Positions 1 through 64,000 of a stretch of 64,000 nt of DNA are shown piece by piece; within the stretch, counting starts at the first letter, position 1, and each line of letters starts with the position of its first letter. The notes beneath the pieces were generated by a model. The model saw nothing but the letters and a program-made list of their open reading frames with translations. It had not been told where the DNA came from and made no database searches. A program made the position numbers and the translations under genes. The stretch is from Clostridium sp. CX1 (GTDB lineage Bacteria; Bacillota; Clostridia; Clostridiales; Clostridiaceae), in contig NZ_JAODOO010000012.1 of NCBI RefSeq assembly GCF_025398335.1, positions 62,001 to 126,000 of the forward strand, given 5' to 3'.

Positions 1-1977
1 TATAGTTAACTGGCTTACATAATCATCTTCAACAAGGAGTATATTTAAACCCTTAGCTGAATTGTGAGTAGTGAAGCTTTCTTCTAAAGTAAAGTTATCC
101 GATTCCTTTTTGGGTACATCAACTATGCAAGTAAAATAAAAAGTACTACCTCTACCATATTCACTTTCTACGGAAATTTCTCCCCCCATTAGTTCAACAA
201 GCCTTTTAGAAATAGCAAGACCTAAACCCGTACCCTTAAATCGTTTTGTTAGAAAATTTTCTAGTTGAGTAAAATAGTTAAATAGTTTTGGTATATCTTC
301 ACTTTTAATGCCTATTCCTGTATCTTCTATAGAGAACATAAGCTGAATTTTATTCTTAACCCTTTTAAGCTTTTTAATTGATAGAATAACTCTTCCCTTT
401 TCAGTAAACTTTATGGCATTTCCTACTAAGTTAATCACAATCTGCATAAGCCGAACTCTATCTACTATGATTTCCTTTGGTATATCCTCTGATATGTCAA
501 TTTGAAAGTCTAATCCCTTTTCCTTTGCAATAAACCGGAACATTTTTGACTCTGACTCTATTAAACCTAAAATATCTACTAATTCTGGATTTAACTTAAC
601 CTTACCAGCATCGATTTTTGATAAGTCAAGAATGTCATTAATAATTTGAAGCAGAGACTTAGAGGATGACTTAATAATATCAATCATTTCACTTTGTTCA
701 TCAGTTAAATAGGTCAGTGTTAATAAATCTGCCATTCCCATTATTCCGTTCATAGGTGTTCTGATTTCATGACTCATGTTTGCAAGGAATTGACTTTTGG
801 CCATATTAGCTGCTTCAGCCTGCTCCTTTGCCTTGTAGAGGTCTGTTTCCATCCTCTTTCTTTCCGTAAAGTCTTCGATAATGGCTATTGCACTTACTAC
901 ATCTCCATTATCATCCTTTATCGGTGCTGCTAGTATCCTAATTGTTGCAGATTTTCCTCTTTGGGAATAGTATTGCTTCTCTGCAGTTACTAACTTACCA
1001 CTTTCTATGCATTTCTTATAGATATCAGAAATTCTGTTCTCTACTAGTGAAGAGTCGGTAAAAAGATTAAAGGGTTTATCTATTTCTTCTAATGGAAAAC
1101 CAAATATCTCCAGCACCTTTGGATTTATAAAGGTTATATTGCCATTTTTATCATAGGAAAATATACCTACAGGTACATTATTAGCTAGGCTCCTATACAT
1201 TTCTTCCCTTTCCTTCAGCTCCATTTCTTTTAATTTACGTTGGGTTATATCCTGAACTATTCCGTATACTCGAGCTAAGTTTCCAGCACTATCACAATTA
1301 CATACTACCTTCTCATGAATCCATGTTATAGTGTTATCTGCTTTTACTACCCTTATATCATACTCTGCTGCATTACCTGATTTACCATTAAATGTGTTTT
1401 GTATAATTTCTTTAATTAAAGACTTATCTTCTAAATGAACAATATCTATAAAGCGACTTATGCTAGGAATGAATTCTTTAGGCTTATATCCATACATACG
1501 GAATAGCTCATCTGACCAAAATGATTGTTCTCTAACCACATCATATTCCCAATATCCTATATGAGCAAACTCCTGTGCTTCCTCCAATTTTTTCTGTGTG
1601 CTTTCTAATTCTAACTGAATCTTTTTTCTTTCAGTTACGTCATGTCCTGCAAGATAAATAAGTTTTTCATCCCACTGAATTCTTCCATTCCAAGCAATCC
1701 ATTTATAAGTTTTATCTTTACAAATGTATCTATATTCAACGTTTAACTCTTCACTAGTTTTTCTATTGAAGAAACTTATCCAATTATATAACTTGAATTT
1801 GTCCTCTGGATGAAGAAGGTTGTAAAAGTTTATCTTTTTCATTTCCTCTGCACTATAACCAAGGACCTTTTCACATGCAGGATTTACATATTTAAAATAT
1901 CCATTTATATCAGAAATGCATAACAGTTCAGGAGTTAAGTTCACCATTTTCTCATAGTTGCCTTTACTTAATTCCAT
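1..1977 (-). CDS. Hybrid sensor histidine kinase with three PAS domains (partial, runs off left edge)
   Basis: 659 residues are visible and the C-terminus lies outside the window. I read three PAS/PAC units (about residues 1-125, 130-250, 258-375), each ending in a DxTxRK or DFTERK-like PAC signature. A HisKA domain follows with phospho-acceptor motif NMSHEIRTPMNG (about 400-412), then an HATPase domain with the GTGLGLAIS box (about 590). The beginning of a receiver domain (NILLVEDDYVSQ) is cut off by the edge. No membrane segment is seen, so it should be a cytoplasmic sensor passing phosphate through its own receiver. The start is uncertain: ATG at 1977 has no good ribosome site, and an in-frame TTG at 1986 is an alternative. 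The signal is unknown. Confidence 0.93.
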   Translation of the reverse strand, partial: MELSKGNYEKMVNLTPELLCISDINGYFKYVNPACEKVLGYSAEEMKKINFYNLLHPEDKFKLYNWISFFNRKTSEELNVEYRYICKDKTYKWIAWNGRIQWDEKLIYLAGHDVTERKKIQLELESTQKKLEEAQEFAHIGYWEYDVVREQSFWSDELFRMYGYKPKEFIPSISRFIDIVHLEDKSLIKEIIQNTFNGKSGNAAEYDIRVVKADNTITWIHEKVVCNCDSAGNLARVYGIVQDITQRKLKEMELKEREEMYRSLANNVPVGIFSYDKNGNITFINPKVLEIFGFPLEEIDKPFNLFTDSSLVENRISDIYKKCIESGKLVTAEKQYYSQRGKSATIRILAAPIKDDNGDVVSAIAIIEDFTERKRMETDLYKAKEQAEAANMAKSQFLANMSHEIRTPMNGIMGMADLLTLTYLTDEQSEMIDIIKSSSKSLLQIINDILDLSKIDAGKVKLNPELVDILGLIESESKMFRFIAKEKGLDFQIDISEDIPKEIIVDRVRLMQIVINLVGNAIKFTEKGRVILSIKKLKRVKNKIQLMFSIEDTGIGIKSEDIPKLFNYFTQLENFLTKRFKGTGLGLAISKRLVELMGGEISVESEYGRGSTFYFTCIVDVPKKESDNFTLEESFTTHNSAKGLNILLVEDDYVSQLTI

Positions 1978-2342
1978 ATTAATCAATGTAATTACCTGAT
2001 TTCTTTACTATCCAAGAATCAGGATTTTCACCTTCCTTTCTTTTTATAGTTTTATTTATATCCTAGCTTTTTACTTTTCCTCCACTCCTCTAACTATAAA
2101 ACTCCCTATTTAATATCTATGGAGCACAATTAAGCATTTTTATCATCCCAATTAATTTTTGCTTACATTATATCTCTTATAATATCTCATACTAACTCTT
2201 AACCCTTGTATTTTCAAGCCCTGTTATTCTATTTTTTATGTCAATTTTAAAAATTCCTACTAAAACAAAGAAAGAACTTACTAATTAGCAAGTTCCTTCT
2301 TTGTTCTAGTATTATATTCTGGTAAGTCTGTCTGCTATGTTT
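1978..2342. other. Intergenic region, no gene seen
   Basis: About 365 bases between the PAS kinase and the flavin reductase-like gene, both on the minus strand. The plus strand is pyrimidine-rich. I found no ORF with a ribosome site. The only clear structure is the hairpin at 2264-2305. Confidence 0.5.
2264..2305 (-). terminator. Hairpin terminator of the flavin reductase-like gene
   Basis: Arms AACAAAGAAAGAACTT (2264-2279) and AAGTTCCTTCTTTGTT (2290-2305), one mismatch, about 10-base loop. It lies just downstream of the gene ending at 2343. The T tract on the minus strand is interrupted (TTTTAGTAGG), so it may be a weak terminator. Confidence 0.6.
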
Positions 2343-2891
2343 TTATTTGCTGCCGCTACATGTACTAAATATTGATCCAACTCTATTCTTTAAATCAAAG
2401 TATCCTGAGTCCATCAATACTGTTGGTTTAACCTTCAAAGCATCTGGTCTTCCATTTTCTAAACAATCCTCATTGGCATATGCAGCAACAATTTCTCCGA
2501 TAAACATTGTAAAATCAAACATAGGAATAGTCTGTATTACCTTGCATAAGTAATTTACAGGGCATTCTTTTATCATTGGTGCATTCCCTACTTCATCATA
2601 AAATGATTCAAAAATCTTAGATTTATCTACTTTATTACCAGAAACGGTTCCACAATAATCGGTTTTTTCAATATTTTCAGAGGAAGGAATGTTTACACTA
2701 AAAAATCCATTTTCCACTACCCCTGCTGTTGTACAGTGGGAATTCTTTAAAGAAATATAAAGCACAGGTTTTTGACTTACAACTCCATATGCACCAATGG
2801 TAGCATAGTTTGGTTTTCCATTAACAATTGATCCTGCTAAAACTGCAATATAGGGTCCAAAAGGAATATTTACTATCTTCTTCTTCATCAT
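2343..2891 (-). CDS. Flavin reductase-like (flavoredoxin-type) FMN-binding protein
   Basis: 182 residues, the usual length for small FMN-binding split-barrel proteins. Recognisable elements are the N-terminal PFGPYIAVLAG strand, NYATIGAYGVVSQKPVLYISL, the SVNIPS segment, and DYCGTVSGNKVDKSK. Family members bind FMN and reduce flavin or act as electron-transfer proteins; the partner here is unknown. The start has two adjacent ATG codons behind GGAG. It is a single gene with its own terminator, followed (towards lower coordinates) by the PAS kinase. Cys residues in the C-terminal tail could be redox-active, but that is only a guess. Confidence 0.85.
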   Translation of the reverse strand: MMKKKIVNIPFGPYIAVLAGSIVNGKPNYATIGAYGVVSQKPVLYISLKNSHCTTAGVVENGFFSVNIPSSENIEKTDYCGTVSGNKVDKSKIFESFYDEVGNAPMIKECPVNYLCKVIQTIPMFDFTMFIGEIVAAYANEDCLENGRPDALKVKPTVLMDSGYFDLKNRVGSIFSTCSGSK

Positions 2892-2996
2892 ATTTATTCT
2901 CCTATCAATTTATAATTTTGTTGCAACAATAAAAATTATAAGATAAAAGAAAATAAATTTATAGACTTTTTCTTACCTATAGGTTATCATATAGAT

Positions 2997-3024
2997 AGAG
3001 TACGCCCCTAATTAACCGTACTCT
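2997..3024 (-). terminator. Hairpin overlapping the end of the lipoate ligase gene
   Basis: Arms AGAGTACG (2997-3004) and CGTACTCT (3017-3024). The second arm includes the last sense codons of the ligase gene. There is no T tract on the minus strand, so termination here is uncertain. Confidence 0.4.
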
Positions 3025-4019
3025 TTTTTACTTTCTAACCAATTACACAGGTCATATAAAACTATTTTTTCATTTTCATCTATGTTCACTGTCTTTAGTC
3101 TACTACAAATTTCTTCAATATTAAAAGTTGCTCCTTTAATACTGTCTGCTATTCTGGCTATAAGTGTATTATTCATAGCATCAGAGTATATTACCGCCTT
3201 CTCTATAATGGCTTTTTTTAATGAAAGACATAATTCTATAGCTCCCCAGGAGAACTTATTTTCAAAGACTATATCAAAGGAAGGAGATTCTCCATATATC
3301 CAATTCCAAGAAGAGTATTTACTATACAACTCCTGTAACCTAGGATTATCCTTTTCCACTAGGTATTCTTTACAATTTGAAGGGTATATTTCCACGAAAC
3401 TCTCCTTCAAACTTTCCTTCATAGACTCTATAGTTATATTAGGATTTAAGTTTTTTAAATTTATTACCCTAGCTTGTACCGAATCTATTCCCTTTGAAAC
3501 TATCTTTTCCTCTAAAACCTGGAGATAGTCTGTGAGCTTGCTTATATCTACATCTATAAGTATAGTTCCATGATGATATGCAGTTCTGTCTGTGAAATAA
3601 AAAGCATTTCCTGAAAACTTTTTTCCTTCTACTTCTATATCATTCCTTCCAACAAACTCTGCATTTATACCCTGCTTTCTTACTGCATTTATTATTACAC
3701 TTAGCTGTTTATCTAAGTCATATAGCTGTTTACTTAAAATAAAGGTAAAGTTTAAGTTGCCTAAGTCGTGAAAAACTGCTCCACCACCGGAAAGTCTTCT
3801 TGCTATCTTTCCCTTATTCTTTTCAATTTCTGAAATTCTGCACTCTTTCCAGGTGTTTTGATTGCTTCCGATTACTACAGTATTGGCATTCTGCCAAAGA
3901 TATAAGATAACTTCATCTTCCTCTACATTATCTAGCAGATATTCTTCTAAGGCTAGATTATACCATGGGTCAAAGGAAGATGATAAAACTATCTTTGTTT
4001 TTAACTCTTTAGTTAACAA
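3012..4019 (-). CDS. lplA: Lipoate-protein ligase A
   Basis: 335 residues, full length for the LplA family. It activates lipoate with ATP and transfers it to a lysine of lipoyl domains. Diagnostic motifs are RRLSGGGAVFHD (residues 74-85) and GKKFSGNAF (about 132-140, containing the lipoyl-AMP-binding lysine), plus a C-terminal accessory domain. The start is TTG inside the end of the lpd gene (11-base overlap), with GGGAGG about 11 bases upstream, so translation is probably coupled. The likely client is the N-terminal lipoyl domain of the neighbouring dehydrogenase, and lipoyl proteins elsewhere. It lets the cell use scavenged lipoate. Confidence 0.95.
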   Translation of the reverse strand: MLTKELKTKIVLSSSFDPWYNLALEEYLLDNVEEDEVILYLWQNANTVVIGSNQNTWKECRISEIEKNKGKIARRLSGGGAVFHDLGNLNFTFILSKQLYDLDKQLSVIINAVRKQGINAEFVGRNDIEVEGKKFSGNAFYFTDRTAYHHGTILIDVDISKLTDYLQVLEEKIVSKGIDSVQARVINLKNLNPNITIESMKESLKESFVEIYPSNCKEYLVEKDNPRLQELYSKYSSWNWIYGESPSFDIVFENKFSWGAIELCLSLKKAIIEKAVIYSDAMNNTLIARIADSIKGATFNIEEICSRLKTVNIDENEKIVLYDLCNWLESKKEYG

Positions 4020-5733
4020 AGTGTAGAGAACCTCCCTCTAAGGCAAGAGCTCCTTCATGAATTGCTTCTGCTGTTGTTGGATGAGCATGTATAGTTTCTG
4101 TAATTTGGTCTATCTTTAATTTATTCTTTACCGCTAAAGCAATTTCAGCTATTAAATCTGTAGCATGTGGGCCTATTACAGCTCCTCCAAGTACTATGTC
4201 TGTGTTCTTTTCCTTTATTAGTTTAACAAAGCCTGCTCTTTCTCCGTAAGTAAGTGCCTTACCATTTGCTGCAAAGGGAAATTTTCCTACTTCTATTTCT
4301 AAACCTTGCTTTTCTGCATCTTTTTCTGATATGCCGACAGTTGCAATTTCAGGGTGGGTAAATATTGCACTAGGTACTACAGTGTAATCCATAGACAATT
4401 CTTTTCCCATTATATTTTTTACTGCCACAACTCCTTGGTGAGAAGCTATATGGGCTAATTGTATTATATTAGTTAAATCTCCAATAGCGTAGATATTTTC
4501 CACAGTAGTTTGAAGTTTTTCATTTACTGCTATTCCCTTTTTATTTTCTAGAGACTTTATGCCCAGCTTTTCAATATCCAAGCCTTCAAATACAGGAGTT
4601 CTGCCTACTGCCATAAGCACCTTGTCAGCAGAGATGTACTTCTTCTCACCATCTTTTGTAAATACTACGATAGACTGATTATCTGCTCCGTCTATTATTT
4701 CTTCTACCTTTGAGCCAGTAAATAATTTAATCCCATTGTCTCTTGCTGCAGCAGTTATTTCTGCAATTACATCTTCATCTAAATTAGCAAGAATTGAGTT
4801 GAAGTATTCCACTACATATACATCTACGCCAAACTTTGAGTATATGAAAGCAAACTCCATTCCTATTATTCCTCCACCGATTATTATCATCTTCTTAGGT
4901 AGAGTATCCATTGTTAAAGCTTCATCACTGGTAATAACATTTTTCGAATCTGCACCTGATATAGGAAGCTTTATTGCCTTTGAACCAGTAGCTAGTATTA
5001 TATCTTTAGCCTTTATTGTTATTTCTCTATTTCCTTCTTTAGCAAATAGGGTTTTTGTATCTAAGAGCCTTCCCTCCGCTTTTATTACTCTAATACCATG
5101 TTTTTCAAGGATATATCCAATGCCTCCTCTTAACTCATCTACTACATTGTCTTTGCGAGCTATTACTTTCCTCATATTCACTGATACATTGTCCGCATAT
5201 AATCCAAAATCTTCAGCTTTAAGTAGATTTTCATAAACTTCTGCAGACCTTACCAAAGTCTTTGTAGGTATACATCCTCTATTTAGACAAGTGCCACCTA
5301 GGTTTTCCTTTTCTATTAGCACAACTTTTGCACCGAGTTTAGCTCCTTGAATTGCTGCCACATATCCACCTGGACCTCCTCCAAGTATTGCTATATCACA
5401 TTCAATTTCTTCTTTTCTAGGTTTCATTATACTAGAGAAGTAATTAAATCCCCCAACTTCTTTTGTTTGTTCTGTTTTTTCGCTAGCCGCAGCTGCTTCT
5501 ACTCCCTCTATTTTTGCTACAACATCTCCTAACCTTACAGTATCTCCCTCGCCTATTTCAATCGATTCTATGATTCCAGAAAAATTTGAGTTAAAAGTAG
5601 AATTTCCTTTTTTTCCTTCTATATCACAGATTTTATCTCCTAATTTTATTTCATCTCCAACATTTATATGAATTTTACACACTTTACCTTCAGTCGCATG
5701 TCCATTTAATTTATCTAATACTATATCTAACAT
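4009..5733 (-). CDS. lpdA: Dihydrolipoamide dehydrogenase with N-terminal lipoyl domain
   Basis: E3 flavoprotein that reoxidises dihydrolipoyl groups with NAD+. The first ~80 residues form a lipoyl domain; aligned to the ETDK motif it reads EGKK, putting the lipoylated lysine at about K42. FAD-binding GGGPGGYVA, the redox-active disulfide GGTCLNRGCIPTK, the NAD-binding GGGIIGMEFA and the C-terminal HAHPTTAEA segment with the catalytic His are present. An upstream ATG at 5748 exists, but GGAGG six bases before the ATG at 5733 decides the start. It overlaps lplA. No E1, E2 or glycine-cleavage genes are in the window, so its complex is encoded elsewhere. Confidence 0.95.
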   Translation of the reverse strand: MLDIVLDKLNGHATEGKVCKIHINVGDEIKLGDKICDIEGKKGNSTFNSNFSGIIESIEIGEGDTVRLGDVVAKIEGVEAAAASEKTEQTKEVGGFNYFSSIMKPRKEEIECDIAILGGGPGGYVAAIQGAKLGAKVVLIEKENLGGTCLNRGCIPTKTLVRSAEVYENLLKAEDFGLYADNVSVNMRKVIARKDNVVDELRGGIGYILEKHGIRVIKAEGRLLDTKTLFAKEGNREITIKAKDIILATGSKAIKLPISGADSKNVITSDEALTMDTLPKKMIIIGGGIIGMEFAFIYSKFGVDVYVVEYFNSILANLDEDVIAEITAAARDNGIKLFTGSKVEEIIDGADNQSIVVFTKDGEKKYISADKVLMAVGRTPVFEGLDIEKLGIKSLENKKGIAVNEKLQTTVENIYAIGDLTNIIQLAHIASHQGVVAVKNIMGKELSMDYTVVPSAIFTHPEIATVGISEKDAEKQGLEIEVGKFPFAANGKALTYGERAGFVKLIKEKNTDIVLGGAVIGPHATDLIAEIALAVKNKLKIDQITETIHAHPTTAEAIHEGALALEGGSLHFVN

Positions 5734-5794
5734 AATATTCCTCCGCAAAAGTAAATTTTAAAATATCCACTTTGAAACTTACACCTATACTAAA

Positions 5795-5854
5795 GGATGT
5801 GCTTGCAAATTTTAAAGATACATTTCCAGTATCTAAAAATTTGATAACACATCC
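5795..5854. repeat. Nested inverted repeat between lpdA and the AhpD-like gene
   Basis: Outer arms GGATGTG (5795-5801) and CACATCC (5848-5854). Inner arms GATAC (5817-5821) and GTATC (5829-5833) are flanked by AAATTTT and AAAATTT-like tracts. It sits downstream of the AhpD-like gene and upstream of lpdA. It may be a terminator/attenuator or a structured leader. Confidence 0.45.
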
Positions 5855-5894
5855 CTATGCATAAGTACTTGCCTATAGGTGAGGTCAATTAAGA

Positions 5895-6248
5895 CTATCT
5901 AAAGTCCTTCTCAAATTCCTCTATTGAATCTTTTAATAATGTAACACTGTATGCCATAGTAGGGCCTCCACCAAAGGCTACTGATACCATTGCAGCTTCC
6001 ATTATCTCCTCACCAGTTGCTCCTGCCTCTAGAGCTTTATAAGTATGGAAAACAATGCAATATTCACAACGGTTGTACACTCCGATAGCAACACTTATTA
6101 ATTCCTTTGTCTTTGTATCAACTGCACCTGGCTTGTAAGCTGCTCCAAGTAAGTTCATAAAAGCTCCTAATTGTTCTTGATTAGTGGTACCTAACACTTC
6201 TAAACCTGCTGAAAATTCATTTAACATTTGTCTTGGATCTTTTGCCAT
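5895..6248 (-). CDS. AhpD-like / carboxymuconolactone decarboxylase family protein
   Basis: About 117 residues from the preferred ATG at 6248; GGGGGA lies seven bases upstream, whereas the TTG at 6254 is badly placed. The CEYCIVFH motif gives the Cys-x-x-Cys plus His redox centre of AhpD-like proteins. Relatives use this dithiol for peroxide or thiol chemistry, sometimes recycling through lipoyl groups, which is notable beside lpdA and lplA. Its promoter overlaps a 31-bp palindrome, so the MarR protein encoded just upstream (6428-6850, same strand) is the likely regulator. Confidence 0.85.
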   Translation of the reverse strand: MAKDPRQMLNEFSAGLEVLGTTNQEQLGAFMNLLGAAYKPGAVDTKTKELISVAIGVYNRCEYCIVFHTYKALEAGATGEEIMEAAMVSVAFGGGPTMAYSVTLLKDSIEEFEKDFR

Positions 6249-6296
6249 TTCCAATTCCCCCTATAAATAATATATCTCATAACAATCAGAATAATT

Positions 6297-6327
6297 AATT
6301 GCTATGCTAATTATTAGTATAGCAATT
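6297..6327. promoter_or_regulatory. 31-bp near-perfect palindrome, probable MarR operator
   Basis: Arms AATTGCTATGCTAA (6297-6310) and TTAGTATAGCAATT (6314-6327), three-base centre, one mismatch. It covers the -10 box of the promoter at 6316-6344, a classic repressor position. The MarR gene ends about 100 bp away. Confidence 0.75.
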
Positions 6328-6344
6328 ATATGTAAACATTTCAA
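6316..6344 (-). promoter_or_regulatory. Promoter of the AhpD-like gene
   Basis: On the minus strand TTGAAA (6339-6344), 17-base spacer, TATACT (6316-6321). This is a good vegetative-type promoter, with its -10 box inside the palindrome. Confidence 0.75.
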
Positions 6345-6382
6345 TAGTAAAAATGTAAATTTTACAATTTTCTTTATAAAAG

Positions 6383-6412
6383 AAAAGCTGTGAGGCAAAA
6401 CTCACAGCTTTT
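6383..6412 (-). terminator. Terminator of the marR gene
   Basis: Perfect 12-bp stem AAAAGCTGTGAG / CTCACAGCTTTT with a six-base loop, ending about 16 bases downstream of the marR stop. A and T flanks would let it work in both directions. Confidence 0.85.
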
Positions 6413-6427
6413 TTATGTTATATAATT

Positions 6428-6850
6428 CTATTCAATATTTCTTACCATTTGATTTAAAACCTTCATAAATGCACTCATATCTTCATCAGAAATATTGTTA
6501 GAAAATACTTTTCCCATATTTTCTCCTTCTGGTAAAAGATCCTTCCAAAATTTCTCTCCTTTTTCTGTGAGACTTACGAGAAATATTCTCCTGTCCTCAT
6601 CATTTTTAACCCTCTGTACATATCCATCCCTTTCCATTCTGTCTACCAACCGTGCTAATGTAGATGGTTTTATATCCATCTTATCTGCAAGTTCCATTTG
6701 GCTTAAGGACTTATATTTATCTAAGTAGTACATAGCTATCCACTGGACTCTAGTAACCCCAAAGGGTGCCAACCTATTATTAAAGGCCTCTGCTAACTTT
6801 TTAGACTGTCTATTTGTCATAAAACCTATACAACTATCTAAATCAAACAA
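6428..6850 (-). CDS. MarR family transcriptional regulator
   Basis: 140 residues from a TTG at 6850, or 148 from an ATG at 6874. I prefer the TTG because AAGGAG lies ten bases before it and the ATG has no ribosome site. The winged helix-turn-helix is clear: LSQMELADKMDIKPSTLARLVDRMERDGYV, then the wing NDEDRRIFLVSLTEKG. MarR proteins bind palindromes as dimers and are usually released by small phenolic or oxidant ligands. The palindrome over the next gene's promoter is the obvious target, suggesting control of the AhpD-like protein. Confidence 0.93.
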   Translation of the reverse strand: MFDLDSCIGFMTNRQSKKLAEAFNNRLAPFGVTRVQWIAMYYLDKYKSLSQMELADKMDIKPSTLARLVDRMERDGYVQRVKNDEDRRIFLVSLTEKGEKFWKDLLPEGENMGKVFSNNISDEDMSAFMKVLNQMVRNIE

Positions 6851-7061
6851 TGTATGTTCACTCCTTAAAATCATGCCTAAGATTTTTATATAATTTCCTT
6901 TACATTATACGTGAAATTATATTATATTTCCATAGAATCAAGGTTAAAAATACAGTAGAACTGTCTAATGGGAGTTTTGAAAATTTCTTTATGTATTTGC
7001 TATTGAAAAAATAGAACCTTATCCATGTTAATCTGCAGCCATCAACTATACTTAATATATA

Positions 7062-7112
7062 AAAAGGATATAGAATGAATAGTCCTATTAACTATCTATT
7101 CTATATCCTTTT
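7062..7112 (-). terminator. Terminator of the sstT-like gene
   Basis: Arms 7062-7082 and 7092-7112 pair over 21 bases (AAAAGGATATAGAA against TTCTATATCCTTTT at the base), with two mismatches. It begins about 34 bases after the stop codon. Confidence 0.8.
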
Positions 7113-7145
7113 AAATTTAAATCTTCAATCTTAAAATTTCTTTAT

Positions 7146-8384
7146 TTATGCTGCTGAATCAACAACGATTTCCTTACCTTCTTTACGCCACTTAGCAAAT
7201 TCCGCTGTTGCTGTGAATAATGCATCTGTTGACGAATTAAGTGCTGTTTCGCAAGAATCTTGTAAAACCCCCACAATAAAGCCTACACCAACTACCTGCA
7301 TAGCAACATCATTTGGAATTCCGAATAAGCTACATGCTAGAGGAATAAGTAGTAATGAACCACCGGCAACTCCTGAAGCACCACAAGCACATACAGCTGA
7401 CAGTACACTAAGAATTAGTGCAGTACCTATGTCCACCTGAATACCAAGAGTATTTACTGCTGCAAGAGTTAACACTGATATTGTAACAGCTGCACCGGCC
7501 ATATTTATGGTAGCACCTAATGGAATAGACACAGAATAGGTATCTTTATCTAAACCTAACTTTTCACATAAACTCATATTTACAGGAATATTTGCTGCTG
7601 AACTACGTGTAAAGAAGGCTGTAATACCACTTTCTTTTAAACACTTAAATACTAGTGGGAATGGATTCTTACGAATATTTAAGTAAACAATAATTGGATT
7701 TAAAACAAGTGCTACAAAGACCATACAACCAATTAAAACTGCAAGCAATTTTCCGTAGCTTAGTAAAGATGCTATTCCATTTGTAGCAATAGCGTCAAAT
7801 ACAAGGCCCATGATTCCTAATGGTGCAAAGTTTATTACCCATGTAACCATTTTTGATAAGGCATCTGAAAAGTTAGTAATAAATGTTTTTGTAGAATCAG
7901 AAGCATTTTTTAAAGCGAAGCCAAGCACTACTGCCCAAGATAGTATACCGATATAATTAGCATTAAAAAGTGCTTTTATTGGATTATCAACAAGATTTAA
8001 TAGCAGTGATTTAAGAACCTCTGTCACACCACCAGGAGGAGTAACATTCTCAGCACCCCCTGCAAGTATTAAGCTTACTGGGAACATAAAGCTTGCAACA
8101 ACAGCTATAAGTCCAGCTAAAAATGTTCCTAAAAGATAAAGGACTATAATCGATTTCATATTGGTCTTATGTCCACTCTTATGTTGAGATATTGCGGACA
8201 TAACTAAGAAAAGTACTAGCATGGGAGCAATGGCTTTTAAAGCACCTACAAATAAGGAACCCATAATGACAATTGGTTTTGCTGCTTCTGGAATCGTTAC
8301 AGCTAAGATAATACCGACAATTAAACCTATAATTATTCTTTTTACTAGGCTCAATTGATTCCACTTATTCATTAGATTTTTCAC
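7146..8384 (-). CDS. sstT: Serine/threonine:sodium symporter, SstT type
   Basis: 412 residues in the dicarboxylate/amino acid:cation symporter (DAACS) fold. About eight membrane segments plus re-entrant loops are visible. The substrate/Na+ region is recognisable: [14 protein letters not shown] (hairpin 1 serine-rich motif), [20 protein letters not shown] (TM7) and [21 protein letters not shown] (TM8). Close agreement with SstT implies Na+-driven serine and threonine uptake. The start is GTG behind AGGAGG. It stands alone with its own terminator. A D-serine ammonia-lyase gene further along suggests interest in serine catabolism, but they are not in one operon. Confidence 0.92.
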
Positions 8385-8723
8385 AATATTTTCCTCCTCT
8401 TATAATTGAGATATAAATGAAACAATATACAATAAATAGCGACTTTAAATGTAATACCATCCGACTGCTTGTTTCGAGTTTTTTCGACAAATTAAGCTTA
8501 TCATATTTCTTTATTCATTTAAAGTAAAATTTAAAATATTTTAACTCGAAATTATTACCATGGAAAATCAACGGTGAAATCATTTTCATAAAAACTTATT
8601 TTTAATACAAAAATTTGATCTTTGTTAAAGTTTTATTTATATTTAATTCTATAGTCAGAAAATAATGAAAACAACATCAAAGACCAGTTACTCATTGGCA
8701 TCTTAAAAAAGAGAGTATAACCA
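8385..8723. other. Intergenic/leader region upstream of sstT
   Basis: About 340 bases between sstT and the SIMPL gene. I see a short dyad, TGTTTCGA and TCGACAAA around 8470-8491, which may be regulatory. I found no ORF and no riboswitch core I recognise. Confidence 0.4.
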
Positions 8724-8757
8724 AAACAGGGTAGAGATTTTTTTCTCTACCCTGTTT
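8724..8757 (-). terminator. Terminator of the SIMPL-domain gene
   Basis: Perfect 13-bp stem AAACAGGGTAGAG (8724-8736) / CTCTACCCTGTTT (8745-8757), with an eight-base loop, about 70 bases after the stop codon. Confidence 0.8.
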
Positions 8758-8827
8758 CATATCTATTACCCTCTCTATTCTCACCCATATAAGCTTGTCT
8801 AATTTTTATATAATATAAAAATTAATT

Positions 8828-9586
8828 TTAATACTCATATACCAAGCTGACATTAGCCTTTACCTTATATGTTCCTACTTCTAAAGCCATGCCTTGACCT
8901 GCTGAACTGTTCTTTGCAGCTAAATCATACATAATTGGATAATCAACCGGAACCCCATTAGAATTCTCAGTTATTTTTGTTGGAGTTGATATCTTCACAT
9001 CTATACAGCCAGCTACTACCTGTGCTTTAGCTTTAGCATTTGATATAGCATTTACTAAAGCCATATTGTAATACTTTGCATAATCACTAACTCCAAAAGT
9101 TACCCCATTTGAGTTATTTGCTCCATTGGATATAGCTGTATCAATTATGCTTCCAACAGAATTTATCTTTTTAATTGCGATACTTAAATTGCTTGTAACT
9201 GTGTATCCAACAATTGTGCTCTTCCCTGTTTTGTCATCATAGCTGTATTTAGGACTGATGGAGTAATTAGATGTTTTCATATCTTCACCTGCTACTCCAG
9301 CTTTTTTAACAGCAGCAATTACATTATTCATAGTAGCTGAATTGCTTTTTTGAGCTTCATCTACACTGCTATTTTCAGTAGTTACTCCTAAAGAAACATA
9401 GGCAATGTCAGGAGTCACACTTATCTCACCATCTCCATTAACATTTATTGTTCTTGCTGCAGTTTTATCCTCTGCTGCTAATACCTTGTGATTTGTAGTT
9501 GGGACTATTGCCATCAGGAAAAGAATCGTAACTACGGACATAACTACAAATGACCATTTTGTTTTTAGTAAATTAATACTTTTCAA
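8828..9586 (-). CDS. Secreted or membrane-anchored SIMPL (DUF541, YggE-like) protein
   Basis: About 252 residues. GAGG lies eight bases before TTG at 9586, favoured over GTG at 9595. An N-terminal hydrophobic segment (about 14-35) ends in LAA, looking like a signal peptide. The mature part matches the SIMPL domain: RTINVNGDGEISVTPDIAYVSLGVTTEN, then ISPKYSYDDKTGKSTIVGYTVTSNLSI, the variable middle, and a final KVKANVSLVYEY strand. SIMPL proteins are periplasmic or exported and linked to oxidative or surface stress; no enzymatic role is established. It is a single gene divergent from the ECF sigma factor, so a shared stress response is possible but unproven. Confidence 0.85.
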   Translation of the reverse strand: MKSINLLKTKWSFVVMSVVTILFLMAIVPTTNHKVLAAEDKTAARTINVNGDGEISVTPDIAYVSLGVTTENSSVDEAQKSNSATMNNVIAAVKKAGVAGEDMKTSNYSISPKYSYDDKTGKSTIVGYTVTSNLSIAIKKINSVGSIIDTAISNGANNSNGVTFGVSDYAKYYNMALVNAISNAKAKAQVVAGCIDVKISTPTKITENSNGVPVDYPIMYDLAAKNSSAGQGMALEVGTYKVKANVSLVYEY

Positions 9587-9887
9587 ATTAACCACCTCTT
9601 CTATATTTTTATAGATTTAAAACCTTCAGCCTATTAGTAGAACTGATTAAATTTTAACTCTTCATAAATATAGACGATTAAACATTATCTTCCGCTTCAA
9701 AAAAATCAAATTTTTTTATTTATTACTAAATTATTTAAAAAATCAGCGACAAATATCCTAAAAATGTTATTGTAAATGTAGTGCAACTAAATCTGTTTCT
9801 ATATAGTGTAAAACTTTTTTATTCTTAATATAGAAAATGAACTTTTTTCATAACTTAATACTCTTAGATATAGAATCGAGGTGCTAA

Positions 9888-10403
9888 ATGGATATTGAGA
9901 TTTTAGTAAAAAAGTCAAAACAAGGTGATAAAGAAGCCTTAATACAGCTTATAATGGCAGAAAAAACAGATTTTTATAAGCTGGCTTATTTATACTTGAA
10001 AAATGAAGAAGATGCTTTAGATGCACTTCAGGACACAATTATAATTTTATATGAAAACATAAACAAATTAAGAAATCATGGTGCTTTCTACAGCTGGAGC
10101 AAAACAATCTTAGTAAATCGCTGCAAAAAGCTTTTAAGGGAAAAAAAGAAAATAGTTTCCTTAACCTCAGTTAAAGAAGAACCTTATGAGGAAGGCTTTG
10201 ATAGAAAAAATGAACAGATTATACTAGAAAAACACTTATCATATTTAAAAGAAAAATATCAAGAAGTAATTAAGCTTCGTTATTTCTTAGATTTGGATAA
10301 TGAAACTATATCAAAAATGCTTAATATACCTGTGGGAACAGTGAAATCTCGCATATTTAATGGTATTAAAAAGCTTAAAGAAAGCTTAAGAGGTGAAGAA
10401 TAG
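9888..10403 (+). CDS. ECF-type RNA polymerase sigma factor
   Basis: 171 residues with sigma region 2 (LAYLYLKNEEDALDALQDTIIILYENINKL, about 32-62, then GAFYSWSKTILVNRCKKLLRE) and region 4 (YQEVIKLRYFLDLDNETISKMLNIPVGTVKSRIFNGIKKLKE). No extra domains. The stop overlaps the next gene's GTG start in TAGTG, so sigma factor and membrane partner are coupled. ECF factors usually drive their own promoter; a GCAAC-containing element near 9783-9787 could be the -35 box, but I cannot show it. Inducing signal unknown. Confidence 0.94.
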   Translation: MDIEILVKKSKQGDKEALIQLIMAEKTDFYKLAYLYLKNEEDALDALQDTIIILYENINKLRNHGAFYSWSKTILVNRCKKLLREKKKIVSLTSVKEEPYEEGFDRKNEQIILEKHLSYLKEKYQEVIKLRYFLDLDNETISKMLNIPVGTVKSRIFNGIKKLKESLRGEE

Positions 10404-11686
10404 TGAATAATATTGAAAAATTACTAAGGAAAAATAAATTACAACTAGATAAACTAGAGGTCCCTGATGTCTTAGAGAATAGGCTAAGAACTGCACTTAA
10501 TAATAAGAGCAAAAGATTAAGCATTGCTAGACCTCTCAAAATAAAGGCAGCAGTTATTTTCATCTTTTTAATACTAATAGGATATAATTTTAATACCTTA
10601 GGATTTTATGCTGAAAAGCTTATAGGCTATGATAAATTAATGGATTCAAACTTAAAAAAGCTAAATGAACTAGGAAAAGGTCAAACTATCGGTAAAACTT
10701 TCACCTTCAAAAACGGTTTAACATTTACTTTAGATGGAATAATGCTAGATGATAATAGACTTTTAGCCTTTTACACAATAAAAAATTCTAAAGGAAATAT
10801 TGAAAACGAACTCCTTGAACCCTTAAATATATATTTTAAGGGAAAACTTAATGATTATAGATGCCTTAGTTCTTACGGAGATGTAAATGATGAAAAAACA
10901 GAAGTAAAGTTTACTTCAACCTTTGATTCACCTTCTTTCTTTGACAAAGATTTAGTTTTAAATGTAATTTGTAAAAATGAAACTGGAAAAATTTCTTTTA
11001 CATTAGATAAAAATAAAGCTATGGGATATAGCATAAAAAAAATCTTACAGAAAAATATTAGAACCGATGATGTTAATCTTCGTCTTGAATATATTTGCGC
11101 CTCGCCTACAACTACGGTAGTTAAAGGAAAGGTGAAAAACATATTAGAATTGGCTATAGATAGAATTCGTGGTGCTAAGTTTTCACCTAACAGCTTAGAT
11201 ATAAGATTAATTGTTGATGGAAAAATATTGGAAATTCAACAAACTGAGCTTAGTTCAAACATTGATGGAGTTGCTTTTAAGTATAATTTTCAACCTTTGC
11301 CTAATAACTTTAATAAACTTAAAATTGAATTTTTGGGTCTTAGCTCTGAGCATATTATAAATAAAAATTTTAAACTAGAAAAGGATATGAAGAATGAAAA
11401 TATTAATATAGAAAATAAGAGTATAGAAATAAAAAAGATATATGAGGCTAATGGCAATACTTATGTAACTTTAGCTACAGAATCAGACGTAATTTTAACA
11501 AAAGTAAATATGCTGCTGGATGGCAAAACAGTGCAACTTAACAAAACAACTCCAGAAAATGCTAATAAAAATTCTAATATTAAAACTAGAACTCTAGAGT
11601 TTATAGGAACAGGTAATGATCTAGAGCTAAATGTTCAACGTATGCTTTATAGAGAAAATTATAATAAAGTTGTAGATGTGTTTTAA
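10403..11686 (+). CDS. Membrane anti-sigma-like protein, DUF4179 type
   Basis: 427 residues. A short cytoplasmic N-terminal part (about 1-48), one membrane segment (about 49-68, AAVIFIFLILIGYNF), and a large outside region resembling DUF4179 proteins (FTFKNGLTFTLDGIMLDDNRLLAFYTIKNSKG). It starts at GTG overlapping the sigma stop codon, with AGAGGTG just upstream. Location and topology fit an anti-sigma factor that holds the ECF factor at the membrane and releases it on a surface signal. No zinc-type anti-sigma motif (HxxxCxxC) is visible, so binding must be by another fold. Confidence 0.75.
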   Translation: MNNIEKLLRKNKLQLDKLEVPDVLENRLRTALNNKSKRLSIARPLKIKAAVIFIFLILIGYNFNTLGFYAEKLIGYDKLMDSNLKKLNELGKGQTIGKTFTFKNGLTFTLDGIMLDDNRLLAFYTIKNSKGNIENELLEPLNIYFKGKLNDYRCLSSYGDVNDEKTEVKFTSTFDSPSFFDKDLVLNVICKNETGKISFTLDKNKAMGYSIKKILQKNIRTDDVNLRLEYICASPTTTVVKGKVKNILELAIDRIRGAKFSPNSLDIRLIVDGKILEIQQTELSSNIDGVAFKYNFQPLPNNFNKLKIEFLGLSSEHIINKNFKLEKDMKNENINIENKSIEIKKIYEANGNTYVTLATESDVILTKVNMLLDGKTVQLNKTTPENANKNSNIKTRTLEFIGTGNDLELNVQRMLYRENYNKVVDVF

Positions 11687-11827
11687 AATAAGACTTTTAT
11701 TGATTTTATAAATTCTGTTATCCAAGATAGTAAGAGGCCATTAAACAAGTAATTTAAGTATGTTCAATGTATGATTGTAAGTTATGACATGAAAAATCAA
11801 CTTATAATATTCCTTAAATATGAATTA

Positions 11828-11850
11828 AGGGAGGTCGAAATGACTTCCCT
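11828..11850. terminator. Hairpin between convergent genes
   Basis: AGGGAGGTC / GACTTCCCT with one G-T pair and a five-base loop, followed by a T-rich stretch on the plus strand. Likely the terminator of the anti-sigma operon. Confidence 0.6.
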
Positions 11851-11928
11851 CAGATTCTATTTCTTTTATTCTTAAATTTTATTAAAGAATATTTCTCTGC
11901 CAATATTTATTCTTGTTCTTTATAATTT

Positions 11929-13302
11929 TTATAGTTTACTAGAGTTCTTCAGTTCACACCCTTTTTTGTAGTAAGCTTCCATTACATCCTTGGGAACCAT
12001 ACTTCCCCCTGTGGCCCAAGCAATATGTGAAGCATTTTTCATCTTGTCTTTTAAGTTATTGTTTTCTATATACTTCTGTCCAGCCTCATCTTTAAATAAA
12101 TCAATTGGCCCAGGTATGCCAGCTAAGGCAGAGGGCTCCAAGTAGATGCCTTCTAAATCTATCAGTGTGCTTAATAGAAGATATAATTTTTCATCTTTTG
12201 CTGTATAAGATCCGCTGATTAACTCTCTCAGCGTCTTTCCTACAAAACCTGAAGCTCTGCCAACAGCAAGTCCATCTGCTGCTGTAATGTTGTCTATTCC
12301 AAAGTCCTGAACAGCTACTTTGTCATGCATGTCTGTCATTAATCCTATAACCATACATGGAGAATGTGTTGGCTCTGCAAAGAAACAGTGTACATTATCC
12401 TTAAATACTAATTTCAGACCAAAGGCTACTCCACCTGGTCCCCCTCCAACTCCGCATGGAAGATAAGTAAATAGTGGATGTTCTTCATCTACAACTACAT
12501 TCATTTCCTCTAATTGATTCTTCAATCTATAAGCTGCAACTGCATATCCTAAAAATAAGTTAGTTGAATTTTCATCATCTACAAAATACATATTTGGATC
12601 TGCCTCTGCTTGTTTTCTGCCCTCTTCTACTGCTTTACTATAATCCGACTCATATTCAACTACTGTAACACCTTTACTTCTAAGAAGATCTTTCTTCCAT
12701 TGCTTTGCATCTGCTGACATATGAACAAAGACTTTAAATCCCAGTTGAGCACTGATTATGCCAATGCTAAGTCCTAAGTTTCCTGTTGACCCCACTGCAA
12801 TAGAATACTGAGAAAAAAATTCTCTAAATTTGTCACTATCCATAACAGAATAATCATCTTCTAAGGTTAATATGCCATTTTCAATAGCTAATTCTTCTGC
12901 ATGTTTTAGAACTTCATAAATACCACCTCTTGCTTTAATAGATCCTGAAATAGCAAGGTGGCTGTCGCATTTTAGTAATAGTTGTCCTAAAATTTCCTGA
13001 CTGAACATTTCCTCTATTTTGCTCTGCATATTAGGGATTTTAACAATAGGCGATTCAATAATTCCATTTGTTTTTTCTGTTTCTGGAAAAACCTTAGCTA
13101 TATAGGGTGCAAATCTTTTTAGTCTTTCTTCTGCTTCCATTACATCTTTCTCAGATAGTGAAATTTTTTCAATAGCATCTTGAAATTTACCATAGTTAGG
13201 GTTGGTCCAAAATACTTCTTCTGTGGAAATAATTTTATCCATTAGTGGATACTGTTCTTTCCACTGCTCTAAAGTCTTTCCTTGTACTATTGTTTTACTC
13301 AT
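11929..13302 (-). CDS. dsdA: D-serine ammonia-lyase
   Basis: 457 residues, typical for DsdA. A PLP enzyme converting D-serine to pyruvate and ammonia. The PLP lysine lies in [11 protein letters not shown] (about 116-126). Other marks are [18 protein letters not shown] (phosphate cup), the Gly-rich [15 protein letters not shown], and [13 protein letters not shown]. The start has AGAGG upstream. It is followed in the other direction by a YoaP-type acetyltransferase gene with a 74-base gap, so the two may or may not be cotranscribed. It would detoxify D-serine or use it for carbon and nitrogen. Confidence 0.96.
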
Positions 13303-13376
13303 ACAATATACCTCTTTCTTTTATAATATTTTATATTAAAGATTTTCTAACAGAAATATATTTTATACAGGAAGAA

Positions 13377-14156
13377 TTAGTATATGCCATTTTTTATACC
13401 ATCTACGACTTTATTGAATTTTGCTTCACTCAAAATTTCATGTGTAATAAATTTACCATTATAAAACAAACTATATATGCTGAAGGGTGATGGATTATGT
13501 TTCACCTGTTCTTTATTATCAATCTTAATAATCTCTAGAGGTATGTGATTTTTGCCTGCCAGTTCTTTTAATACTGTGTTTATATAATATTCAGTAAAGG
13601 GACAACAATTTGAATAATATGCTGTTAATCCATTTTTATTGTCACAGACATTTTCTTTAGCTGATTTATTAAAGCTAGGATTTATGGCGTTAGGATTATT
13701 CTTGTAAACTAATAACTCAAAATACGGAGGAGCTGTATCACATACCTCAAATCCTTGCTTTATAAAGAACTTTTTGTCTGAGATATAGGGCCTCTTTTTA
13801 TTACTTGTAAGAACTACAATTCCATCCTTATCTTCCGAGTCTCTTAAGCACTCCTGTAAAAGCCTTTTTCCATAACCCTTTCCTGCATACTGTCCTGCAA
13901 CCCAAAAACAGTTTATTACCATATAGTTTGGTGCAGTAATGGGTAGCCAAGCTATATCCCATGGACAGTATTCAATAAAAACTTTATGTTTAACATTTAA
14001 TTTTTTAAATACATATCCTTTCGGAATTTGCTCCTTCAGCCACTGCTTTTTCTTCAAATATCCCTCAACACATTTTTTATCCGATATAGCACAGCAAATA
14101 TGTTCGTTGTCAATGCTTTCTAAATTTAAAGTTATAAATTCCCCTAAGTTATCCAT
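13377..14156 (-). CDS. yoaP: GNAT acetyltransferase with C-terminal YoaP-like domain
   Basis: About 259 residues. An ATG at 14174 exists, but a GGAG ribosome site lies inside those first codons, eight bases before ATG 14156, which I take as the start. The N-terminal half is a GNAT fold; the acetyl-CoA loop reads GQYAGKGYGKRLLQE. The C-terminal part (about 175-259) contains YYSNCCPFTEYY, matching the YoaP extension. B. subtilis YoaP is an uncharacterised GNAT protein, and the substrate is unknown here too. The adjacent cysteines C-C in the C-terminal domain may be functional. Confidence 0.85.
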   Translation of the reverse strand: MDNLGEFITLNLESIDNEHICCAISDKKCVEGYLKKKQWLKEQIPKGYVFKKLNVKHKVFIEYCPWDIAWLPITAPNYMVINCFWVAGQYAGKGYGKRLLQECLRDSEDKDGIVVLTSNKKRPYISDKKFFIKQGFEVCDTAPPYFELLVYKNNPNAINPSFNKSAKENVCDNKNGLTAYYSNCCPFTEYYINTVLKELAGKNHIPLEIIKIDNKEQVKHNPSPFSIYSLFYNGKFITHEILSEAKFNKVVDGIKNGIY

Positions 14157-14195
14157 CTTTGTAACTCCTTTCATATAGGTAATTTAATAATACCA

Positions 14196-15548
14196 CTATA
14201 AAGGTGAACACTCAATTTCCTGAATTATTTCAGTAATTCCACTAGCAATATAATCCTCTGTTACATTTGACACGTTTATTTTTAGTATTGATTTTTTTGC
14301 CGGAAATGAAGTTAAATAGTTCCTGTCTGCTGTATCCACTATAATTGATTTCTTTTTTAATCTATTTATAAGCTTTTCAGAGGATATATATTTATCTAAC
14401 TCTACATATGTATGAACACATATGTTACCTAAAGGGTTATATTTATAGTTATCCTTGGAATCATGGATCTTCTTTTTCAATAGAGAAGTTAAAAGTTTTG
14501 CCCTTAAAAAATAAGTTCTCTTAATTTTTTCCCTGTGTCTTTCAAACATACCACTTTTAATGTAAATTTCTAAGGCTGCTTGAGAAAGCATAGAACTATC
14601 TATATCAATAACACTTTTATACTTACTAAATGTTTCAATAAGGCTTTCAGGAATTACAGCAACACCAACTCTCAATCCCGGAAAGATAATTTTTGAATAA
14701 CTTTTTAGATATATAACCTGTGAAAAGTTATCATATGAAAATATTGGATCTGCTTTTGAGTCTTGCTCAAAGTCAGCTAGATAATCGTCTTCCACAATAT
14801 ATACATCATATTTTTTTGCCAGCTCTAAAATCTTCTTCTTTTCTCCTTGGGAATATGAAGTTCCTAAAGGATTATGATATCTTGGCATGGTATAAAAAAA
14901 CTTAATACTTTCCAACTTAAATATTCTCTCTAACTCTGATATATCAATTCCTTCACTAGATCTCTCTATACCTATAACTGGTATCCCCTGTACCTGCAAA
15001 TAATCTATGAACAAATGATAGCTAGGCTGCTCAATAAGTATAGTTTCCTTGTTATTTGGAAAGGGTATTGTAGCTAGAATTGATAGCGCCTGCTGAACAC
15101 CTGATGTAATAAATATATTCCTTTTACTAGTAAAGACCTGATAGTTTGCCAATTGTTTATGTATAACATCTACTAAGGAGGGTAAGCCTTTAGGTGTACC
15201 ATATACAAACAAATCCTTCTTATATATATCAATGGCTTGATTTATACAATGCTGAAAATCTAAATAGGGAAACACCTCTGGATCTGGAGCGGAAGAAGCA
15301 AAATCCATTATAAGCTTCTCCCCTTTATTTAAATTAGGTTTTCCTGTCACAACATAATACCCACTTTTGGGAAGAGAATAAACTATGTGTCTTCTTTCCA
15401 ATTCATGTAATGCACTAATGACTGTACTTTTGTTACAATTGAAATTTTCAGTTAGACTCCGAATAGAAGGAATTTTCTCTCCTTCTTTATATCTACCACC
15501 TTTAATCATGTTTTCAATCTCATTTGATACTGCTAAATACTTATACAT
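14196..15548 (-). CDS. MocR-type regulator: GntR helix-turn-helix fused to aminotransferase-like domain
   Basis: 450 residues. Residues 1-70 form a GntR winged helix (YKEGEKIPSIRSLTENFNCNKSTVISALHELERRHIVYSLPKSGYYV). Residues about 90-450 form a class I aminotransferase domain with FITSGVQQALSI, PRYHNPLG, EDDYLADF and the PLP lysine in YLKSYSKIIFPGLRVG. MocR regulators bind PLP and usually control a divergent gene. Here the divergent gene encodes an EamA-type exporter, the natural target. Effector unknown. Confidence 0.94.
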   Translation of the reverse strand: MYKYLAVSNEIENMIKGGRYKEGEKIPSIRSLTENFNCNKSTVISALHELERRHIVYSLPKSGYYVVTGKPNLNKGEKLIMDFASSAPDPEVFPYLDFQHCINQAIDIYKKDLFVYGTPKGLPSLVDVIHKQLANYQVFTSKRNIFITSGVQQALSILATIPFPNNKETILIEQPSYHLFIDYLQVQGIPVIGIERSSEGIDISELERIFKLESIKFFYTMPRYHNPLGTSYSQGEKKKILELAKKYDVYIVEDDYLADFEQDSKADPIFSYDNFSQVIYLKSYSKIIFPGLRVGVAVIPESLIETFSKYKSVIDIDSSMLSQAALEIYIKSGMFERHREKIKRTYFLRAKLLTSLLKKKIHDSKDNYKYNPLGNICVHTYVELDKYISSEKLINRLKKKSIIVDTADRNYLTSFPAKKSILKINVSNVTEDYIASGITEIIQEIECSPL

Positions 15549-15567
15549 AATCTACTCCTTCCAATCA

Positions 15568-15581
15568 CTGTACCGGTATAG
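15568..15581. promoter_or_regulatory. Short dyad in the MocR/EamA divergent region
   Basis: An 8-bp perfect palindrome TACCGGTA (15571-15578) extends to 14 bp with one mismatched pair. It lies about 20 bases upstream of the MocR start, in the 115-bp divergent gap. It may be a regulator site or part of a promoter. Confidence 0.45.
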
Positions 15582-15663
15582 ATTAACTTTATTTTCATTG
15601 TATCATAACACCTTATTTAATAACATAGATATATAAGATTATAATTATGGGAGGAATACTAAA

Positions 15664-16575
15664 ATGGAAAATTCCGTTAAAAGAAACACTTACTTTGCTG
15701 CTACTCTATATGCACTGATTATAGGCTTCTCATTTCTATTCGTAAAGCTAGCTTTAATTGTTACAGATCCACTAAATATACTTGCACATAGATTTACAAT
15801 ATCTTTTGTTGTTGCTTCTATTCCTGTTGTTTTTGGGTGGATAAAATTAGATATAACCTTTAAAGATATGCTTCCTATTTTACCTATTTCATTATTTTAT
15901 CCAACTTTATTTTTTGCTTTTCAAGCCTTTGGACTAGTATATATTTCATCTTCAGAAGCAGGAATAATCCAAGCCACCATTCCTATTTTCACAATGATCC
16001 TAGCGACATTTTTTTTAAAGGAGAATTCTAGCAGACTACAAAAGTTATCATTAATTTTATCTGTATCTGGAGTAATCTATATTTTTGTTATGAAAGGAAT
16101 AGATTTAAAGCCTGCTAGTTCTATAGGAACCTTGATGATTATTTTATCATCACTTTCTTCAGCTGGTTATAATGTTCTAGCAAGAAAGATAACTAAAAAG
16201 TATAAAATATTGGACTTAACTTATATGATGACCTTTATAGGTTTTCTCAGTTTTAATTTAATATCTATCATTGATCATGGTATTCATGGCACTATTAATG
16301 TTTATTTTAAACCATTTATCAATCCATTATTTTTAATTTCAGTACTTTATTTAGGTATACTATCTTCACTTATAACATCACTATTATCAAATTATACTTT
16401 GTCTAAAATAGAGGCATCTAAGATGAGCGTATTTAATAATTTATCTACCCTGATAACTATGATTGCTGGAGTTATCTTTCTACAGGAAAGTTTATCATAT
16501 TTTCATATAATTGGAGCGGTAATGATTATTGGAGGGGTAATCGGAACTAACTTTTTAGATAAAAAAACACCATAA
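15664..16575 (+). CDS. EamA/DMT family transporter
   Basis: 303 residues with ten predicted membrane helices and two EamA repeats (about 8-140 and 155-300). The end-of-repeat signatures PIFTMILATFFLKENSSRLQKLSLILSVSGV and the matching second copy near ASKMSVFNNLSTLITMIAGVIFLQE are visible. Family members export or take up amino acids and metabolites; the substrate cannot be read. Good ribosome site GGGAGG. Divergent from the MocR regulator, which probably controls it. Confidence 0.9.
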   Translation: MENSVKRNTYFAATLYALIIGFSFLFVKLALIVTDPLNILAHRFTISFVVASIPVVFGWIKLDITFKDMLPILPISLFYPTLFFAFQAFGLVYISSSEAGIIQATIPIFTMILATFFLKENSSRLQKLSLILSVSGVIYIFVMKGIDLKPASSIGTLMIILSSLSSAGYNVLARKITKKYKILDLTYMMTFIGFLSFNLISIIDHGIHGTINVYFKPFINPLFLISVLYLGILSSLITSLLSNYTLSKIEASKMSVFNNLSTLITMIAGVIFLQESLSYFHIIGAVMIIGGVIGTNFLDKKTP

Positions 16576-16623
16576 ATACCAATTTTAAAGGAAGCATTAC
16601 TAGTGTTAAATAAATATTATAAA

Positions 16624-16666
16624 AGCTTACCTTACCTTAAGAGAAACTCTTAAGGTAAGGTAAGCT
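16624..16666. terminator. Bidirectional terminator, perfect 20-bp stem
   Basis: Arms 16624-16643 and 16647-16666 pair perfectly (AGCTTACCTTACC... / ...GGTAAGGTAAGCT) with a three-base loop. It lies between the convergent EamA and APC permease genes. Confidence 0.85.
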
Positions 16667-16687
16667 GCTTATATACTATAGTTCAAT

Positions 16688-18097
16688 TTATGCACTTTTC
16701 TTTAGTAAGGATTTATTTGTATTTTGTAATGAACTGTTTTTACGTGAATATGTAAAATAAACTATAAGACCCAATGCTAACCATGTTAGGAAATATATCC
16801 AAGTTGTCTTTGATAGGTTAGACATTAAGAATAGACTGAATACTACTGCCAATATTGGTACTAATGGTACTAATGGAGTTTTAAAGCTCCTTTTTAAATT
16901 TGGATGAGTTTTTCTTAATACAATTACAGATGCAGCAACAAGCATGAATGTTGCTATAAGAGTCATATTTGCAAGATCTGCTAATTGTTTAAGATCAACA
17001 ACACCTGCTATTAAAGCAGCAGTACAACCTGTTAACCAAGTTGAAAAAGTTGGTACATTTGTCTTTGAATTTATACTAGAGAATACCTTTGGAAGCAATC
17101 CATCACGACTCATTGAAAATAGTATGCGGGATGTACCAAAGATATAAGCGAACATAACTGCAGTAATTCCTACCACTGCTCCAATGGAAAGTATTGAAGC
17201 AGCCCAGCCTTGTCCAACCCTATTTAGTGCAAAGGCCATGGCATCACCAACGTTCAATAGAGAGTAGTGGGTAATTCCAGTTAAAACCAGACAAACTATA
17301 ACATATATAATTGTACAAATAATTAATGAAGCAATGATTCCTGTTGGAAGATCTTTTTGTGGATTTTTTACTTCTTCCGCAGAGGTTGAAACTGCATCAA
17401 AACCTGTAAATGCAAAGAAAACAGATGCTGCTCCAGCAAAGACTCCCTTTAAACCAAATGGCATAAATGGATGCCAGTTTTGTGGTTTTATAAAGAAGGC
17501 ACCTACTGCTATGAATAGAATTATAACAGCAACTTTTACTATAACCATAAAGTTGTTTACTTTCTTACTTTCCTTAGTTCCTCTTGAGAGCAGATAGGTA
17601 ACCAATAATATTATTACCGTTGCCGGAAGGTTCATTATACCTCCCTGACTTGGAATAGTTACGAATTGTTTAGGTATATGTATTCCAAATTCTCCTAAAA
17701 AACCATTAAAATAAGCTGACCAACCACCTGCAACAGATGATGTACTTACAGTGTACCCTATAACAAGTGACCACCCAACAAGATGAGCAATTATTTCACC
17801 TAAAGATACATAGATGTAAGCATAGGAACTACCAGAGGTTGGTATTGCAGCTGCAAATTCAGCATAGCATAAGCCAACAAGCATACATACTATTGCAGAA
17901 CAAATAAATGATAATATAACTGCTGGTCCTGCATCTCTTGATGCTACAAGTCCTGTTAGAACCATAACACCTGTTCCTATAACTGCACCGATACTCATTA
18001 AGGTTACGTCAAAGGAACCAAGAGTTTTTTCTAGTGATGCAGATTGGTGACGTTCTAAAACCGAATCTACACTTTTTTTCTTAAAAATAGAACTCAT
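16688..18097 (-). CDS. APC family amino-acid permease (YfnA/CAT-like)
   Basis: 469 residues, about 12 membrane helices. The first helix carries MSIGAVIGTGVMVLTGLVA, the substrate-binding GxG of APC permeases. FFAFTGFDAVSTSAEEVKNPQKDLPTGI (TM6 and loop) is typical of the cationic amino-acid transporter branch that includes B. subtilis YfnA. It should be a proton-coupled amino-acid importer; the exact amino acid is unclear. Single gene with its own promoter (18176-18205) and shared terminator. Confidence 0.92.
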   Translation of the reverse strand: MSSIFKKKSVDSVLERHQSASLEKTLGSFDVTLMSIGAVIGTGVMVLTGLVASRDAGPAVILSFICSAIVCMLVGLCYAEFAAAIPTSGSSYAYIYVSLGEIIAHLVGWSLVIGYTVSTSSVAGGWSAYFNGFLGEFGIHIPKQFVTIPSQGGIMNLPATVIILLVTYLLSRGTKESKKVNNFMVIVKVAVIILFIAVGAFFIKPQNWHPFMPFGLKGVFAGAASVFFAFTGFDAVSTSAEEVKNPQKDLPTGIIASLIICTIIYVIVCLVLTGITHYSLLNVGDAMAFALNRVGQGWAASILSIGAVVGITAVMFAYIFGTSRILFSMSRDGLLPKVFSSINSKTNVPTFSTWLTGCTAALIAGVVDLKQLADLANMTLIATFMLVAASVIVLRKTHPNLKRSFKTPLVPLVPILAVVFSLFLMSNLSKTTWIYFLTWLALGLIVYFTYSRKNSSLQNTNKSLLKKSA

Positions 18098-18175
18098 TCT
18101 TTTAAATCTCCTTTTGCAATCTTTTACTGAAGTTAATTAACAAATCCTTTAAAAAAGTTAACAAAATACTATACA

Positions 18176-18205
18176 ATAATAAAAAATCAGGCTATAATTT
18201 GTCAA
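18176..18205 (-). promoter_or_regulatory. Promoter of the APC permease gene
   Basis: On the minus strand TTGACA (18200-18205), 18-base spacer, TATTAT (18176-18181). An ACC/GGT dyad (18207-18235, AACTACC with GGTGGTATT) lies directly upstream of the -35 box and may bind a regulator. The remaining bases up to 18403 hold no ORF I can support. Confidence 0.65.
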
Positions 18206-18403
18206 ACTACCAAATTAACCTTTAGGTGGTATTGTTTGCATTTTTCTTTATATTACTCCAAAATTCGTCATTATTTTATTTTATTCGATTTAAAAATTGC
18301 AAAAAGACTTTGTTTATTTAAAAAATTCTCCCATTTTACTATAATTTTAATTGCTTTCAGCATCAAAAAGAACTATTGAAACTATCTTTCCTCTAGAAGG
18401 CTG

Positions 18404-20680
18404 TTAAATTTTCATATCCGTTATATATTCTTTTAGATACTTTCCTGTAATAGAAGAAGAGGAATTAATCAAGTCTCTAGGATGTCCTTGGAATATCACC
18501 TTGCCTCCATCCTGACCTGCTCCTGGACCTAAATCTATAATCCAATCCCCTTGACACATTATATCAAGATTATGCTCTATCACAATTAAGGTACTACCTT
18601 GGTTAACAATGTGGTTCATAATTTTGATAAGCTGTGACAGATCAGACATGTGCAACCCTGTAGTTGGCTCATCTAATACATATATATTCCCTTCTTTCTC
18701 CAACTCTGCTGCAAGCTTAAGTCTTTGAAGTTCACCACCAGATAGTGTATCTAAGGATTGACCTAGGCTAATATAGCCTATTCCTACATCTTTCAATCTT
18801 TTCAAAGTAGCAAATATTTCTTTTTCACAAAAAAATTCCAAGGCTTCATCAACTGTCATTTTAAGAACCTGGCTAATATTTTTATTTCGTAATTTAAATT
18901 GAAGTACTTCCTTAGTAAATCTATTTCCTTGACATGCTTCACAAATACCTACCACCGGATCCATAAAAGCTAAGTCAGTATAAATTACTCCTAATCCCTT
19001 ACATTCTGTGCAAGCTCCATGAGAATTAAAGCTGAAAAGAGAAGCTTCCGCACTGTTTTCTTTTGCGAAGAGCTTTCGGATAACATCAAAAATCCCTGTG
19101 AAGGTAGCTATATTAGAACGCTTAGAACCTTGAATTGCTCCTTGATCTATAAAAATTGCCTCAGGATAATGCTTTTTAAATATACCATTTATAAGAGTAC
19201 TCTTCCCAGAACCAGCTACTCCTGTAATCACAGTCATAACACCTATAGGTATATCCACAGAAACCTCTTTCAGATTGTGCAAGGAGGCATTCTTTATAGA
19301 TATCCATCCCTTAGCTTCCCTTGTACTTTCTTTCAAGGTAGTTCTACGATTTAAAAACTTTCCTGTCAATGTATCTGCTTTTAATAAACCTTCTACTGCT
19401 CCCTGATACATAATATTTCCGCCTTTTTTGCCAGCTTTTGGCCCCATATCAATCACATAGTCTGCAATTTTAATTACATCCGGATCATGTTCCACTATTA
19501 AAACAGTATTTCCTTTATCTCTTAATAACTTTAAAAGGTTATTAAGCCTAGTCACATCATGGGGATGAAGACCTATGCTTGGTTCATCAAAAATATAAGT
19601 AATATCTGTTAAACTGCTTCCTAGTTGACGAACCATTTTTATTCTTTGTGATTCCCCTCCAGAAAGTGTGGCTGTTTGTCTATCTAAGTTTAGGTATCCT
19701 AGTCCCACAGAATTTAAATGTTCTAATCGATTAATAATAGATTCAACTATTGTATAGGAAGAAGGCTCCTTAATATTCTCTATAAAGCTAATTAACTTAC
19801 TGACCTGCATTTTTGTACAATCTGTAATATTTTTGTCCTTTATTTTGCACTGTAGTACCTTTTGGTTAAGTCTTCCACCATTGCATAATGGGCAAGTTCC
19901 TCTGGTAACCACGTAATCAATATCCTTTTTATATAGCTTAGCATCCCTGCATTCTTTGTTTAAAAAAGTCCGTTCAATTCTCGGTATAACCCCTTCATAC
20001 TTTGAAGTGGTGGGCCACCCTTCTCCAGGATTTGTGAGCTTAAAACCTGCTTTATAAAGGAGGGTATCCCATTCCTCCTGGCTATAATCCTTAAGTTTCT
20101 TGTCATTATCAAAAAGTCCTGTACAAACATATCTTTTCCATCGTACCTCTCCTGGCCTAAAGGTTGGAAACTGAATGGCTCCTTCATTTAAAGATTTACT
20201 TTTATCAATTAGTCTATCAATATTGATTATATCTATTTTTCCCAATCCTTCACATTTAGGACACATTCCTGCAGGATTATTAAAGGAAAACACATCAGAA
20301 TAGCCTACAAAAGGTATACCAATACGTGAAAATAACAACCGCAAAAGAGAGTAAATATCCGTTATAGTTCCAACGGTTGACCTTCCATTTCCTCCTATTC
20401 TCTTTTGGCTAACTACAATTGCTACAGAGAGATTTTCAATTGAATCTACATCAGGCTGTCCGTAATGCGGAAGACGGTGACGTATAAAACTTGAATAGGT
20501 TTCGTTCAATTGACGTTGTGATTCCGCTGCAATTGTATCAAATACAAGAGATGACTTTCCTGAGCCTGAAACTCCGGTAAAAACAGTGATTTTCTTCTTT
20601 GGAACCTCTATATTAATATTCTTTAAGTTTTTCTCTCTAGCTCCAGTAACATGAATATTATTGGATTTTTCTTTTTTCAT
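18404..20680 (-). CDS. UvrA paralogue (short excinuclease ABC subunit A-like ATPase)
   Basis: 758 residues, clearly shorter than canonical UvrA (about 940). Two ABC halves are complete: Walker A GVSGSGKSS (36-44) and GVAGSGKST, signatures TLSGGESQRIKM and TLSGGELQRLKL, Walker B YIFDEPSIGLHPHD and YVLDEPTTGLHMSD. Zinc-finger pairs CPKCEGLG, CPLCNGGR, CTECKGLG and CEACQGNRF are present. The missing length fits loss of the UvrB-interaction region, as in UvrA2/DrrC-like proteins tied to DNA-damaging drugs. It is divergent from a WYL regulator that probably controls it. Confidence 0.88.
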   Translation of the reverse strand: MKKEKSNNIHVTGAREKNLKNINIEVPKKKITVFTGVSGSGKSSLVFDTIAAESQRQLNETYSSFIRHRLPHYGQPDVDSIENLSVAIVVSQKRIGGNGRSTVGTITDIYSLLRLLFSRIGIPFVGYSDVFSFNNPAGMCPKCEGLGKIDIINIDRLIDKSKSLNEGAIQFPTFRPGEVRWKRYVCTGLFDNDKKLKDYSQEEWDTLLYKAGFKLTNPGEGWPTTSKYEGVIPRIERTFLNKECRDAKLYKKDIDYVVTRGTCPLCNGGRLNQKVLQCKIKDKNITDCTKMQVSKLISFIENIKEPSSYTIVESIINRLEHLNSVGLGYLNLDRQTATLSGGESQRIKMVRQLGSSLTDITYIFDEPSIGLHPHDVTRLNNLLKLLRDKGNTVLIVEHDPDVIKIADYVIDMGPKAGKKGGNIMYQGAVEGLLKADTLTGKFLNRRTTLKESTREAKGWISIKNASLHNLKEVSVDIPIGVMTVITGVAGSGKSTLINGIFKKHYPEAIFIDQGAIQGSKRSNIATFTGIFDVIRKLFAKENSAEASLFSFNSHGACTECKGLGVIYTDLAFMDPVVGICEACQGNRFTKEVLQFKLRNKNISQVLKMTVDEALEFFCEKEIFATLKRLKDVGIGYISLGQSLDTLSGGELQRLKLAAELEKEGNIYVLDEPTTGLHMSDLSQLIKIMNHIVNQGSTLIVIEHNLDIMCQGDWIIDLGPGAGQDGGKVIFQGHPRDLINSSSSITGKYLKEYITDMKI

Positions 20681-20754
20681 AGTAATCCCCTTTCAATATC
20701 TATCATAAATACTGTATACTAAAAACATGACAATTGCTGTCTGTTTTTATTAAG

Positions 20755-20780
20755 ATTAATCTATTGATCATAGGATTAAT
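20755..20780. promoter_or_regulatory. Dyad in the UvrA-like/WYL divergent region
   Basis: ATTAATC (20755-20761) and GATTAAT (20774-20780) are inverted, 12 bases apart; GACA/TGTC at 20729-20741 is a second small dyad. They are candidate operators for the WYL protein. Confidence 0.4.
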
Positions 20781-20803
20781 TTCTGTTGCAAAGGAGATTT
20801 CAT

Positions 20804-21736
20804 ATGTCAAAGGCTAAAAAAATATTTGATTTAATTATGTATGTAAATTCTAAGAAAAACTTTACTGCTCAAGATGTTGCCTATGAATTTAACATATCTG
20901 TCAGAACTGCTCATAGATATTTAATGGAAATAAGCGAATTAGGAGTTCCTATATATACAGAGCAGGGCAGAAACGGCGGCTATCGCACACTAAAAAATAG
21001 AATTCTTCCTCCAATCATATTTGATGAAAATGAGGCCCTAGCAATTTTCTTTGCCTTTCAATCACTAAAGTACTACAAATCACTACCCTTTGATACAGAT
21101 ATAGATTCAGCTTCTAGAAAATTGTATGCCACTCTTCCTGAGGATGCCAAAAACAAAATAAACCGTTTAGAAACACTTATATGCCTATGGAATCCAAAAC
21201 GAAATATTGCCTCTCCATTTTTAAAGGATATAGTTGAAGCAGTTCTTGAGAGTAATACATTAATAATTGAATATGTATCAAAATCCAAAAATAAAAAAAG
21301 AGAAGTTAAACCCATTGGAGCATATGCCTATGACGGACTTTGGTATATGCCTGCCTTTGACCTGGAAAAGGATAAGGTTTTATTATTTAGAGTGGATAGA
21401 ATCGCCTCTTTAGAAGTTTCTAAAAAAACTTACCAGTTTCCAATGAATTTAATAGATTGGTTTGATAGCTACACTATTAAAAGGCCTGTAAGATTACATG
21501 TTAAGCTTACAAGAGAAGGTATAAGACAGTGCCAGAGTAAATCATGGTTAGAACCCCACATTGTTGTTATGGATGATGAGAATGGGTATATTGATACAAT
21601 AATTGATAAGGATGAGCTAGATTTTGTTTCTAATTATTTTCTTCAGTTAGGCATTTCTGCAAAGGTTATTGAACCACAAGAAATAGTAGATAATATAAAA
21701 AAACAAGCACATGCCCTGATAAATCATTACATATAG
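20804..21736 (+). CDS. HTH-WYL (YafY family) transcriptional regulator
   Basis: About 310 residues. The start at ATG 20804 is set by AAAGGAG upstream; an in-frame TTG at 20786 precedes the ribosome site and is unlikely. N-terminal HTH_11 domain (FTAQDVAYEFNISVRTAHRYLMEISELGVPIYTEQGRNGGY), then a WYL domain (IEYVSKSKNKKREVKPIGAYAYDGLWYMPAFDLEKDKVLLFRVDRIASL) and a WCX-type C-terminus. WYL regulators bind nucleic acid or nucleotides, often responding to DNA damage. Placement beside the UvrA paralogue supports a damage-linked role. Confidence 0.92.
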   Translation: MSKAKKIFDLIMYVNSKKNFTAQDVAYEFNISVRTAHRYLMEISELGVPIYTEQGRNGGYRTLKNRILPPIIFDENEALAIFFAFQSLKYYKSLPFDTDIDSASRKLYATLPEDAKNKINRLETLICLWNPKRNIASPFLKDIVEAVLESNTLIIEYVSKSKNKKREVKPIGAYAYDGLWYMPAFDLEKDKVLLFRVDRIASLEVSKKTYQFPMNLIDWFDSYTIKRPVRLHVKLTREGIRQCQSKSWLEPHIVVMDDENGYIDTIIDKDELDFVSNYFLQLGISAKVIEPQEIVDNIKKQAHALINHYI

Positions 21737-21761
21737 CTATAATTAATATAGTTCTGTATAA

Positions 21762-21796
21762 AAAAGTTCTCCCAAAGTAACTTTGAGAGAACTTTT
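21762..21796. terminator. Bidirectional terminator
   Basis: Arms AAAAGTTCTCCCAAAG (21762-21777) and CTTTGAGAGAACTTTT (21781-21796), one mismatch. It separates the convergent WYL gene and the corrinoid operon. Confidence 0.8.
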
Positions 21797-21805
21797 AATA
21801 ACATT

Positions 21806-23599
21806 TTAACTTGGAAACATTAGACACTCCATAAAGAGTCTTTCATAACCTTCTGATGCCCCTAGTTCCATATAATCTATCTGATGGGCGAGTTTTTCTA
21901 TTTGCTCTTTTACATCTGCAGACATAAGGGCCATATATGCCCCGGTTTTAGAGGAATTACCTACATATACCAGCTTATCCCTAACTTCCTCTGGCAATAT
22001 GCCTATGCCTACTAAGCTATCTGCAGGCAAATGAGCTCCGAACTGTCCTGCTATAACAACTTTATCAAGCTCGCTCATATTGATGTTTGCCTTTTTTAAC
22101 AGAGCATAAAAACCTGAAAGGATAGCTCCCTTTGCTAATTGTACTTGACGAACATCCGACTGTGTAATTAGCAGTTTTTTTGGATTACTACTTAAAACAA
22201 ATTCTCGTTTTTTCCCGTCTAACTGAAGCATATTATAACGATAATCTGATTCTTCCAGCTTTTCCTTTTTTATAAATGCTCCATCTTTTTTTACAAGACC
22301 TACTCCAATTAATTCTTTTACTACAGCTAATATACCGCTGCCACATACACCTATTGGTTCCTGCTCTCCTATAACTTTAACTTCAATTCCGCTTTCAGTG
22401 ATTTTCACATCTTCAATGGCACCCTCTGCTGCCCTCATACCGGAGCTAATGTTCATCCCCTCTAAGGCTGGACCTGCAGCACAGGAACAGGATAAAAGCT
22501 TTCCATGATTGGATAAGACAATTTCCCCATTAGTTCCAATATCTATAAATAGTACATTCTCCTTAGCCTTGTGTAGTTGACAGACATATGCACCGGCTAC
22601 AATATCAGCTCCTATATAAGCTGAGACCGATGGAAGACAATAAAGCCTAGCACCTGGAGCTGCCTCTAAGCCAATATCCTTTGCCAATATGTTTTTTGAT
22701 TTCACAAATATTGGTGCATAGGGAGATTTTCCTATAGAGGTTGCATCAATTCCTAAAAGAAAATGCATCATTGTACAGTTTGCGGCAATAGAAATCTCAT
22801 ATATGTTTCTTCTATCTACCTTTGATTTATTACATATATCTCCAATCATCTCATTAATAGAGCTAACAATTGCATACTGCAGCTTTTCCTTAGAATCCTC
22901 TGGGTGCTCTACTTCATAAGTGATTCTAGTTAAAACATCCAGCCCAAAGTTCTTTTGAGCATTAATCATTGAAGCTGTAGCTAATTCCTTACCAGTATTC
23001 ATATCAATCAGCGAAGTTACAACTGTGGTAGTTCCAATATCCACAGCAACTCCGTAAAGAAGGTCAGTAGTATCACCGGCTTCAATTCCAATTAACTCTC
23101 TGCCATTAAAAACTCCTGTAACTTCTCCAATCATAAATTCACGCTGCTGCAACAGTCTCCAATCAAATTTTTCAACATCAAAGGTGTTGCATATAGCCTC
23201 TTCAAAGGAACTTTGATTTTCTAAGGTAGGCTTTTCTATTTTAAAAATCTTCTTATGGATTAAAGGATTAAATTCAAAATCTGGAACATATCCCGTTGTA
23301 AGTATTTTATGCTTCCCTTCCTTTTGTAAAACTTCAATTACAATATCTCCTTGTGGTACTACCAAACAGGATAATCTTATGCCTGAGTTGATTTCTTCCT
23401 TCTTTAAAAGTTTTGCCTCTGTTTCTGACATATCCGGCAGATTTCCTTCTAAAAGTCTAATCTTACATTTTCCACAGGACCCTTTTCCATTACAAGGATT
23501 GTCAACGAAAACCTCATTTTCTAACAAAAGCTTCAGCAAATTTTTTCCCGGCACATATTTAAAGCTTTTATTTTCAGATTTAATAGAAATCTTAGCCAT
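21806..23599 (-). CDS. Corrinoid activation protein (RACo-like, 2Fe-2S plus ASKHA domain)
   Basis: About 597 residues; ATG 23599 is chosen because GGAG sits seven bases upstream. The N-terminal 2Fe-2S ferredoxin domain has Cys36, Cys42, Cys45 and Cys78. A linker leads to a DUF4445/ASKHA ATPase-like domain with GVAVDIGTTTVVTSLIDMNTG, FIDIGTNGEIVLSNHG and AGQFGAHL. These proteins use ATP and a low-potential electron to return inactive Co(II) corrinoid to Co(I). The gene is last in the operon, overlapping the end of the MtaA-like gene, so it almost certainly serves the corrinoid protein encoded here. Confidence 0.93.
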   Translation of the reverse strand: MAKISIKSENKSFKYVPGKNLLKLLLENEVFVDNPCNGKGSCGKCKIRLLEGNLPDMSETEAKLLKKEEINSGIRLSCLVVPQGDIVIEVLQKEGKHKILTTGYVPDFEFNPLIHKKIFKIEKPTLENQSSFEEAICNTFDVEKFDWRLLQQREFMIGEVTGVFNGRELIGIEAGDTTDLLYGVAVDIGTTTVVTSLIDMNTGKELATASMINAQKNFGLDVLTRITYEVEHPEDSKEKLQYAIVSSINEMIGDICNKSKVDRRNIYEISIAANCTMMHFLLGIDATSIGKSPYAPIFVKSKNILAKDIGLEAAPGARLYCLPSVSAYIGADIVAGAYVCQLHKAKENVLFIDIGTNGEIVLSNHGKLLSCSCAAGPALEGMNISSGMRAAEGAIEDVKITESGIEVKVIGEQEPIGVCGSGILAVVKELIGVGLVKKDGAFIKKEKLEESDYRYNMLQLDGKKREFVLSSNPKKLLITQSDVRQVQLAKGAILSGFYALLKKANINMSELDKVVIAGQFGAHLPADSLVGIGILPEEVRDKLVYVGNSSKTGAYMALMSADVKEQIEKLAHQIDYMELGASEGYERLFMECLMFPS

Positions 23600-24632
23600 T
23601 AATAACTCCATCTCCTTTTGATAAATAGTCTACCATAGCTTTCACATTTTTCAAAGGAGACTTCATTCCAAGTCCACAGGCTGGAGATATTATATTTGCT
23701 CCGTCTTTCACACATTTTTCAGTTAGTTCAGTGATTTTCTTTGCTTCGCCGAATTCAATAGCATAAGTACTTACATTGCCCATTAGTAATCTGTTTCCCA
23801 GATTTTTTCTTGCATCGCTCATATTAACTATAGAATCAAAACTTAAAACATCACTTTTGATTTTATTTACTTCTGGGTAAACCTTCTTCATTTGTCCACA
23901 TATATGTACAATTGTACCTACATTCTTATTTTGTATACTATCAACAATTTTATTAAGGTATTTTACAGCAAATTCTTCAAATAGCTTAGGTCCTAAAATT
24001 TCACCGGTGCCGCTAGGGTCAGAAATTGCAATTATGTCTGCTCCTGCTTCTATTTGTTTTGTTGCAAATAAAATTAACTGCTCTGTAACAAAATTAAGAA
24101 ATTCATGTGCTTCCTTATTACTTTTCTTTAGCTCCTTATAAAAAGTGGAAGGTTCCATTATAGAGCTTGCTGTACTAATAGGGCCTGTTAAATTACCTAT
24201 AATAGGAACATCACTACCCTTCAATTTTAGCAGTTTTATAGCATCAATAACTACCTTTGCTCTTCCCTCTTCATAGCTAATCTCAGAAATTTCTTTCCAT
24301 TCCTTAACAGAATTAATTGCATATTCTACAACATGAGGCTCATAAATATTTGTGCCCATATCAACTTTTGCTCCAAAATTTTCTGCCTCTATAGTCATAC
24401 AGAAGGGAACACCGTAATTTTCAAAGCAACCTTTTTCATATACTGCTGTTGCTAAATCAGCCATCATTTCAGCATTCAAATGAGCCTTTTGAAATTCTAC
24501 TCCAACCTCCTCTATTAACTCTGTTGTAACCATATTCATCATGCCGCCAGGACAAATACATGGTGGTCTATCAACTTTTTCTCTGCCAAATACCTTCATT
24601 AATCGTTCTTTTGGCAATAACATAGCCCTCAC
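23592..24632 (-). CDS. UroD-fold methylcobamide methyltransferase, MtaA-like
   Basis: 346 residues in the uroporphyrinogen decarboxylase superfamily, methyltransferase branch. Zinc ligands are readable: His243 and Cys245 in IVHICGQ, and Cys319 in ISPACGLG. MtaA/MtbA-type enzymes move a methyl group between a methylcorrinoid protein and a thiol; other members demethylate substrates. Six bases separate it from the corrinoid gene upstream, and it overlaps the activator gene downstream. Whether it is the donor-side or acceptor-side enzyme cannot be told. Of the three UroD proteins in the operon it looks closest to MtaA. Confidence 0.88.
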   Translation of the reverse strand: MRAMLLPKERLMKVFGREKVDRPPCICPGGMMNMVTTELIEEVGVEFQKAHLNAEMMADLATAVYEKGCFENYGVPFCMTIEAENFGAKVDMGTNIYEPHVVEYAINSVKEWKEISEISYEEGRAKVVIDAIKLLKLKGSDVPIIGNLTGPISTASSIMEPSTFYKELKKSNKEAHEFLNFVTEQLILFATKQIEAGADIIAISDPSGTGEILGPKLFEEFAVKYLNKIVDSIQNKNVGTIVHICGQMKKVYPEVNKIKSDVLSFDSIVNMSDARKNLGNRLLMGNVSTYAIEFGEAKKITELTEKCVKDGANIISPACGLGMKSPLKNVKAMVDYLSKGDGVING

Positions 24633-24638
24633 CTCTTT

Positions 24639-25295
24639 CTACGCTATATTAAGCAATGTCTTTATTTGTTTAACTGCCTCAACTGCATTAGGAGAATAAC
24701 CATCTGCACCAATTATATCTGCAAATTTCTTTGAAATTGGTCCTCCACCTATAACAACCTTAACTTCTTCTCTTATACCCTCTTCTTTTAATAATTCTAT
24801 AACAGTTTTCATGCCTCCCATTGTTGTTGTCATTAATGTGGACATACATACGAAGGATGCATTAACCTCCTTAGCCTTATCTACAAAATTTTGAAGTGGA
24901 ACGTCTCTTCCTAAATCAATCATTTCAAATCCAGCTGTTTCTAACATGATTTTCACTAGATTTTTTCCTATATCATGGGTGTCTCCTTCTACAACTCCAA
25001 TTACTCCCTTTGGCTTTTCTTTTTCTACTTCATCTGAAGGAAGATGAGGTCTTAAAATTGCTAAACCTTCATACATTGCATCTGAGCATAATAATATATC
25101 TGTAACAAAATATTCTTCCTCTTCATATAATTGACTTGCGCGGTTCATACCATCTACAAGACCTTCCAGAATACCTTCAAGTATTGGATACCCTGCTTCT
25201 ACATATTCATTAGCTGCTTCAATTACATCATCCTCTTCCATATCCACTACACCATCAGATAATCTCTTTAATAATTCTTCCTTTAATACTGCCAT
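24639..25295 (-). CDS. Methyltransferase corrinoid protein (MttC/MtaC-like)
   Basis: About 218 residues; start ATG 25295 with GGGGGGA eight bases upstream. An N-terminal helical cap domain (about 1-90) precedes the cobalamin-binding Rossmann domain. The base-on/His-on motif DxHxxG is D105-T-H107-D-I-G110, and the downstream STLMTTTMGG and VVIGGGPIS segments complete the site. His107 should be the lower axial ligand of cobalt. It carries the methyl group between the UroD-fold enzymes and is reactivated by the RACo-like protein. Confidence 0.95.
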   Translation of the reverse strand: MAVLKEELLKRLSDGVVDMEEDDVIEAANEYVEAGYPILEGILEGLVDGMNRASQLYEEEEYFVTDILLCSDAMYEGLAILRPHLPSDEVEKEKPKGVIGVVEGDTHDIGKNLVKIMLETAGFEMIDLGRDVPLQNFVDKAKEVNASFVCMSTLMTTTMGGMKTVIELLKEEGIREEVKVVIGGGPISKKFADIIGADGYSPNAVEAVKQIKTLLNIA

Positions 25296-25358
25296 TATTT
25301 TTCCCCCCACTTTTTAATAACTAATATATTTATTCCGATTCAATTTTCACTTCATATG

Positions 25359-26429
25359 TTAAAGGAAATTTCTTGGGTCCAAAGGCCACTTTCCATATTT
25401 TCTGGCAGAAGCCATAAATTGGTCAATATTTTCTAGCGGAACAGCTCCTGAAAGATCACAGCCTGATGCTAAAATATATCCACAAGGACTGTCATAAGCC
25501 TTTTGTATGCAGGTTTTTACTGCTAAATCTACATCATTAGTATTTCCTAGAATCAGTACTTCTACTGGGTCTACATTTCCAAGGATAGGAACTTTATCTC
25601 CTACCACTTCTTTTGTATAGGCTAAATCTACCCTGTTATCAATACTCATCATATCACAGCCTGACTTAACCATTTCTCCTACGATTGCCGTTGTATCTCC
25701 ACAAATATGGTAACAAACCATTCCTTTTGCATCATGAATATCTTTCATCAAATCTATTGTGTATGGTAGAACGAATTCCAAGTATTGTTTTTTATTAAGA
25801 ATTGTTCCTGATGCAATAGGATCGCATAATAGAATAAGAACACCTGCTTTTATGAATTCTCTACAAATCATTTTTAGTGCATCGTTACAGAATTTAATTA
25901 ATTGATGCAGTTTTTCAGGATTTTTTCTAGTTGCTCTTAACAAATTTTCTGTTTTATAAATACTGGAAGCAGCAGTAAACGGTCCAGATATTAAAACTCC
26001 CGTTGGAACTTCATTTCCTATTTCGTCTATAATGATACCTGCAGCTTCTAAGTGCAGCTGGAAGGCTTTATCATTTTTTAGCTCTAATTTTGACATATCT
26101 AACTTGTCAACATCATTCAAGTCCTCTAGAACATATTTCATGATTGCTGGTACAGAGTCCTCTGGGTCACTCATTTCACTGCCTAGAGCTGCACCTACAC
26201 CATGCAATCCATATTCAACAATTGCTAAATCATTTCCAAATCTTTCATAACAGGCAATCTGTGCCTTTGCTTCATTTAAAGCACTGCTTCTTTTTTCCTT
26301 GTGAGTCATTCCAAGTGCTAATCCTGACATAGAACAAGCAACTGGCATAGCTAGAATTCTATCCATAGGTTTTCCTGTCATAAATGCGGCCAATCTTTCA
26401 TTTGGTGTCATCTTATCATCTTTGTGCAT
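25359..26429 (-). CDS. UroD-fold methyltransferase, possible substrate-side enzyme
   Basis: 356 residues. Zinc motif H241-I-C243-G with Cys324 in LASGCDLSG, and the barrel segments ISGPFTAASSIYK and CDPIASGTILNKKQYLEF. Members of this branch include methyl donor:corrinoid methyltransferases. No MttB, MtaB, MtgB or MtmB homologue is present, so this protein is the best candidate for binding the methylated substrate, which is unknown. It lies between the third UroD gene (41 bp gap) and the corrinoid gene (63 bp gap). Confidence 0.85.
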   Translation of the reverse strand: MHKDDKMTPNERLAAFMTGKPMDRILAMPVACSMSGLALGMTHKEKRSSALNEAKAQIACYERFGNDLAIVEYGLHGVGAALGSEMSDPEDSVPAIMKYVLEDLNDVDKLDMSKLELKNDKAFQLHLEAAGIIIDEIGNEVPTGVLISGPFTAASSIYKTENLLRATRKNPEKLHQLIKFCNDALKMICREFIKAGVLILLCDPIASGTILNKKQYLEFVLPYTIDLMKDIHDAKGMVCYHICGDTTAIVGEMVKSGCDMMSIDNRVDLAYTKEVVGDKVPILGNVDPVEVLILGNTNDVDLAVKTCIQKAYDSPCGYILASGCDLSGAVPLENIDQFMASARKYGKWPLDPRNFL

Positions 26430-26469
26430 ATAATGTCCTCCCTATATAAATCAATATTTTTACTAATAC

Positions 26470-27339
26470 TTACAGCAAATTAATTGTTTTGATTATTCCA
26501 TTTTTTAATTCAAATTCTTTATCTTTAATACACATTTGTCCAACAAACTTCGCTTGTCCCATTACTTTTATGCAGGCTTCGGAGTATTTTACAGGCTCTC
26601 CAAGGTTAATATCCTTCCATACCGCTTTATCTGTTCCTATCAATGCGAAAGTAGTTTTAGGGCAAAGTAATACAATTGTTTCATCATTAATTATTTCTTC
26701 AATCTTCTTTAACAGTGGGTAAGTAAACATTTCTACCGTTTGTTCTGCAAATTTAGGCCCTAGAATATTTAATCCTCCAGAAGAATCAGCATAACTAATC
26801 ATATTTACTCCTGCTTTTTGAGCCTCTTTAACAAAACGTAATAGTTCCTTCTCAAATTTATTAAAAATAGCTTGCATAGTATCTGGATCTTTTCTAAAGA
26901 TCTTAAAAATGTGACGTGGGTCAATTAAAACATTCATAATTGTAAAGGGACCAGAAATATATAGGAGTACATTCTCCCCTTTATCTCTTAAATGCTTACA
27001 AGCTTTTAAAACTTCTGATATACGTCCCTTTGAGTAATCGATTTCAGGTAGATTTAATATTTCCTGTGCAGATGCACAAATATAGTCTTTTGCTCTTGGA
27101 CCTATATTTTCATCTCCAAAATTAATACTTCCTCCCAAGGCTTCTCCTTCAACGGTATGACAAAATGGTAAACCACAGAAATTTGCCTTATCATACTTTT
27201 TCAACTCTTCTGCCAAGAGAGCCATGCTATCCCAATGCTTATAGGCTTCTGGAAACTGCAAGTCCAATTTTTCTGTAACTTCTTTATTAATTCCTATAGA
27301 ATTATCATATGTACACTTAAAGTCAACAATTTTACTCAT
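26470..27339 (-). CDS. Short UroD-fold protein with altered metal site
   Basis: 289 residues, 55-65 shorter than its two neighbours, mostly at the N-terminus. FCGLPFCHTVEGEALGGSINFG, LYISGPFTIMNV and YADSSGGLNILGPKFAEQ follow the methyltransferase pattern. Where the other two have HxC, this one reads LLCP: Leu224 replaces the zinc His, Cys226 remains, and Cys270 (GQMC) may be the third ligand. It may bind metal differently, act non-catalytically, or be an unusual substrate enzyme. The gene is intact, with GGGGG upstream, 12 bases after cobW. Confidence 0.8.
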   Translation of the reverse strand: MSKIVDFKCTYDNSIGINKEVTEKLDLQFPEAYKHWDSMALLAEELKKYDKANFCGLPFCHTVEGEALGGSINFGDENIGPRAKDYICASAQEILNLPEIDYSKGRISEVLKACKHLRDKGENVLLYISGPFTIMNVLIDPRHIFKIFRKDPDTMQAIFNKFEKELLRFVKEAQKAGVNMISYADSSGGLNILGPKFAEQTVEMFTYPLLKKIEEIINDETIVLLCPKTTFALIGTDKAVWKDINLGEPVKYSEACIKVMGQAKFVGQMCIKDKEFELKNGIIKTINLL

Positions 27340-27351
27340 GATTCCCCCCTG

Positions 27352-28263
27352 TTAACTAAAACATTTTAATATTTTTTCTTTCTCTAAATTACTGCCAATA
27401 ACAGCTACCTTTGTTTCTTTGCATTCTTCTGTATATTCCCAGTGGTAATGATGTGGAGTAAAATCAAAATAAACAAATTGCCTTGTATTAAGTTCTAGAA
27501 TTCCCTTAGCTCTTAAAACAAAGCCATATTCCTTGTCCTTTAGAGAAACTAGCATGTTATCAAGCTCTTCCTCGGAAAAAACCTTAGGACTAGCAAGGGA
27601 TAAAGTACCAAATACTTTATTAGCAGGCACTGATAAAGCTTTTCCCTCTAAATTAGTTTCACAGCTCTTGATTGTATTTAATATTTCAATTATTTGTTCT
27701 CCATTATAGGAATACCAGTTCTCTTTGAGAATAAATGCTTTCTCATTATTTAATCTTATTTTTGAAATTACTTTTTCAACTTCTTTGTCTTCTGTTTTGT
27801 CCAAATGACTTAAAAAAATAATATGAGCATTTTGAATTTGATCCAAATAAAATTCCCCAAATATCTCTAAATAATCTTCGAATGCACTGGCATCTACAAT
27901 AGTTATTAATTGATTTATTCTTATATCAAGCTGTGGATTTTCAGAAATCTTCTTGCAGGCCCTCACAACATCTGATAAATTCCCAACACCAGAGGGTTCT
28001 ATAAGTATGCGGTCTGGTCTATACTGCATAACTAACTCTTCTATACTTTTTTTAAAATCTTGTACTAAACTACAACAAATACATCCAGCATAGATTTCCC
28101 TAATAGGCAGGTTATCACTGATTAAGTCTCCATCAATTCCAATATCACCAAATTCATTTTCAATTAAAGCAGTTTTACCTTCCATACCTGGAATGATTTT
28201 TTTTAAAAAAGTGGTCTTTCCAGCTCCTAGGAATCCAGAAATGATGCTTATATCAATACTCAA
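27352..28263 (-). CDS. CobW/COG0523-type G3E GTPase (metal or cobalamin chaperone)
   Basis: 303 residues. P-loop GFLGAGKTT (10-18), ENEFGDIGID (35-44), metal-binding CxCC in AGCICCS (C61, C63, C64), IEPSGVG, and SHLDKTE as the GTPase guanine-specificity region. A CobW C-terminal domain with a Trp/His-rich end (HHYHWEY) follows. COG0523 proteins deliver zinc or cobalt, or aid cobalamin-dependent enzymes. Leading the corrinoid operon, it probably loads metal into the UroD-fold zinc sites or helps cobalamin insertion. Confidence 0.9.
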   Translation of the reverse strand: MSIDISIISGFLGAGKTTFLKKIIPGMEGKTALIENEFGDIGIDGDLISDNLPIREIYAGCICCSLVQDFKKSIEELVMQYRPDRILIEPSGVGNLSDVVRACKKISENPQLDIRINQLITIVDASAFEDYLEIFGEFYLDQIQNAHIIFLSHLDKTEDKEVEKVISKIRLNNEKAFILKENWYSYNGEQIIEILNTIKSCETNLEGKALSVPANKVFGTLSLASPKVFSEEELDNMLVSLKDKEYGFVLRAKGILELNTRQFVYFDFTPHHYHWEYTEECKETKVAVIGSNLEKEKILKCFS

Positions 28264-28302
28264 TGCAATTCTCCTTTGTAACTAAATTTTTTATTTCTAT
28301 GG

Positions 28303-28321
28303 AAAAGTACATAGTACTTTT
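28303..28321. promoter_or_regulatory. Palindrome upstream of the corrinoid operon
   Basis: AAAAGTAC (28303-28310), ATA, GTACTTTT (28314-28321): a perfect 19-base dyad about 40 bases upstream of the cobW-like start. Candidate operator. I looked for a cobalamin riboswitch in 28264-28556 and saw none. Confidence 0.5.
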
Positions 28322-28556
28322 TCATTCTATGCTTTATAATCTCCAAGTAATTTTATCATTATAAATAATGTTGGTCTAATTGATATTTCTTATCTTTTAA
28401 TTCATATCTATAAGTTTTTTTTATCCTCCATTATTTATTACCCTTATATTTTTAAAAATCTATCTGTATCTTGGATATTTTAAGTGTATAAGTCATATCA
28501 AGTTAATATAAGAAGGCTACAAACGAACATAATTCATCTGCAGCCCTTATAAGTTA

Positions 28557-29162
28557 TCAATAATATTGGTTACTCTGAGGTCGTAATGGAAAACAGAAGC
28601 TTTCTCTTTCTATAGAATTACAATTATTATGTTGAGATTTTATATTTTTGAGATTGCCTTTATAAATTATTTTACCTTTTAAATCTAGTAAACTTTGAGG
28701 TCTCACAAGATTTCTTGATATATCAAGGTCTGCAATATTGCTTTCCTTTAAAATATGATACACAAACTCTGAACATAGAAATCTAGTCTCCGAGCATTCT
28801 GCCTTATTAAATAGACTATGAATTAGCCCCTTGTAATTATATTTATAAAGATTACTATTAAAAATAAAATGATTCAGTAAATCTTTAGCCTTCTTATACT
28901 GCTGTTTTGATACCTCTACTTCCATTATTACACCGGGTAAATTTTTATGAAATTTATATAATCCTTCATCAACTTTTTCTTGTCTAAACCTTCCTACAAA
29001 AGGATTATAAGTATTCTTTCTTCCAAAACCATACATATTGTTCAGTTCTTTGTCTAAAGATATAGCTGCATGAGTATATTCATCATTCTTAACAAACTGA
29101 ATAAGCTTAGACATTACTGTGTTTGTCCTTGTAAGAACTATATATAAACAATATTTTTCCAT
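28557..29162 (-). CDS. Permuted papain-like amidase fold protein (YiiX/YebB-like)
   Basis: 201 residues, no signal peptide. The His motif YTHAAISL (about 30-37) comes before the Cys motif RFLCSEFVYHIL (about 127-138), the order expected for circularly permuted NlpC/P60 papain-like proteins. Relatives are predicted amidases or acyl-hydrolases acting on peptides or lipids; the substrate is not known. The C-terminal ~30 residues are Asn/Ser-rich and look disordered. It stands alone on the minus strand, downstream of the YjdM-like gene. Confidence 0.75.
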   Translation of the reverse strand: MEKYCLYIVLTRTNTVMSKLIQFVKNDEYTHAAISLDKELNNMYGFGRKNTYNPFVGRFRQEKVDEGLYKFHKNLPGVIMEVEVSKQQYKKAKDLLNHFIFNSNLYKYNYKGLIHSLFNKAECSETRFLCSEFVYHILKESNIADLDISRNLVRPQSLLDLKGKIIYKGNLKNIKSQHNNCNSIERESFCFPLRPQSNQYY

Positions 29163-29381
29163 CGTAAAGTACCCCCACTTGTTTGTTTGATATACCCATT
29201 ATGCAGCATAAAATTTAAAAATACTTAAAGAACATCTTAAGAAAACCTTAATTTCAATCTGTAATCTTAAATCCTACACATAAATTAACAAGTAGAGTTA
29301 CAATAATTTCTCTTTATCCTAAAATAATCATTTTATTGTTATGATAAAGTATAAATCCACACTAAATTACTGAAAAAATAT
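29163..29381. other. Intergenic region, nothing recognised
   Basis: Between the papain-like gene and the terminator at 29382. Very AT-rich; presumably holds the papain-like gene's promoter. No ORF or structure supported. Confidence 0.4.
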
Positions 29382-29414
29382 AGATCGAGCTAGGATTAAT
29401 TCCTTACTCGATCT
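29382..29414 (-). terminator. Terminator downstream of the YjdM/PhnA-like gene
   Basis: Arms AGATCGAG (29382-29389) and CTCGATCT (29407-29414) with an inner AGGA/TCCT pairing. On the minus strand it is followed by ATATTTTTTC, a usable T tract. Confidence 0.75.
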
Positions 29415-29534
29415 GTACTTATTAACTGTAGCCTTATAATAAAGGTAATCCATTACCAATCTTTTGCTACTACATTTTTTGTTTCTTTTGTTGTTGCCAA
29501 AAACTGTTTCTATTCTATTTTACTAAAAAGGAAT

Positions 29535-29876
29535 TTATACCTTTTTAACAAATTCAGATTTTAGTTTCATAGCTCCAAAACCATCAATTTTGCAATCAAT
29601 ATTGTGGTCTCCATCAACTAAGCGTATGTTTTTTACTTTTGTACCTATTTTTATCACTGATGAACTTCCTTTTACCTTTAGATCTTTTATTACTGTTACA
29701 GAATCGCCATCATTTAAGATATTTCCATTTGCATCTTTGATACTATTGTTGTCTTCATTGTCTTCTGTTTCTAATTTTAAAGCCCACTCATGAGCGCATT
29801 CTGGACAAACAAAAAGACTTCCATCCTCGTAAGTGTATTCTGAATTACATTTTGGACAATTTGGTAAACTAGACAT
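29535..29876 (-). CDS. YjdM/PhnA family zinc-ribbon protein
   Basis: About 113 residues; ATG 29876 is fixed by GGAGG nine bases upstream. The N-terminal zinc ribbon has NCPKCNSEY and VCPECAHEW. The C-terminal domain has [20 protein letters not shown] and [18 protein letters not shown], the family signature. Despite the historical name PhnA, E. coli YjdM is not a phosphonoacetate hydrolase and its function is not settled. No phosphonate genes are nearby. Confidence 0.92.
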
Positions 29877-29939
29877 AAATTCATTTCCTCCATTGCTATT
29901 GTTAATTGTCATATATAAAATTATTTTAATCCGTCACCT

Positions 29940-31103
29940 TTAAATTAAGTTATCTTTTTTTAATAGATTAAATAGTGTTGGATTAAAATTAAATTGCTTA
30001 ATTAAATCTTCAACCTCAACTAGGGCTTTCTTTCTTTTATCCTCAGATACATTACCCTTAGATGCTCTGATTAATATATTTTTAGGGGAATGTGCTATAT
30101 CTATAAATTCTAAAAGTTGAGTTTTGTAGCCTAAACACTCTAATAAATTAGCCCTGACAGCATCTGTCATAAGTGCTGCAACTCTTTCTTGCACTATTCC
30201 ATATCTTGTAAGTATAGATAGAGATTCTGCCTTCATCTGTTCATTAAACTCATGCTGGCAGCAAGGAACAGAGAAAATCATCTTACTATTCCACTTTATT
30301 GCATTATATAAAGCATAATCCGTTGCTGTATCGCAGGCATGTAATGTAATTACCATATCAACTTTGTTATTGTATTTAAATCCATTTATATCTCCAATTT
30401 CAAAGTGTAGGTTCTCATATTTATATTTTTCAGCTATCTCATTGCACTTTTTAATAACATCTTCCTTAAGATCTAATCCTATCATCTTTACATTAATCTT
30501 TTTAATTTCTACAAAATAATAGTAAACTATAAAAGTCAAGTAAGATTTGCCACAACCAAAATCTAAAATTGTAAGCTCTTTAAAATCATTTTTCTTAACT
30601 TCATCATCTATGATTTCTATAAACCTATTTATTTGCTTATATTTATCATATTTTGAGTTAACTACCTTACCTTCCTTTGTAAAAACCCCTAAATCTATAA
30701 GAGGTTCTATTATCATTCCCTCTTTTAAAATATAATTCTTTTCTTTATTATGACTTTTGTTTGCTACCTTTATATTGTCGTCTTTCTTTTTACCTAAAAA
30801 GACTTTTCCCTTTTTAGATATTTTCAAATCAAAAGTAGTTGAGGTAGACCAAGCGGAAAGTTGTTTATAATTTCCTTGTAAATATTCCGTTAGCTTCTCT
30901 TCTAATATATCTACGTCAATATTCTCGTGAAAAACTTGTTTGTCAGTGTATTTTTCTATTTGATAATATTGTTTTTCATTATTTTCTTTTAAAATAAATG
31001 TTATTTTATTGTATTGAACATCCTTATTCATCTTATTGCTAATAACTATTTTAATAATTTCTTCTTCTATTATTTCCTTAATTGCCTTTTTAAAATCATC
31101 CAT
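29940..31103 (-). CDS. Class I SAM-dependent methyltransferase (Methyltransf_32/RRNAD1-like)
   Basis: 387 residues. The N-terminal ~150 residues are of unclear type. The SAM-binding motif ILDFGCGKSYLTF (about 178-190), GLDLKEDVI, and ITLHACDTATDYAL followed by VPCCQHEF (an unusual CC pair) resemble the METTL25/RRNAD1-like Methyltransf_32 family. The substrate is probably RNA or protein, but unknown. Single gene on the minus strand, separated from feoA by a large hairpin. Confidence 0.82.
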   Translation of the reverse strand: MDDFKKAIKEIIEEEIIKIVISNKMNKDVQYNKITFILKENNEKQYYQIEKYTDKQVFHENIDVDILEEKLTEYLQGNYKQLSAWSTSTTFDLKISKKGKVFLGKKKDDNIKVANKSHNKEKNYILKEGMIIEPLIDLGVFTKEGKVVNSKYDKYKQINRFIEIIDDEVKKNDFKELTILDFGCGKSYLTFIVYYYFVEIKKINVKMIGLDLKEDVIKKCNEIAEKYKYENLHFEIGDINGFKYNNKVDMVITLHACDTATDYALYNAIKWNSKMIFSVPCCQHEFNEQMKAESLSILTRYGIVQERVAALMTDAVRANLLECLGYKTQLLEFIDIAHSPKNILIRASKGNVSEDKRKKALVEVEDLIKQFNFNPTLFNLLKKDNLI

Positions 31104-31151
31104 TCTTGTTATAGCCCTTCTTTCTTAAGCAGCATATGTAAATATTAATTT

Positions 31152-31200
31152 ATTATGAAAAAGATAGTAGTACTCCACGTACTACTATCTTTTTCATAAT
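31152..31200. repeat. Perfect 22-bp hairpin between divergent genes
   Basis: Left arm 31152-31173 and right arm 31179-31200 (ATTATGAAAAAGATAG... / ...CTATCTTTTTCATAAT) with loop TCCAC. T tracts on both sides make it look like a bidirectional terminator, yet no gene is transcribed into it from either side: the methyltransferase leads away left and feoA leads away right. Confidence 0.75.
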
Positions 31201-31210
31201 AATATTTTTC

Positions 31211-31238
31211 TTGACCTATGTCAACAGAGGTTTAACCT
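31211..31238. promoter_or_regulatory. Two small palindromes upstream of feoA
   Basis: TTGAC-CTAT-GTCAA (31211-31224) and AGGTTTAACCT (31228-31238). They are candidate metalloregulator sites for the iron transport genes. Neither is a clear Fur box; the second resembles half of a DtxR-type site. Low certainty. Confidence 0.35.
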
Positions 31239-31398
31239 AGGCTACTTATTATTTTATTTAAACTAGCACCTTTTTAGAACTATAAGCATAGATTATATTA
31301 AAGTTAGCTTAGGGTAACAAAATTAATACCATGAAACTAAATTAAGCTAGTGAAAACTTATTTTTACAATATAATTATTAGTTCAAGGAGGAAGTTTT

Positions 31399-31626
31399 AT
31401 GTTAAAGCTCAATAATGTATCTGTAGGAAATTATGTAACTGTTGAAAATTTGTTATCTACTGGAATGTTAAGAGAAAGAATGCTGGCTCTTGGTCTAACT
31501 AAGGGCGCTCAAATAGAAGTGGTAAGAAAAGGTCCATCAGGAGATCCCACAGTTTACAATATAAGAGGTGCCATGATAGCTCTGAGAAAAGAGGAAGCAT
31601 CCTTAATTTTCGTTACTCATAACTAA
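31399..31626 (+). CDS. feoA: Ferrous iron transport protein A
   Basis: 75 residues, one SH3-like FeoA domain (GNYVTVENLLSTGMLRERMLALGLTKGAQIEVVRKGPSGDPTVYNIRGAMIALRKEEASLIFV). It assists FeoB, probably by docking to its cytoplasmic side. AAGGAGG ribosome site. feoB follows after 64 bases. Confidence 0.96.
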   Translation: MLKLNNVSVGNYVTVENLLSTGMLRERMLALGLTKGAQIEVVRKGPSGDPTVYNIRGAMIALRKEEASLIFVTHN

Positions 31627-31690
31627 AGGCTCATTGAAGCAGGTTACTACCTGCTTTTAAACATCAAAAATTTTTAGGAGGTTAACAAAA

Positions 31691-33808
31691 ATGGGGCTCA
31701 CATTCCACTCTGCTAAAAGTGATGCTTTTACAGACATATTTAACATCGAGAAAAAAGAAGGGCAATACATTATTGCTCTTGCTGGCAATCCCAATACTGG
31801 CAAAAGTACTGTTTTCAATGCCCTGACTGGTCTTCACCAGCACACTGGCAATTGGCCTGGTAAAACAGTAGTAAACGCAAGAGGAGAATTTACCTATAAA
31901 GGTAAAGAAAATATATTAGTAGATTTGCCTGGAACCTATTCCCTCTTTGCATCCTCTGTAGAGGAAGAAGTAGCTAGAGATTTTATATGCTTTGGTAATT
32001 CTAATGCAGTAATAGTAGTTACCGATGCAACCTGCCTTGAAAGAAACCTCAATCTGGTATATCAAATAATGGAGCTTACTGACAACATAGTGTTATGCAT
32101 AAATCTTATAGACGAAGCAAAAAAGAAAAATATAGTTATTGATGGAGAAGGCATAGAAAAAGAATTAGGTGTTCCTGTGGTATTATGCGCAGCACGAAGT
32201 GGTGTAGGTATAAAGGAACTAAAAGAAGCAGCGTACAAGGTTACTACAGGTCAGATTAAATCAAATCCTAAAGTTGTAAAATATCCCCACTATATAGAAG
32301 AAAAGGTTAAATCCATAGAACCACTTATTGAAAAAAATATAATAGGAATTAATTCACGGTGGCTTGCTTTAAGAGTTTTAGATGGAGATTCAAGAACAAT
32401 CTCCTCTATTTTCAGCAATTTAGATAAGGATTCCTTGCAAGAAATATTAGTAGCTGCAAATTCATCTACCGAGGATAGAGATAAAATAAATATTAGAGAC
32501 GATATATCAGAACAGATTTACAGGAGAGCTGAAGAAGTAAGGGACAAATATGTAAAGGAAAATAAGGCTAAAATAAATAGAGATAAGTTAATTGATAATT
32601 ATATTACTTCAAAAGTTTTTGGTATTCCGCTGATGCTCCTGACTTTAGCTATGATATTCTGGATTACCATCACTGGAGCCAATGTGCCCTCTGCCATGAT
32701 AGCTGATCTTTTATTTAATTTAGAATCTAAACTGACTTTATTGTTTAACCACATGAATGCCCCTAGTTGGCTTCACGGTATTCTTATACTTGGACTTTAC
32801 AGAACCCTAGCCTGGGTAGTATCTGTTATGCTTCCCCCTATGGCCATATTTTTCCCACTCTTTACAATACTAGAGGATCTTGGCTACCTGCCTAGAGTAG
32901 CCTTTAATCTAGATCACTTGTTTAAAAAAGCCTGTGCCCACGGCAAGCAGTGTTTGACAATGTGCATGGGTTTTGGTTGTAATGCTGCTGGCATAATAGC
33001 CTGCAGAATAATAGAATCTCCTAGAGAAAGACTTATTGCAACATTAACCAATAACTTTGTTCCCTGTAATGGAAGATTTCCTACTCTAATAGCCATCTCA
33101 ACGGTTTTCCTCGTTGCAAAGGGAGGCAGCGGATTTAATTTTTTACCAGTACTATCAGTAACAGCACTAGTTGTTATAGGTATATCTATAACTTTACTAG
33201 TATCCTATGGCTTATCTAAGACAGTTTTAAAGGGAGTTCCTTCTACTTTTACTTTAGAGCTTCCCCCTTATAGAGTACCTCAAATAGGAAGGGTTTTATA
33301 CACTTCAATTATTGACAGGACTATGTTTGTACTGTGGAGGGCTGTAGTAGTTGCTGCCCCAGCAGGAGCCATAACCTGGGTACTTGCTAATATCTACATT
33401 GGTGACCTAAGTATTATAGGGCATACCGCAGCTTTTCTTGATCCTCTTGCCAAGGTCATCGGTCTTGATGGCTTCATATTAATGGCCTTTATACTTGGAC
33501 TTCCTGCAAACGAAATTGTACTTCCTATACTATTGATGTCTTACTTATCCACAGGGACTATGATTGAATTTGAAAGTATAGAATCCTTAAGAAAGATATT
33601 ACTAGATCATGGATGGACATATCTTACAGCACTTAACATGATGCTATTTAGCTTGCTTCACTGGCCTTGTGCTACAACACTTTTAACTATAAAAAAGGAA
33701 ACCCTTAGCTTGAAGTGGACAGCACTTTCAGCACTTATACCAACTCTAGTAGCATTTGTTGTGTGCTTTATTACAACCACAGTATTTAAAATTTTAGGTT
33801 TAGGTTAA
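31691..33808 (+). CDS. feoB: Ferrous iron transporter B
   Basis: 705 residues. N-terminal G domain with P-loop GNPNTGKST (32-40), DLPGTYSL (G3) and the guanine-specificity loop NLIDEAKKK, then a helical regulator domain, and a membrane part with about eight helices including the two Gate motifs (GFGCNAAGIIACRI and the LPANEIVLPI region). Uses nucleotide hydrolysis to import Fe2+ in anaerobes. In an operon with feoA and ends at the hairpin 33824-33873. Confidence 0.97.
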   Translation: MGLTFHSAKSDAFTDIFNIEKKEGQYIIALAGNPNTGKSTVFNALTGLHQHTGNWPGKTVVNARGEFTYKGKENILVDLPGTYSLFASSVEEEVARDFICFGNSNAVIVVTDATCLERNLNLVYQIMELTDNIVLCINLIDEAKKKNIVIDGEGIEKELGVPVVLCAARSGVGIKELKEAAYKVTTGQIKSNPKVVKYPHYIEEKVKSIEPLIEKNIIGINSRWLALRVLDGDSRTISSIFSNLDKDSLQEILVAANSSTEDRDKINIRDDISEQIYRRAEEVRDKYVKENKAKINRDKLIDNYITSKVFGIPLMLLTLAMIFWITITGANVPSAMIADLLFNLESKLTLLFNHMNAPSWLHGILILGLYRTLAWVVSVMLPPMAIFFPLFTILEDLGYLPRVAFNLDHLFKKACAHGKQCLTMCMGFGCNAAGIIACRIIESPRERLIATLTNNFVPCNGRFPTLIAISTVFLVAKGGSGFNFLPVLSVTALVVIGISITLLVSYGLSKTVLKGVPSTFTLELPPYRVPQIGRVLYTSIIDRTMFVLWRAVVVAAPAGAITWVLANIYIGDLSIIGHTAAFLDPLAKVIGLDGFILMAFILGLPANEIVLPILLMSYLSTGTMIEFESIESLRKILLDHGWTYLTALNMMLFSLLHWPCATTLLTIKKETLSLKWTALSALIPTLVAFVVCFITTTVFKILGLG

Positions 33809-33823
33809 TTTATATACAACTAA

Positions 33824-33873
33824 AAATAGACCTTTTCTATCCCTTAAAGCTAGGGAATAGAAAAGGCCTATTT
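33824..33873. terminator. Bidirectional terminator between feoB and the histidine kinase
   Basis: Arms 33824-33843 (AAATAGACC...TATCCC) and 33853-33873 (GGGAATAG...CCTATTT) pair with one bulge and few mismatches. The genes are convergent. Confidence 0.8.
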
Positions 33874-33874
33874 A

Positions 33875-36022
33875 CTATATAGCTTTTTTTTCAAAAGTAA
33901 TTGTAACCTTAAATAAGTCTCCATCGACAATTACATTTAGTTCTCCACCTTGAAGTTCTACAAAGCTTTTTGCTATAGCTAACCCTAAGCCTGAACCCTC
34001 TGCACTCCGTGATTTATCTCCTCTTACAAACCTTTCTACTATCTCATCTACATTAAAATCTATTTCATTTGCTGCCATATTTTTTAGGGTTATTTCTACC
34101 TTGTCTTCTCTTGAATCAATGTCTATATAAACTCTAGAACCCTTCATGGCATACTTAGTTATATTAATTATTAAATTTTCGAATACTCTAAAGATACGCT
34201 GGCTGTCTAGAGGCACTATTACCTTTGATTTCGGATAATTTGTTTTTACTATTAATGATGATTTTGATATTTTATCATCTAATTCAAGTAAAGTTTGTTT
34301 CATTAAGTCCACCACATCTACATCTACAATATTTAATTGTATGTTTCCACTTGTGGCTTTACTAACTTCAAATAAATCCTCTATTAACTCCTTCAATCTT
34401 TGGGATTTCCTATCCAGGGTTTCTAAATATTCCTTTCTTTTTTCCACTGAGAGAGTTTCATCTTTTAGCAAATCTACATAGGTAATAATAGATGTTAAGG
34501 GCGTCTTTAGGTCATGAGAAACATTAGTAATAAGCTCTGTCTTCATTCTCTGGCTTTTTACTTCTTCATCAACAGCTTTTTTAAAACCCTTTTGTATACT
34601 TTCCATTTCCTTCTTAAAAGCATTAAACACCCCTAAATTTTCTTCAATAGTTACATCCAAATTGCCTTCAGCTATTTTATTTGCAGCTTCAAGAAGCTTG
34701 TTATATTGATTACTAATATTATTATAATGTTTTCTTATCATTACAAATAGTATGCCAGTGTATATTATTGCCCCTATTATTCCTAAAAACCACAGACAGC
34801 TAATTAGTGATACTATAGCTAGATTTATTCCTAATAATGTTGCTATTTTCTTAGTATTCTTCTCTTTTAGATCTACATTTTTTAAATAATCATAAAACCT
34901 TTTATTAACTCTTCCAATAAATTTTAAAATTCTATACATGAAAGAGTTTATTTTTATATACTCCTTAATTCCAGTGTTTAGAATGTGCTTTGCAATAATA
35001 CTAACAGTAAATAATATTCCAAAACATAAAAACCAATAAAGAACATTTATTACATCTATACCTCTATAAATAGCAGCTTGGCTAAAACTTATTGGTAAAA
35101 TCTTAGATAAATCTCCATTTATTGTGCTTGTAATAACAAGCTCCGGTGCCTGGTATAGGAGTACAGACAGGATAGAAATTATAAGAATAATCATCTCTAC
35201 AGGTATTGCAGCAATCTTTTTAAATCCAATTAGTTCCTTTTCTATTTTATACGGAATTATAAGTGCAGCTATTAATATGCAAAGAGAAGCTATAATGATA
35301 AAAAATACCGATGCATCTTTGTAAGCATTAATTTCATTGTTCTCTTTGTATAAGGATATTGAATCCTTATATTTTAATTCTTTAGGAACAGCATAAATAT
35401 AGGTCATATTCTTAATAGGTTTCATCTCTAGACGTTCTCTACTAGTTATCTTATTATTTTTAAACTGCCATAGGATATTTGTCACATCCGCACCATAAAG
35501 CTTTTTAATTATGCTATTTCCTTGATCATCATATTCAATAACTATATAAAAACTATAGTTGTTATTAAGAGATTGAAGATTAGTACTATCATCTAATAAA
35601 GACTTTATACTACCTTTGTTTCTTTCCTCCACTAACTTACTATCTTTTTCTATAGCATAGTATTCCAGGTTCATTAGTTGTTGATCTAAATTTCTCTTAT
35701 GTTCATATATCTCTTCATTAAATCTATTTTTATAATTATCTATGTCATCATGTATATAATCATCGTACTTTTTATCGAGATTTAAAATAACATCGGAAGG
35801 TTCAATATTCTTATTTTCCTTTTTCTTAAGAGTATCAAAATATATGCTGTAATTGCTATTTACTATGTCATTTAGAAAATCTCCTCTTTCGAAAATATTA
35901 TATTCATATTTCTTGCTGTTTTCTTTTATTATAGGATATACAGAATACATTGCTAAAGAAGAGGCTATTAATACTAATAAAGTAACTATAGTTATAATGT
36001 ACTTGCCTTTACTGTTTTTCAA
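33875..36022 (-). CDS. Membrane sensor histidine kinase, partner of the adjacent response regulator
   Basis: About 715 residues. I prefer TTG 36022 (MKNSKGK...) over a TTG at 36034; GGGGCG lies upstream and the VanS-like gene later starts the same way. TM1 near residues 8-28, a large outside domain (about 30-235), then several helices to about 425, a HAMP-like linker, the dimerisation motif TNVSHDLKTPLTSIITYVDLL, and an HATPase domain with GSGLGLAIAKS. The multi-helix middle section is more elaborate than typical VanS/PhoR kinases. It overlaps the regulator gene by 14 bases. Signal unknown. Confidence 0.9.
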   Translation of the reverse strand: MKNSKGKYIITIVTLLVLIASSLAMYSVYPIIKENSKKYEYNIFERGDFLNDIVNSNYSIYFDTLKKKENKNIEPSDVILNLDKKYDDYIHDDIDNYKNRFNEEIYEHKRNLDQQLMNLEYYAIEKDSKLVEERNKGSIKSLLDDSTNLQSLNNNYSFYIVIEYDDQGNSIIKKLYGADVTNILWQFKNNKITSRERLEMKPIKNMTYIYAVPKELKYKDSISLYKENNEINAYKDASVFFIIIASLCILIAALIIPYKIEKELIGFKKIAAIPVEMIILIISILSVLLYQAPELVITSTINGDLSKILPISFSQAAIYRGIDVINVLYWFLCFGILFTVSIIAKHILNTGIKEYIKINSFMYRILKFIGRVNKRFYDYLKNVDLKEKNTKKIATLLGINLAIVSLISCLWFLGIIGAIIYTGILFVMIRKHYNNISNQYNKLLEAANKIAEGNLDVTIEENLGVFNAFKKEMESIQKGFKKAVDEEVKSQRMKTELITNVSHDLKTPLTSIITYVDLLKDETLSVEKRKEYLETLDRKSQRLKELIEDLFEVSKATSGNIQLNIVDVDVVDLMKQTLLELDDKISKSSLIVKTNYPKSKVIVPLDSQRIFRVFENLIINITKYAMKGSRVYIDIDSREDKVEITLKNMAANEIDFNVDEIVERFVRGDKSRSAEGSGLGLAIAKSFVELQGGELNVIVDGDLFKVTITFEKKAI

Positions 36023-36713
36023 TTTTATATCCAACGCCCCACACCACCTTCAAATATTTTGGATTTTTAGGATTTATCTCTATCTTTTCTCTTATGTTTC
36101 TTACATGAACCATTATTGTATCTGTGTTTATGGCATGCTCATTCCAAATCTTTTCATATATCTCTTCTGCAGGAAAAACTCTTCCTGGATTTTTCATAAG
36201 TAACGCAAGAATTTTAAACTCGCTAGGAGTAGTTTTTACCATATTTCCATCTACAGTTACCTCTTTTGTGTCTATATTAAGTTCTAAGCCTCCTATTATG
36301 TAAACATTGTCCTGCCTACCTGTTCCCTTAACCATATTTAAAAACTTAGTATATCTTCTGAGCTGGGAATTTACCCTTGCCAAAAGCTCAAGAGGTTTAA
36401 AGGGCTTTGTTACATAGTCATCTGCCCCTATATTGAGTCCCATTATTTTATCAACTTCCTCAGATTTTGCAGATAATATTATTACTGGAAAATCATAATC
36501 TTTTCTAAGCCTCATAGTAAAAGTTATACCATCCATCTTAGGCATCATTACATCTACAATTGCTAGATGTATGTCTTCTTTTTCTATTATTTCTAATCCT
36601 TCCAATCCATTATGTCCAATAAAAACTTTATATCCTTGATTTACCAAATAAGCTTCTATTGCAATGGCTATATCTACCTCATCTTCTACCACTAAAATAT
36701 TATATATATTCAT
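36009..36713 (-). CDS. OmpR/PhoB-family response regulator
   Basis: 234 residues. Receiver domain with acidic pair EDE (about 10-12), phospho-Asp in LAIVDVMMPKMDG (about Asp54), and the Lys of YVTKPFKPLELLAR. C-terminal winged helix (LLMKNPGRVFPAEEIYEKIWNEHAINTDTIMVHVRNIREKIE...YLKVVWGVGYK). First gene of the two-component operon. An 11-bp-phased direct repeat upstream (36851-36869) is a candidate binding site. Confidence 0.94.
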   Translation of the reverse strand: MNIYNILVVEDEVDIAIAIEAYLVNQGYKVFIGHNGLEGLEIIEKEDIHLAIVDVMMPKMDGITFTMRLRKDYDFPVIILSAKSEEVDKIMGLNIGADDYVTKPFKPLELLARVNSQLRRYTKFLNMVKGTGRQDNVYIIGGLELNIDTKEVTVDGNMVKTTPSEFKILALLMKNPGRVFPAEEIYEKIWNEHAINTDTIMVHVRNIREKIEINPKNPKYLKVVWGVGYKIEKQ

Positions 36714-36850
36714 TTCTTCCCATCCCTCTTTCTATGAAATCATTCTAAATTATATAATATCATAGTTACTTCACTCTATAGTCTTTTTACCCTTCCCTTA
36801 TTTCTCTACCTTTATGATACACCTAGTTTTTAAAGATAACCTTGTGATAA

Positions 36851-36869
36851 TTCTAAAGAATTTCTAAAG
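36851..36869. promoter_or_regulatory. 11-bp-phased direct repeat, candidate response-regulator site
   Basis: TTCTAAAG at 36851-36858 and again at 36862-36869, starting exactly 11 bases apart, the pattern bound by OmpR-family dimers. It lies about 140 bases before the regulator gene and about 115 bases before the MATE promoter, so it could serve either. Confidence 0.55.
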
Positions 36870-36962
36870 ATTGTCCTGACAAATAAAAAGATGATGAATA
36901 CTAAATATTTTTCATCACCCTTCAAACTTGTGATATAAAAACTACAGCCTTTTCTAAGACCC

Positions 36963-36992
36963 TTGACTATATGGTTATATATCCCTTATTAT
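36963..36992 (+). promoter_or_regulatory. Promoter of the MATE exporter gene
   Basis: TTGACT (36963-36968), 18-base spacer, TATTAT (36987-36992), about 50 bases upstream of the gene. Confidence 0.65.
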
Positions 36993-37044
36993 AACAATGG
37001 GAAAATGTGTATACAGGAATAGTATATAAAGACAGGAGTTGTGT

Positions 37045-38439
37045 ATGTTAAATATAAAAAAGCCTTTGTTTCAAAATAAAGAAATGATAATTACAGTATT
37101 TGCATTGGCATGGCCTTCTATAGTAGAACAAGCACTGCAAACTTTAGTGCAATATGCAGACTCGGCCATGGTAGGCAGAATAGGAGCTGAGGCTTCTGCC
37201 GCTGTAGGACTAACAACTACAGTAACCTGGCTAATAAATGGACCTTTTTTTGCTATGGGAATTGGTGTCCTAGCTTATATAGCTTCATCTATTGGTGCTC
37301 AAAAATATGAAAAAGCAAAAATTGCAGCTGTTCAGTCCATTATAATTACAATTATATTAGGAATTGCTGTGGGAATACTTATGTTGTCCATTAGTCCCTT
37401 CCTACCAAAGTGGTTGGGAGCTGCACCGGAAATTCAAAGGGATGCTTCAATTTATTTCGGCATCATATGCCTTCCTATGTTGTTTCGTGCTTCCAGCATA
37501 ATCTTTGGAGCTGTACTTCGTGCTACTGGGGACATGAAAACCCCAATGGTGGTTAACCTTATTATGAATATTATCAATATACTTTTAAATTACATATTGA
37601 TTTATGACAGCAGAACAGTATCTATAGGTAATTTTAGCTTTTTTGTCTATGGTGCTGGACTAGGGGTGGTTGGCTCTGCTACTGCAACTGCAATTTCTCA
37701 CTGCATAAGTGGTACCTTGATGTTTGTTGAACTTTACAGAAACAAAATAATATCTCCTAAAGGTGAAAAAATTAAACTCCACAAGCCAATTATGAAAAGA
37801 TGTATTCAGATAGGCTTCCCTGTGACCTTGGAACGGGTTACAACCTGTCTTGGACATGTTGTTTTTACGGCATTAGTCACTAAATTAGGTACTATTGCCC
37901 TTGCTGCCCACTCCATTGCACTAACAGCGGAGCAAGCCTTTTATATTCCAGGCTATGGTATGCAGGCTTCTGCTTCAACACTGGCTGGAAATGCTTTAGG
38001 TGAGAGAAATGAGAAAAAACTTCATAATGTATCTGTTACAATAATAGGAATTGCCGTTGCTATTATGACAATAACCGGTGCTATACTTTTTCTATTCCCA
38101 AATGTTATGATGTCTATTTTTACTAAAGATCCTAAGGTAATTCAATCTGGTGCTTCCGCTTTACGTATTGTAGCTATTTCTGAACCAATGTTTGGTGCTC
38201 TTATCATTTTAGAAGGTATCTTTAATGGTGTAGGAGAAACTAAAATACCATTTTTAATTTCATTACTTACTATGTGGGGTATTAGGATTTTATCAACTTT
38301 TTTATGTGTTTCTGTATTTGGTCTTGGTTTAAATGCGGTATGGCTTTGCATGGTAGCAGACAATGTTGTACGTTTTATCCTTCTTACAATTTGTTTTATC
38401 AGCGGACGCTGGAAACGTAATCTTCAGTTTACTCAATAA
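37045..38439 (+). CDS. MATE family efflux transporter
   Basis: About 464 residues; ATG 37045 has GGAG six bases upstream, so the TTG at 37039 is not needed. Twelve membrane helices in two six-helix halves: ALAWPSIVEQALQTLVQYADSAMVGRIGAEASAAVGL begins the first, IQIGFPVTLERVTTCLGHVVFTALVTKLG the second. MATE proteins exchange Na+ or H+ for drugs or toxic metabolites; the substrate is not predictable. It is divergent from a two-component system that may regulate it. Confidence 0.93.
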   Translation: MLNIKKPLFQNKEMIITVFALAWPSIVEQALQTLVQYADSAMVGRIGAEASAAVGLTTTVTWLINGPFFAMGIGVLAYIASSIGAQKYEKAKIAAVQSIIITIILGIAVGILMLSISPFLPKWLGAAPEIQRDASIYFGIICLPMLFRASSIIFGAVLRATGDMKTPMVVNLIMNIINILLNYILIYDSRTVSIGNFSFFVYGAGLGVVGSATATAISHCISGTLMFVELYRNKIISPKGEKIKLHKPIMKRCIQIGFPVTLERVTTCLGHVVFTALVTKLGTIALAAHSIALTAEQAFYIPGYGMQASASTLAGNALGERNEKKLHNVSVTIIGIAVAIMTITGAILFLFPNVMMSIFTKDPKVIQSGASALRIVAISEPMFGALIILEGIFNGVGETKIPFLISLLTMWGIRILSTFLCVSVFGLGLNAVWLCMVADNVVRFILLTICFISGRWKRNLQFTQ

Positions 38440-38472
38440 ACTTCAAGTAGGCCTTATCCCTGCTTGAGGTTT
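38438..38472 (+). terminator. Terminator of the MATE gene
   Basis: AAACTTCAAGTAG / CTGCTTGAGGTTT with G-T pairs, then ATTTTATG. It overlaps the stop codon region. Confidence 0.75.
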
Positions 38473-38530
38473 ATTTTATGTAATGATAATAAAAAATTTA
38501 TTTATATTACAAATTGAAATTATTAATTCT

Positions 38531-38590
38531 TTTGTAACCAATTTTTAAACTATTTGTAAGGGTTTTGTAACCACTCTTTATGATTTGTAA
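38531..38590 (+). promoter_or_regulatory. Four TTTGTAA repeats upstream of a secreted protein gene
   Basis: TTTGTAA begins at 38531, 38553, 38564 and 38584, spacings 22, 11 and 20 bases. The first three are in helical phase. TATATTATATAC after the last copy (from 38593) supplies a -10 box. The arrangement fits binding by a response regulator or other dimeric activator (read in reverse, TTACAAA). Confidence 0.6.
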
Positions 38591-38641
38591 AGTATATTAT
38601 ATACATAACACCAAACATAACAAATTAAGGAGCGGATATTG

Positions 38642-40054
38642 ATGAAAAAAATACTTTGTTTAGGATTAATTGGAATGTTAAGTCTGGAAGGTACTTACTT
38701 TGTAAAGGCAGCACCAACACCTCAACATACTCCCATTGTATATGTGAAAGATACACAAGTCACTGCCCAATCTAAAGTAAAAATTTCAACAAAGGAAATA
38801 AAAGATATTAAGGAAGCTTACCAAATTGATTTAAAAATTCCAGTGCTAGAAGGAATAGAAGATAAGGAAATTCAAACTTCCATTAATTCTTTCATAGAAA
38901 AGGATGCACTTGCTTTTGCGGAAGATATAAAAAATCAGGGACTTCAGTTTGCCAAGGATTCAAAAAAACAAGGCTCTAAAGTAAGACCCTATACTGCTTC
39001 TACTAGTTATAAGGTTACCTATAATCAAAAGAACATAGTAAGTATATCTTGCACTTACTATAATTATACCCTTGGAGCTCATGGAAACTCCCAAATAAAA
39101 ACCTTTAACTTTGATTTAACTACTGGAAAAGAGCTTTCTTTAAAAGATCTATTTGATAAAAGTGAAGATTATTTTTCTATTATAAATGAAGAAATTCAAA
39201 GGCAAATTAAGGCAGATCCAAATAAATATTTTACAGAAAAAGACAATAACTTTGTTACCATTACATCAAATCAACCTTTTACAATAGAAGATGGTAATAT
39301 AACTCTTTATTTCAGCTTATATGAAATTGCACCATATTCAACAGGTATTCCAGAATTTAAAATTCCCTTCTCCCTATTTAAGAAGGGAGTAAAAACAGGA
39401 ATAGAGCTGAAGAAGGATTCTATAAAAGTTGTACCAGAGTTAACATCTGAAAAGAATGATGTTTTAAGCTCCGATATACAAGTTCCAGTACTAAAGAATT
39501 TAAAGAATGAAAAACTTCAATCTGAAATAAATAAAGCTTTTAAGGATAGAGTTCTGCAGATTAAAGACCAAATGACAATTGAAGGAAAAGAGGCCTCAGA
39601 AGATGCTAAAAATTACGGTTATGAAGCTAGGCCTTATAGTCTATCTGCAGATTACTACATCTCTTACAATGAAAAAAATATTTTAAGTATCACCAGCACC
39701 TATTATCAATACACCGGTGGTGCCCATGGAAGTACCCTTATGGAAACTTCTAATGTAAATTTAAAAACTGGAGAAAAAATAGCACTGAAGGATTTATTTA
39801 AAGATGGAGTTAACTATAAAAAACTAATTACCGAAGAAATAAAGAAACAAATTGTTTCAGATGATAGATTCTATTCTGATGCTTCTGCTGCATTGAATAC
39901 AATTTCAGACAATCAATCTTTTTACATTGCAGAAGATGGTATAGTGATCTACTACCAATCCTCCGAAATAGCTCCTTATGCCGCTGGCATTCCTGAATTT
40001 AAAATTCCATTCTCTATGTTAAAAGATAGTTTAAAGCTTGATGTAGTTCATTAG
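38642..40054 (+). CDS. Secreted protein with duplicated DUF4163/DUF3298 module
   Basis: About 470 residues; ATG 38642 with GGAG nine bases upstream (TTG 38639 is also possible). Signal peptide to about residue 24 (VKAA). Two homologous halves, roughly 55-250 and 270-468: each has an IPVLEGIEDKEIQ/VPVLKNLKNEKLQ start, VRPYTAS/ARPYSLS, the TYYNYTLGAHGN/TYYQYTGGAHGS motif, and EIAPYSTGIPEFKIPFS/EIAPYAAGIPEFKIPFS end. The fold is known from RsiV and PdaC, where it binds lysozyme or accompanies a deacetylase; neither extra domain is here. Two copies could bind two ligands. Confidence 0.88.
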   Translation: MKKILCLGLIGMLSLEGTYFVKAAPTPQHTPIVYVKDTQVTAQSKVKISTKEIKDIKEAYQIDLKIPVLEGIEDKEIQTSINSFIEKDALAFAEDIKNQGLQFAKDSKKQGSKVRPYTASTSYKVTYNQKNIVSISCTYYNYTLGAHGNSQIKTFNFDLTTGKELSLKDLFDKSEDYFSIINEEIQRQIKADPNKYFTEKDNNFVTITSNQPFTIEDGNITLYFSLYEIAPYSTGIPEFKIPFSLFKKGVKTGIELKKDSIKVVPELTSEKNDVLSSDIQVPVLKNLKNEKLQSEINKAFKDRVLQIKDQMTIEGKEASEDAKNYGYEARPYSLSADYYISYNEKNILSITSTYYQYTGGAHGSTLMETSNVNLKTGEKIALKDLFKDGVNYKKLITEEIKKQIVSDDRFYSDASAALNTISDNQSFYIAEDGIVIYYQSSEIAPYAAGIPEFKIPFSMLKDSLKLDVVH

Positions 40055-40070
40055 TTTTAATTTAAAAATC

Positions 40071-40108
40071 AAAGACATTGAGTTAACTTCCATTGATCCA
40101 ATGTCTTT
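40071..40108 (+). terminator. Terminator of the DUF4163/DUF3298 gene
   Basis: AAAGACATTG (40071-40080) / CAATGTCTTT (40099-40108), perfect, then ATTTTTG. Confidence 0.85.
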
Positions 40109-40190
40109 ATTTTTGTTAAAAATCTACACCATTCTGGTTACCTTTCAAATTTGTAATACTACTATCTAGAGAATATCCCCTTAAATGTGG

Positions 40191-41549
40191 TTATATATCA
40201 ATACCTTGAGATATTTTAATTATGTCTTCTTTTTTCCTATCATCCAAGCTCTCTAAATACTCCTTAAATTTTCCACGCCATTCCTTGTCACTTTCAGTGC
40301 CATAATCAATATCTAAAACTTTATCATTAGATATAACCACCATTAATAGTGCTACTTCAAAATCATCTAGAGCTTTAAAAATATCAATAAATTCATCATC
40401 AAATATACAATCAGCACTAAACACATCTACTAAATCCTTTAAGCTATGAAATTCTTCCCTTATAATCTCTATTTTCTCTTCTACCTTGCTACAATCCCTA
40501 ATCTCCTCAGTTATATATCTAAATTTACTATTCTCTAAACTTTCTCCATCCTCATATTTAAGCATATTTTCCTCTGACTTGTTTAAGGTAATAAATATAT
40601 TTTCTAAAGTATCATTTTCAATATGTTTTTTTATTTCTGGTGCAACCTGACAAAGAGTTCTATTTATATATTCCATAAGCTTTTTATCCCTAATAGAAAG
40701 CTCCTTACGGAGTTTTTCTTCTGCCTGAAAAATTAATTTCTTAAACTCTAGTTGAGATAAGTTTTTCATAATGCTTTTAAGATATGCTCTATCCCCTTTA
40801 GTTATCTCTAAAGACCTTCCTTCTTTTCCCGCTAGGATGCGTCCTAGATAATTAATAAGAACTAACTGAAAAATATTTATTAACATGTGATTAGAGTCCT
40901 TATTAAAGCCTTTTAATAAAGCTTCAATCTCTGCACAGTTGAAATATGAACAAAACTTATTTTCAAGAATTACTTTATTTAAATAATCCTTTATATACTC
41001 AATTCCTACTAAATATCTTTCACTAATAGCCAGTGGATAATCTATAGATCCTGGGATTCCTTGACTGGCAAACCTAGGGTCATACTCTTTAAAAAATAAT
41101 GGAATTCCATAATCAATAGTATCTATATATGCGTAATTTTCTGTTTTCACTCTAGTTTCTTTTGTAATCTCTAATAACCTTTGGCATTCATCTATCTTAG
41201 CCCTTAATACTTTTTCACCCTGGGCAAATAAATACTTTATCTCCTTCTTTTTAATTAAGGCTATACTTTCCTCCATCGTTGGCTGGCTTTTTAAAAATAT
41301 TCCCAGTGTATAATAAACAGATAGCATAATTTGCTCTGCAATTTCCACCCTAAGGGAAGAACTCTTGTTTTTTGTATAATAGCCTACCATTTCTTTTAAG
41401 ATATTTAACACTTGAAGCTGAATACTTTCAATATCCTTTATCTTTAACAAATTCTTTGAATGAAGCACCTGTAATAGAGATTGAAAGTAATGTTCTTTAC
41501 TTAATAAATCTTCAAAATCACCTTTTTTATTTATAATAAAGTTGTCCAT
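40191..41549 (-). CDS. Unrecognised protein, second gene of a coupled pair (perhaps DUF6179)
   Basis: 452 residues, largely helical and charged, no signal peptide, membrane segment or nucleotide motif that I can see. Notable segments are NYAYIDTIDYGIPLFFKEYDPRFASQGIPGSIDYPLA (about 137-173, conserved-looking, rich in aromatic and Gly/Pro residues) and a C-terminal acidic half. Its ATG shares one base with the stop of the upstream gene (TAATG), so the two products are made together and may form a complex. I recall a clostridial pair named DUF6179/DUF6323 of this size, but cannot confirm it. Confidence 0.75.
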   Translation of the reverse strand: MDNFIINKKGDFEDLLSKEHYFQSLLQVLHSKNLLKIKDIESIQLQVLNILKEMVGYYTKNKSSSLRVEIAEQIMLSVYYTLGIFLKSQPTMEESIALIKKKEIKYLFAQGEKVLRAKIDECQRLLEITKETRVKTENYAYIDTIDYGIPLFFKEYDPRFASQGIPGSIDYPLAISERYLVGIEYIKDYLNKVILENKFCSYFNCAEIEALLKGFNKDSNHMLINIFQLVLINYLGRILAGKEGRSLEITKGDRAYLKSIMKNLSQLEFKKLIFQAEEKLRKELSIRDKKLMEYINRTLCQVAPEIKKHIENDTLENIFITLNKSEENMLKYEDGESLENSKFRYITEEIRDCSKVEEKIEIIREEFHSLKDLVDVFSADCIFDDEFIDIFKALDDFEVALLMVVISNDKVLDIDYGTESDKEWRGKFKEYLESLDDRKKEDIIKISQGIDI

Positions 41550-42040
41550 TATTCTTCTTCATCTCCCTTCTCATATCTCTCTATGTCTTCATCCACATCT
41601 AAATAATCAACCATTCCATACTTTATATTATGGGCTATTTTATCTAGGTACTTATATCTAAGAAGTTCTATATCCCCCTGACACCTATTGTCAAAGTACT
41701 CTTTCATCAAATTAATTAATTCCTCATCACTTATCTCTTCCATTGTTTCATTTTTATAATAGTAAAAAGTTTCTATAAGGTCATCTATAATTTCAACATA
41801 GTTATGCTGTAAAATATAAGGTGAATCACAAAAGTTAGAAATAATTTTCGTTATTATCCCTCCACCAAATTCTACTCTACCATTGCCCTTTAAAACTTCA
41901 GTTCTCCTTTCAATAATTGCTGTTATATCTTTGTCAGAAAGCTTTAAACCGTATTCTAAGGTTTTTTCGTTAATCTGCTGAAGTTCTATAAATGCCTGCT
42001 TAATTATCATAGAGTTTGGAATAGCCATGATAGAATTCAT
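41549..42040 (-). CDS. Unrecognised small protein, first gene of a coupled pair (perhaps DUF6323)
   Basis: 163 residues. N-terminal NSMIIKQAFIELQQINEKTLEYGLKLSDKDITAIIERRTEVLKGNGRVEFGGGIITKI, helical, then CDSPYILQHNYVEIIDDLIETFYYYKNET and a very acidic end. Strong ribosome site (AGGAGGGAA). Promoter TTGACT-17-TAAAAT at 42140-42168. Cytoplasmic, no catalytic motif recognised. Translationally coupled to the 452-residue protein. Confidence 0.75.
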   Translation of the reverse strand: MNSIMAIPNSMIIKQAFIELQQINEKTLEYGLKLSDKDITAIIERRTEVLKGNGRVEFGGGIITKIISNFCDSPYILQHNYVEIIDDLIETFYYYKNETMEEISDEELINLMKEYFDNRCQGDIELLRYKYLDKIAHNIKYGMVDYLDVDEDIERYEKGDEEE

Positions 42041-42075
42041 TATAAATTCCCTCCTAAACTTTTTTAATTTTTCTA

Positions 42076-42104
42076 TTGACTTTTTATTTTAAATGTGTTA
42101 TGAT
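42076..42104 (+). promoter_or_regulatory. Strong plus-strand promoter with no gene behind it
   Basis: TTGACT (42076-42081), 17 bases, TATGAT (42099-42104). It points away from the coupled gene pair, against its promoter, towards the hairpin at 42202-42229. A transcript would be about 120 bases long. Confidence 0.55.
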
Positions 42105-42139
42105 ATAATTGAATATATTATAATATTTAACTGCATATA

Positions 42140-42168
42140 ATTTTATCACTGCCTTTATTTTAAGTCAA
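42140..42168 (-). promoter_or_regulatory. Promoter of the coupled gene pair
   Basis: On the minus strand TTGACT (42163-42168), 17 bases, TAAAAT (42140-42145). Predicted leader about 90 bases. Confidence 0.65.
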
Positions 42169-42201
42169 TGATATTTTTTATATTTACATAAAATTAGTCA
42201 A

Positions 42202-42229
42202 AAACCCTCAACAGTATTGTTGAGGGTTT
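42202..42229. terminator. Terminator of the MFS gene
   Basis: Perfect 12-bp stem AAACCCTCAACA / TGTTGAGGGTTT with a four-base loop, about 12 bases after the MFS stop. It also lies at the end of the possible plus-strand transcript from 42076. Confidence 0.85.
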
Positions 42230-42240
42230 ATCTTTAAAAC

Positions 42241-43476
42241 TTATATTTCAGGTTCTGAAGCCGATTTACCAGCTTCAATTAATGCCTTATCACCAATTAG
42301 GAAAAAACTCTGAGCAAACATCAGAATACCGGTTATAATAAGCAGCCATTCTATCCTTATGATATCAGCCAATGGTCCAAATATAAGCATTCCCATAGGC
42401 ATCATAACACTTGATATCATAGCCAGAACTCCAAATACTCTACCTAGAAAATCTCCTTCTACCTTCTCCTGTAATAAAACTGTAGATGGCGTATTAAACA
42501 TTGGCATAGCAACTCCGATTAAAAACATAAAAACAAGATAGATCCAAAACACAGGGATAACTCCAAGTGCAAGGGTACTTATTCCAGTAATAAGGCATGA
42601 CATTGTCATTGTATGAATTCTATTTTTAAAGCCACCCCAGTAAGCCATAATCATACCACCTGCCATCATTCCTACAGAAAAAGTAATTTCAATTGCAGTA
42701 AGACGCCAAACATCATTACCAAAGGTACGTGAAACCTGCAGAGGCGTTAAAAACGCAGCCGGTGACACGAGGATAAAGAAAAAGGCACAAAATACAAAAA
42801 ATTTCTTAACATATTCATGGTTTTTGATATAGTAAAACCCTTCAGCCATATCACTAAAGTAGCTGACTGCTTGCTTCTCCATTGCTTTTCCATGAGCCGG
42901 AACATGCAAAAACAGAAGTAATGTTAATACTCCTATAGCTGCTGTAAAAACATCTATAAAAAATATTGCTTCTATAGAAGCCATAGTTAAAAGTGCACCA
43001 CTAAGCATAGGAGACACAAGCATAACCAGTGATTGTATACTGCTATTTGTTGCATTCACCTTTGTAAGTTTATCCTCAGGCACAAGTTGTGGAATAAAGG
43101 CTCCAACAGCAGGAATTTGTATTGCTGCACCTAGCGCACGTATGGCAGAAACAACAAAGAGAAGCCATGTATATTTATATCCCATAAGAAATAGTATAGC
43201 TAAAACTAGAGTTGATGCTGCAATCATAGAATCCGATAGAACAATCAGCATTTTACGATTATAACGATCAGCCCACACTCCTGCAAAGGGAGATAGGAAG
43301 AATGTAGGTAAAAACCCACAAATAATGGCTATGGTCATCATTACACCAGATTGTGTTTGCAGTGTGATATACCAGGTAATTGCATACTGAACCAGAGAAG
43401 ACCCAAATAAAGATATGGTCTGGCTGGTTAAAAATAATATTACATTTCTTTTCCAATTTGTATTCATATTCGTCAT
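42241..43476 (-). CDS. MFS transporter (macrolide-efflux/enterobactin-exporter-like)
   Basis: About 411 residues from ATG 43476 (AGAGGTG just upstream). Twelve membrane helices. LFGSSLVQYAITWYITLQTQSGVMMTIAIICGFLPTFFLSPFAGVWADRYNRKMLIVLSD is the family hallmark, including the MFS loop 2-3 motif ADRYNRK, as in MefA-type exporters. Probably a proton-driven exporter of drugs or small molecules; the substrate is not predictable. Single gene with its own terminator. Confidence 0.9.
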   Translation of the reverse strand: MTNMNTNWKRNVILFLTSQTISLFGSSLVQYAITWYITLQTQSGVMMTIAIICGFLPTFFLSPFAGVWADRYNRKMLIVLSDSMIAASTLVLAILFLMGYKYTWLLFVVSAIRALGAAIQIPAVGAFIPQLVPEDKLTKVNATNSSIQSLVMLVSPMLSGALLTMASIEAIFFIDVFTAAIGVLTLLLFLHVPAHGKAMEKQAVSYFSDMAEGFYYIKNHEYVKKFFVFCAFFFILVSPAAFLTPLQVSRTFGNDVWRLTAIEITFSVGMMAGGMIMAYWGGFKNRIHTMTMSCLITGISTLALGVIPVFWIYLVFMFLIGVAMPMFNTPSTVLLQEKVEGDFLGRVFGVLAMISSVMMPMGMLIFGPLADIIRIEWLLIITGILMFAQSFFLIGDKALIEAGKSASEPEI

Positions 43477-43963
43477 ATACACCTCTACTATTTTTTTACA
43501 TATAATTTATTGCGGCATTAGTTATTATACCCTAATGATTATAGCGAATTTCATCTTCATCCTCCATTCTAACTGAAATAAAAAAGCATAGATCGGTCAC
43601 CTATGCTTAGAGTAAAGGGAATAACTTCCTCATTTCCTATTCTATTTTAAAGAACACAAAAAGAGGGTAGATTTGTCTCTCCCTCTTGAAGGCATACTTC
43701 TATACCGTTAATAAGGTTTTCTTAAAAATAGGCAGACCAATCCCGATTACTCTACACATAGGCAGAGCCTTTAGCACTATTAAGTTAGTTACATAAAGAA
43801 AAAAATCGAAATCTTATATAAAAAACACCCATTTTTAAGCAATCCTCCATTCTTTTAAGCGTATCTATATGATAGCATACATATTTAACCATTGCAATGT
43901 AAATACTTGAAAATAAGTATTACCTTACAACCATTTAAACTTCTGTAATTCTACACCCATCCT
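43477..43963. other. Long intergenic region with hairpins; possible structured RNA
   Basis: About 490 bases, no ORF supported. It contains hairpin AAGCATAG/CTATGCTT (43584-43608), a terminator-like hairpin 43665-43688 active on the minus strand, and between about 43690 and 43800 a GC-richer stretch with local pairings and a repeated ATAGGCAGA (43728 and 43759). A hairpin at 43899-43922 (GTAAATACTT/AAGTATTAC) may end the gene at 43964. A TTGCTT-18-TATAAG promoter can be drawn on the minus strand around 43815-43845. See findings. Confidence 0.45.
43665..43688 (-). terminator. Terminator-like hairpin in the long intergenic region
   Basis: On the minus strand AGAGGG-AG-AGA, loop CAAA, TCT-A-CCCTCT then TTTTG. 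Good base pairing and T tract. Confidence 0.6.
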
Positions 43964-45307
43964 TTAATTCTTATTGTACCAATTCTTTATAACTGAAGTA
44001 CTTTGCTCACTAGGATAATAACGTTTATCAGCACTAGTCTCACCTATTGAAAATACAGAAAATCCTAAAAACCATGGTTCATTCTCAAATTCTCTTCTAT
44101 AAGCCTCAAAGCAGTTAGCCTGCTCCACATCATTTATAATATTATTTTCATCTGGATTCCAAGGTTCAGCCGAGGCCTTATTAATTCTAGGAAAACCAAG
44201 CTCTCCAAAGAAAATTTGTTTATCCCACTTATCATGCAATCCTTTTATTTCTTCTTTTATCTTTTGCTTTCTATTGGGATTTTGTGTACTTTCTATAGCC
44301 TTAACTAAATCTTCTACTGTATTTGTATCCTTACCTGAAGATTTATCTGTAAGCTCAAAGTAAGCTGCAATAGAAATAAAATCTAACTTGGAGAACATTC
44401 TGTTGTTTAGTTTGCTTTGGTATCCTTCTGCTGTATACCACCAGCCCGTTCTGTAGGTTACTAATCCATCATAGCGCTCTCTAACATAGTCTATGGTATC
44501 GCACCAATATCCTTCTGCATATTCCAGGTTATTAAAGCTTGACCCTATATTTATAGCATCTACATTATATGGATTGGCAATATTATCAATTAATGACTTC
44601 AATACAGTTGTCTTCCAGTTCCAAAAGAAAGTATTTATATTGTCTGGACTCCAATTAGTTTCAGGATCATCTCCATCATTTATCCATGGGTAAGGTTCTA
44701 ATATTATATTTATATTTTTATCTTTCAATTCCTTTATTAGATTTATTGCCTTTTCTTCACTATACTTGTCTACCGTCATGGCACTTGAAGATAAGTTATC
44801 TATTCTTATTACTACAGGTATATTCAGAGTGTTCAATTGGAATTTGTCTATATCACTTAAAGCCTGCTCAATACTATAATCTGTAGCTAAGTTACCTGAT
44901 TTTATCTTTGTTTTCAAATCTTTGTTTAAGGTTTTATCTTTATCACCGACAGAGAAATCTAATTTATATTCATTTTTCAATGCTTTCCCTGTAGTAGAAT
45001 ATATATTATTTCCTATTTTTAGCACATATTTTTCTCCTGATAAGTACCCCTCTTCTGGAGCTGTTACTTTGACTACTTTCTTGTCTTCTCCTTGTTGAAC
45101 TCCTATGTTTACTTTAGTTCCTTTGCTATCAGTCACTGTTATAGCATCTCTAGTTAAATTTTCTAAAGCAACCTCACTATTAAATTTAACTATCCATGTT
45201 TTGTTTGAATCTACTACCTGATTGTCTATAAACTCTGCTGCTTGTACACTAGGTGCTGTCATCAAAAGAATAGTACAAAGAAATCCTGTTACAATTTTAC
45301 TCTTCAA
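43964..45307 (-). CDS. Secreted Ig-like plus GH113-like TIM-barrel protein
   Basis: 447 residues starting at TTG with AAGGAGGAG upstream. Signal peptide to about residue 23 (VQAA). An Ig-like (Big_5/SbsA-type) domain spans about 24-122. Residues about 135-445 resemble a GH113 beta-mannanase-like barrel: INIILEPYPWINDGD, AINIGSSFNNLEYAEGYW, LVTYRTGWWYT, DFISIAAYFELTDK, QIFFGELGFPR, FLGFSVFSIG. The second catalytic Glu (FFGELGF) is present, but the position where I expect the acid/base Glu (GTEL pattern) reads GSSF. It may be inactive or use another acid. Likely surface or secreted. Confidence 0.65.
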   Translation of the reverse strand: MKSKIVTGFLCTILLMTAPSVQAAEFIDNQVVDSNKTWIVKFNSEVALENLTRDAITVTDSKGTKVNIGVQQGEDKKVVKVTAPEEGYLSGEKYVLKIGNNIYSTTGKALKNEYKLDFSVGDKDKTLNKDLKTKIKSGNLATDYSIEQALSDIDKFQLNTLNIPVVIRIDNLSSSAMTVDKYSEEKAINLIKELKDKNINIILEPYPWINDGDDPETNWSPDNINTFFWNWKTTVLKSLIDNIANPYNVDAINIGSSFNNLEYAEGYWCDTIDYVRERYDGLVTYRTGWWYTAEGYQSKLNNRMFSKLDFISIAAYFELTDKSSGKDTNTVEDLVKAIESTQNPNRKQKIKEEIKGLHDKWDKQIFFGELGFPRINKASAEPWNPDENNIINDVEQANCFEAYRREFENEPWFLGFSVFSIGETSADKRYYPSEQSTSVIKNWYNKN

Positions 45308-45492
45308 GTTATCTCCTCCTTATTACTCTATAAAACCAAATTTTTGACAGTATGTCAATATAATCCACTGGATTTCTTAAATTTTAGCCATCACAAAACA
45401 GTAAAGACTTCTAGCATTTTCGTCAGTAAGAAAACAGCTGATAGATTAAATACTTACTGATTTATAATAGATTTTATGTATTTGTAAACCAA

Positions 45493-45590
45493 GGGGCTGT
45501 CGCATTAAGAAATTTATATACAATATACTGGTTTGCAACTCAATAACAAACACAATATGTTGTAAAATTTACTCTTAGTGCGACAGCCCC
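45493..45590. mobile_element. MITE-like 98-bp inverted-repeat element
   Basis: Terminal repeats GGGGCTGTCGCATTAAGA (45493-45510) and TCTTAGTGCGACAGCCCC (45573-45590), 17 of 18 matching, with further imperfect pairing inside. The GGGGCTGTCGCA ends look like insertion-sequence termini. There is no ORF. Target duplication is not clear. A bidirectional terminator is the alternative reading. Confidence 0.6.
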
Positions 45591-45643
45591 AATTGATCAT
45601 CCATATTTATACTCTTTTTATTTCCTCTTTATATAGTTTATAA

Positions 45644-48600
45644 CTATTTGAACACCTTATCTACTACAGATGGAGGCACTACAGCTTCTCCGCCAATGAC
45701 ATATTTCATTTTTATATAGGATTTTAAACTACCTAGTCTATGGATAATATCTCCATTATTAGCCATACCTTCATCCATAAGAATAATAGGACTGCCAAAG
45801 GTTGCTGCTAGGGCTGATCCTGATAAAGCATCTGCAAATCCCTGACCAGAAGCAATTATAGTTATTCCAAAGTAAAAAGGAAATCTTTCCATAACCTTTA
45901 TATTAGTTTCATATCTATCCCTTCCACCTATCCTCTCAACATTCGGCAGCTTATTTGCTACATCTTCATTGATGACCCCTGTTCCTCCTATTAAATAGGT
46001 TTTATTTACACCATAAACTGAAATAAATTCTTCTATGCCTTCTGACAACTTGCTGCCTTCTGTTAAAAGAATTGGTATCTGTGAATCTGCTGCATAGGAG
46101 GCTATAGACAGGGCATCTGGAAAGTTAGCTCCTGAAACTACAAATATCTCTCCAGCGCTTCCTATATAGTCAGCTACAGCCAGTGAAGTTTCATATCTAT
46201 CATTTCCGCTCAATCTTGTTATGCTAATCCCTTTTGCTGCCAACTTATTTTCTATATTCTTTGATACAGAAGCAGTTCCTCCAATAATAAAGACTTCCTT
46301 TACTCCTAGCCTTGATATTTCTGCTTCGGTGCTTAGCATAAGTGCACTGGGATTAGTTAATAGTATAGGAGCTCCATATGTTCTAGCTAAGGGTGCTGCA
46401 CTTAATGCATCCGGAAAATCCTCTCCAGAAGCAAGTACTAAATAATGGGAACTTGCCCATTGCTTTGAAACATTTACGCTAGTTTCATACCTATCAATAC
46501 CTTTGATACGGTTAAATTCCTTTCCTGTGTTAAAGCTTATACTATAAGAATCATTGTATAAGGTATTTACAGAATCATTTACTGCCTTAGAATCTATGTT
46601 TAAAGTAAAATTGGTGTTATAAGATAAAGCCTCATGTTCTATAACTAGTAAACCATCCTGAACATAAGCGTTAACCTCATAATTCTTGCCACTGTCTTTT
46701 ATAGTAATCTTTGAGCTATCAACTGTCTCTATATCATAGTCAAACTTTACGACTATAGGATAGTCTGGAGGTACATCTACATCTCCATTACTGATACTTG
46801 AATTTTGTACAGTTAGCTTTTTTATATCTGGTTTAGCATTTATAGATTTCATTGTAATATTATCAAAATAGTGAAGCTTCCCAAAGTTATCGAAAATTAG
46901 GATGTTCTTTTCATGAGTAGGTATAGTATTTATTAGTTTCATAGAGCTTAGACTATATACCCCAGATTTTCCTACCATAATATTCTCTTTTTCATATACT
47001 GCATATATAGGCTCCGGTAAAGCTACAGGAGCTTTAGTAAGATCCTTGGCATTAAAAAGCTTATCACTACCTATTACTTTATTTTCATTTTCAGTTAAAA
47101 ATACAGGCGTATCTATAGGATAATTATTGCTGGCTAAGTGTTCTATCTTAGAACTTTCTTCAAGTTTAATGCTATTTCCATTTACAGAGTACTTCATTAC
47201 ATTATTGGCTTCAAAACCTGATGGAAAGCTATATTCATTTAACTTATAAAAGTATTTGCCATCAGCAGTAAACTTGATATCTCCTACCTGATCTATAGGT
47301 GCCCCGTAATTAATTTGCACAAAGGTGTCTGAATCAAAAACCAAAAGTGCTGGACTTGCATCACCAGTTATAACATATAATTTATTTCCTTTTTCATATA
47401 TATGTCTATGTCCATTTACCAGATCAGCTTTTGGTGCCGTAGCAAATTTTAAGTTACCAATATTAGCAAGTGTACTTAAATCAATTTTACTAACTAAATA
47501 TTGAGTATCATCATTTACAATATAAAGTTTTGTACCATCTTCTGATAAGGTTATTGCAGAAGGTCTGTATTTTAAATCTACAGTTCTCTCTAAAGCATCT
47601 GTAGCAGCATCGAAAATCAACAGCTTGTTAAAAGCAGAATCCACTGAATATACTTTATTTTTACTGCTGTCATATACCGCTGAAATAATTTTGTTCGGAA
47701 TAGCACCCTCTGATGGGTTGTCTAAACTAAGAGCATCTAATATATTTTGCTTAAATATATTATTTATAGTGTACTTTCCTGCATTATCCTTAGTCACCGT
47801 TATAATTTTGTTATCTTGTGCAAATATATTCTGTATATTAGAAGGAGTTTTATACTTTCCTAAAAGTTTAAAATTGCTATAATCATAAACACTTATTATA
47901 TTTTCACTTGATGCAGTGTAAAACTTGTTTGCTGCAGTATCAAAAGCTATGTCTTTAAATTCACCCTTTATAGCGGTCACATAAGTCATATCATTTCCTT
48001 TATCATTTGTAGCGTTAAAAACTGTTCCAGCTGAATTAAAAATATACTTTCCATCAGGAGATATCTTAAAGTAATTATTAGCTGGAAAATCATCATGATA
48101 AAGCCATTTATAAAAACTTATTTTGGAACTGCCATTACTTGCATCAAAAGTTCCCATTTGAATAGGACTTGATTTAGTCTCCATAAAATAAATCTTATCC
48201 ATAGTAGGATGAAGTTGTCCTGCACTCCCCTGATAAATTTTTTCTTCACTAGAACTAACCTCTTTTCCATCTCTAGAGTAGGCTTTTATATAAGTCCACT
48301 GATGAGAACCTCCAAATAAATAAATATAGCCCTGCTTATCTACAACAATATCGGAAGGGTCAATATCCACATTAAATTCTTCCCTCAAAGTAAGGCTACC
48401 GGCATCAATAATAGCTATAGAGGCTTCTTCAGGGGAATCGCCAAACTGTTGATGTCCACTTTTTAAAAGAGTTACGAATAGTTCTCCCTTAGATAAAGTA
48501 AGTCTTTCTGGTGCTAGTGCAAAAGATATACTCTTATGTTCGCCGGTATCATAGTTAATTGAATGGACCTTTTTTCCTGCCATATCTGTGAAATAAAGAA

Positions 48601-48751
48601 TAGGCTTATCCGGATCAGCTATAACCTGTGTTGGAGTAAAATTTAATTCAGTGGAGTTATTTCCATTTTCAGCATGTACTAATAAAAGATTACTAAAGCT
48701 TAAACTAATAGTCATCATGAAAATTAGTAAAAGTCTAAATAATTTTTTCAT
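45644..48751 (-). CDS. Large secreted beta-propeller/Ig/CWB2 cell-wall protein
   Basis: 1035 residues. Signal peptide (about 1-28, VHA). Residues about 35-620 are repeated strands of YVTN/lactonase-type beta-propeller (SDGTKLYIVNDDTQYLVSKID, TPDGKYIFN-like units). About 640-735 is a Big_5 Ig-like domain. The C-terminus has three CWB2 repeats, each starting RIKGIDRYET / RLSGNDRYET / RIGGRDRYET and holding FPDALS or FADALS. CWB2 triplets bind anionic wall polymer and fix proteins to the clostridial surface. Probably an S-layer-associated protein. Ribosome site GGGGGA. Neighbours also act at the surface. Confidence 0.92.
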   Translation of the reverse strand: MKKLFRLLLIFMMTISLSFSNLLLVHAENGNNSTELNFTPTQVIADPDKPILYFTDMAGKKVHSINYDTGEHKSISFALAPERLTLSKGELFVTLLKSGHQQFGDSPEEASIAIIDAGSLTLREEFNVDIDPSDIVVDKQGYIYLFGGSHQWTYIKAYSRDGKEVSSSEEKIYQGSAGQLHPTMDKIYFMETKSSPIQMGTFDASNGSSKISFYKWLYHDDFPANNYFKISPDGKYIFNSAGTVFNATNDKGNDMTYVTAIKGEFKDIAFDTAANKFYTASSENIISVYDYSNFKLLGKYKTPSNIQNIFAQDNKIITVTKDNAGKYTINNIFKQNILDALSLDNPSEGAIPNKIISAVYDSSKNKVYSVDSAFNKLLIFDAATDALERTVDLKYRPSAITLSEDGTKLYIVNDDTQYLVSKIDLSTLANIGNLKFATAPKADLVNGHRHIYEKGNKLYVITGDASPALLVFDSDTFVQINYGAPIDQVGDIKFTADGKYFYKLNEYSFPSGFEANNVMKYSVNGNSIKLEESSKIEHLASNNYPIDTPVFLTENENKVIGSDKLFNAKDLTKAPVALPEPIYAVYEKENIMVGKSGVYSLSSMKLINTIPTHEKNILIFDNFGKLHYFDNITMKSINAKPDIKKLTVQNSSISNGDVDVPPDYPIVVKFDYDIETVDSSKITIKDSGKNYEVNAYVQDGLLVIEHEALSYNTNFTLNIDSKAVNDSVNTLYNDSYSISFNTGKEFNRIKGIDRYETSVNVSKQWASSHYLVLASGEDFPDALSAAPLARTYGAPILLTNPSALMLSTEAEISRLGVKEVFIIGGTASVSKNIENKLAAKGISITRLSGNDRYETSLAVADYIGSAGEIFVVSGANFPDALSIASYAADSQIPILLTEGSKLSEGIEEFISVYGVNKTYLIGGTGVINEDVANKLPNVERIGGRDRYETNIKVMERFPFYFGITIIASGQGFADALSGSALAATFGSPIILMDEGMANNGDIIHRLGSLKSYIKMKYVIGGEAVVPPSVVDKVFK

Positions 48752-48913
48752 GTATATCCCCCTTGTATGTGCTGTTTGAGATTTGTAAATTTGAAACTAG
48801 TAAATTATTTCATCTGTAATCTTAATAGGCACAGATAAAACTATGTTTAACCTCATTCTACTATTGATATCTAATTTTTTATATGGTGTTTTATAGTCAG
48901 CGCATCCATAAAA

Positions 48914-49016
48914 CGCTAATAAACTAAAAAACACGGATTAATAAAAGATGCCATCTAAAAAGTTCTGCTTTTTCAGCGGCATCTTAATAAAACCGGTGTT
49001 TTTCCTTAGTCTGTTA
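48914..49016. repeat. Long imperfect inverted repeat between the carboxypeptidase and CWB2 genes
   Basis: Core AAGATGCC (48945-48952) / GGCATCTT (48978-48985), with AAAAAG/CTTTTT inside and ACACGGATTAATAA opposite AATAAAACCGGTGT outside, about 38 bp per arm with indels. It is probably the carboxypeptidase terminator but is larger than normal, so a MITE is possible. The remainder of 48752-49062 holds nothing I recognise. Confidence 0.5.
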
Positions 49017-49062
49017 TATTGATATTATATTAATGCTTATACTGTTATCTTCTAGGTTACAC

Positions 49063-50034
49063 TCAACTCTTTTTGTATTTTCCTAATTTGTTATATACAG
49101 CGTAAGCATCATCAATGTTGTATTGTTCTGATTTATGATTACCCTTGGCTCCTGCCGTTACAAGTATATACTCCCTGCCACCTTTCTCTGCAAGACTTGC
49201 AAGACATAACCCGGCTCTATCTGTATATCCGGTCTTACCGCCTAAAATTCTTCCTCCATCAATAACTGGGTTTTCCATGTTTTTAAACATTGTGCTGTGG
49301 AATGTAATCCCCTCTGGATGTTTGTTAGTAGGTGTTGTGGAATAACGCGAAGAAGTAAAAATATCTTTAAAAGTATTGTTTTTTAAGGCATAGCTCAAAA
49401 GTATTGATAAATCTCTTACTGTAGTATAGTGATTACTATCTTGAAGCCCAGTGGAATTGGTAAAGTGTGTATCTCTCATTCCCAATGCCATTGCTTTTTG
49501 ATTCATTATCTCTACAAATTTTTTCTCTGATCCTGCAATATGGTCTGCAAGTCCAATGGAACATTCTGCTCCACTGGGCAGTATTACACCATAAAGCAAG
49601 TCAATTGCTCTGACATTTTCATCTGGTTTAAATCCTGCTATTGATGCATCCTCCTTGTAGAGCTCATGAAAGGTGGAGTTAGAAAGTTTTATATTTTCCT
49701 GTAAGTCCTGTAAGTTCTCAATTGCAACTATTGCTGTCATTATTTTAGTTAAAGACGCAGGGTAAATCCTTTGGCTGCTATTTTTCTCCATCAATACAGT
49801 GAGATTATCCAACTGAATCAGAATGGCATTTGGACTGTTCAGATTCTTTGATAGTACTGAAAGTGAAGAATCAGGTACTGTGGTTAATAAAGGAGTCTCC
49901 CCTGCTTTATTGACCTTAGTTTTTATAAACATGAATTTTCCGTTACTAGTAAAATTGAATATGTAAACAAAAGCAATAATAGCTATTATCAGAAGAACAA
50001 AAAACTTAGATTTCTTCTTTTTTATTTTTTCCAT
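49063..50034 (-). CDS. D-alanyl-D-alanine carboxypeptidase (peptidase S11, DacA/VanY-like role)
   Basis: 323 residues, one N-terminal membrane anchor (about 10-27). Catalytic S94-L-T-K97 (SxxK) in YPASLTKIMTAI and KTG in GGKTGYTDRAG are intact. The middle motif reads P-S154-G-A-E-C, with Ala where SxN normally has Asn. It removes the terminal D-Ala from peptidoglycan stem peptides. Phased repeats upstream match those before the vanR-like gene, so the adjacent two-component system probably controls it. No VanG/VanT/VanXY genes occur nearby. Confidence 0.88.
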   Translation of the reverse strand: MEKIKKKKSKFFVLLIIAIIAFVYIFNFTSNGKFMFIKTKVNKAGETPLLTTVPDSSLSVLSKNLNSPNAILIQLDNLTVLMEKNSSQRIYPASLTKIMTAIVAIENLQDLQENIKLSNSTFHELYKEDASIAGFKPDENVRAIDLLYGVILPSGAECSIGLADHIAGSEKKFVEIMNQKAMALGMRDTHFTNSTGLQDSNHYTTVRDLSILLSYALKNNTFKDIFTSSRYSTTPTNKHPEGITFHSTMFKNMENPVIDGGRILGGKTGYTDRAGLCLASLAEKGGREYILVTAGAKGNHKSEQYNIDDAYAVYNKLGKYKKS

Positions 50035-50105
50035 AATAAAAACAACTCCTTATTTTGTGATAGCTATATTTAACCACAAAACAAAGAGTCATTTTGGAAT
50101 TTCCT

Positions 50106-50134
50106 CTTATGAACTTCTTAAGATTTTCTTATGA
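50106..50134. promoter_or_regulatory. Three 11-bp-phased direct repeats before the carboxypeptidase gene
   Basis: On the plus strand CTTATGA (50106-50112), CTTAAGA (50117-50123), CTTATGA (50128-50134); starts 11 bases apart. The last overlaps the kinase stop codon. The same CTTATGA/CTTAAGA pair occurs at 52025-52042 upstream of the regulator gene. Predicted VanR-like binding site about 70 bases before the carboxypeptidase. Confidence 0.7.
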
Positions 50135-51253
50135 CGGAAGTTTTACCGTAAATACAGTATGTTCTAGATTACTCTCTACTGTAATGGTTCCACCATGAGC
50201 AGTGACGATTTCTTTAGCAATTGCCAAACCCAGTCCAGCTCCGCCGGTATTTGTGGAACGGGCAGAGTCCAACCTATAGAACTTTTCAAAAATAGTGTCC
50301 AGCTTTTGAGGAGGAATGGGATCTCCCTGATTTACGAAGGTAATAACCACATTTTCTCCTTGCTGAGCTGCTGAAATATTAATAGTAGTATTTTCATAAC
50401 TGTATGCAATGGCGTTTTTTAGAATATTATTGAAAACCCGCGCAAGCTTATCTGCATCCCCAAAAAGTATAAGATCCTCTGAAATATGTATCTCTGTCTC
50501 TTTTCCCTTTGGAGAGAGCATAGGATAAAACTCGTCAGTCATTTGCTGAAGCATAAAAGCAAGTTTTATTTTTCCTTTATTTAAAACAATAGACTGTAGG
50601 TTAAACCTTGTAATTTCAAAAAATTCATTGGTTAACTCCTCCAATCTGTAGGCTTTATTTAAAGCTACTCCAACATATTTCATCCTTTGTTCTGGAGGCA
50701 TATCTTGTGCTTCATCTAAAAGACTTAGGTAGCCAATTACTGAAGCAAGTGGTGTTTTTAAGTCATGAGCCAAATATGTAATCAAGTCATTTTTTCGCTG
50801 CATTTCAGTTTGCATCAATTGCTGATGCCTTTCTGAAGTTGCTTTTATTTTAATAAGCTCTCTTTCAATTTCAGAGTATTTCTGGGGCAGTACCAATTCA
50901 TCACCGTCTGACTTTATAAATGAATTCATTGACTCCGCAATAAAAGTAATTTCCCTTTTACTTTTATACTGGGCATAAGAATATGCTGAAATACCTACGG
51001 ATAATGCTAAGATTATTATAAAATTAAGGAATGCAGTAATGAAAAACTGCTTTATTTCATACCAATCTTTAAAAATTGCTCCTATCTTTCCACTACTTGA
51101 GTATTCACCATCAACAAAAAACATATTATAAAACCATTCTTTAAATACTCCATTAAATACTTGGTCTACTAGCCATACCATACCTAAAAAAAATAGAATA
51201 ATTGCAAATATAATAATAGTAGCTTTTAAAATGCTCTCTCCCCTACTTTTCAA
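50129..51253 (-). CDS. VanS-like sensor histidine kinase
   Basis: About 374 residues, starting at TTG 51253 (MKSRGES...), 11 bases inside the regulator gene, with GGGGGG upstream; a longer frame to 51310 lacks support. Two membrane helices (about 8-30 and 70-92) bracket a short outside loop of about 40 residues. The dimerisation motif TYLAHDLKTPLASVIGYLSLLDEA and the HATPase box GGAGLGLAIAKE match VanS of glycopeptide-resistance systems. Likely senses wall stress. The regulator and carboxypeptidase flank it. Confidence 0.9.
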   Translation of the reverse strand: MKSRGESILKATIIIFAIILFFLGMVWLVDQVFNGVFKEWFYNMFFVDGEYSSSGKIGAIFKDWYEIKQFFITAFLNFIIILALSVGISAYSYAQYKSKREITFIAESMNSFIKSDGDELVLPQKYSEIERELIKIKATSERHQQLMQTEMQRKNDLITYLAHDLKTPLASVIGYLSLLDEAQDMPPEQRMKYVGVALNKAYRLEELTNEFFEITRFNLQSIVLNKGKIKLAFMLQQMTDEFYPMLSPKGKETEIHISEDLILFGDADKLARVFNNILKNAIAYSYENTTINISAAQQGENVVITFVNQGDPIPPQKLDTIFEKFYRLDSARSTNTGGAGLGLAIAKEIVTAHGGTITVESNLEHTVFTVKLPS

Positions 51254-51941
51254 TTTTATAGCCAACCCCCCATACAGTTTTGATGTACTTTGGATGCTCT
51301 GCAGAATCATGCATTTTTTCTCTCAAATGCCGAATATGTACCATTACCGTATTATTATTATTGCTAAAATATTTATCTGCCCATACCTCTTGAAATAATT
51401 CCTCTGAACTAACTACACGGCCCCGATTGGAGGCTAACACCCATAAAATAGAAAACTCTGTAGGAGTAAGAGCAAGGGGCTTTTCGTTTAATATGCATTC
51501 ATGAGTATCCTTGTCTAGAACTAATCCTGAGAATTCAATTAACCTTTCCTCCCGTAATGGTTCATGCGAATTATATTTGGTAAACCTGCGCAGCTGAGCC
51601 TTAACTCGAGCAACAAGTTCCAAAGGTCGAAAGGGTTTCGTAATGTAGTCATCTGCACCTAGTGTTAGTCCAGTAATTTTGTCAACCTCTTCTTCCTTTG
51701 CCGTCAGCATAATAACAGGAAAATTATGATTTTCCCTGATTTTCTGACAGATAGTAAAGCCATCAACGTCTGGAAGCATAACATCAAGTATGGCAAGCTC
51801 TATCTGTTCCGATTTAATGCAATTTAATGCATCTTCTCCATTATAAAATTTGTACACCATAAAATCTTCATTTTTCAAATAAACTTCGATTAGATCTGCT
51901 ATGGATTGTTCATCGTCTACAACTAAAATATTAATGCTCAT
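51243..51941 (-). CDS. VanR-like OmpR-family response regulator
   Basis: 232 residues. Receiver with DDEQSIADLIEVYL, phospho-Asp in LAILDVMLPDVDG, and the YITKPFRPLELVAR lysine. DNA-binding winged helix LASNRGRVVSSEELFQEVWADKYFSNNNNTVMVHIRHLREKM...YIKTVWGVGYK. Strong similarity of form to VanR. Gene order regulator-kinase-carboxypeptidase. Binding repeats lie upstream at 52025-52042 and before the carboxypeptidase at 50106-50134. Confidence 0.92.
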   Translation of the reverse strand: MSINILVVDDEQSIADLIEVYLKNEDFMVYKFYNGEDALNCIKSEQIELAILDVMLPDVDGFTICQKIRENHNFPVIMLTAKEEEVDKITGLTLGADDYITKPFRPLELVARVKAQLRRFTKYNSHEPLREERLIEFSGLVLDKDTHECILNEKPLALTPTEFSILWVLASNRGRVVSSEELFQEVWADKYFSNNNNTVMVHIRHLREKMHDSAEHPKYIKTVWGVGYKIEK

Positions 51942-52024
51942 AATCTCATCACCTCTTTCCTGATTGCGTATAAATATCTAGTATCATGGTAATATAAAGC
52001 AATAATCTATATGGTAGTAATTTT

Positions 52025-52042
52025 CTTATGAAAACCTTAAGA
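52025..52042. promoter_or_regulatory. 11-bp-phased direct repeat upstream of the vanR-like gene
   Basis: CTTATGA (52025-52031) and CTTAAGA (52036-52042), same sequences and phase as the site at 50106-50134. It indicates autoregulation of the two-component operon. Confidence 0.7.
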
Positions 52043-52237
52043 TTCTATTAATATGTCTTTAATATAGTTCTCTTATTAATATAAACAGCCGCCATACAAA
52101 ATGCAAGTTTTTCATATACAGTTTAAGGGGCTTTTTACACAAATCATAACTTAAGTGTATTATGCATAAGTTAATGCAAAGAAGCTGTAAATAAATATTA
52201 TAAATATAAATTTAGAGAAGAAATATAAAGAAAATTA

Positions 52238-52266
52238 TGGCAATGCCAAAAATAGTATGATATAAT
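52238..52266 (+). promoter_or_regulatory. Promoter of the cobalamin riboswitch transcript
   Basis: TGGCAA (52238-52243), 17 bases, TATAAT (52261-52266). The riboswitch begins about 35 bases downstream. Confidence 0.65.
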
Positions 52267-52302
52267 AAATAATGTACTAAAAAGAAAATTAAATATAAAG
52301 TT

Positions 52303-52446
52303 TTAGGTACTTTTATAATGTTTAAAAGGGAAAGTGGTGAAAATCCACTGCAGCCCCCGCTACTGTATACGGAGACGAATTCTATATCCACTGGATTTAT
52401 CTGGGAAGGAAGAAGGAGAATGATCCGTGAGTCAGGAGACCTGCCT
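52303..52446 (+). ncRNA. Cobalamin (B12) riboswitch aptamer
   Basis: The conserved core is easy to follow: TTAGGTAC start, AAAAGGGAA, GGTGAAAATCCACTGCAGCC, CCCGCTACTGT, then CCACTGG, TCTGGGAAGG, and the final GAGTCAGGAGACCTGCC. These are the standard B12-box elements in order. It should bind a cobalamin and switch the downstream RNA. Only a 15-codon ORF and two terminators follow, so no normal target gene exists here. The corrinoid operon in this window is more than 24 kb away. Confidence 0.95.
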
Positions 52447-52482
52447 TTTGCTTTTAATTGCTATCTTTCGGAGGGAGAGAAA

Positions 52483-52530
52483 ATGCATAGGAATTATGTT
52501 ATATTCATAGCTATATTATCTTCAATATAA
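52483..52530 (+). pseudogene. 15-codon ORF behind the B12 riboswitch (truncated gene start or leader peptide)
   Basis: ATG at 52483 with a strong GGAGGGAGAG ribosome site gives MHRNYVIFIAILSSI and a TAA. The peptide looks like the first residues of a signal peptide or membrane protein, as in CbiM-type cobalt transporters. Inverted repeats ATGTTATATT/AATATAACAT (52496-52505, 52524-52533) span the ORF. It is either the remnant of a B12-regulated gene or a real small peptide. Confidence 0.55.
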
Positions 52531-52558
52531 CATTATATGTATTTTAAATTTGTTTATC

Positions 52559-52590
52559 AGGAACTTCGTAAGAAGTTCCTTTTTATTTTT
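52559..52590 (+). terminator. Terminator after the riboswitch ORF
   Basis: AGGAACTTC / GAAGTTCCT with loop GTAA, perfect, then TTTTATTTTT. A strong rho-independent terminator. Confidence 0.9.
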
Positions 52591-52634
52591 AGTAAAATGG
52601 TGTTAACTTAAATATATTTAATCCCTTATCTTTG

Positions 52635-52662
52635 CACCTGCTTTTAAGCAGGTGTTATTTTC
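52635..52662 (+). terminator. Second terminator in tandem
   Basis: CACCTGCTT / AAGCAGGTG with a two-base loop, then TTATTTTC. Confidence 0.75.
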
Positions 52663-52750
52663 TTACAGCATAAAGTCCGTCGAAAGCAGTCCATATAGCC
52701 ATCTCCATCATTGTATGCATTCATCCATATCTATAGTTACAGGCTTTCTT

Positions 52751-52960
52751 TTATTTACATTTTGTTATTGGCACCCAAACTTCAAACTTTGAATTAGTTG
52801 GATCTTCATTTAAATATAGTTCAATATCTGGCTAATTGCTATGAAAGCCTCTCATTTCATGCACAGATATGAAAGGTTTCTCTCCGCACTATATCACTGT
52901 ATCTAATCATGTCCCAAATGCCAATACTTTTAAAAAAAGGAAGTTCAAAGGACTCCCTAG
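52751..52960 (-). pseudogene. Remnant of a GyrI-like effector-binding domain protein
   Basis: Reading the minus strand, two pieces join across a frameshift: ESFELPFFKSIGIWDMIRYS (about 52948-52889), then KPFISVHEMRGFHSN, an in-frame TAG, and PDIELYLNEDPTNSKFEVWV to a TAA at 52751. This matches the C-terminal half of GyrI/AraC effector-binding domains. One frameshift and one stop make it nonfunctional. The N-terminal half is absent; upstream is the end of the PH-domain gene. Confidence 0.75.
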
Positions 52961-54463
52961 TTAAAATTTCAAATTTTCTTGTATTTTGTTATAAAGCGAT
53001 TGATTTATATATTTAACATTAATCACATCTCCTAATTTGTTAGAGTATAAATCTATCTTATAACTACATACTTTAACTCTATTTTGAAATATACCTTGTT
53101 TTTTCGTTATTGACTGTACAGCCTCTTCCCTTATTATTGTTGTTACTTTACTCAGTCCCCCACTACTTGCTATTAAAACATTTTTACTTGTGCCTAGAGA
53201 TGTATTTTTATAATTTAATAGACTAGCGATAAATGATAACACTAAAACAATCAGTATAACAGATAATTTAACATTGTTTGGTACTATCTTTAAGAATATA
53301 TATGCTGGTACAAGTATTATGACTGGGATTATAATACCCTTTAAAATAAAAGCTATGGAGCTGCTTTTAGGTGGGTTGACCATCTCTCCTTCAAATATCA
53401 TATCTGACAATACAGTTTTTAAAAAATCCTCTTTAGACTTTTCATCTATTATAGGATATAAAATAGCTTTTTCATCCTTTTCATCACCATAACCAACAGT
53501 TATTAGTTCTAGTACTCCTATATTCATAAATTGCTGCAGCAATGTTTGTTTGAATCTTATGCCATATACTTTATTTAGCTTAAAGGAATACTGCTTTTTA
53601 GTAAATAAGCCATAAGATATACTTATCTTATCCTTGTAGGTCTCTACCGTAAAATTATTCAGCCTTATCATTTCAAAAATTACTGAAGCTACAACTATAA
53701 TTATATATACAAAAACAGAAAGAATTATAAATGCTAAAATTATTATGAAAATAGACTTTGATTGGATAGAGTTTAAATTTATATAATTAACAACACTATT
53801 AAAAATTTTTAAATGAAAATATTTTAGTATATCATCTAAACCATTAGTTAACGCAAAAAATCCACCTATAGCCCAAAATATCTTGCTTTTCGTTAAAGCA
53901 TATTTAAATATTTCTTTTGAGGTTATAACCCTTCTGTTTACTAAATGCTCTTCTGTATCTTTATTAAATCTTACCTCTTCAAATACCTCAGCTTCCTTAT
54001 CTTTATCAATGCTTAAATTTGGGGGAATTTTATTATCTTTATCTATAATACTATTTTTAAGTTCATCTAATCTTTCTTTCTTTACAATAACCAAAAACTC
54101 AGATTTTTTGGCAATAACACTGCCTGTATCTACCTTTAATGTATACACTTTAAATATTCTATCAATTAAGCTTTGAGAAGAGTCTATAGTATTAATCTTA
54201 TCAAAGGGTACCTCTTGCTTAGAAGTCGAAATAACACCTTTTTCCAAAACTAATATGTTATCTTTAATATAAAATATAGTTTTTCTCCACTCTATTATTA
54301 TAAAAATAATTGACAGCACTAAAATAGCTATAAATCCCAAGAATAGCGGTGATTTAATACCAGTAGTTAAAGCTATAACTCCAAAGACCCATACATTTTT
54401 AATAAACTTAATTATTTGCTTTACTACATATGAAAAATGATTTCTATTTGGTCTATATATCAT
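52961..54463 (-). CDS. Membrane protein with repeated bacterial PH domains (YdbT-like)
   Basis: 500 residues. Pairs of membrane helices (about 17-55, 195-260, 365-410) separate three bPH_2-type domains (about 60-140, 270-350, 415-495); FLVIVKKERLDELKNSI, ISYGLFTKKQYSFKLNKVYGIRFKQT and VTTIIREEAVQSITKKQGIFQ are typical segments. B. subtilis YdbT and YdbS form such a pair and protect against certain antimicrobial peptides. The gene overlaps its YdbS-like partner by 11 bases. Confidence 0.88.
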   Translation of the reverse strand: MIYRPNRNHFSYVVKQIIKFIKNVWVFGVIALTTGIKSPLFLGFIAILVLSIIFIIIEWRKTIFYIKDNILVLEKGVISTSKQEVPFDKINTIDSSQSLIDRIFKVYTLKVDTGSVIAKKSEFLVIVKKERLDELKNSIIDKDNKIPPNLSIDKDKEAEVFEEVRFNKDTEEHLVNRRVITSKEIFKYALTKSKIFWAIGGFFALTNGLDDILKYFHLKIFNSVVNYINLNSIQSKSIFIIILAFIILSVFVYIIIVVASVIFEMIRLNNFTVETYKDKISISYGLFTKKQYSFKLNKVYGIRFKQTLLQQFMNIGVLELITVGYGDEKDEKAILYPIIDEKSKEDFLKTVLSDMIFEGEMVNPPKSSSIAFILKGIIIPVIILVPAYIFLKIVPNNVKLSVILIVLVLSFIASLLNYKNTSLGTSKNVLIASSGGLSKVTTIIREEAVQSITKKQGIFQNRVKVCSYKIDLYSNKLGDVINVKYINQSLYNKIQENLKF

Positions 54464-54947
54464 TTTTGTTAACCTTTTCCTTAATTTTTTCTTTTAAATA
54501 TTCGCCAATTTCATTTGCTTTCTCTATACTCAAATTGGGAATTGTATGACTTCCTCCTGCAGTAAATATATTGATATTTGCAAGTTTGAATATCTTATTT
54601 ATAGGTCCTTGGTTTATTTTTATATGTTGAACTCTAACTATTGGAATGATTGTTGTTTTAACATAATATATACCTTCCGAAAACTCTATCTTATCCTTTG
54701 TGATTATATATTTCCATTGAGCATATTCTATTGAAGGGTATAAGAAAGTATCTAATAAAGAAAGAAAAATTATTATTCCAACAACTATATTTATGCCTAA
54801 ACTCCAATTTACAAAAAATTTCACTTGGATTTTATATGTGAAGAAATATTTTATAGCTAAAAGTACTAATGTTACTATAATCATTCCTATAAATCTAGCT
54901 ATCATCCATGATTTTTTAGCATCTTTGTCTAATTTATTATACTGCAT
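54453..54947 (-). CDS. Small membrane PH-domain protein (YdbS-like)
   Basis: 164 residues, two N-terminal membrane helices (about 15-35 and 44-65) and one bPH_2 domain (WKYIITKDKIEFSEGIYYVKTTIIPIVRVQHIKINQGPINKIFKLANINIFTAGGSHTIPNL). It is translated first and overlaps the YdbT-like gene, so the two likely form one membrane complex. Ribosome site AAAGGAG. Confidence 0.9.
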   Translation of the reverse strand: MQYNKLDKDAKKSWMIARFIGMIIVTLVLLAIKYFFTYKIQVKFFVNWSLGINIVVGIIIFLSLLDTFLYPSIEYAQWKYIITKDKIEFSEGIYYVKTTIIPIVRVQHIKINQGPINKIFKLANINIFTAGGSHTIPNLSIEKANEIGEYLKEKIKEKVNKNDI

Positions 54948-55203
54948 TTCTTTCTCCTTTAATGTAATTTTGTTATTATTTTCATAGGCTATCCTCTTTC
55001 ACAGCTAAATCTTTATAGGTTCTTGTACTAATATAAATGAAGGCAAAGACAAAAATATAGTATCTTCACCCAATATGGACTACATTAACCAAGATTTAAC
55101 ACAGAACATATATAATTATATCATTACTTACCTCTATAATCCAACAAGCTCTTTTCTCTTAATAAAAAATAGCCAACCTGGAAATTATTATAAAAACTTT
55201 CTA
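54948..55203. other. Divergent intergenic region
   Basis: About 255 bases between the YdbS-like gene and the merR promoter. An ORF at 55075-55263 has no ribosome site and overlaps that promoter, so I do not call it. Nothing else recognised. Confidence 0.4.
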
Positions 55204-55234
55204 TTGACTCTCCCATTACTGGAGGGTTTATTAT
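55204..55234 (+). promoter_or_regulatory. MerR-type promoter with 19-bp spacer
   Basis: TTGACT (55204-55209), then a 19-base spacer containing the dyad CTCCC...GGAGGG, then TATTAT (55229-55234). A stretched spacer with an internal dyad is the hallmark of promoters bound by MerR-family activators. Implies autoregulation by the gene that follows. Confidence 0.85.
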
Positions 55235-55274
55235 TATATTGTAAAGACAATATGCGCGCATAGGAGAGATAAAT

Positions 55275-56096
55275 ATGTTTAAAATAGGAGACTTTGCAAA
55301 GCTTAACAAAATATCTATAAAAACCCTTAGATATTATGATGAACTAGACCTCTTAAAGCCTATAGAAGTTGACCTACAAACAGGATATAGATATTACTCA
55401 GCAAAACAACTTCCAAGGCTAAATAGAATACTAGCCTTAAAAGACTTAGGATTTTCTTTGAGCCAGATTGCTAGTGTAATCGACAGTGAAATATCTACGG
55501 ATATTGTACTTTCAATGCTGGAGCAAAAAAGAAATGAAATTCACGATACTATCAAATATGAAAAAATGAGACTTTTAAAAGTAGAAACACTTATAAATAG
55601 AATTAAGGAGGATGACAGGTTTATGTTAAAATATGATGTGGTTTTAAAACAACTTGAAACTATTAAGGTAGCTGCTGTTAGAGATATTATACCAGACTAC
55701 AGTAAGCAGTGTAATTTATGGGGAGAGCTTACGGCTCATCTAGAAGCAAATAATGCAAAGATAATTGCACCCTGCAGAGCAATCTACTATGATCCAGGTT
55801 ATAAGGAAAGTGATGTAGACATTGAGGTTATGTCTTGTATAGCTAATAATGTACCTGAAACTGACAGAATAAAGGTTAAAGAACTTTCCTATGTAGAAAG
55901 TTCAGCCTGTGTAATACACAAAGGAAACTATGAAAATATAAATATGGCATACAATGCTTTGCTTAAATGGATTGAGGAGAATGGTTATAAAATTGTAGGA
56001 CCTAACAGAGAATTATATTTAGATGGAGAATGGTCAACTAATAATCCTGAGGAATACATTACTGAAATTCAGGTACCAGTTGAAAAAATTCAATAG
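55275..56096 (+). CDS. MerR-family regulator with GyrI-like effector domain (BmrR/BltR-like)
   Basis: 273 residues. N-terminal MerR helix-turn-helix (FKIGDFAKLNKISIKTLRYYDELDLLKPIEVDLQTGYRYYSAKQLPRLNRILALKDLGFSL), a coiled-coil linker (about 80-115), then a GyrI/AraC-type effector-binding domain (about 125-273) ending PNRELYLDGEWSTNNPEEYITEIQVPV. BmrR-like proteins bind lipophilic cations and switch on exporters by twisting the spacer. Its own promoter has the right 19-bp spacer. No exporter gene is adjacent. Ribosome site AGGAGAG. Confidence 0.94.
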   Translation: MFKIGDFAKLNKISIKTLRYYDELDLLKPIEVDLQTGYRYYSAKQLPRLNRILALKDLGFSLSQIASVIDSEISTDIVLSMLEQKRNEIHDTIKYEKMRLLKVETLINRIKEDDRFMLKYDVVLKQLETIKVAAVRDIIPDYSKQCNLWGELTAHLEANNAKIIAPCRAIYYDPGYKESDVDIEVMSCIANNVPETDRIKVKELSYVESSACVIHKGNYENINMAYNALLKWIEENGYKIVGPNRELYLDGEWSTNNPEEYITEIQVPVEKIQ

Positions 56097-56112
56097 AACT
56101 AGAAGCTAACAG

Positions 56113-56147
56113 GTGGTAAAACTTAGTTTTGCCACTTGCCTTTTTTG
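56113..56147 (+). terminator. Terminator of the merR gene
   Basis: AGGTGGTAAAAC / GTTTTGCCACTT, G-T pair included, loop TTA, then GCCTTTTTT. Confidence 0.8.
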
Positions 56148-56175
56148 ATTTAATTTAATAGATATATCTTTTTAC

Positions 56176-56370
56176 TTAATACATATGATTAGACAACTCC
56201 CAACACTTCTGAGAGATTTTACATTGGTAACATAAGTTGTTACACACCTCAAAATCTTGGCATGTTGTTTCTTCTACTTCTTCTTTGGCTTGGTTATACC
56301 CAACTTTGTATACAGTATATAATGCTGCAAGTGATAAAAATGTTAAAAATAATATCATTTTAATTGCCAT
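56176..56370 (-). CDS. Small cysteine-rich membrane protein, unrecognised
   Basis: 64 residues with AGAGGGTG at a proper distance from the ATG. Residues about 3-22 form one membrane helix. The short C-terminal tail has five cysteines (37, 43, 47, 50, 56) in CQDFEVCNNLCYQCKISQKC, a pattern that could bind metal or form disulfides. No family recognised. It is isolated and convergent with merR. The ribosome site and compact composition support a real gene. Confidence 0.55.
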   Translation of the reverse strand: MAIKMILFLTFLSLAALYTVYKVGYNQAKEEVEETTCQDFEVCNNLCYQCKISQKCWELSNHMY

Positions 56371-56539
56371 AATTACACCCTCTTGCCAATTAATTGTGTT
56401 TAATATAAATTATAATGCAATTAAATAACATATTCAATAACAAAATCAATATTTGTATAGTTATGTGAACTATTTGATGTTTAAGTTTGTATACAGTATA
56501 ATTAAACATATATAAAATCTTGTTTGGAGTCGATTGTAA

Positions 56540-57271
56540 TTGGATAAATTTATGTTAAATCAATATTTAAGAACGGTAAAGTTGTGCAGAGAAAATATAA
56601 ACTCATTTTCTGAATATCCATTTTCTTTAGAGGCAGTACGAAATTTATTTACTTTAGATTTTCATCCCAAGGTAACATTTATTGTAGGTGAAAATGGTAC
56701 AGGAAAATCAACGATACTGGAAGCAATTGCCACAGCATATGGTTTTAATCCTGAAGGTGGAACAAAAAATTTCAACTTTTCAACTAAGGAGACTCATTCA
56801 GAGCTATATAAATATTTAAAGCTAATAAAAGGTGTTAAAATGCCAGAGGATGGCTTTTTTCTAAGAGCAGAAAGCTTTTATAACGTTGCCACTAAAATTG
56901 ATGAATTAGATGTTGTAAGAGCATACGGAGGGGTTTCACTACATGACCAGTCACATGGAGAGTCTTTCATATCATTATTCATTAATAAATTTAGAGGAAA
57001 TAGCCTGTATATTTTAGATGAGCCAGAAGCTGCTTTATCACCAACAAGACAGATGACCATGGTTGCAAGGATGCATGAACTAGTAGAACAAGGTTCTCAG
57101 TTTGTAATTGCTACCCATTCACCTATTATAATGTCCTATCCACATGCTGTAATATATGAATTAAAAGACGGGTTTAAAAAAGTAATATATAAAGACACTG
57201 AACATTTTCAGGTAATGAAACAATTTGTAAATAACACTGAAAAAATGTTAGATATACTTATAAATTCATAG
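56540..57271 (+). CDS. Stand-alone ABC-type ATPase (AAA_21-like)
   Basis: 243 residues. Start TTG 56540 with GGAG about ten bases upstream. Walker A GENGTGKST (50-58), signature-like SHGES, Walker B LYILDEPEAALSP, and the H-loop ATHSPIIMSYP. No membrane domain and no substrate-binding partner; such single-domain ATPases resemble RecF/SMC-type nucleases' partners, but no nuclease lies next to it. The following lipoprotein gene has its own ribosome site 50 bases later and may be cotranscribed. Function unknown. Confidence 0.85.
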   Translation: MDKFMLNQYLRTVKLCRENINSFSEYPFSLEAVRNLFTLDFHPKVTFIVGENGTGKSTILEAIATAYGFNPEGGTKNFNFSTKETHSELYKYLKLIKGVKMPEDGFFLRAESFYNVATKIDELDVVRAYGGVSLHDQSHGESFISLFINKFRGNSLYILDEPEAALSPTRQMTMVARMHELVEQGSQFVIATHSPIIMSYPHAVIYELKDGFKKVIYKDTEHFQVMKQFVNNTEKMLDILINS

Positions 57272-57321
57272 CTGAGATAAAAATATTATATTATCTATAA
57301 AACATTATAGGAGATGATACT

Positions 57322-58404
57322 ATGAAAAAGCTAATGGTAATTATGTTGTCTTTGGGTTTAGCTCTGCTAACAGCTTGTAGTAAACCGGCAGATTTATCAG
57401 CAGAATCTAAGCCTATAGAGACTCAAAATCAAACTAAACCCAACACAGAAAGTGAATCAAAGCAATATACAATAAATGACTTTTTCCCAATGAAGGAAAA
57501 TGTTAGAATGAAATATTCTGGATCAGGAAGCGAATATGCGTCAAAGGATGTATATGTTGACTATTTAAGAGAAAATAAAATTCAGCTGCGAATTATAAAT
57601 GCAGGTACTACAGCAGGACAAATACTTGAAAATAAAAACGGAGAACTAAAAATAGTATTTTCCAGAGGAGAGTTCTATTATAGGGATGACTTGACAAAGG
57701 AGAATTCAAATATAAAGGAAACTTTAATTAAAGAACCAATTGTAAAAGGAACTACATGGGCTTTATCTGATGGTAGAAAAAGAACTATAACAGCTGTCAA
57801 CGACCTTGTAACTACTCCAGCAGGAAAGTTTAAATCCATAGAAGTTACTACAGAAGGAAAGGATTCCACTACAAAAGATTATTATGGATTAGGAGTAGGG
57901 CTAATAAAAAGTACCTTTCAATCTAATGGATTAGTTGTTACTACTACCTTAGAAAAAATAGATAAAGCTGCAGTTGTTACTCAGACCGTTAAATTCTATT
58001 ATCCTATGCCTGCAGAGGATAAAATTGGAGAAAAGAAAGTAGTTGCAAGCTTTAAAACTAATGATGAAACAAAAGCATTTTTTGAAAAGAACTTTAAAAA
58101 AGCTCCAAATTCCTCTACAACTCCTTTAATAACTGCTAATACTAAGATAAATAAACTTTATCTTAATGAAAGCGAAAATAAGGTTTATGTGGATTTTTCA
58201 AAGGAATTTCTTTCTATAACGAATAAAGGGACATATACAGAGATGTCAGTATTAACCTCTGTAACTAATACTTTAGGAAACTATTATAACGTAGGTCAGG
58301 TGTGTATTACCATAGAGGGTAAGCCCTATACTTCTGGTCATATAATAAAGAAGTCAGGAGAAGCCTTTGATGTAGATTATAAAAATATAGTACCACTAGA
58401 CTAG
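57322..58404 (+). CDS. Lipoprotein with GerMN domain
   Basis: 360 residues. A lipoprotein signal peptide ends in LTAC (lipid-modified Cys19), followed by a Ser/Thr-rich linker. The middle (about 55-215) is an unassigned beta-rich domain; the C-terminus (about 225-350) is a GerMN (sporulation/germination) domain with INKLYLNESENKVYVDFSKEF and TSVTNTLGNYYNVGQVCITIEGKPY. GerM-type proteins work at the spore or forespore surface; many clostridial copies are of unknown role. GGAG ribosome site. Confidence 0.9.
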   Translation: MKKLMVIMLSLGLALLTACSKPADLSAESKPIETQNQTKPNTESESKQYTINDFFPMKENVRMKYSGSGSEYASKDVYVDYLRENKIQLRIINAGTTAGQILENKNGELKIVFSRGEFYYRDDLTKENSNIKETLIKEPIVKGTTWALSDGRKRTITAVNDLVTTPAGKFKSIEVTTEGKDSTTKDYYGLGVGLIKSTFQSNGLVVTTTLEKIDKAAVVTQTVKFYYPMPAEDKIGEKKVVASFKTNDETKAFFEKNFKKAPNSSTTPLITANTKINKLYLNESENKVYVDFSKEFLSITNKGTYTEMSVLTSVTNTLGNYYNVGQVCITIEGKPYTSGHIIKKSGEAFDVDYKNIVPLD

Positions 58405-58435
58405 CATAAATAATAATTCTCTAAATTGCTAATAT

Positions 58436-58484
58436 AAAAGCTATATGAATTTTGAACAAAGTAGTTCATCTTCATATAGCTTTT
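58436..58484 (+). terminator. Terminator of the GerMN lipoprotein gene
   Basis: AAAAGCTATATGAA (58436-58449) / TTCATATAGCTTTT (58471-58484), perfect 14 bp, then GCTTTTTAT. It can act for both convergent genes. Confidence 0.85.
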
Positions 58485-58526
58485 GCTTTTTATAATATAT
58501 GAATTTAAGTGTGATTTTGATTAGTG

Positions 58527-59819
58527 CTATCTAAAAATAAAACTTATTAAAAATAGACAAGAGATTATATATAGAGGCATTGATACCTTCTTTGCCTTTC
58601 CTAATGCTACCTTTAAAATGGGGTATGCAATGAAACCAAAAGCTATCCCATCAGAAATACTATAAGTAAATGGTATCATTACTATTATTAAGAAAGCAGG
58701 AATTCCCTCTGACAAATCTCCAAAGTCAATGTTTTTCACATTTTGAACCATTAGTGCTCCTATAATAACTAGTACTGGTGCAATGGCACTTCCCGGAATT
58801 ATCTTAATTACAGGAAGAAAGAATAATGATGCTAGAAACAAACCTCCAGCTGTAATAGCTGTTATTCCAGTTTTTCCACCAGCAGCAATTCCTGCTGCAC
58901 TTTCAACAGCTGGAACTGTTGGACTTGTACCGAACACTCCGCTAGCTATAGTTGATACTGCAACAGCCTGAATGGAAGCTTTGTATTTTTCCGGCTGCTT
59001 TAATAAGCTAAGTTGTCCATGTATTAAACCTATACTCTCAAAGACCATTACCATAGTTAAAGAAAATACTGCCATCCAAAACTTGTAGGATAAAATCTTT
59101 GAAAAAGACATTGCTCCAAGGACTTTTCCATAATTGCTTAAATCAAAGCTTGCTCCATTAAGCTCCTGCATATTTACAACACCAAACATTATAGCCACTA
59201 CCGTACCTAACAGTATACTTAATAAGAAGTTTGCAGGAACATTTCTTATAAAAAGAACTATTGTTATTACTAGTGTAATAACCGTTGCAAGTACATAAGA
59301 ATTGTTTAAATGTCCTAAAGCTAATATAGAGTTGGTGCCTCTTATAACCATTCCACCCTTTTCTAAACCTATTAACGTTAAAAATAACCCTAGTCCAACG
59401 GTAATAGCTTCCTTTAAAGAATGAGGTATGGAATCTGATATAATTTCAGCAAGAGAAGTAGAAGCAATCACTGTAAATAAAATTCCCGAAACAAACACAA
59501 CAGCTAAAGCTTCTTGCCAGGAAAGACCAATGGATTTAACAACTGTATAGGAGAACAAAGCATTAATTCCCATACCTGGAACAATAACAATAGGCACATT
59601 GGCCCAAAATCCTATTACCATGCATGCAAAAAACGAGGCTGCAATTGTTGCTACCATACCGGCTTCAATAGGAATTCCTGTTTCTGATAAAATTGACGAG
59701 TTAACTGCAATTATATAAACTACCGTAAAAAAAGAAATAACCCCAGCAACGAGTTCTTTCTTTATATCAAGGTTACAGTCATATAAATGTAATCTTCTCT
59801 TTATCATTTCATGTAACAT
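58527..59819 (-). CDS. Purine permease, NCS2/AzgA type
   Basis: 430 residues, about 13 helices. AGVISFFTVVYIIAVNSSILSETGIPIEAGMVATIAASFFACMVIGFWANVPIVIVPGMGINALFSYTVV is the AzgA/PbuG-type start, and FGTSPTVPAVESAAGIAAGGKTGITAITAGGLFL the second signature. It should import hypoxanthine, guanine or adenine with protons. The leader carries a promoter and an imperfect palindrome. I looked for a purine riboswitch and found none. Confidence 0.93.
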   Translation of the reverse strand: MLHEMIKRRLHLYDCNLDIKKELVAGVISFFTVVYIIAVNSSILSETGIPIEAGMVATIAASFFACMVIGFWANVPIVIVPGMGINALFSYTVVKSIGLSWQEALAVVFVSGILFTVIASTSLAEIISDSIPHSLKEAITVGLGLFLTLIGLEKGGMVIRGTNSILALGHLNNSYVLATVITLVITIVLFIRNVPANFLLSILLGTVVAIMFGVVNMQELNGASFDLSNYGKVLGAMSFSKILSYKFWMAVFSLTMVMVFESIGLIHGQLSLLKQPEKYKASIQAVAVSTIASGVFGTSPTVPAVESAAGIAAGGKTGITAITAGGLFLASLFFLPVIKIIPGSAIAPVLVIIGALMVQNVKNIDFGDLSEGIPAFLIIVMIPFTYSISDGIAFGFIAYPILKVALGKAKKVSMPLYIISCLFLISFIFR

Positions 59820-59858
59820 ATTTAGTTTTCCTCTTTATTGGTATCCCTCTCCCGACCC

Positions 59859-59888
59859 GTTTGTTGATATCTGCAGCTATCAGCAAAC
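59859..59888. promoter_or_regulatory. Imperfect palindrome in the purine permease leader
   Basis: GTTTGTTGATA (59859-59869) and TATCAGCAAAC (59878-59888) with one mismatch. It lies just downstream of the predicted promoter, so a repressor site or a leader hairpin is possible. Confidence 0.5.
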
Positions 59889-59901
59889 CACTTACATAAA
59901 T

Positions 59902-59929
59902 ATTATACATATTTACGAGAAAATAACAA
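59902..59929 (-). promoter_or_regulatory. Promoter of the purine permease gene
   Basis: On the minus strand TTGTTA (59924-59929), 16 bases, TATAAT (59902-59907). Confidence 0.6.
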
Positions 59930-59984
59930 TCTTTTTTTACAATCTCTATGATATATCTATTTTTTAATAATATTTTAAATATAA

Positions 59985-60016
59985 AGTAGTATGAAAATAA
60001 TTATTTTCATACTACT
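59985..60016 (-). terminator. Terminator of the aminopeptidase P gene
   Basis: A perfect 32-base palindrome, AGTAGTATGAAAATAA followed by its reverse complement, 17 bases after the stop, then TTTATATTT on the minus strand. Confidence 0.85.
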
Positions 60017-60032
60017 CCATTGATTTTAGTTA

Positions 60033-61823
60033 TTAGACTTCTCTAGTATATTCTTTTAACCATTCTCTTTCTTCTTCATTTAAATATGGCGAAATTTTAT
60101 CGTATACTGTCCTGTGATATTCATTTAGCCAAGCCTTTTCTTGTACACTCATCATTTCAGGGTTTACTGCATCTAAATCTATAGGTGCATAAGTAATTGT
60201 CTCAAAATACATAAATTGACCATACTCATTTTTTTCACCTTTGCAAGCAAGAAGTTCATTTTCAATTCTAACTCCGTGGGAACCTGCAATATATATTCCT
60301 GGCTCATCAGTAAGAACCATACCTTCTTCAATTTGATGAATTTCATGTGCACGGTATTGCCATCTAAAGCCTGTTGGCGCTTCGTGAATATTCATTAAAT
60401 ATCCAACACCGTGACCTGTTCCATGGTTAAAGTTTAAGTTATTGTCCCAGAATGGAGCACGTGCAACTATGTCTAAATTCATACCGTTACATCCATAAAG
60501 GAATCTTGCATGGGCAAGACGAAGATTACTTTGCAAAGTTAGAGTAAAGTGGTCTTTCATTATTTGTGGTATTTCTCCAAGTGCAATAGTTCTTGTAATG
60601 TCAGTGGAGCCTTCATAGTAACCAGCTCCTGTATCTGTTAAAAACAAAGATCCCTCTTTAAGCTCTACATCAGTTTCAGGAGAAGAAGTGTAGTGTACGA
60701 TAGCAGCGTGTTCACCAAAGGCACATATTGGTTCAAAGCTTGGGCGAATAAATCCCTCCTGCTGTGCACGTAGTTCTTCTAATTTATTAGAGGCACTTAT
60801 TTCTGTAATTTTTTCTTTGCCTATATTTTGTTTTAACCAATACATAAATTTTGTATTTGCTATTCCATCTTTGATATGAGCATTTTTAATATTTTTAATT
60901 TCAGTTGGGTTTTTCATAGCTTTAAATAAAACACATGGATTTTCTTTTTCTATTTTCTTAACATCTTTAGGGATGTTGTTATATAATGCGTAATTCATTC
61001 TAACAGGGTCAATTAATAATACATCAGAAGCAGTGAATTTTTTAGCTTCTTCATATACATCATTATATGGATGGAAATTTGTTACACCATTTTTTATAAG
61101 GTCAGATTTTATCTCATCGCTTAATTTATTTTCATTTATGAAAAGATGTACCTCATTTATCGTAACGATTACATAGCTTAAAATTAAAGGAAAGAACTCA
61201 ATATCATCTCCACGTATGTTAAGAAGCCATGCTATATCATCTAGAGATGTAATTATATGTGCATTTGCACCTGCAGCTTTCATTGCTTCTCTAACACGTT
61301 TTAATTTAGATGCTGTAGACTCACCAGTATATTTTATATCAAGGGCAAATGCTGGTTTTTCAGAAAGCGGTGGACGGTCTTCCCATATATGGTCAACTAA
61401 ATCGCACTGATATTTTATAGAGCCGTTTTTCTTTTCAACAATTTTTTCATAATCCTGTCCATTTCCCATAGAAACAACACGACCATCAAATCCAAGTGTT
61501 CCCCCTTCTGGAAGATTGCTTTCAATAAATTCTTCTATAGTTGGAACCATTGGTTCACCCATTTTAAATAATTCAACAGTTGTTCCTTCTAATTGCTTTC
61601 CAGCTTGGAGAAAATACCTTCCATCTGTCCAAAGCCCTGCACTGTCCATTGTAATAACAGCAGTTCCTGCAGAACCTGTAAAACCTGTTATATACTTTCT
61701 AGCTTTAAAATGTTCACCAACATACTCACTCTGATGAAAATCAGCAGTAGGTACAATATACATGTTGATATTCTTTTCTGCCATCAAGGCTCTTAACTTT
61801 GTAATTCTTTCAGATACTTTCAT
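60033..61823 (-). CDS. pepP: Xaa-Pro aminopeptidase (aminopeptidase P, M24B)
   Basis: 596 residues, the long three-domain form. Two creatinase-like N-terminal domains (about 1-300) precede the metalloprotease domain (about 310-530). Metal ligands can be read in LTDTGAGYYEGSTDITRT (two Asp), FNHGTGHGVGYLMNIHEAP (His), MVLTDEPGIYI (Glu) and GVRIENELL (Glu). It removes N-terminal residues before proline, with Mn2+ or Co2+. AGGGG-type ribosome site. Single gene. Confidence 0.96.
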   Translation of the reverse strand: MKVSERITKLRALMAEKNINMYIVPTADFHQSEYVGEHFKARKYITGFTGSAGTAVITMDSAGLWTDGRYFLQAGKQLEGTTVELFKMGEPMVPTIEEFIESNLPEGGTLGFDGRVVSMGNGQDYEKIVEKKNGSIKYQCDLVDHIWEDRPPLSEKPAFALDIKYTGESTASKLKRVREAMKAAGANAHIITSLDDIAWLLNIRGDDIEFFPLILSYVIVTINEVHLFINENKLSDEIKSDLIKNGVTNFHPYNDVYEEAKKFTASDVLLIDPVRMNYALYNNIPKDVKKIEKENPCVLFKAMKNPTEIKNIKNAHIKDGIANTKFMYWLKQNIGKEKITEISASNKLEELRAQQEGFIRPSFEPICAFGEHAAIVHYTSSPETDVELKEGSLFLTDTGAGYYEGSTDITRTIALGEIPQIMKDHFTLTLQSNLRLAHARFLYGCNGMNLDIVARAPFWDNNLNFNHGTGHGVGYLMNIHEAPTGFRWQYRAHEIHQIEEGMVLTDEPGIYIAGSHGVRIENELLACKGEKNEYGQFMYFETITYAPIDLDAVNPEMMSVQEKAWLNEYHRTVYDKISPYLNEEEREWLKEYTREV

Positions 61824-61906
61824 TATGTTAATCCCCTTTCAATGTTTATGTGTTCTCAGGAAAAGTATACCACAAAAACTATGGTCAATAGTAAATATTT
61901 AATGTT

Positions 61907-62683
61907 TTAATAATAATTATTTATTGTATTTTCTAAAATTTCAGCTACATATCTGCTGCCTTGTGATGCATCATAGTCACTAATTGTAAGTATTATATGT
62001 TTTTCATCTAGCCCCGCTGCTTCTTGCATAAAGGATTTAAAGCCTCTCGCTCTTCTATCAATTTGCATAAAAAGGTTAACCCCTTCAGAGGATGGTAAAA
62101 AAGTAATCTCTAGTTCATCTAATACTCCCCTAAATGCTGACTGAGGAACAAATTCAAACTCCTGTAAGAAACCACCTTCACTTCTACCAATATATCCTGC
62201 TTTGCACTCTACTTCTCTCAATCTAAATCCTAATACATTTAGAACTGCATCTAGAACAACTTCCGTTGTATTACTTGGCCTAATTTCTATATAATCTCTA
62301 TCTTCAGGATCTATTGCCAGTGGAATTTCTAATTCTGTCTCTACCCATACAGTTTTCCTATTCATACTAATTGGTGTATGTTCAGGCACTCTAAAGGTAA
62401 AAGGAATTTGCTTTCTCTCATTAGGCGAAATTGCTATATCCCTACCTACTACTAATTTTACTAGTGTTGCCCTATGTTTTTGTTTAACATCATCTACTTC
62501 TTTGATGTATTCTGTTTTAAGCTCTACTTCTACCCTATCAATATTTTGCTCTGCAGAGCCTCCTAGAATATTTACAACCCCTTCTATATCTTCTCCAATC
62601 CTTACAGTAGATTGTAGAATCTCAGTGTTTACTTCAGCTCCCCCAACACCTACAGTTAATAATATTTTCTTAAATAACCCCAT
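61907..62683 (-). CDS. spo0M: Sporulation-control protein Spo0M
   Basis: 258 residues. GLFKKILLTVGVGGAEVNTEILQSTVRIGEDIEGVVNILGGSAEQNIDRVEVELKTEY is the diagnostic arrestin-like N-terminal half. PFTFRVPEHTPISMNRKTVWVETELEI and a C-terminal DYDASQGSRYVAEILENTINNYY complete the family. Spo0M influences sporulation onset and cell division in Bacillus; the mechanism is unclear. Strong ribosome site AAAGGAGG. Upstream palindrome at 62763-62780. Confidence 0.95.
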   Translation of the reverse strand: MGLFKKILLTVGVGGAEVNTEILQSTVRIGEDIEGVVNILGGSAEQNIDRVEVELKTEYIKEVDDVKQKHRATLVKLVVGRDIAISPNERKQIPFTFRVPEHTPISMNRKTVWVETELEIPLAIDPEDRDYIEIRPSNTTEVVLDAVLNVLGFRLREVECKAGYIGRSEGGFLQEFEFVPQSAFRGVLDELEITFLPSSEGVNLFMQIDRRARGFKSFMQEAAGLDEKHIILTISDYDASQGSRYVAEILENTINNYY

Positions 62684-62762
62684 ATTATTTCCTCCTTTTA
62701 AAATTGTTTTTATTTAAATACTAATAGAACTTTTAGTTTAGTATCGGCGAAATTGAACAATA

Positions 62763-62780
62763 AATTACAAATTTGTAATT
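62763..62780. promoter_or_regulatory. Perfect 18-bp palindrome upstream of spo0M
   Basis: AATTACAAATTTGTAATT, about 80 bases upstream of the spo0M start. Candidate operator. Confidence 0.5.
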
Positions 62781-62871
62781 TTTCATTATGTTTATTATAT
62801 ACTTATTGGAACATAAGTATCAATAAGAAAAAAGCCGGTGTGAAAGGCTAACACATACTGCCAGAGTACTA

Positions 62872-62904
62872 ATTATTCATATACTTAACAAGTATATGAA
62901 TAAT
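62872..62904. repeat. Perfect 15-bp hairpin in the spo0M/HNH intergenic region
   Basis: ATTATTCATATACTT / AAGTATATGAATAAT with loop AAC. No T tract follows. It sits in a 410-bp divergent gap with a GCC-GGTGT...ACAC stretch just upstream (62834-62853). It could be a structured leader or small RNA; no gene ends here. Confidence 0.5.
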
Positions 62905-63094
62905 AGGAAGTTTAGTTTTACCTAAGAATCTTATAATTGTAACAAAAGCAACTTCGCAGCATATAGGATTTTCCCTGTATGATTTATGTTAGTTCTTTAT
63001 TGAGACAAAAAATTTCATATATGTGGTATAATAAAAAATACTGACACAAAAATTATATACATAATACTAGTAACAAAAGAAAGCGGTGACTATT

Positions 63095-63775
63095 ATGAAT
63101 AATAAACAGGAATTAAAAGCTAACGAATATGAAGTAAAGGAAAACATTGCATATATAAAATTAAGAAAAAAAGATGGCTCAATTATTGATAGTAAAGTAG
63201 ATGTTGACGATTTAAAAATGGTACTAGATAAAGGTCTTTGGTTTGCAGAGTGGCATAAAGATTTTAACAGCTATTTAGCTCAAAGTTTACAACCCTCTCC
63301 TGCTACTGGAAAAAAGACTAAAGAAAAACAAAGTTTACACTCATTTATTCTAGGCGTACATACTAAAACTCCCATTAGACATATTAATGGAGATACTTTA
63401 GACAATAGAAGATGTAATATAGAGGTATATAATCAAAATGAAGCAGTTAATGATTATGAAGATATAAACTTAGAAACTACTGCTGTAATTCTTAGAGATA
63501 AATATGGAAGGAAAAAAGAAAAAACTTTAATTGATAAGGAAGACTTAGATAAAGTAATAAATAGTGGCTACTCTTGGGTTCATTATGTAAGTCGTGGAGA
63601 GCATCATGCTGTAGCTAATTCCCATAAGGGCAGGATTTTTTTAGAAAGCTTTTTAATGAACCCTTCTGAAGGTATGATTACAAAACATATAAACAATAAC
63701 ACTCTAGATAACAGAAAAGTTAACCTAAATAATGTACCATTAGTGGAAGAATCAGAGGACACCATAGTAGATTAA
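63095..63775 (+). CDS. Tandem HNH-like domain protein, likely DNA-binding
   Basis: 226 residues from ATG 63095 (GCGGTG just upstream). Two similar halves, each a short strand-rich part followed by an HNH/AP2-type finger: HSFILGVHTKTPIRHINGDTLDNRRCNIE (82-110) and ESFLMNPSEGMITKHINNNTLDNRKVNLNN (184-213). In active HNH homing-endonuclease-like proteins the sequence is usually DHINGNTLDNR; here Asp is replaced by Arg95 and Lys197. Loss of that metal ligand in both copies suggests a binding rather than cutting protein. Single gene; no intron, phage or restriction genes nearby. Confidence 0.7.
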   Translation: MNNKQELKANEYEVKENIAYIKLRKKDGSIIDSKVDVDDLKMVLDKGLWFAEWHKDFNSYLAQSLQPSPATGKKTKEKQSLHSFILGVHTKTPIRHINGDTLDNRRCNIEVYNQNEAVNDYEDINLETTAVILRDKYGRKKEKTLIDKEDLDKVINSGYSWVHYVSRGEHHAVANSHKGRIFLESFLMNPSEGMITKHINNNTLDNRKVNLNNVPLVEESEDTIVD

Positions 63776-63821
63776 TATCAAAGCGAAAAGAAAAATAGAA
63801 ATAATTTAGGGTAATAGTAAT

Positions 63822-63869
63822 GAAAGTTAACTTATAAGCCAGAATGCGGCTGCCCATAAGTTAACTTTC
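63822..63869. terminator. Terminator between convergent genes
   Basis: GAAAGTTAACTTAT (63822-63835) / ATAAGTTAACTTTC (63856-63869), perfect 14 bp, with an inner AGCC/GGCT pairing. Confidence 0.75.
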
Positions 63870-63887
63870 TAGCTATTTACTTATAAA

Positions 63888-64000
63888 TTAAATCTTCTTT
63901 TTTATTTCTACAAAAGTATCATAATAGGCTATTTGTTTTCCTATATCAGAAGCGTCCCCTTCTGTTAAGAAATTTGGGTTGGAGCTTTTCTCCCACCAGC
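63888..64000 (-). CDS. Partial gene at the right edge, unrecognised C-terminus
   Basis: An open frame of 36 complete codons on the minus strand ends at TAA 63888-63890: WWEKSSNPNFLTEGDASDIG followed by KQIAYYDTFVEIKKKI. It runs off the window. The convergent terminator at 63822-63869 supports a real gene. No family recognised. Confidence 0.6.
   Translation of the reverse strand, partial: WWEKSSNPNFLTEGDASDIGKQIAYYDTFVEIKKKI

Follow-up and report, generated by a model that had tools for sequence, protein, structure and literature searches.

A six-gene operon on the minus strand

Six co-directional open reading frames, called on the minus strand from position 28263 to 21806, make up the locus within the window, by which we mean the whole 64,000-nucleotide stretch of Clostridium sp. 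CX1 DNA that was analysed. In gene order they are:

27352..28263, minus strand: CobW/COG0523 GTPase, first operon gene, 303 aa (PF02492 1.2e-35, CobW_C 4.1e-06)
26470..27339, minus strand: Mlp1, short UroD-fold methyltransferase homologue, 289 aa; zinc His replaced (position 224), invariant His at 61
25359..26429, minus strand: Mlp2, UroD-fold methyltransferase, 356 aa; HxC...C zinc motif; orthologue of C. ljungdahlii Mlp2
24639..25310, minus strand: corrinoid protein, methyl carrier, 223 aa; B12-binding_2 and B12-binding domains, DTHDIG motif
23592..24632, minus strand: Mlp3, UroD-fold methyltransferase, candidate acceptor-side enzyme, 346 aa; nearest methylcobalamin:CoM methyltransferases
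21806..23611, minus strand: RACo-type (Ram/RACE) ATP-dependent corrinoid reductive activase with a 2Fe-2S domain, 601 aa

Profile searches place all six proteins in their families far beyond chance: the three UroD-fold proteins match PF01208 at 4.2e-22, 7.1e-79 and 9.2e-82, the corrinoid protein matches PF02310 (2.3e-26) and PF02607 (1.6e-17), and the activase matches the RACo C-terminal profile PF14574 (2.5e-75), PF17651 (8.1e-63) and Fer2 PF00111 (3.6e-08). Reading frames and profiles agree with an earlier, sequence-only reading of this DNA, in which a CobW GTPase, three UroD-fold proteins, a corrinoid protein and a RACo-type activase form a six-gene operon on one strand. Counted from the called starts, the gaps in gene order are 12, 40, 48 and 6 bases, followed by a 20-base overlap; the close packing described earlier stands, and the 63 bases then given as the widest gap fit if the corrinoid protein gene starts at an ATG five codons further in. 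Upstream of the operon (28200-28700) no Rfam match was found up to E = 1. A pattern scan for promoters and terminators returned 40 promoter-like sites against 44.8 expected and 5 terminator-like sites against 4.2 expected, and so was uninformative.

Membership of the type 1 mlp gene clusters

The six genes are a new example of a published system, the C. ljungdahlii subtype of the 'type 1 mlp gene cluster' (MGC) presented by Kountz and Balskus in a 2023 preprint (PMC10418091). Like the window cluster, the C. ljungdahlii type 1 MGC consists of Mlp1, Mlp2, corrinoid protein, Mlp3 and activase in that order, has no folate methylase nearby and lies in a genome with selenocysteine machinery. The five mlp-cluster genes are 84-94% identical to those of the C. 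ljungdahlii ERI-2 locus and arranged in the same order (Mlp1 85.5%, Mlp2 93.5%, Mlp3 83.8%, corrinoid protein 86.5%); the CobW gene at the operon head is intact in the window but broken in ERI-2.

The preprint sets the threshold for an Mlp at more than 25% identity with a CoM methyltransferase that has been characterised (PMC10418091); Mlp1-3 of the window are assigned here through their families and their orthology to ERI-2 Mlp1-3. In keeping with the definition of type 1 clusters, the genes run in one direction within 2 kb of one another (gaps of 6-48 bases, one 20-base overlap), no tetrahydrofolate methylase homologue lies within 20 kb, and Mlp2 and Mlp3 belong to separate lineages. This last point comes from a 78-row tree, built by a quick method with SH-aLRT support only and subject to a tool warning of long branches meeting, in which each of the three Mlps falls with its C. 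ljungdahlii namesake, Mlp2 and Mlp3 in separate starred branches; the Mlp3 proteins split into three branches instead of making up one, under the same warning. The genome also encodes two further Mlp2-group proteins. The HxC and the distal C of the His-Cys-Cys zinc site are both present in Mlp2 and Mlp3, whereas the window's Mlp1 lacks the His of that site, several Mlp1 exceptions being allowed in the preprint (PMC10418091).

The sequence-only reading saw no recognisable substrate enzyme in this operon, a claim that fails because UroD-fold proteins are known donor enzymes: OdmB, VdmB, MtvB, MtoB and CdmB are established as such (PMC13222342), and Mlp2 is itself the orthologue of an assayed enzyme. 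According to the same source, the Acetobacterium CdmB and O-demethylase systems combine a UroD-fold donor with a corrinoid protein, as the window cluster does, but the cdm cluster includes an MTII that methylates folate and the window cluster does not. A chloromethane (CdmB) system was rejected, Mlp2 matching CdmB weakly (5e-06, residues 204-348).

Probable substrate of Mlp2 and proposed fate of the methyl group

Mlp2 of C. ljungdahlii DSM 13528 methylates selenide from methylcobalamin with an apparent kcat of 0.778 per min and a KM of 79.8 µM selenide, sulfide being 4.3-fold slower, in a slow assay that ran in the reverse direction with free methylcobalamin (PMC10418091). A methyl-selenium compound is strongly suggested, rather than proven, as the physiological donor of Mlp2, because the assay ran in reverse and because the assayed strain (DSM 13528) differs from the one compared here (ERI-2). 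An archaeal counterpart, likened to the window cluster by its described components, is SdmABC of Methanococcus voltae and M. maripaludis, a corrinoid protein with corrinoid methyltransferases tied to methyl-selenide use; the putative M. maripaludis operon is reported to be up 5.6-7.8 log2 on selenium depletion (PMC11097638).

The window's genome contains selD, selA, selB and tRNA-Sec. In the profile search of the genome selD scores 398.5 bits against a cut-off of 125, with selA and selB also above theirs, and tRNA-Sec scores 62.7 bits against a gathering score of 47, the sole one of 17 matches to exceed it; among 14 control genomes, tRNA-Sec passes its cut-off in five and selD in two. No selenium gene was seen within or adjoining the operon. 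Across genomes, selB occurs in 41 of the 46 with an Mlp3 match versus 64 of the 179 without (Fisher p 2.9e-11, from a test assuming an independence that genomes do not have, so that shared ancestry inflates the association), and in every one of the 27 whose Mlp3 identity is at least 50%. One genome of the same genus (G113) has selB and no Mlp3.

Demethylation of methylated selenium compounds is the most likely function, sulfur being less likely. An unlikely alternative is that the cluster acts mainly on methyl-sulfur substrates (methanethiol, dimethyl sulfide, methylthioadenosine-derived thioethers) in methionine or sulfur salvage. The preprint proposes a sulfur role where selenium traits are lacking, in roughly 10% of the genomes that carry the cluster, and C. 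ljungdahlii Mlp2 does accept sulfide, albeit more slowly (PMC10418091); Mlp3 resembles thiol methyltransferases, and selB is missing from 5 of the 46 Mlp3-bearing genomes, all five with an Mlp3 identity of 44-46%. Against this reading, selB is present in 12 of 12 genomes at 77% identity or above, the window's included, and the assayed Mlp2 orthologue prefers selenide (PMC10418091).

The whole explanation that we favour, at a probability of roughly 0.78, is a C. ljungdahlii-subtype type 1 mlp cluster in which Mlp2 leads the demethylation of methylated selenium compounds and the methyl group passes to a thiol or C1 acceptor. The scheme that we infer, which covers the in vivo substrate, the methyl acceptor and what Mlp1, Mlp3 and CobW do, would begin with reduction of the corrinoid protein to Co(I) by the activase. 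Mlp2 would then bind methylselenol or dimethylselenide (and, more weakly, methyl-sulfur compounds) through its His-Cys-Cys zinc site and transfer the methyl group to Co(I); the selenide so released would supply the synthesis of selenophosphate and selenoproteins. Mlp3 matches NF004889 at 427.2 bits (cut-off 244) and MtaA (4ay7) at 3.1e-49; it is nearest to CoM-methylating enzymes and probably moves the methyl group from the corrinoid protein onto a thiol such as sulfide, homocysteine or similar. To our knowledge, CoM itself is not to be expected as an acceptor in a clostridium. CobW would probably load zinc into the Mlps. Mlp1 retains the barrel, with an altered metal site. The sequence-only reading gave both donor and acceptor steps to UroD-fold enzymes, or else placed the acceptor elsewhere; the donor step holds and the acceptor step perhaps does, with no folate methylase nearby.

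Alternative methyl acceptors may be encoded elsewhere. Profile searches agree with the earlier statement that no MttB-, MtrH- or MeTr-type gene lies near the cluster, and genome-wide there is neither an MtrH match nor a PF06253 (MttB) match, the control Methanosarcina acetivorans being positive for the latter. The MttB-superfamily methyltransferase that marks an MttB-type trimethylamine/betaine system is thus missing, as is, from the cluster, the folate-methylating MTII of a three-component O-demethylase (OdmB/VdmB/MtvB type). Only three Pterin_bind matches occur in the genome, on contigs C7, C8 and C45 and none on the cluster contig, C4; one is AcsE, within an acs cluster, and another a MetH-sized pterin-binding protein, either of which could take up the methyl group. 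It is these two proteins, together with the preprint's report that C. ljungdahlii expresses the cluster more strongly when autotrophic (PMC10418091), that speak for a methylotrophic system in which an acceptor elsewhere would pass methyl groups from an aryl methyl ether or other donor to tetrahydrofolate and on to the Wood-Ljungdahl pathway. Such a system is nevertheless very unlikely given the missing MtrH, MttB and same-contig Pterin_bind matches, the reported occurrence of related clusters where the genome encodes no H4folate methylase, and the zinc motif of Mlp2 and Mlp3, which is rich in Cys like that of S/Se enzymes, where O-demethylases have carboxylates or substitutions (PMC10418091). 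An O-demethylase with a missing MTII was rejected on the same absence of MtrH and MttB and on the same motif, which favours S or Se.

The undescribed substrate proposed by the sequence-only reading is overtaken by the 2023 publication of the operon with one enzyme assayed on selenide (PMC10418091), and the novelty that it had made to depend on the lack of a close, characterised UroD-fold donor is nearly removed by the 93.5% identity of Mlp2 to the orthologue of ERI-2, the assayed enzyme being that of DSM 13528. That the corrinoid system serves a methyl donor not yet described is extremely improbable: Mlp1 and Mlp3 are without substrate assignment and no in vivo product in clostridia was found in the literature consulted, but the operon is already described, its Mlp2 assayed, and the second-strain orthologue 93.5% identical to the window's.

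The Mlp1 metal site and the CobW partner

Near-clade Mlp1 has lost the zinc-site His and gained an invariant His at position 61, a detail that is new. At the zinc site all 17 near-clade sequences carry L, M, V or Q, where all 17 distant Mlp1 keep His. The near-clade count is of distinct sequences, with L037 included and L017 (Mlp1 cut at a contig end) and L019 (no Mlp1) left out; 10 of 13 further genome or window copies are identical to a counted sequence, and the long-flank set of 17 far genomes leaves out G103. His61, in a PFCH loop after a barrel strand, is invariant in the near clade together with Cys226 and Cys270. Mlp1 differs from MtaA (4ay7, methylcobalamin:coenzyme M methyltransferase) in the missing zinc His and in a chain shorter by about 60 residues. 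None of the profile, MtaA and MAFFT alignments pairs Cys270 with the distal zinc Cys of MtaA or Mlp3, the Mlp1-MtaA alignment stopping two residues short of it.

That the CobW gene heads the operon is a second new detail; the main text of PMC10418091 does not mention CobW. In 15 of the 17 near-clade loci a full-length CobW match adjoins Mlp1; CobW is broken in the ERI-2 locus (L008) and absent around L041/L063, and its GCICC and TPHH motifs are invariant in nine aligned orthologues. Genes of COG0523 subfamily 13 are reported to lie together with those of corrinoid methyltransferases, a CobW-type GTPase adjoining them in Clostridium botulinum too (Haas et al. 2009, PMC2770081); the agreement with the window cluster is one of genomic context. 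CobW is probably a metal (zinc) chaperone for zinc methyltransferases. More doubtfully, residue counts and strand order raise the idea that the Mlp1 metal site was rebuilt rather than simply decayed and that Mlp1, with the adjoining CobW, might be a soft-metal- or selenium-binding partner, splitting roles among the three UroD proteins.

The supposed gap in corrinoid methyl-transfer chemistry is thereby removed, and one more acetogen joins those carrying this widespread, presumed salvage system for selenium (or sulfur), in which the zinc-site change of Mlp1 and the CobW partner raise two specific questions about its assembly.

The gene cluster and its published counterpart

Open reading frame calls together with Pfam and NCBIfam profile matches confirm the six-gene, one-strand corrinoid methyl-transfer operon described by the sequence-only reading, its co-directional genes lying 6 to 48 bases apart, except for one pair that overlaps by 20 bases.

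Features of the cluster and its flanks
28557-29162, minus: upstream neighbouring ORF, 293 bases from the cluster, matching no Pfam or NCBIfam profile at E 0.001
28263-21806, minus: six-gene cluster; 5' to 3', CobW GTPase, UroD-fold protein of 289 aa (Mlp1), UroD-fold protein of 356 aa (Mlp2), corrinoid protein, UroD-fold protein of 346 aa (Mlp3), RACo-type activase
20786-21736, plus: convergent WYL-domain regulator, downstream of the cluster

Elsewhere in the window, a UvrA-like protein (18404-20680, minus) of 758 aa, compared with 924-943 positions in UvrA models, scores above the TIGR00630 cut-off and below that of NF001503, and is probably a short UvrA paralogue. A strong cobalamin riboswitch (52288-52462, plus; 120.8 bits) is possibly orphaned; of the ORFs starting downstream of it on the same strand, before the 3' end of the next, convergent gene is reached, the longest has 46 aa.

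The cluster is a real feature, but it represents a known system. In Clostridium ljungdahlii DSM 13528, Mlp1, Mlp2, corrinoid protein, Mlp3 and activase occur in this order as the 'mlp gene cluster' of Kountz and Balskus (2023; PMC10418091), whose preprint identifies 367 such clusters and reports that C. ljungdahlii Mlp2 methylates selenide from methylcobalamin with an apparent kcat of 0.778 per min and a KM of 79.8 uM, acting 4.3-fold more slowly with sulfide. Among the papers listed in searches for later work on the cluster, the only relevant ones besides this preprint were a study of selenium in Methanococcus and one on chloromethane.

With Mlp2 of the window as query, one scan of a collection of 84,980 species genomes yielded 15 loci (L006-L020); the genome that holds the window, or one very close to it, may be missing from them. 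All six genes keep the window's order in 11 (L006, L007, L009-L016, L020), the corrinoid gene match of L016 being split into two overlapping pieces; L018 holds the first five genes before its contig ends, L017 starts inside Mlp1, L019 has only Mlp2 of the six, and L008 (C. ljungdahlii ERI-2) has five genes and a broken CobW. Identity to L008 is 85.5% for Mlp1, 93.5% for Mlp2, 86.5% for the corrinoid protein, 83.8% for Mlp3 and 86.5% for the activase. Across the cluster-bearing loci, Mlp2 shares 81-95% identity with the window's, against 64-90% for Mlp1 (leaving out the cut Mlp1 of L017) and 56-80% for CobW, as if constraint were tightest on Mlp2. A 78-row tree (quick method, SH-aLRT only) places the window's three Mlps with those of C. 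ljungdahlii; Mlp1 forms one starred branch of 27 rows and Mlp2 another of 26, of which the 11 rows of the window type make up a branch of their own. Mlp3 falls into three branches, and the deep order is unreliable because, as the tool warned, long branches meet.

Association with selenium

The 4.24 Mb assembly (71 contigs, 99.97% complete) carries tRNA-Sec, selD, selA and selB on a single contig; the tRNA-Sec, at 62.7 bits, was the sole match of 17 above the gathering score, and selD contains an in-frame TGA. Among 225 genomes of the order (matches at E up to 1e-60), Mlp3 was found in 46 and selB in 105, with selB in 41 of the 46 Mlp3 bearers vs 64 of the 179 others, an association that shared ancestry inflates. 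By Mlp3 identity, selB accompanied 12/12 at 75% or more, 15/15 at 50-75% and 14/19 below 50%. The five Mlp3 genomes lacking selB all have identities of 44-46%, reminiscent of the preprint's non-selenium clade.

The genome has five UroD-family matches, three in the cluster and one each on contigs C2 and C71, the latter two both inside the Mlp2 branch of the 78-row tree. On C2 (L028, 6265-9314), a double-cubane protein, a corrinoid protein and the Mlp2-group UroD protein stand in a row, forming a second methyl-transfer locus with a possible selenium link; PMC10418091 ties the double-cubane protein to selenium.

The methyl acceptor

The operon contains no known folate acceptor, as the sequence-only reading held, and the missing folate methylase is likewise remarked upon in the preprint (PMC10418091). 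The best candidate for the acceptor-side enzyme is Mlp3, which scores 427.2 bits with the NCBIfam model of methylcobalamin:CoM methyltransferases, above its cut-off of 244, and has a match to MtaA at 3.1e-49; the acceptor is likely a thiol. Alternatively, methyl groups might pass to AcsE or a MetH-sized protein. Neither MtrH nor MttB has a match in the genome, and its three Pterin_bind matches are AcsE (contig C45), a 282-aa frame (C8) and an 810-aa frame (C7), the last two appearing, by length only, FolP-like and MetH-like respectively. AcsV, AcsB and AcsE all exceed their cut-offs, marking the organism as an acetogen.

CobW and Mlp1 across the lineage

A full-length CobW match adjoins Mlp1 in 15 of the 17 loci whose Mlp1 is close to the window's, being broken in L008 and absent around L041/L063, and lies within the fetched 16-17 kb in 7/16 loci of distant Mlp1 bearers. 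The main text of PMC10418091 says nothing of CobW, of a GTPase or of a metallochaperone. Haas et al. (2009; PMC2770081) had earlier linked a COG0523 subfamily to genes of corrinoid methyltransferases, of which some are zinc-dependent, in C. botulinum as well; the natural reading of the cluster's CobW is a putative zinc chaperone.

In L008 (7222-7611) the match to the head-of-cluster CobW is confined to its middle part. Genome G146 has the same broken CobW and an identical Mlp1, and so may belong to the same species as C. ljungdahlii ERI-2. Genome G105 carries an intact, solitary Mlp1 of the near clade (L063, 7452-8321), the other five proteins being unmatched within ~7 kb either side, and an Mlp3 of 54% identity on a different contig. 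What the window newly contributes is a cluster member whose CobW is intact, together with a change in Mlp1 that runs through the whole lineage.
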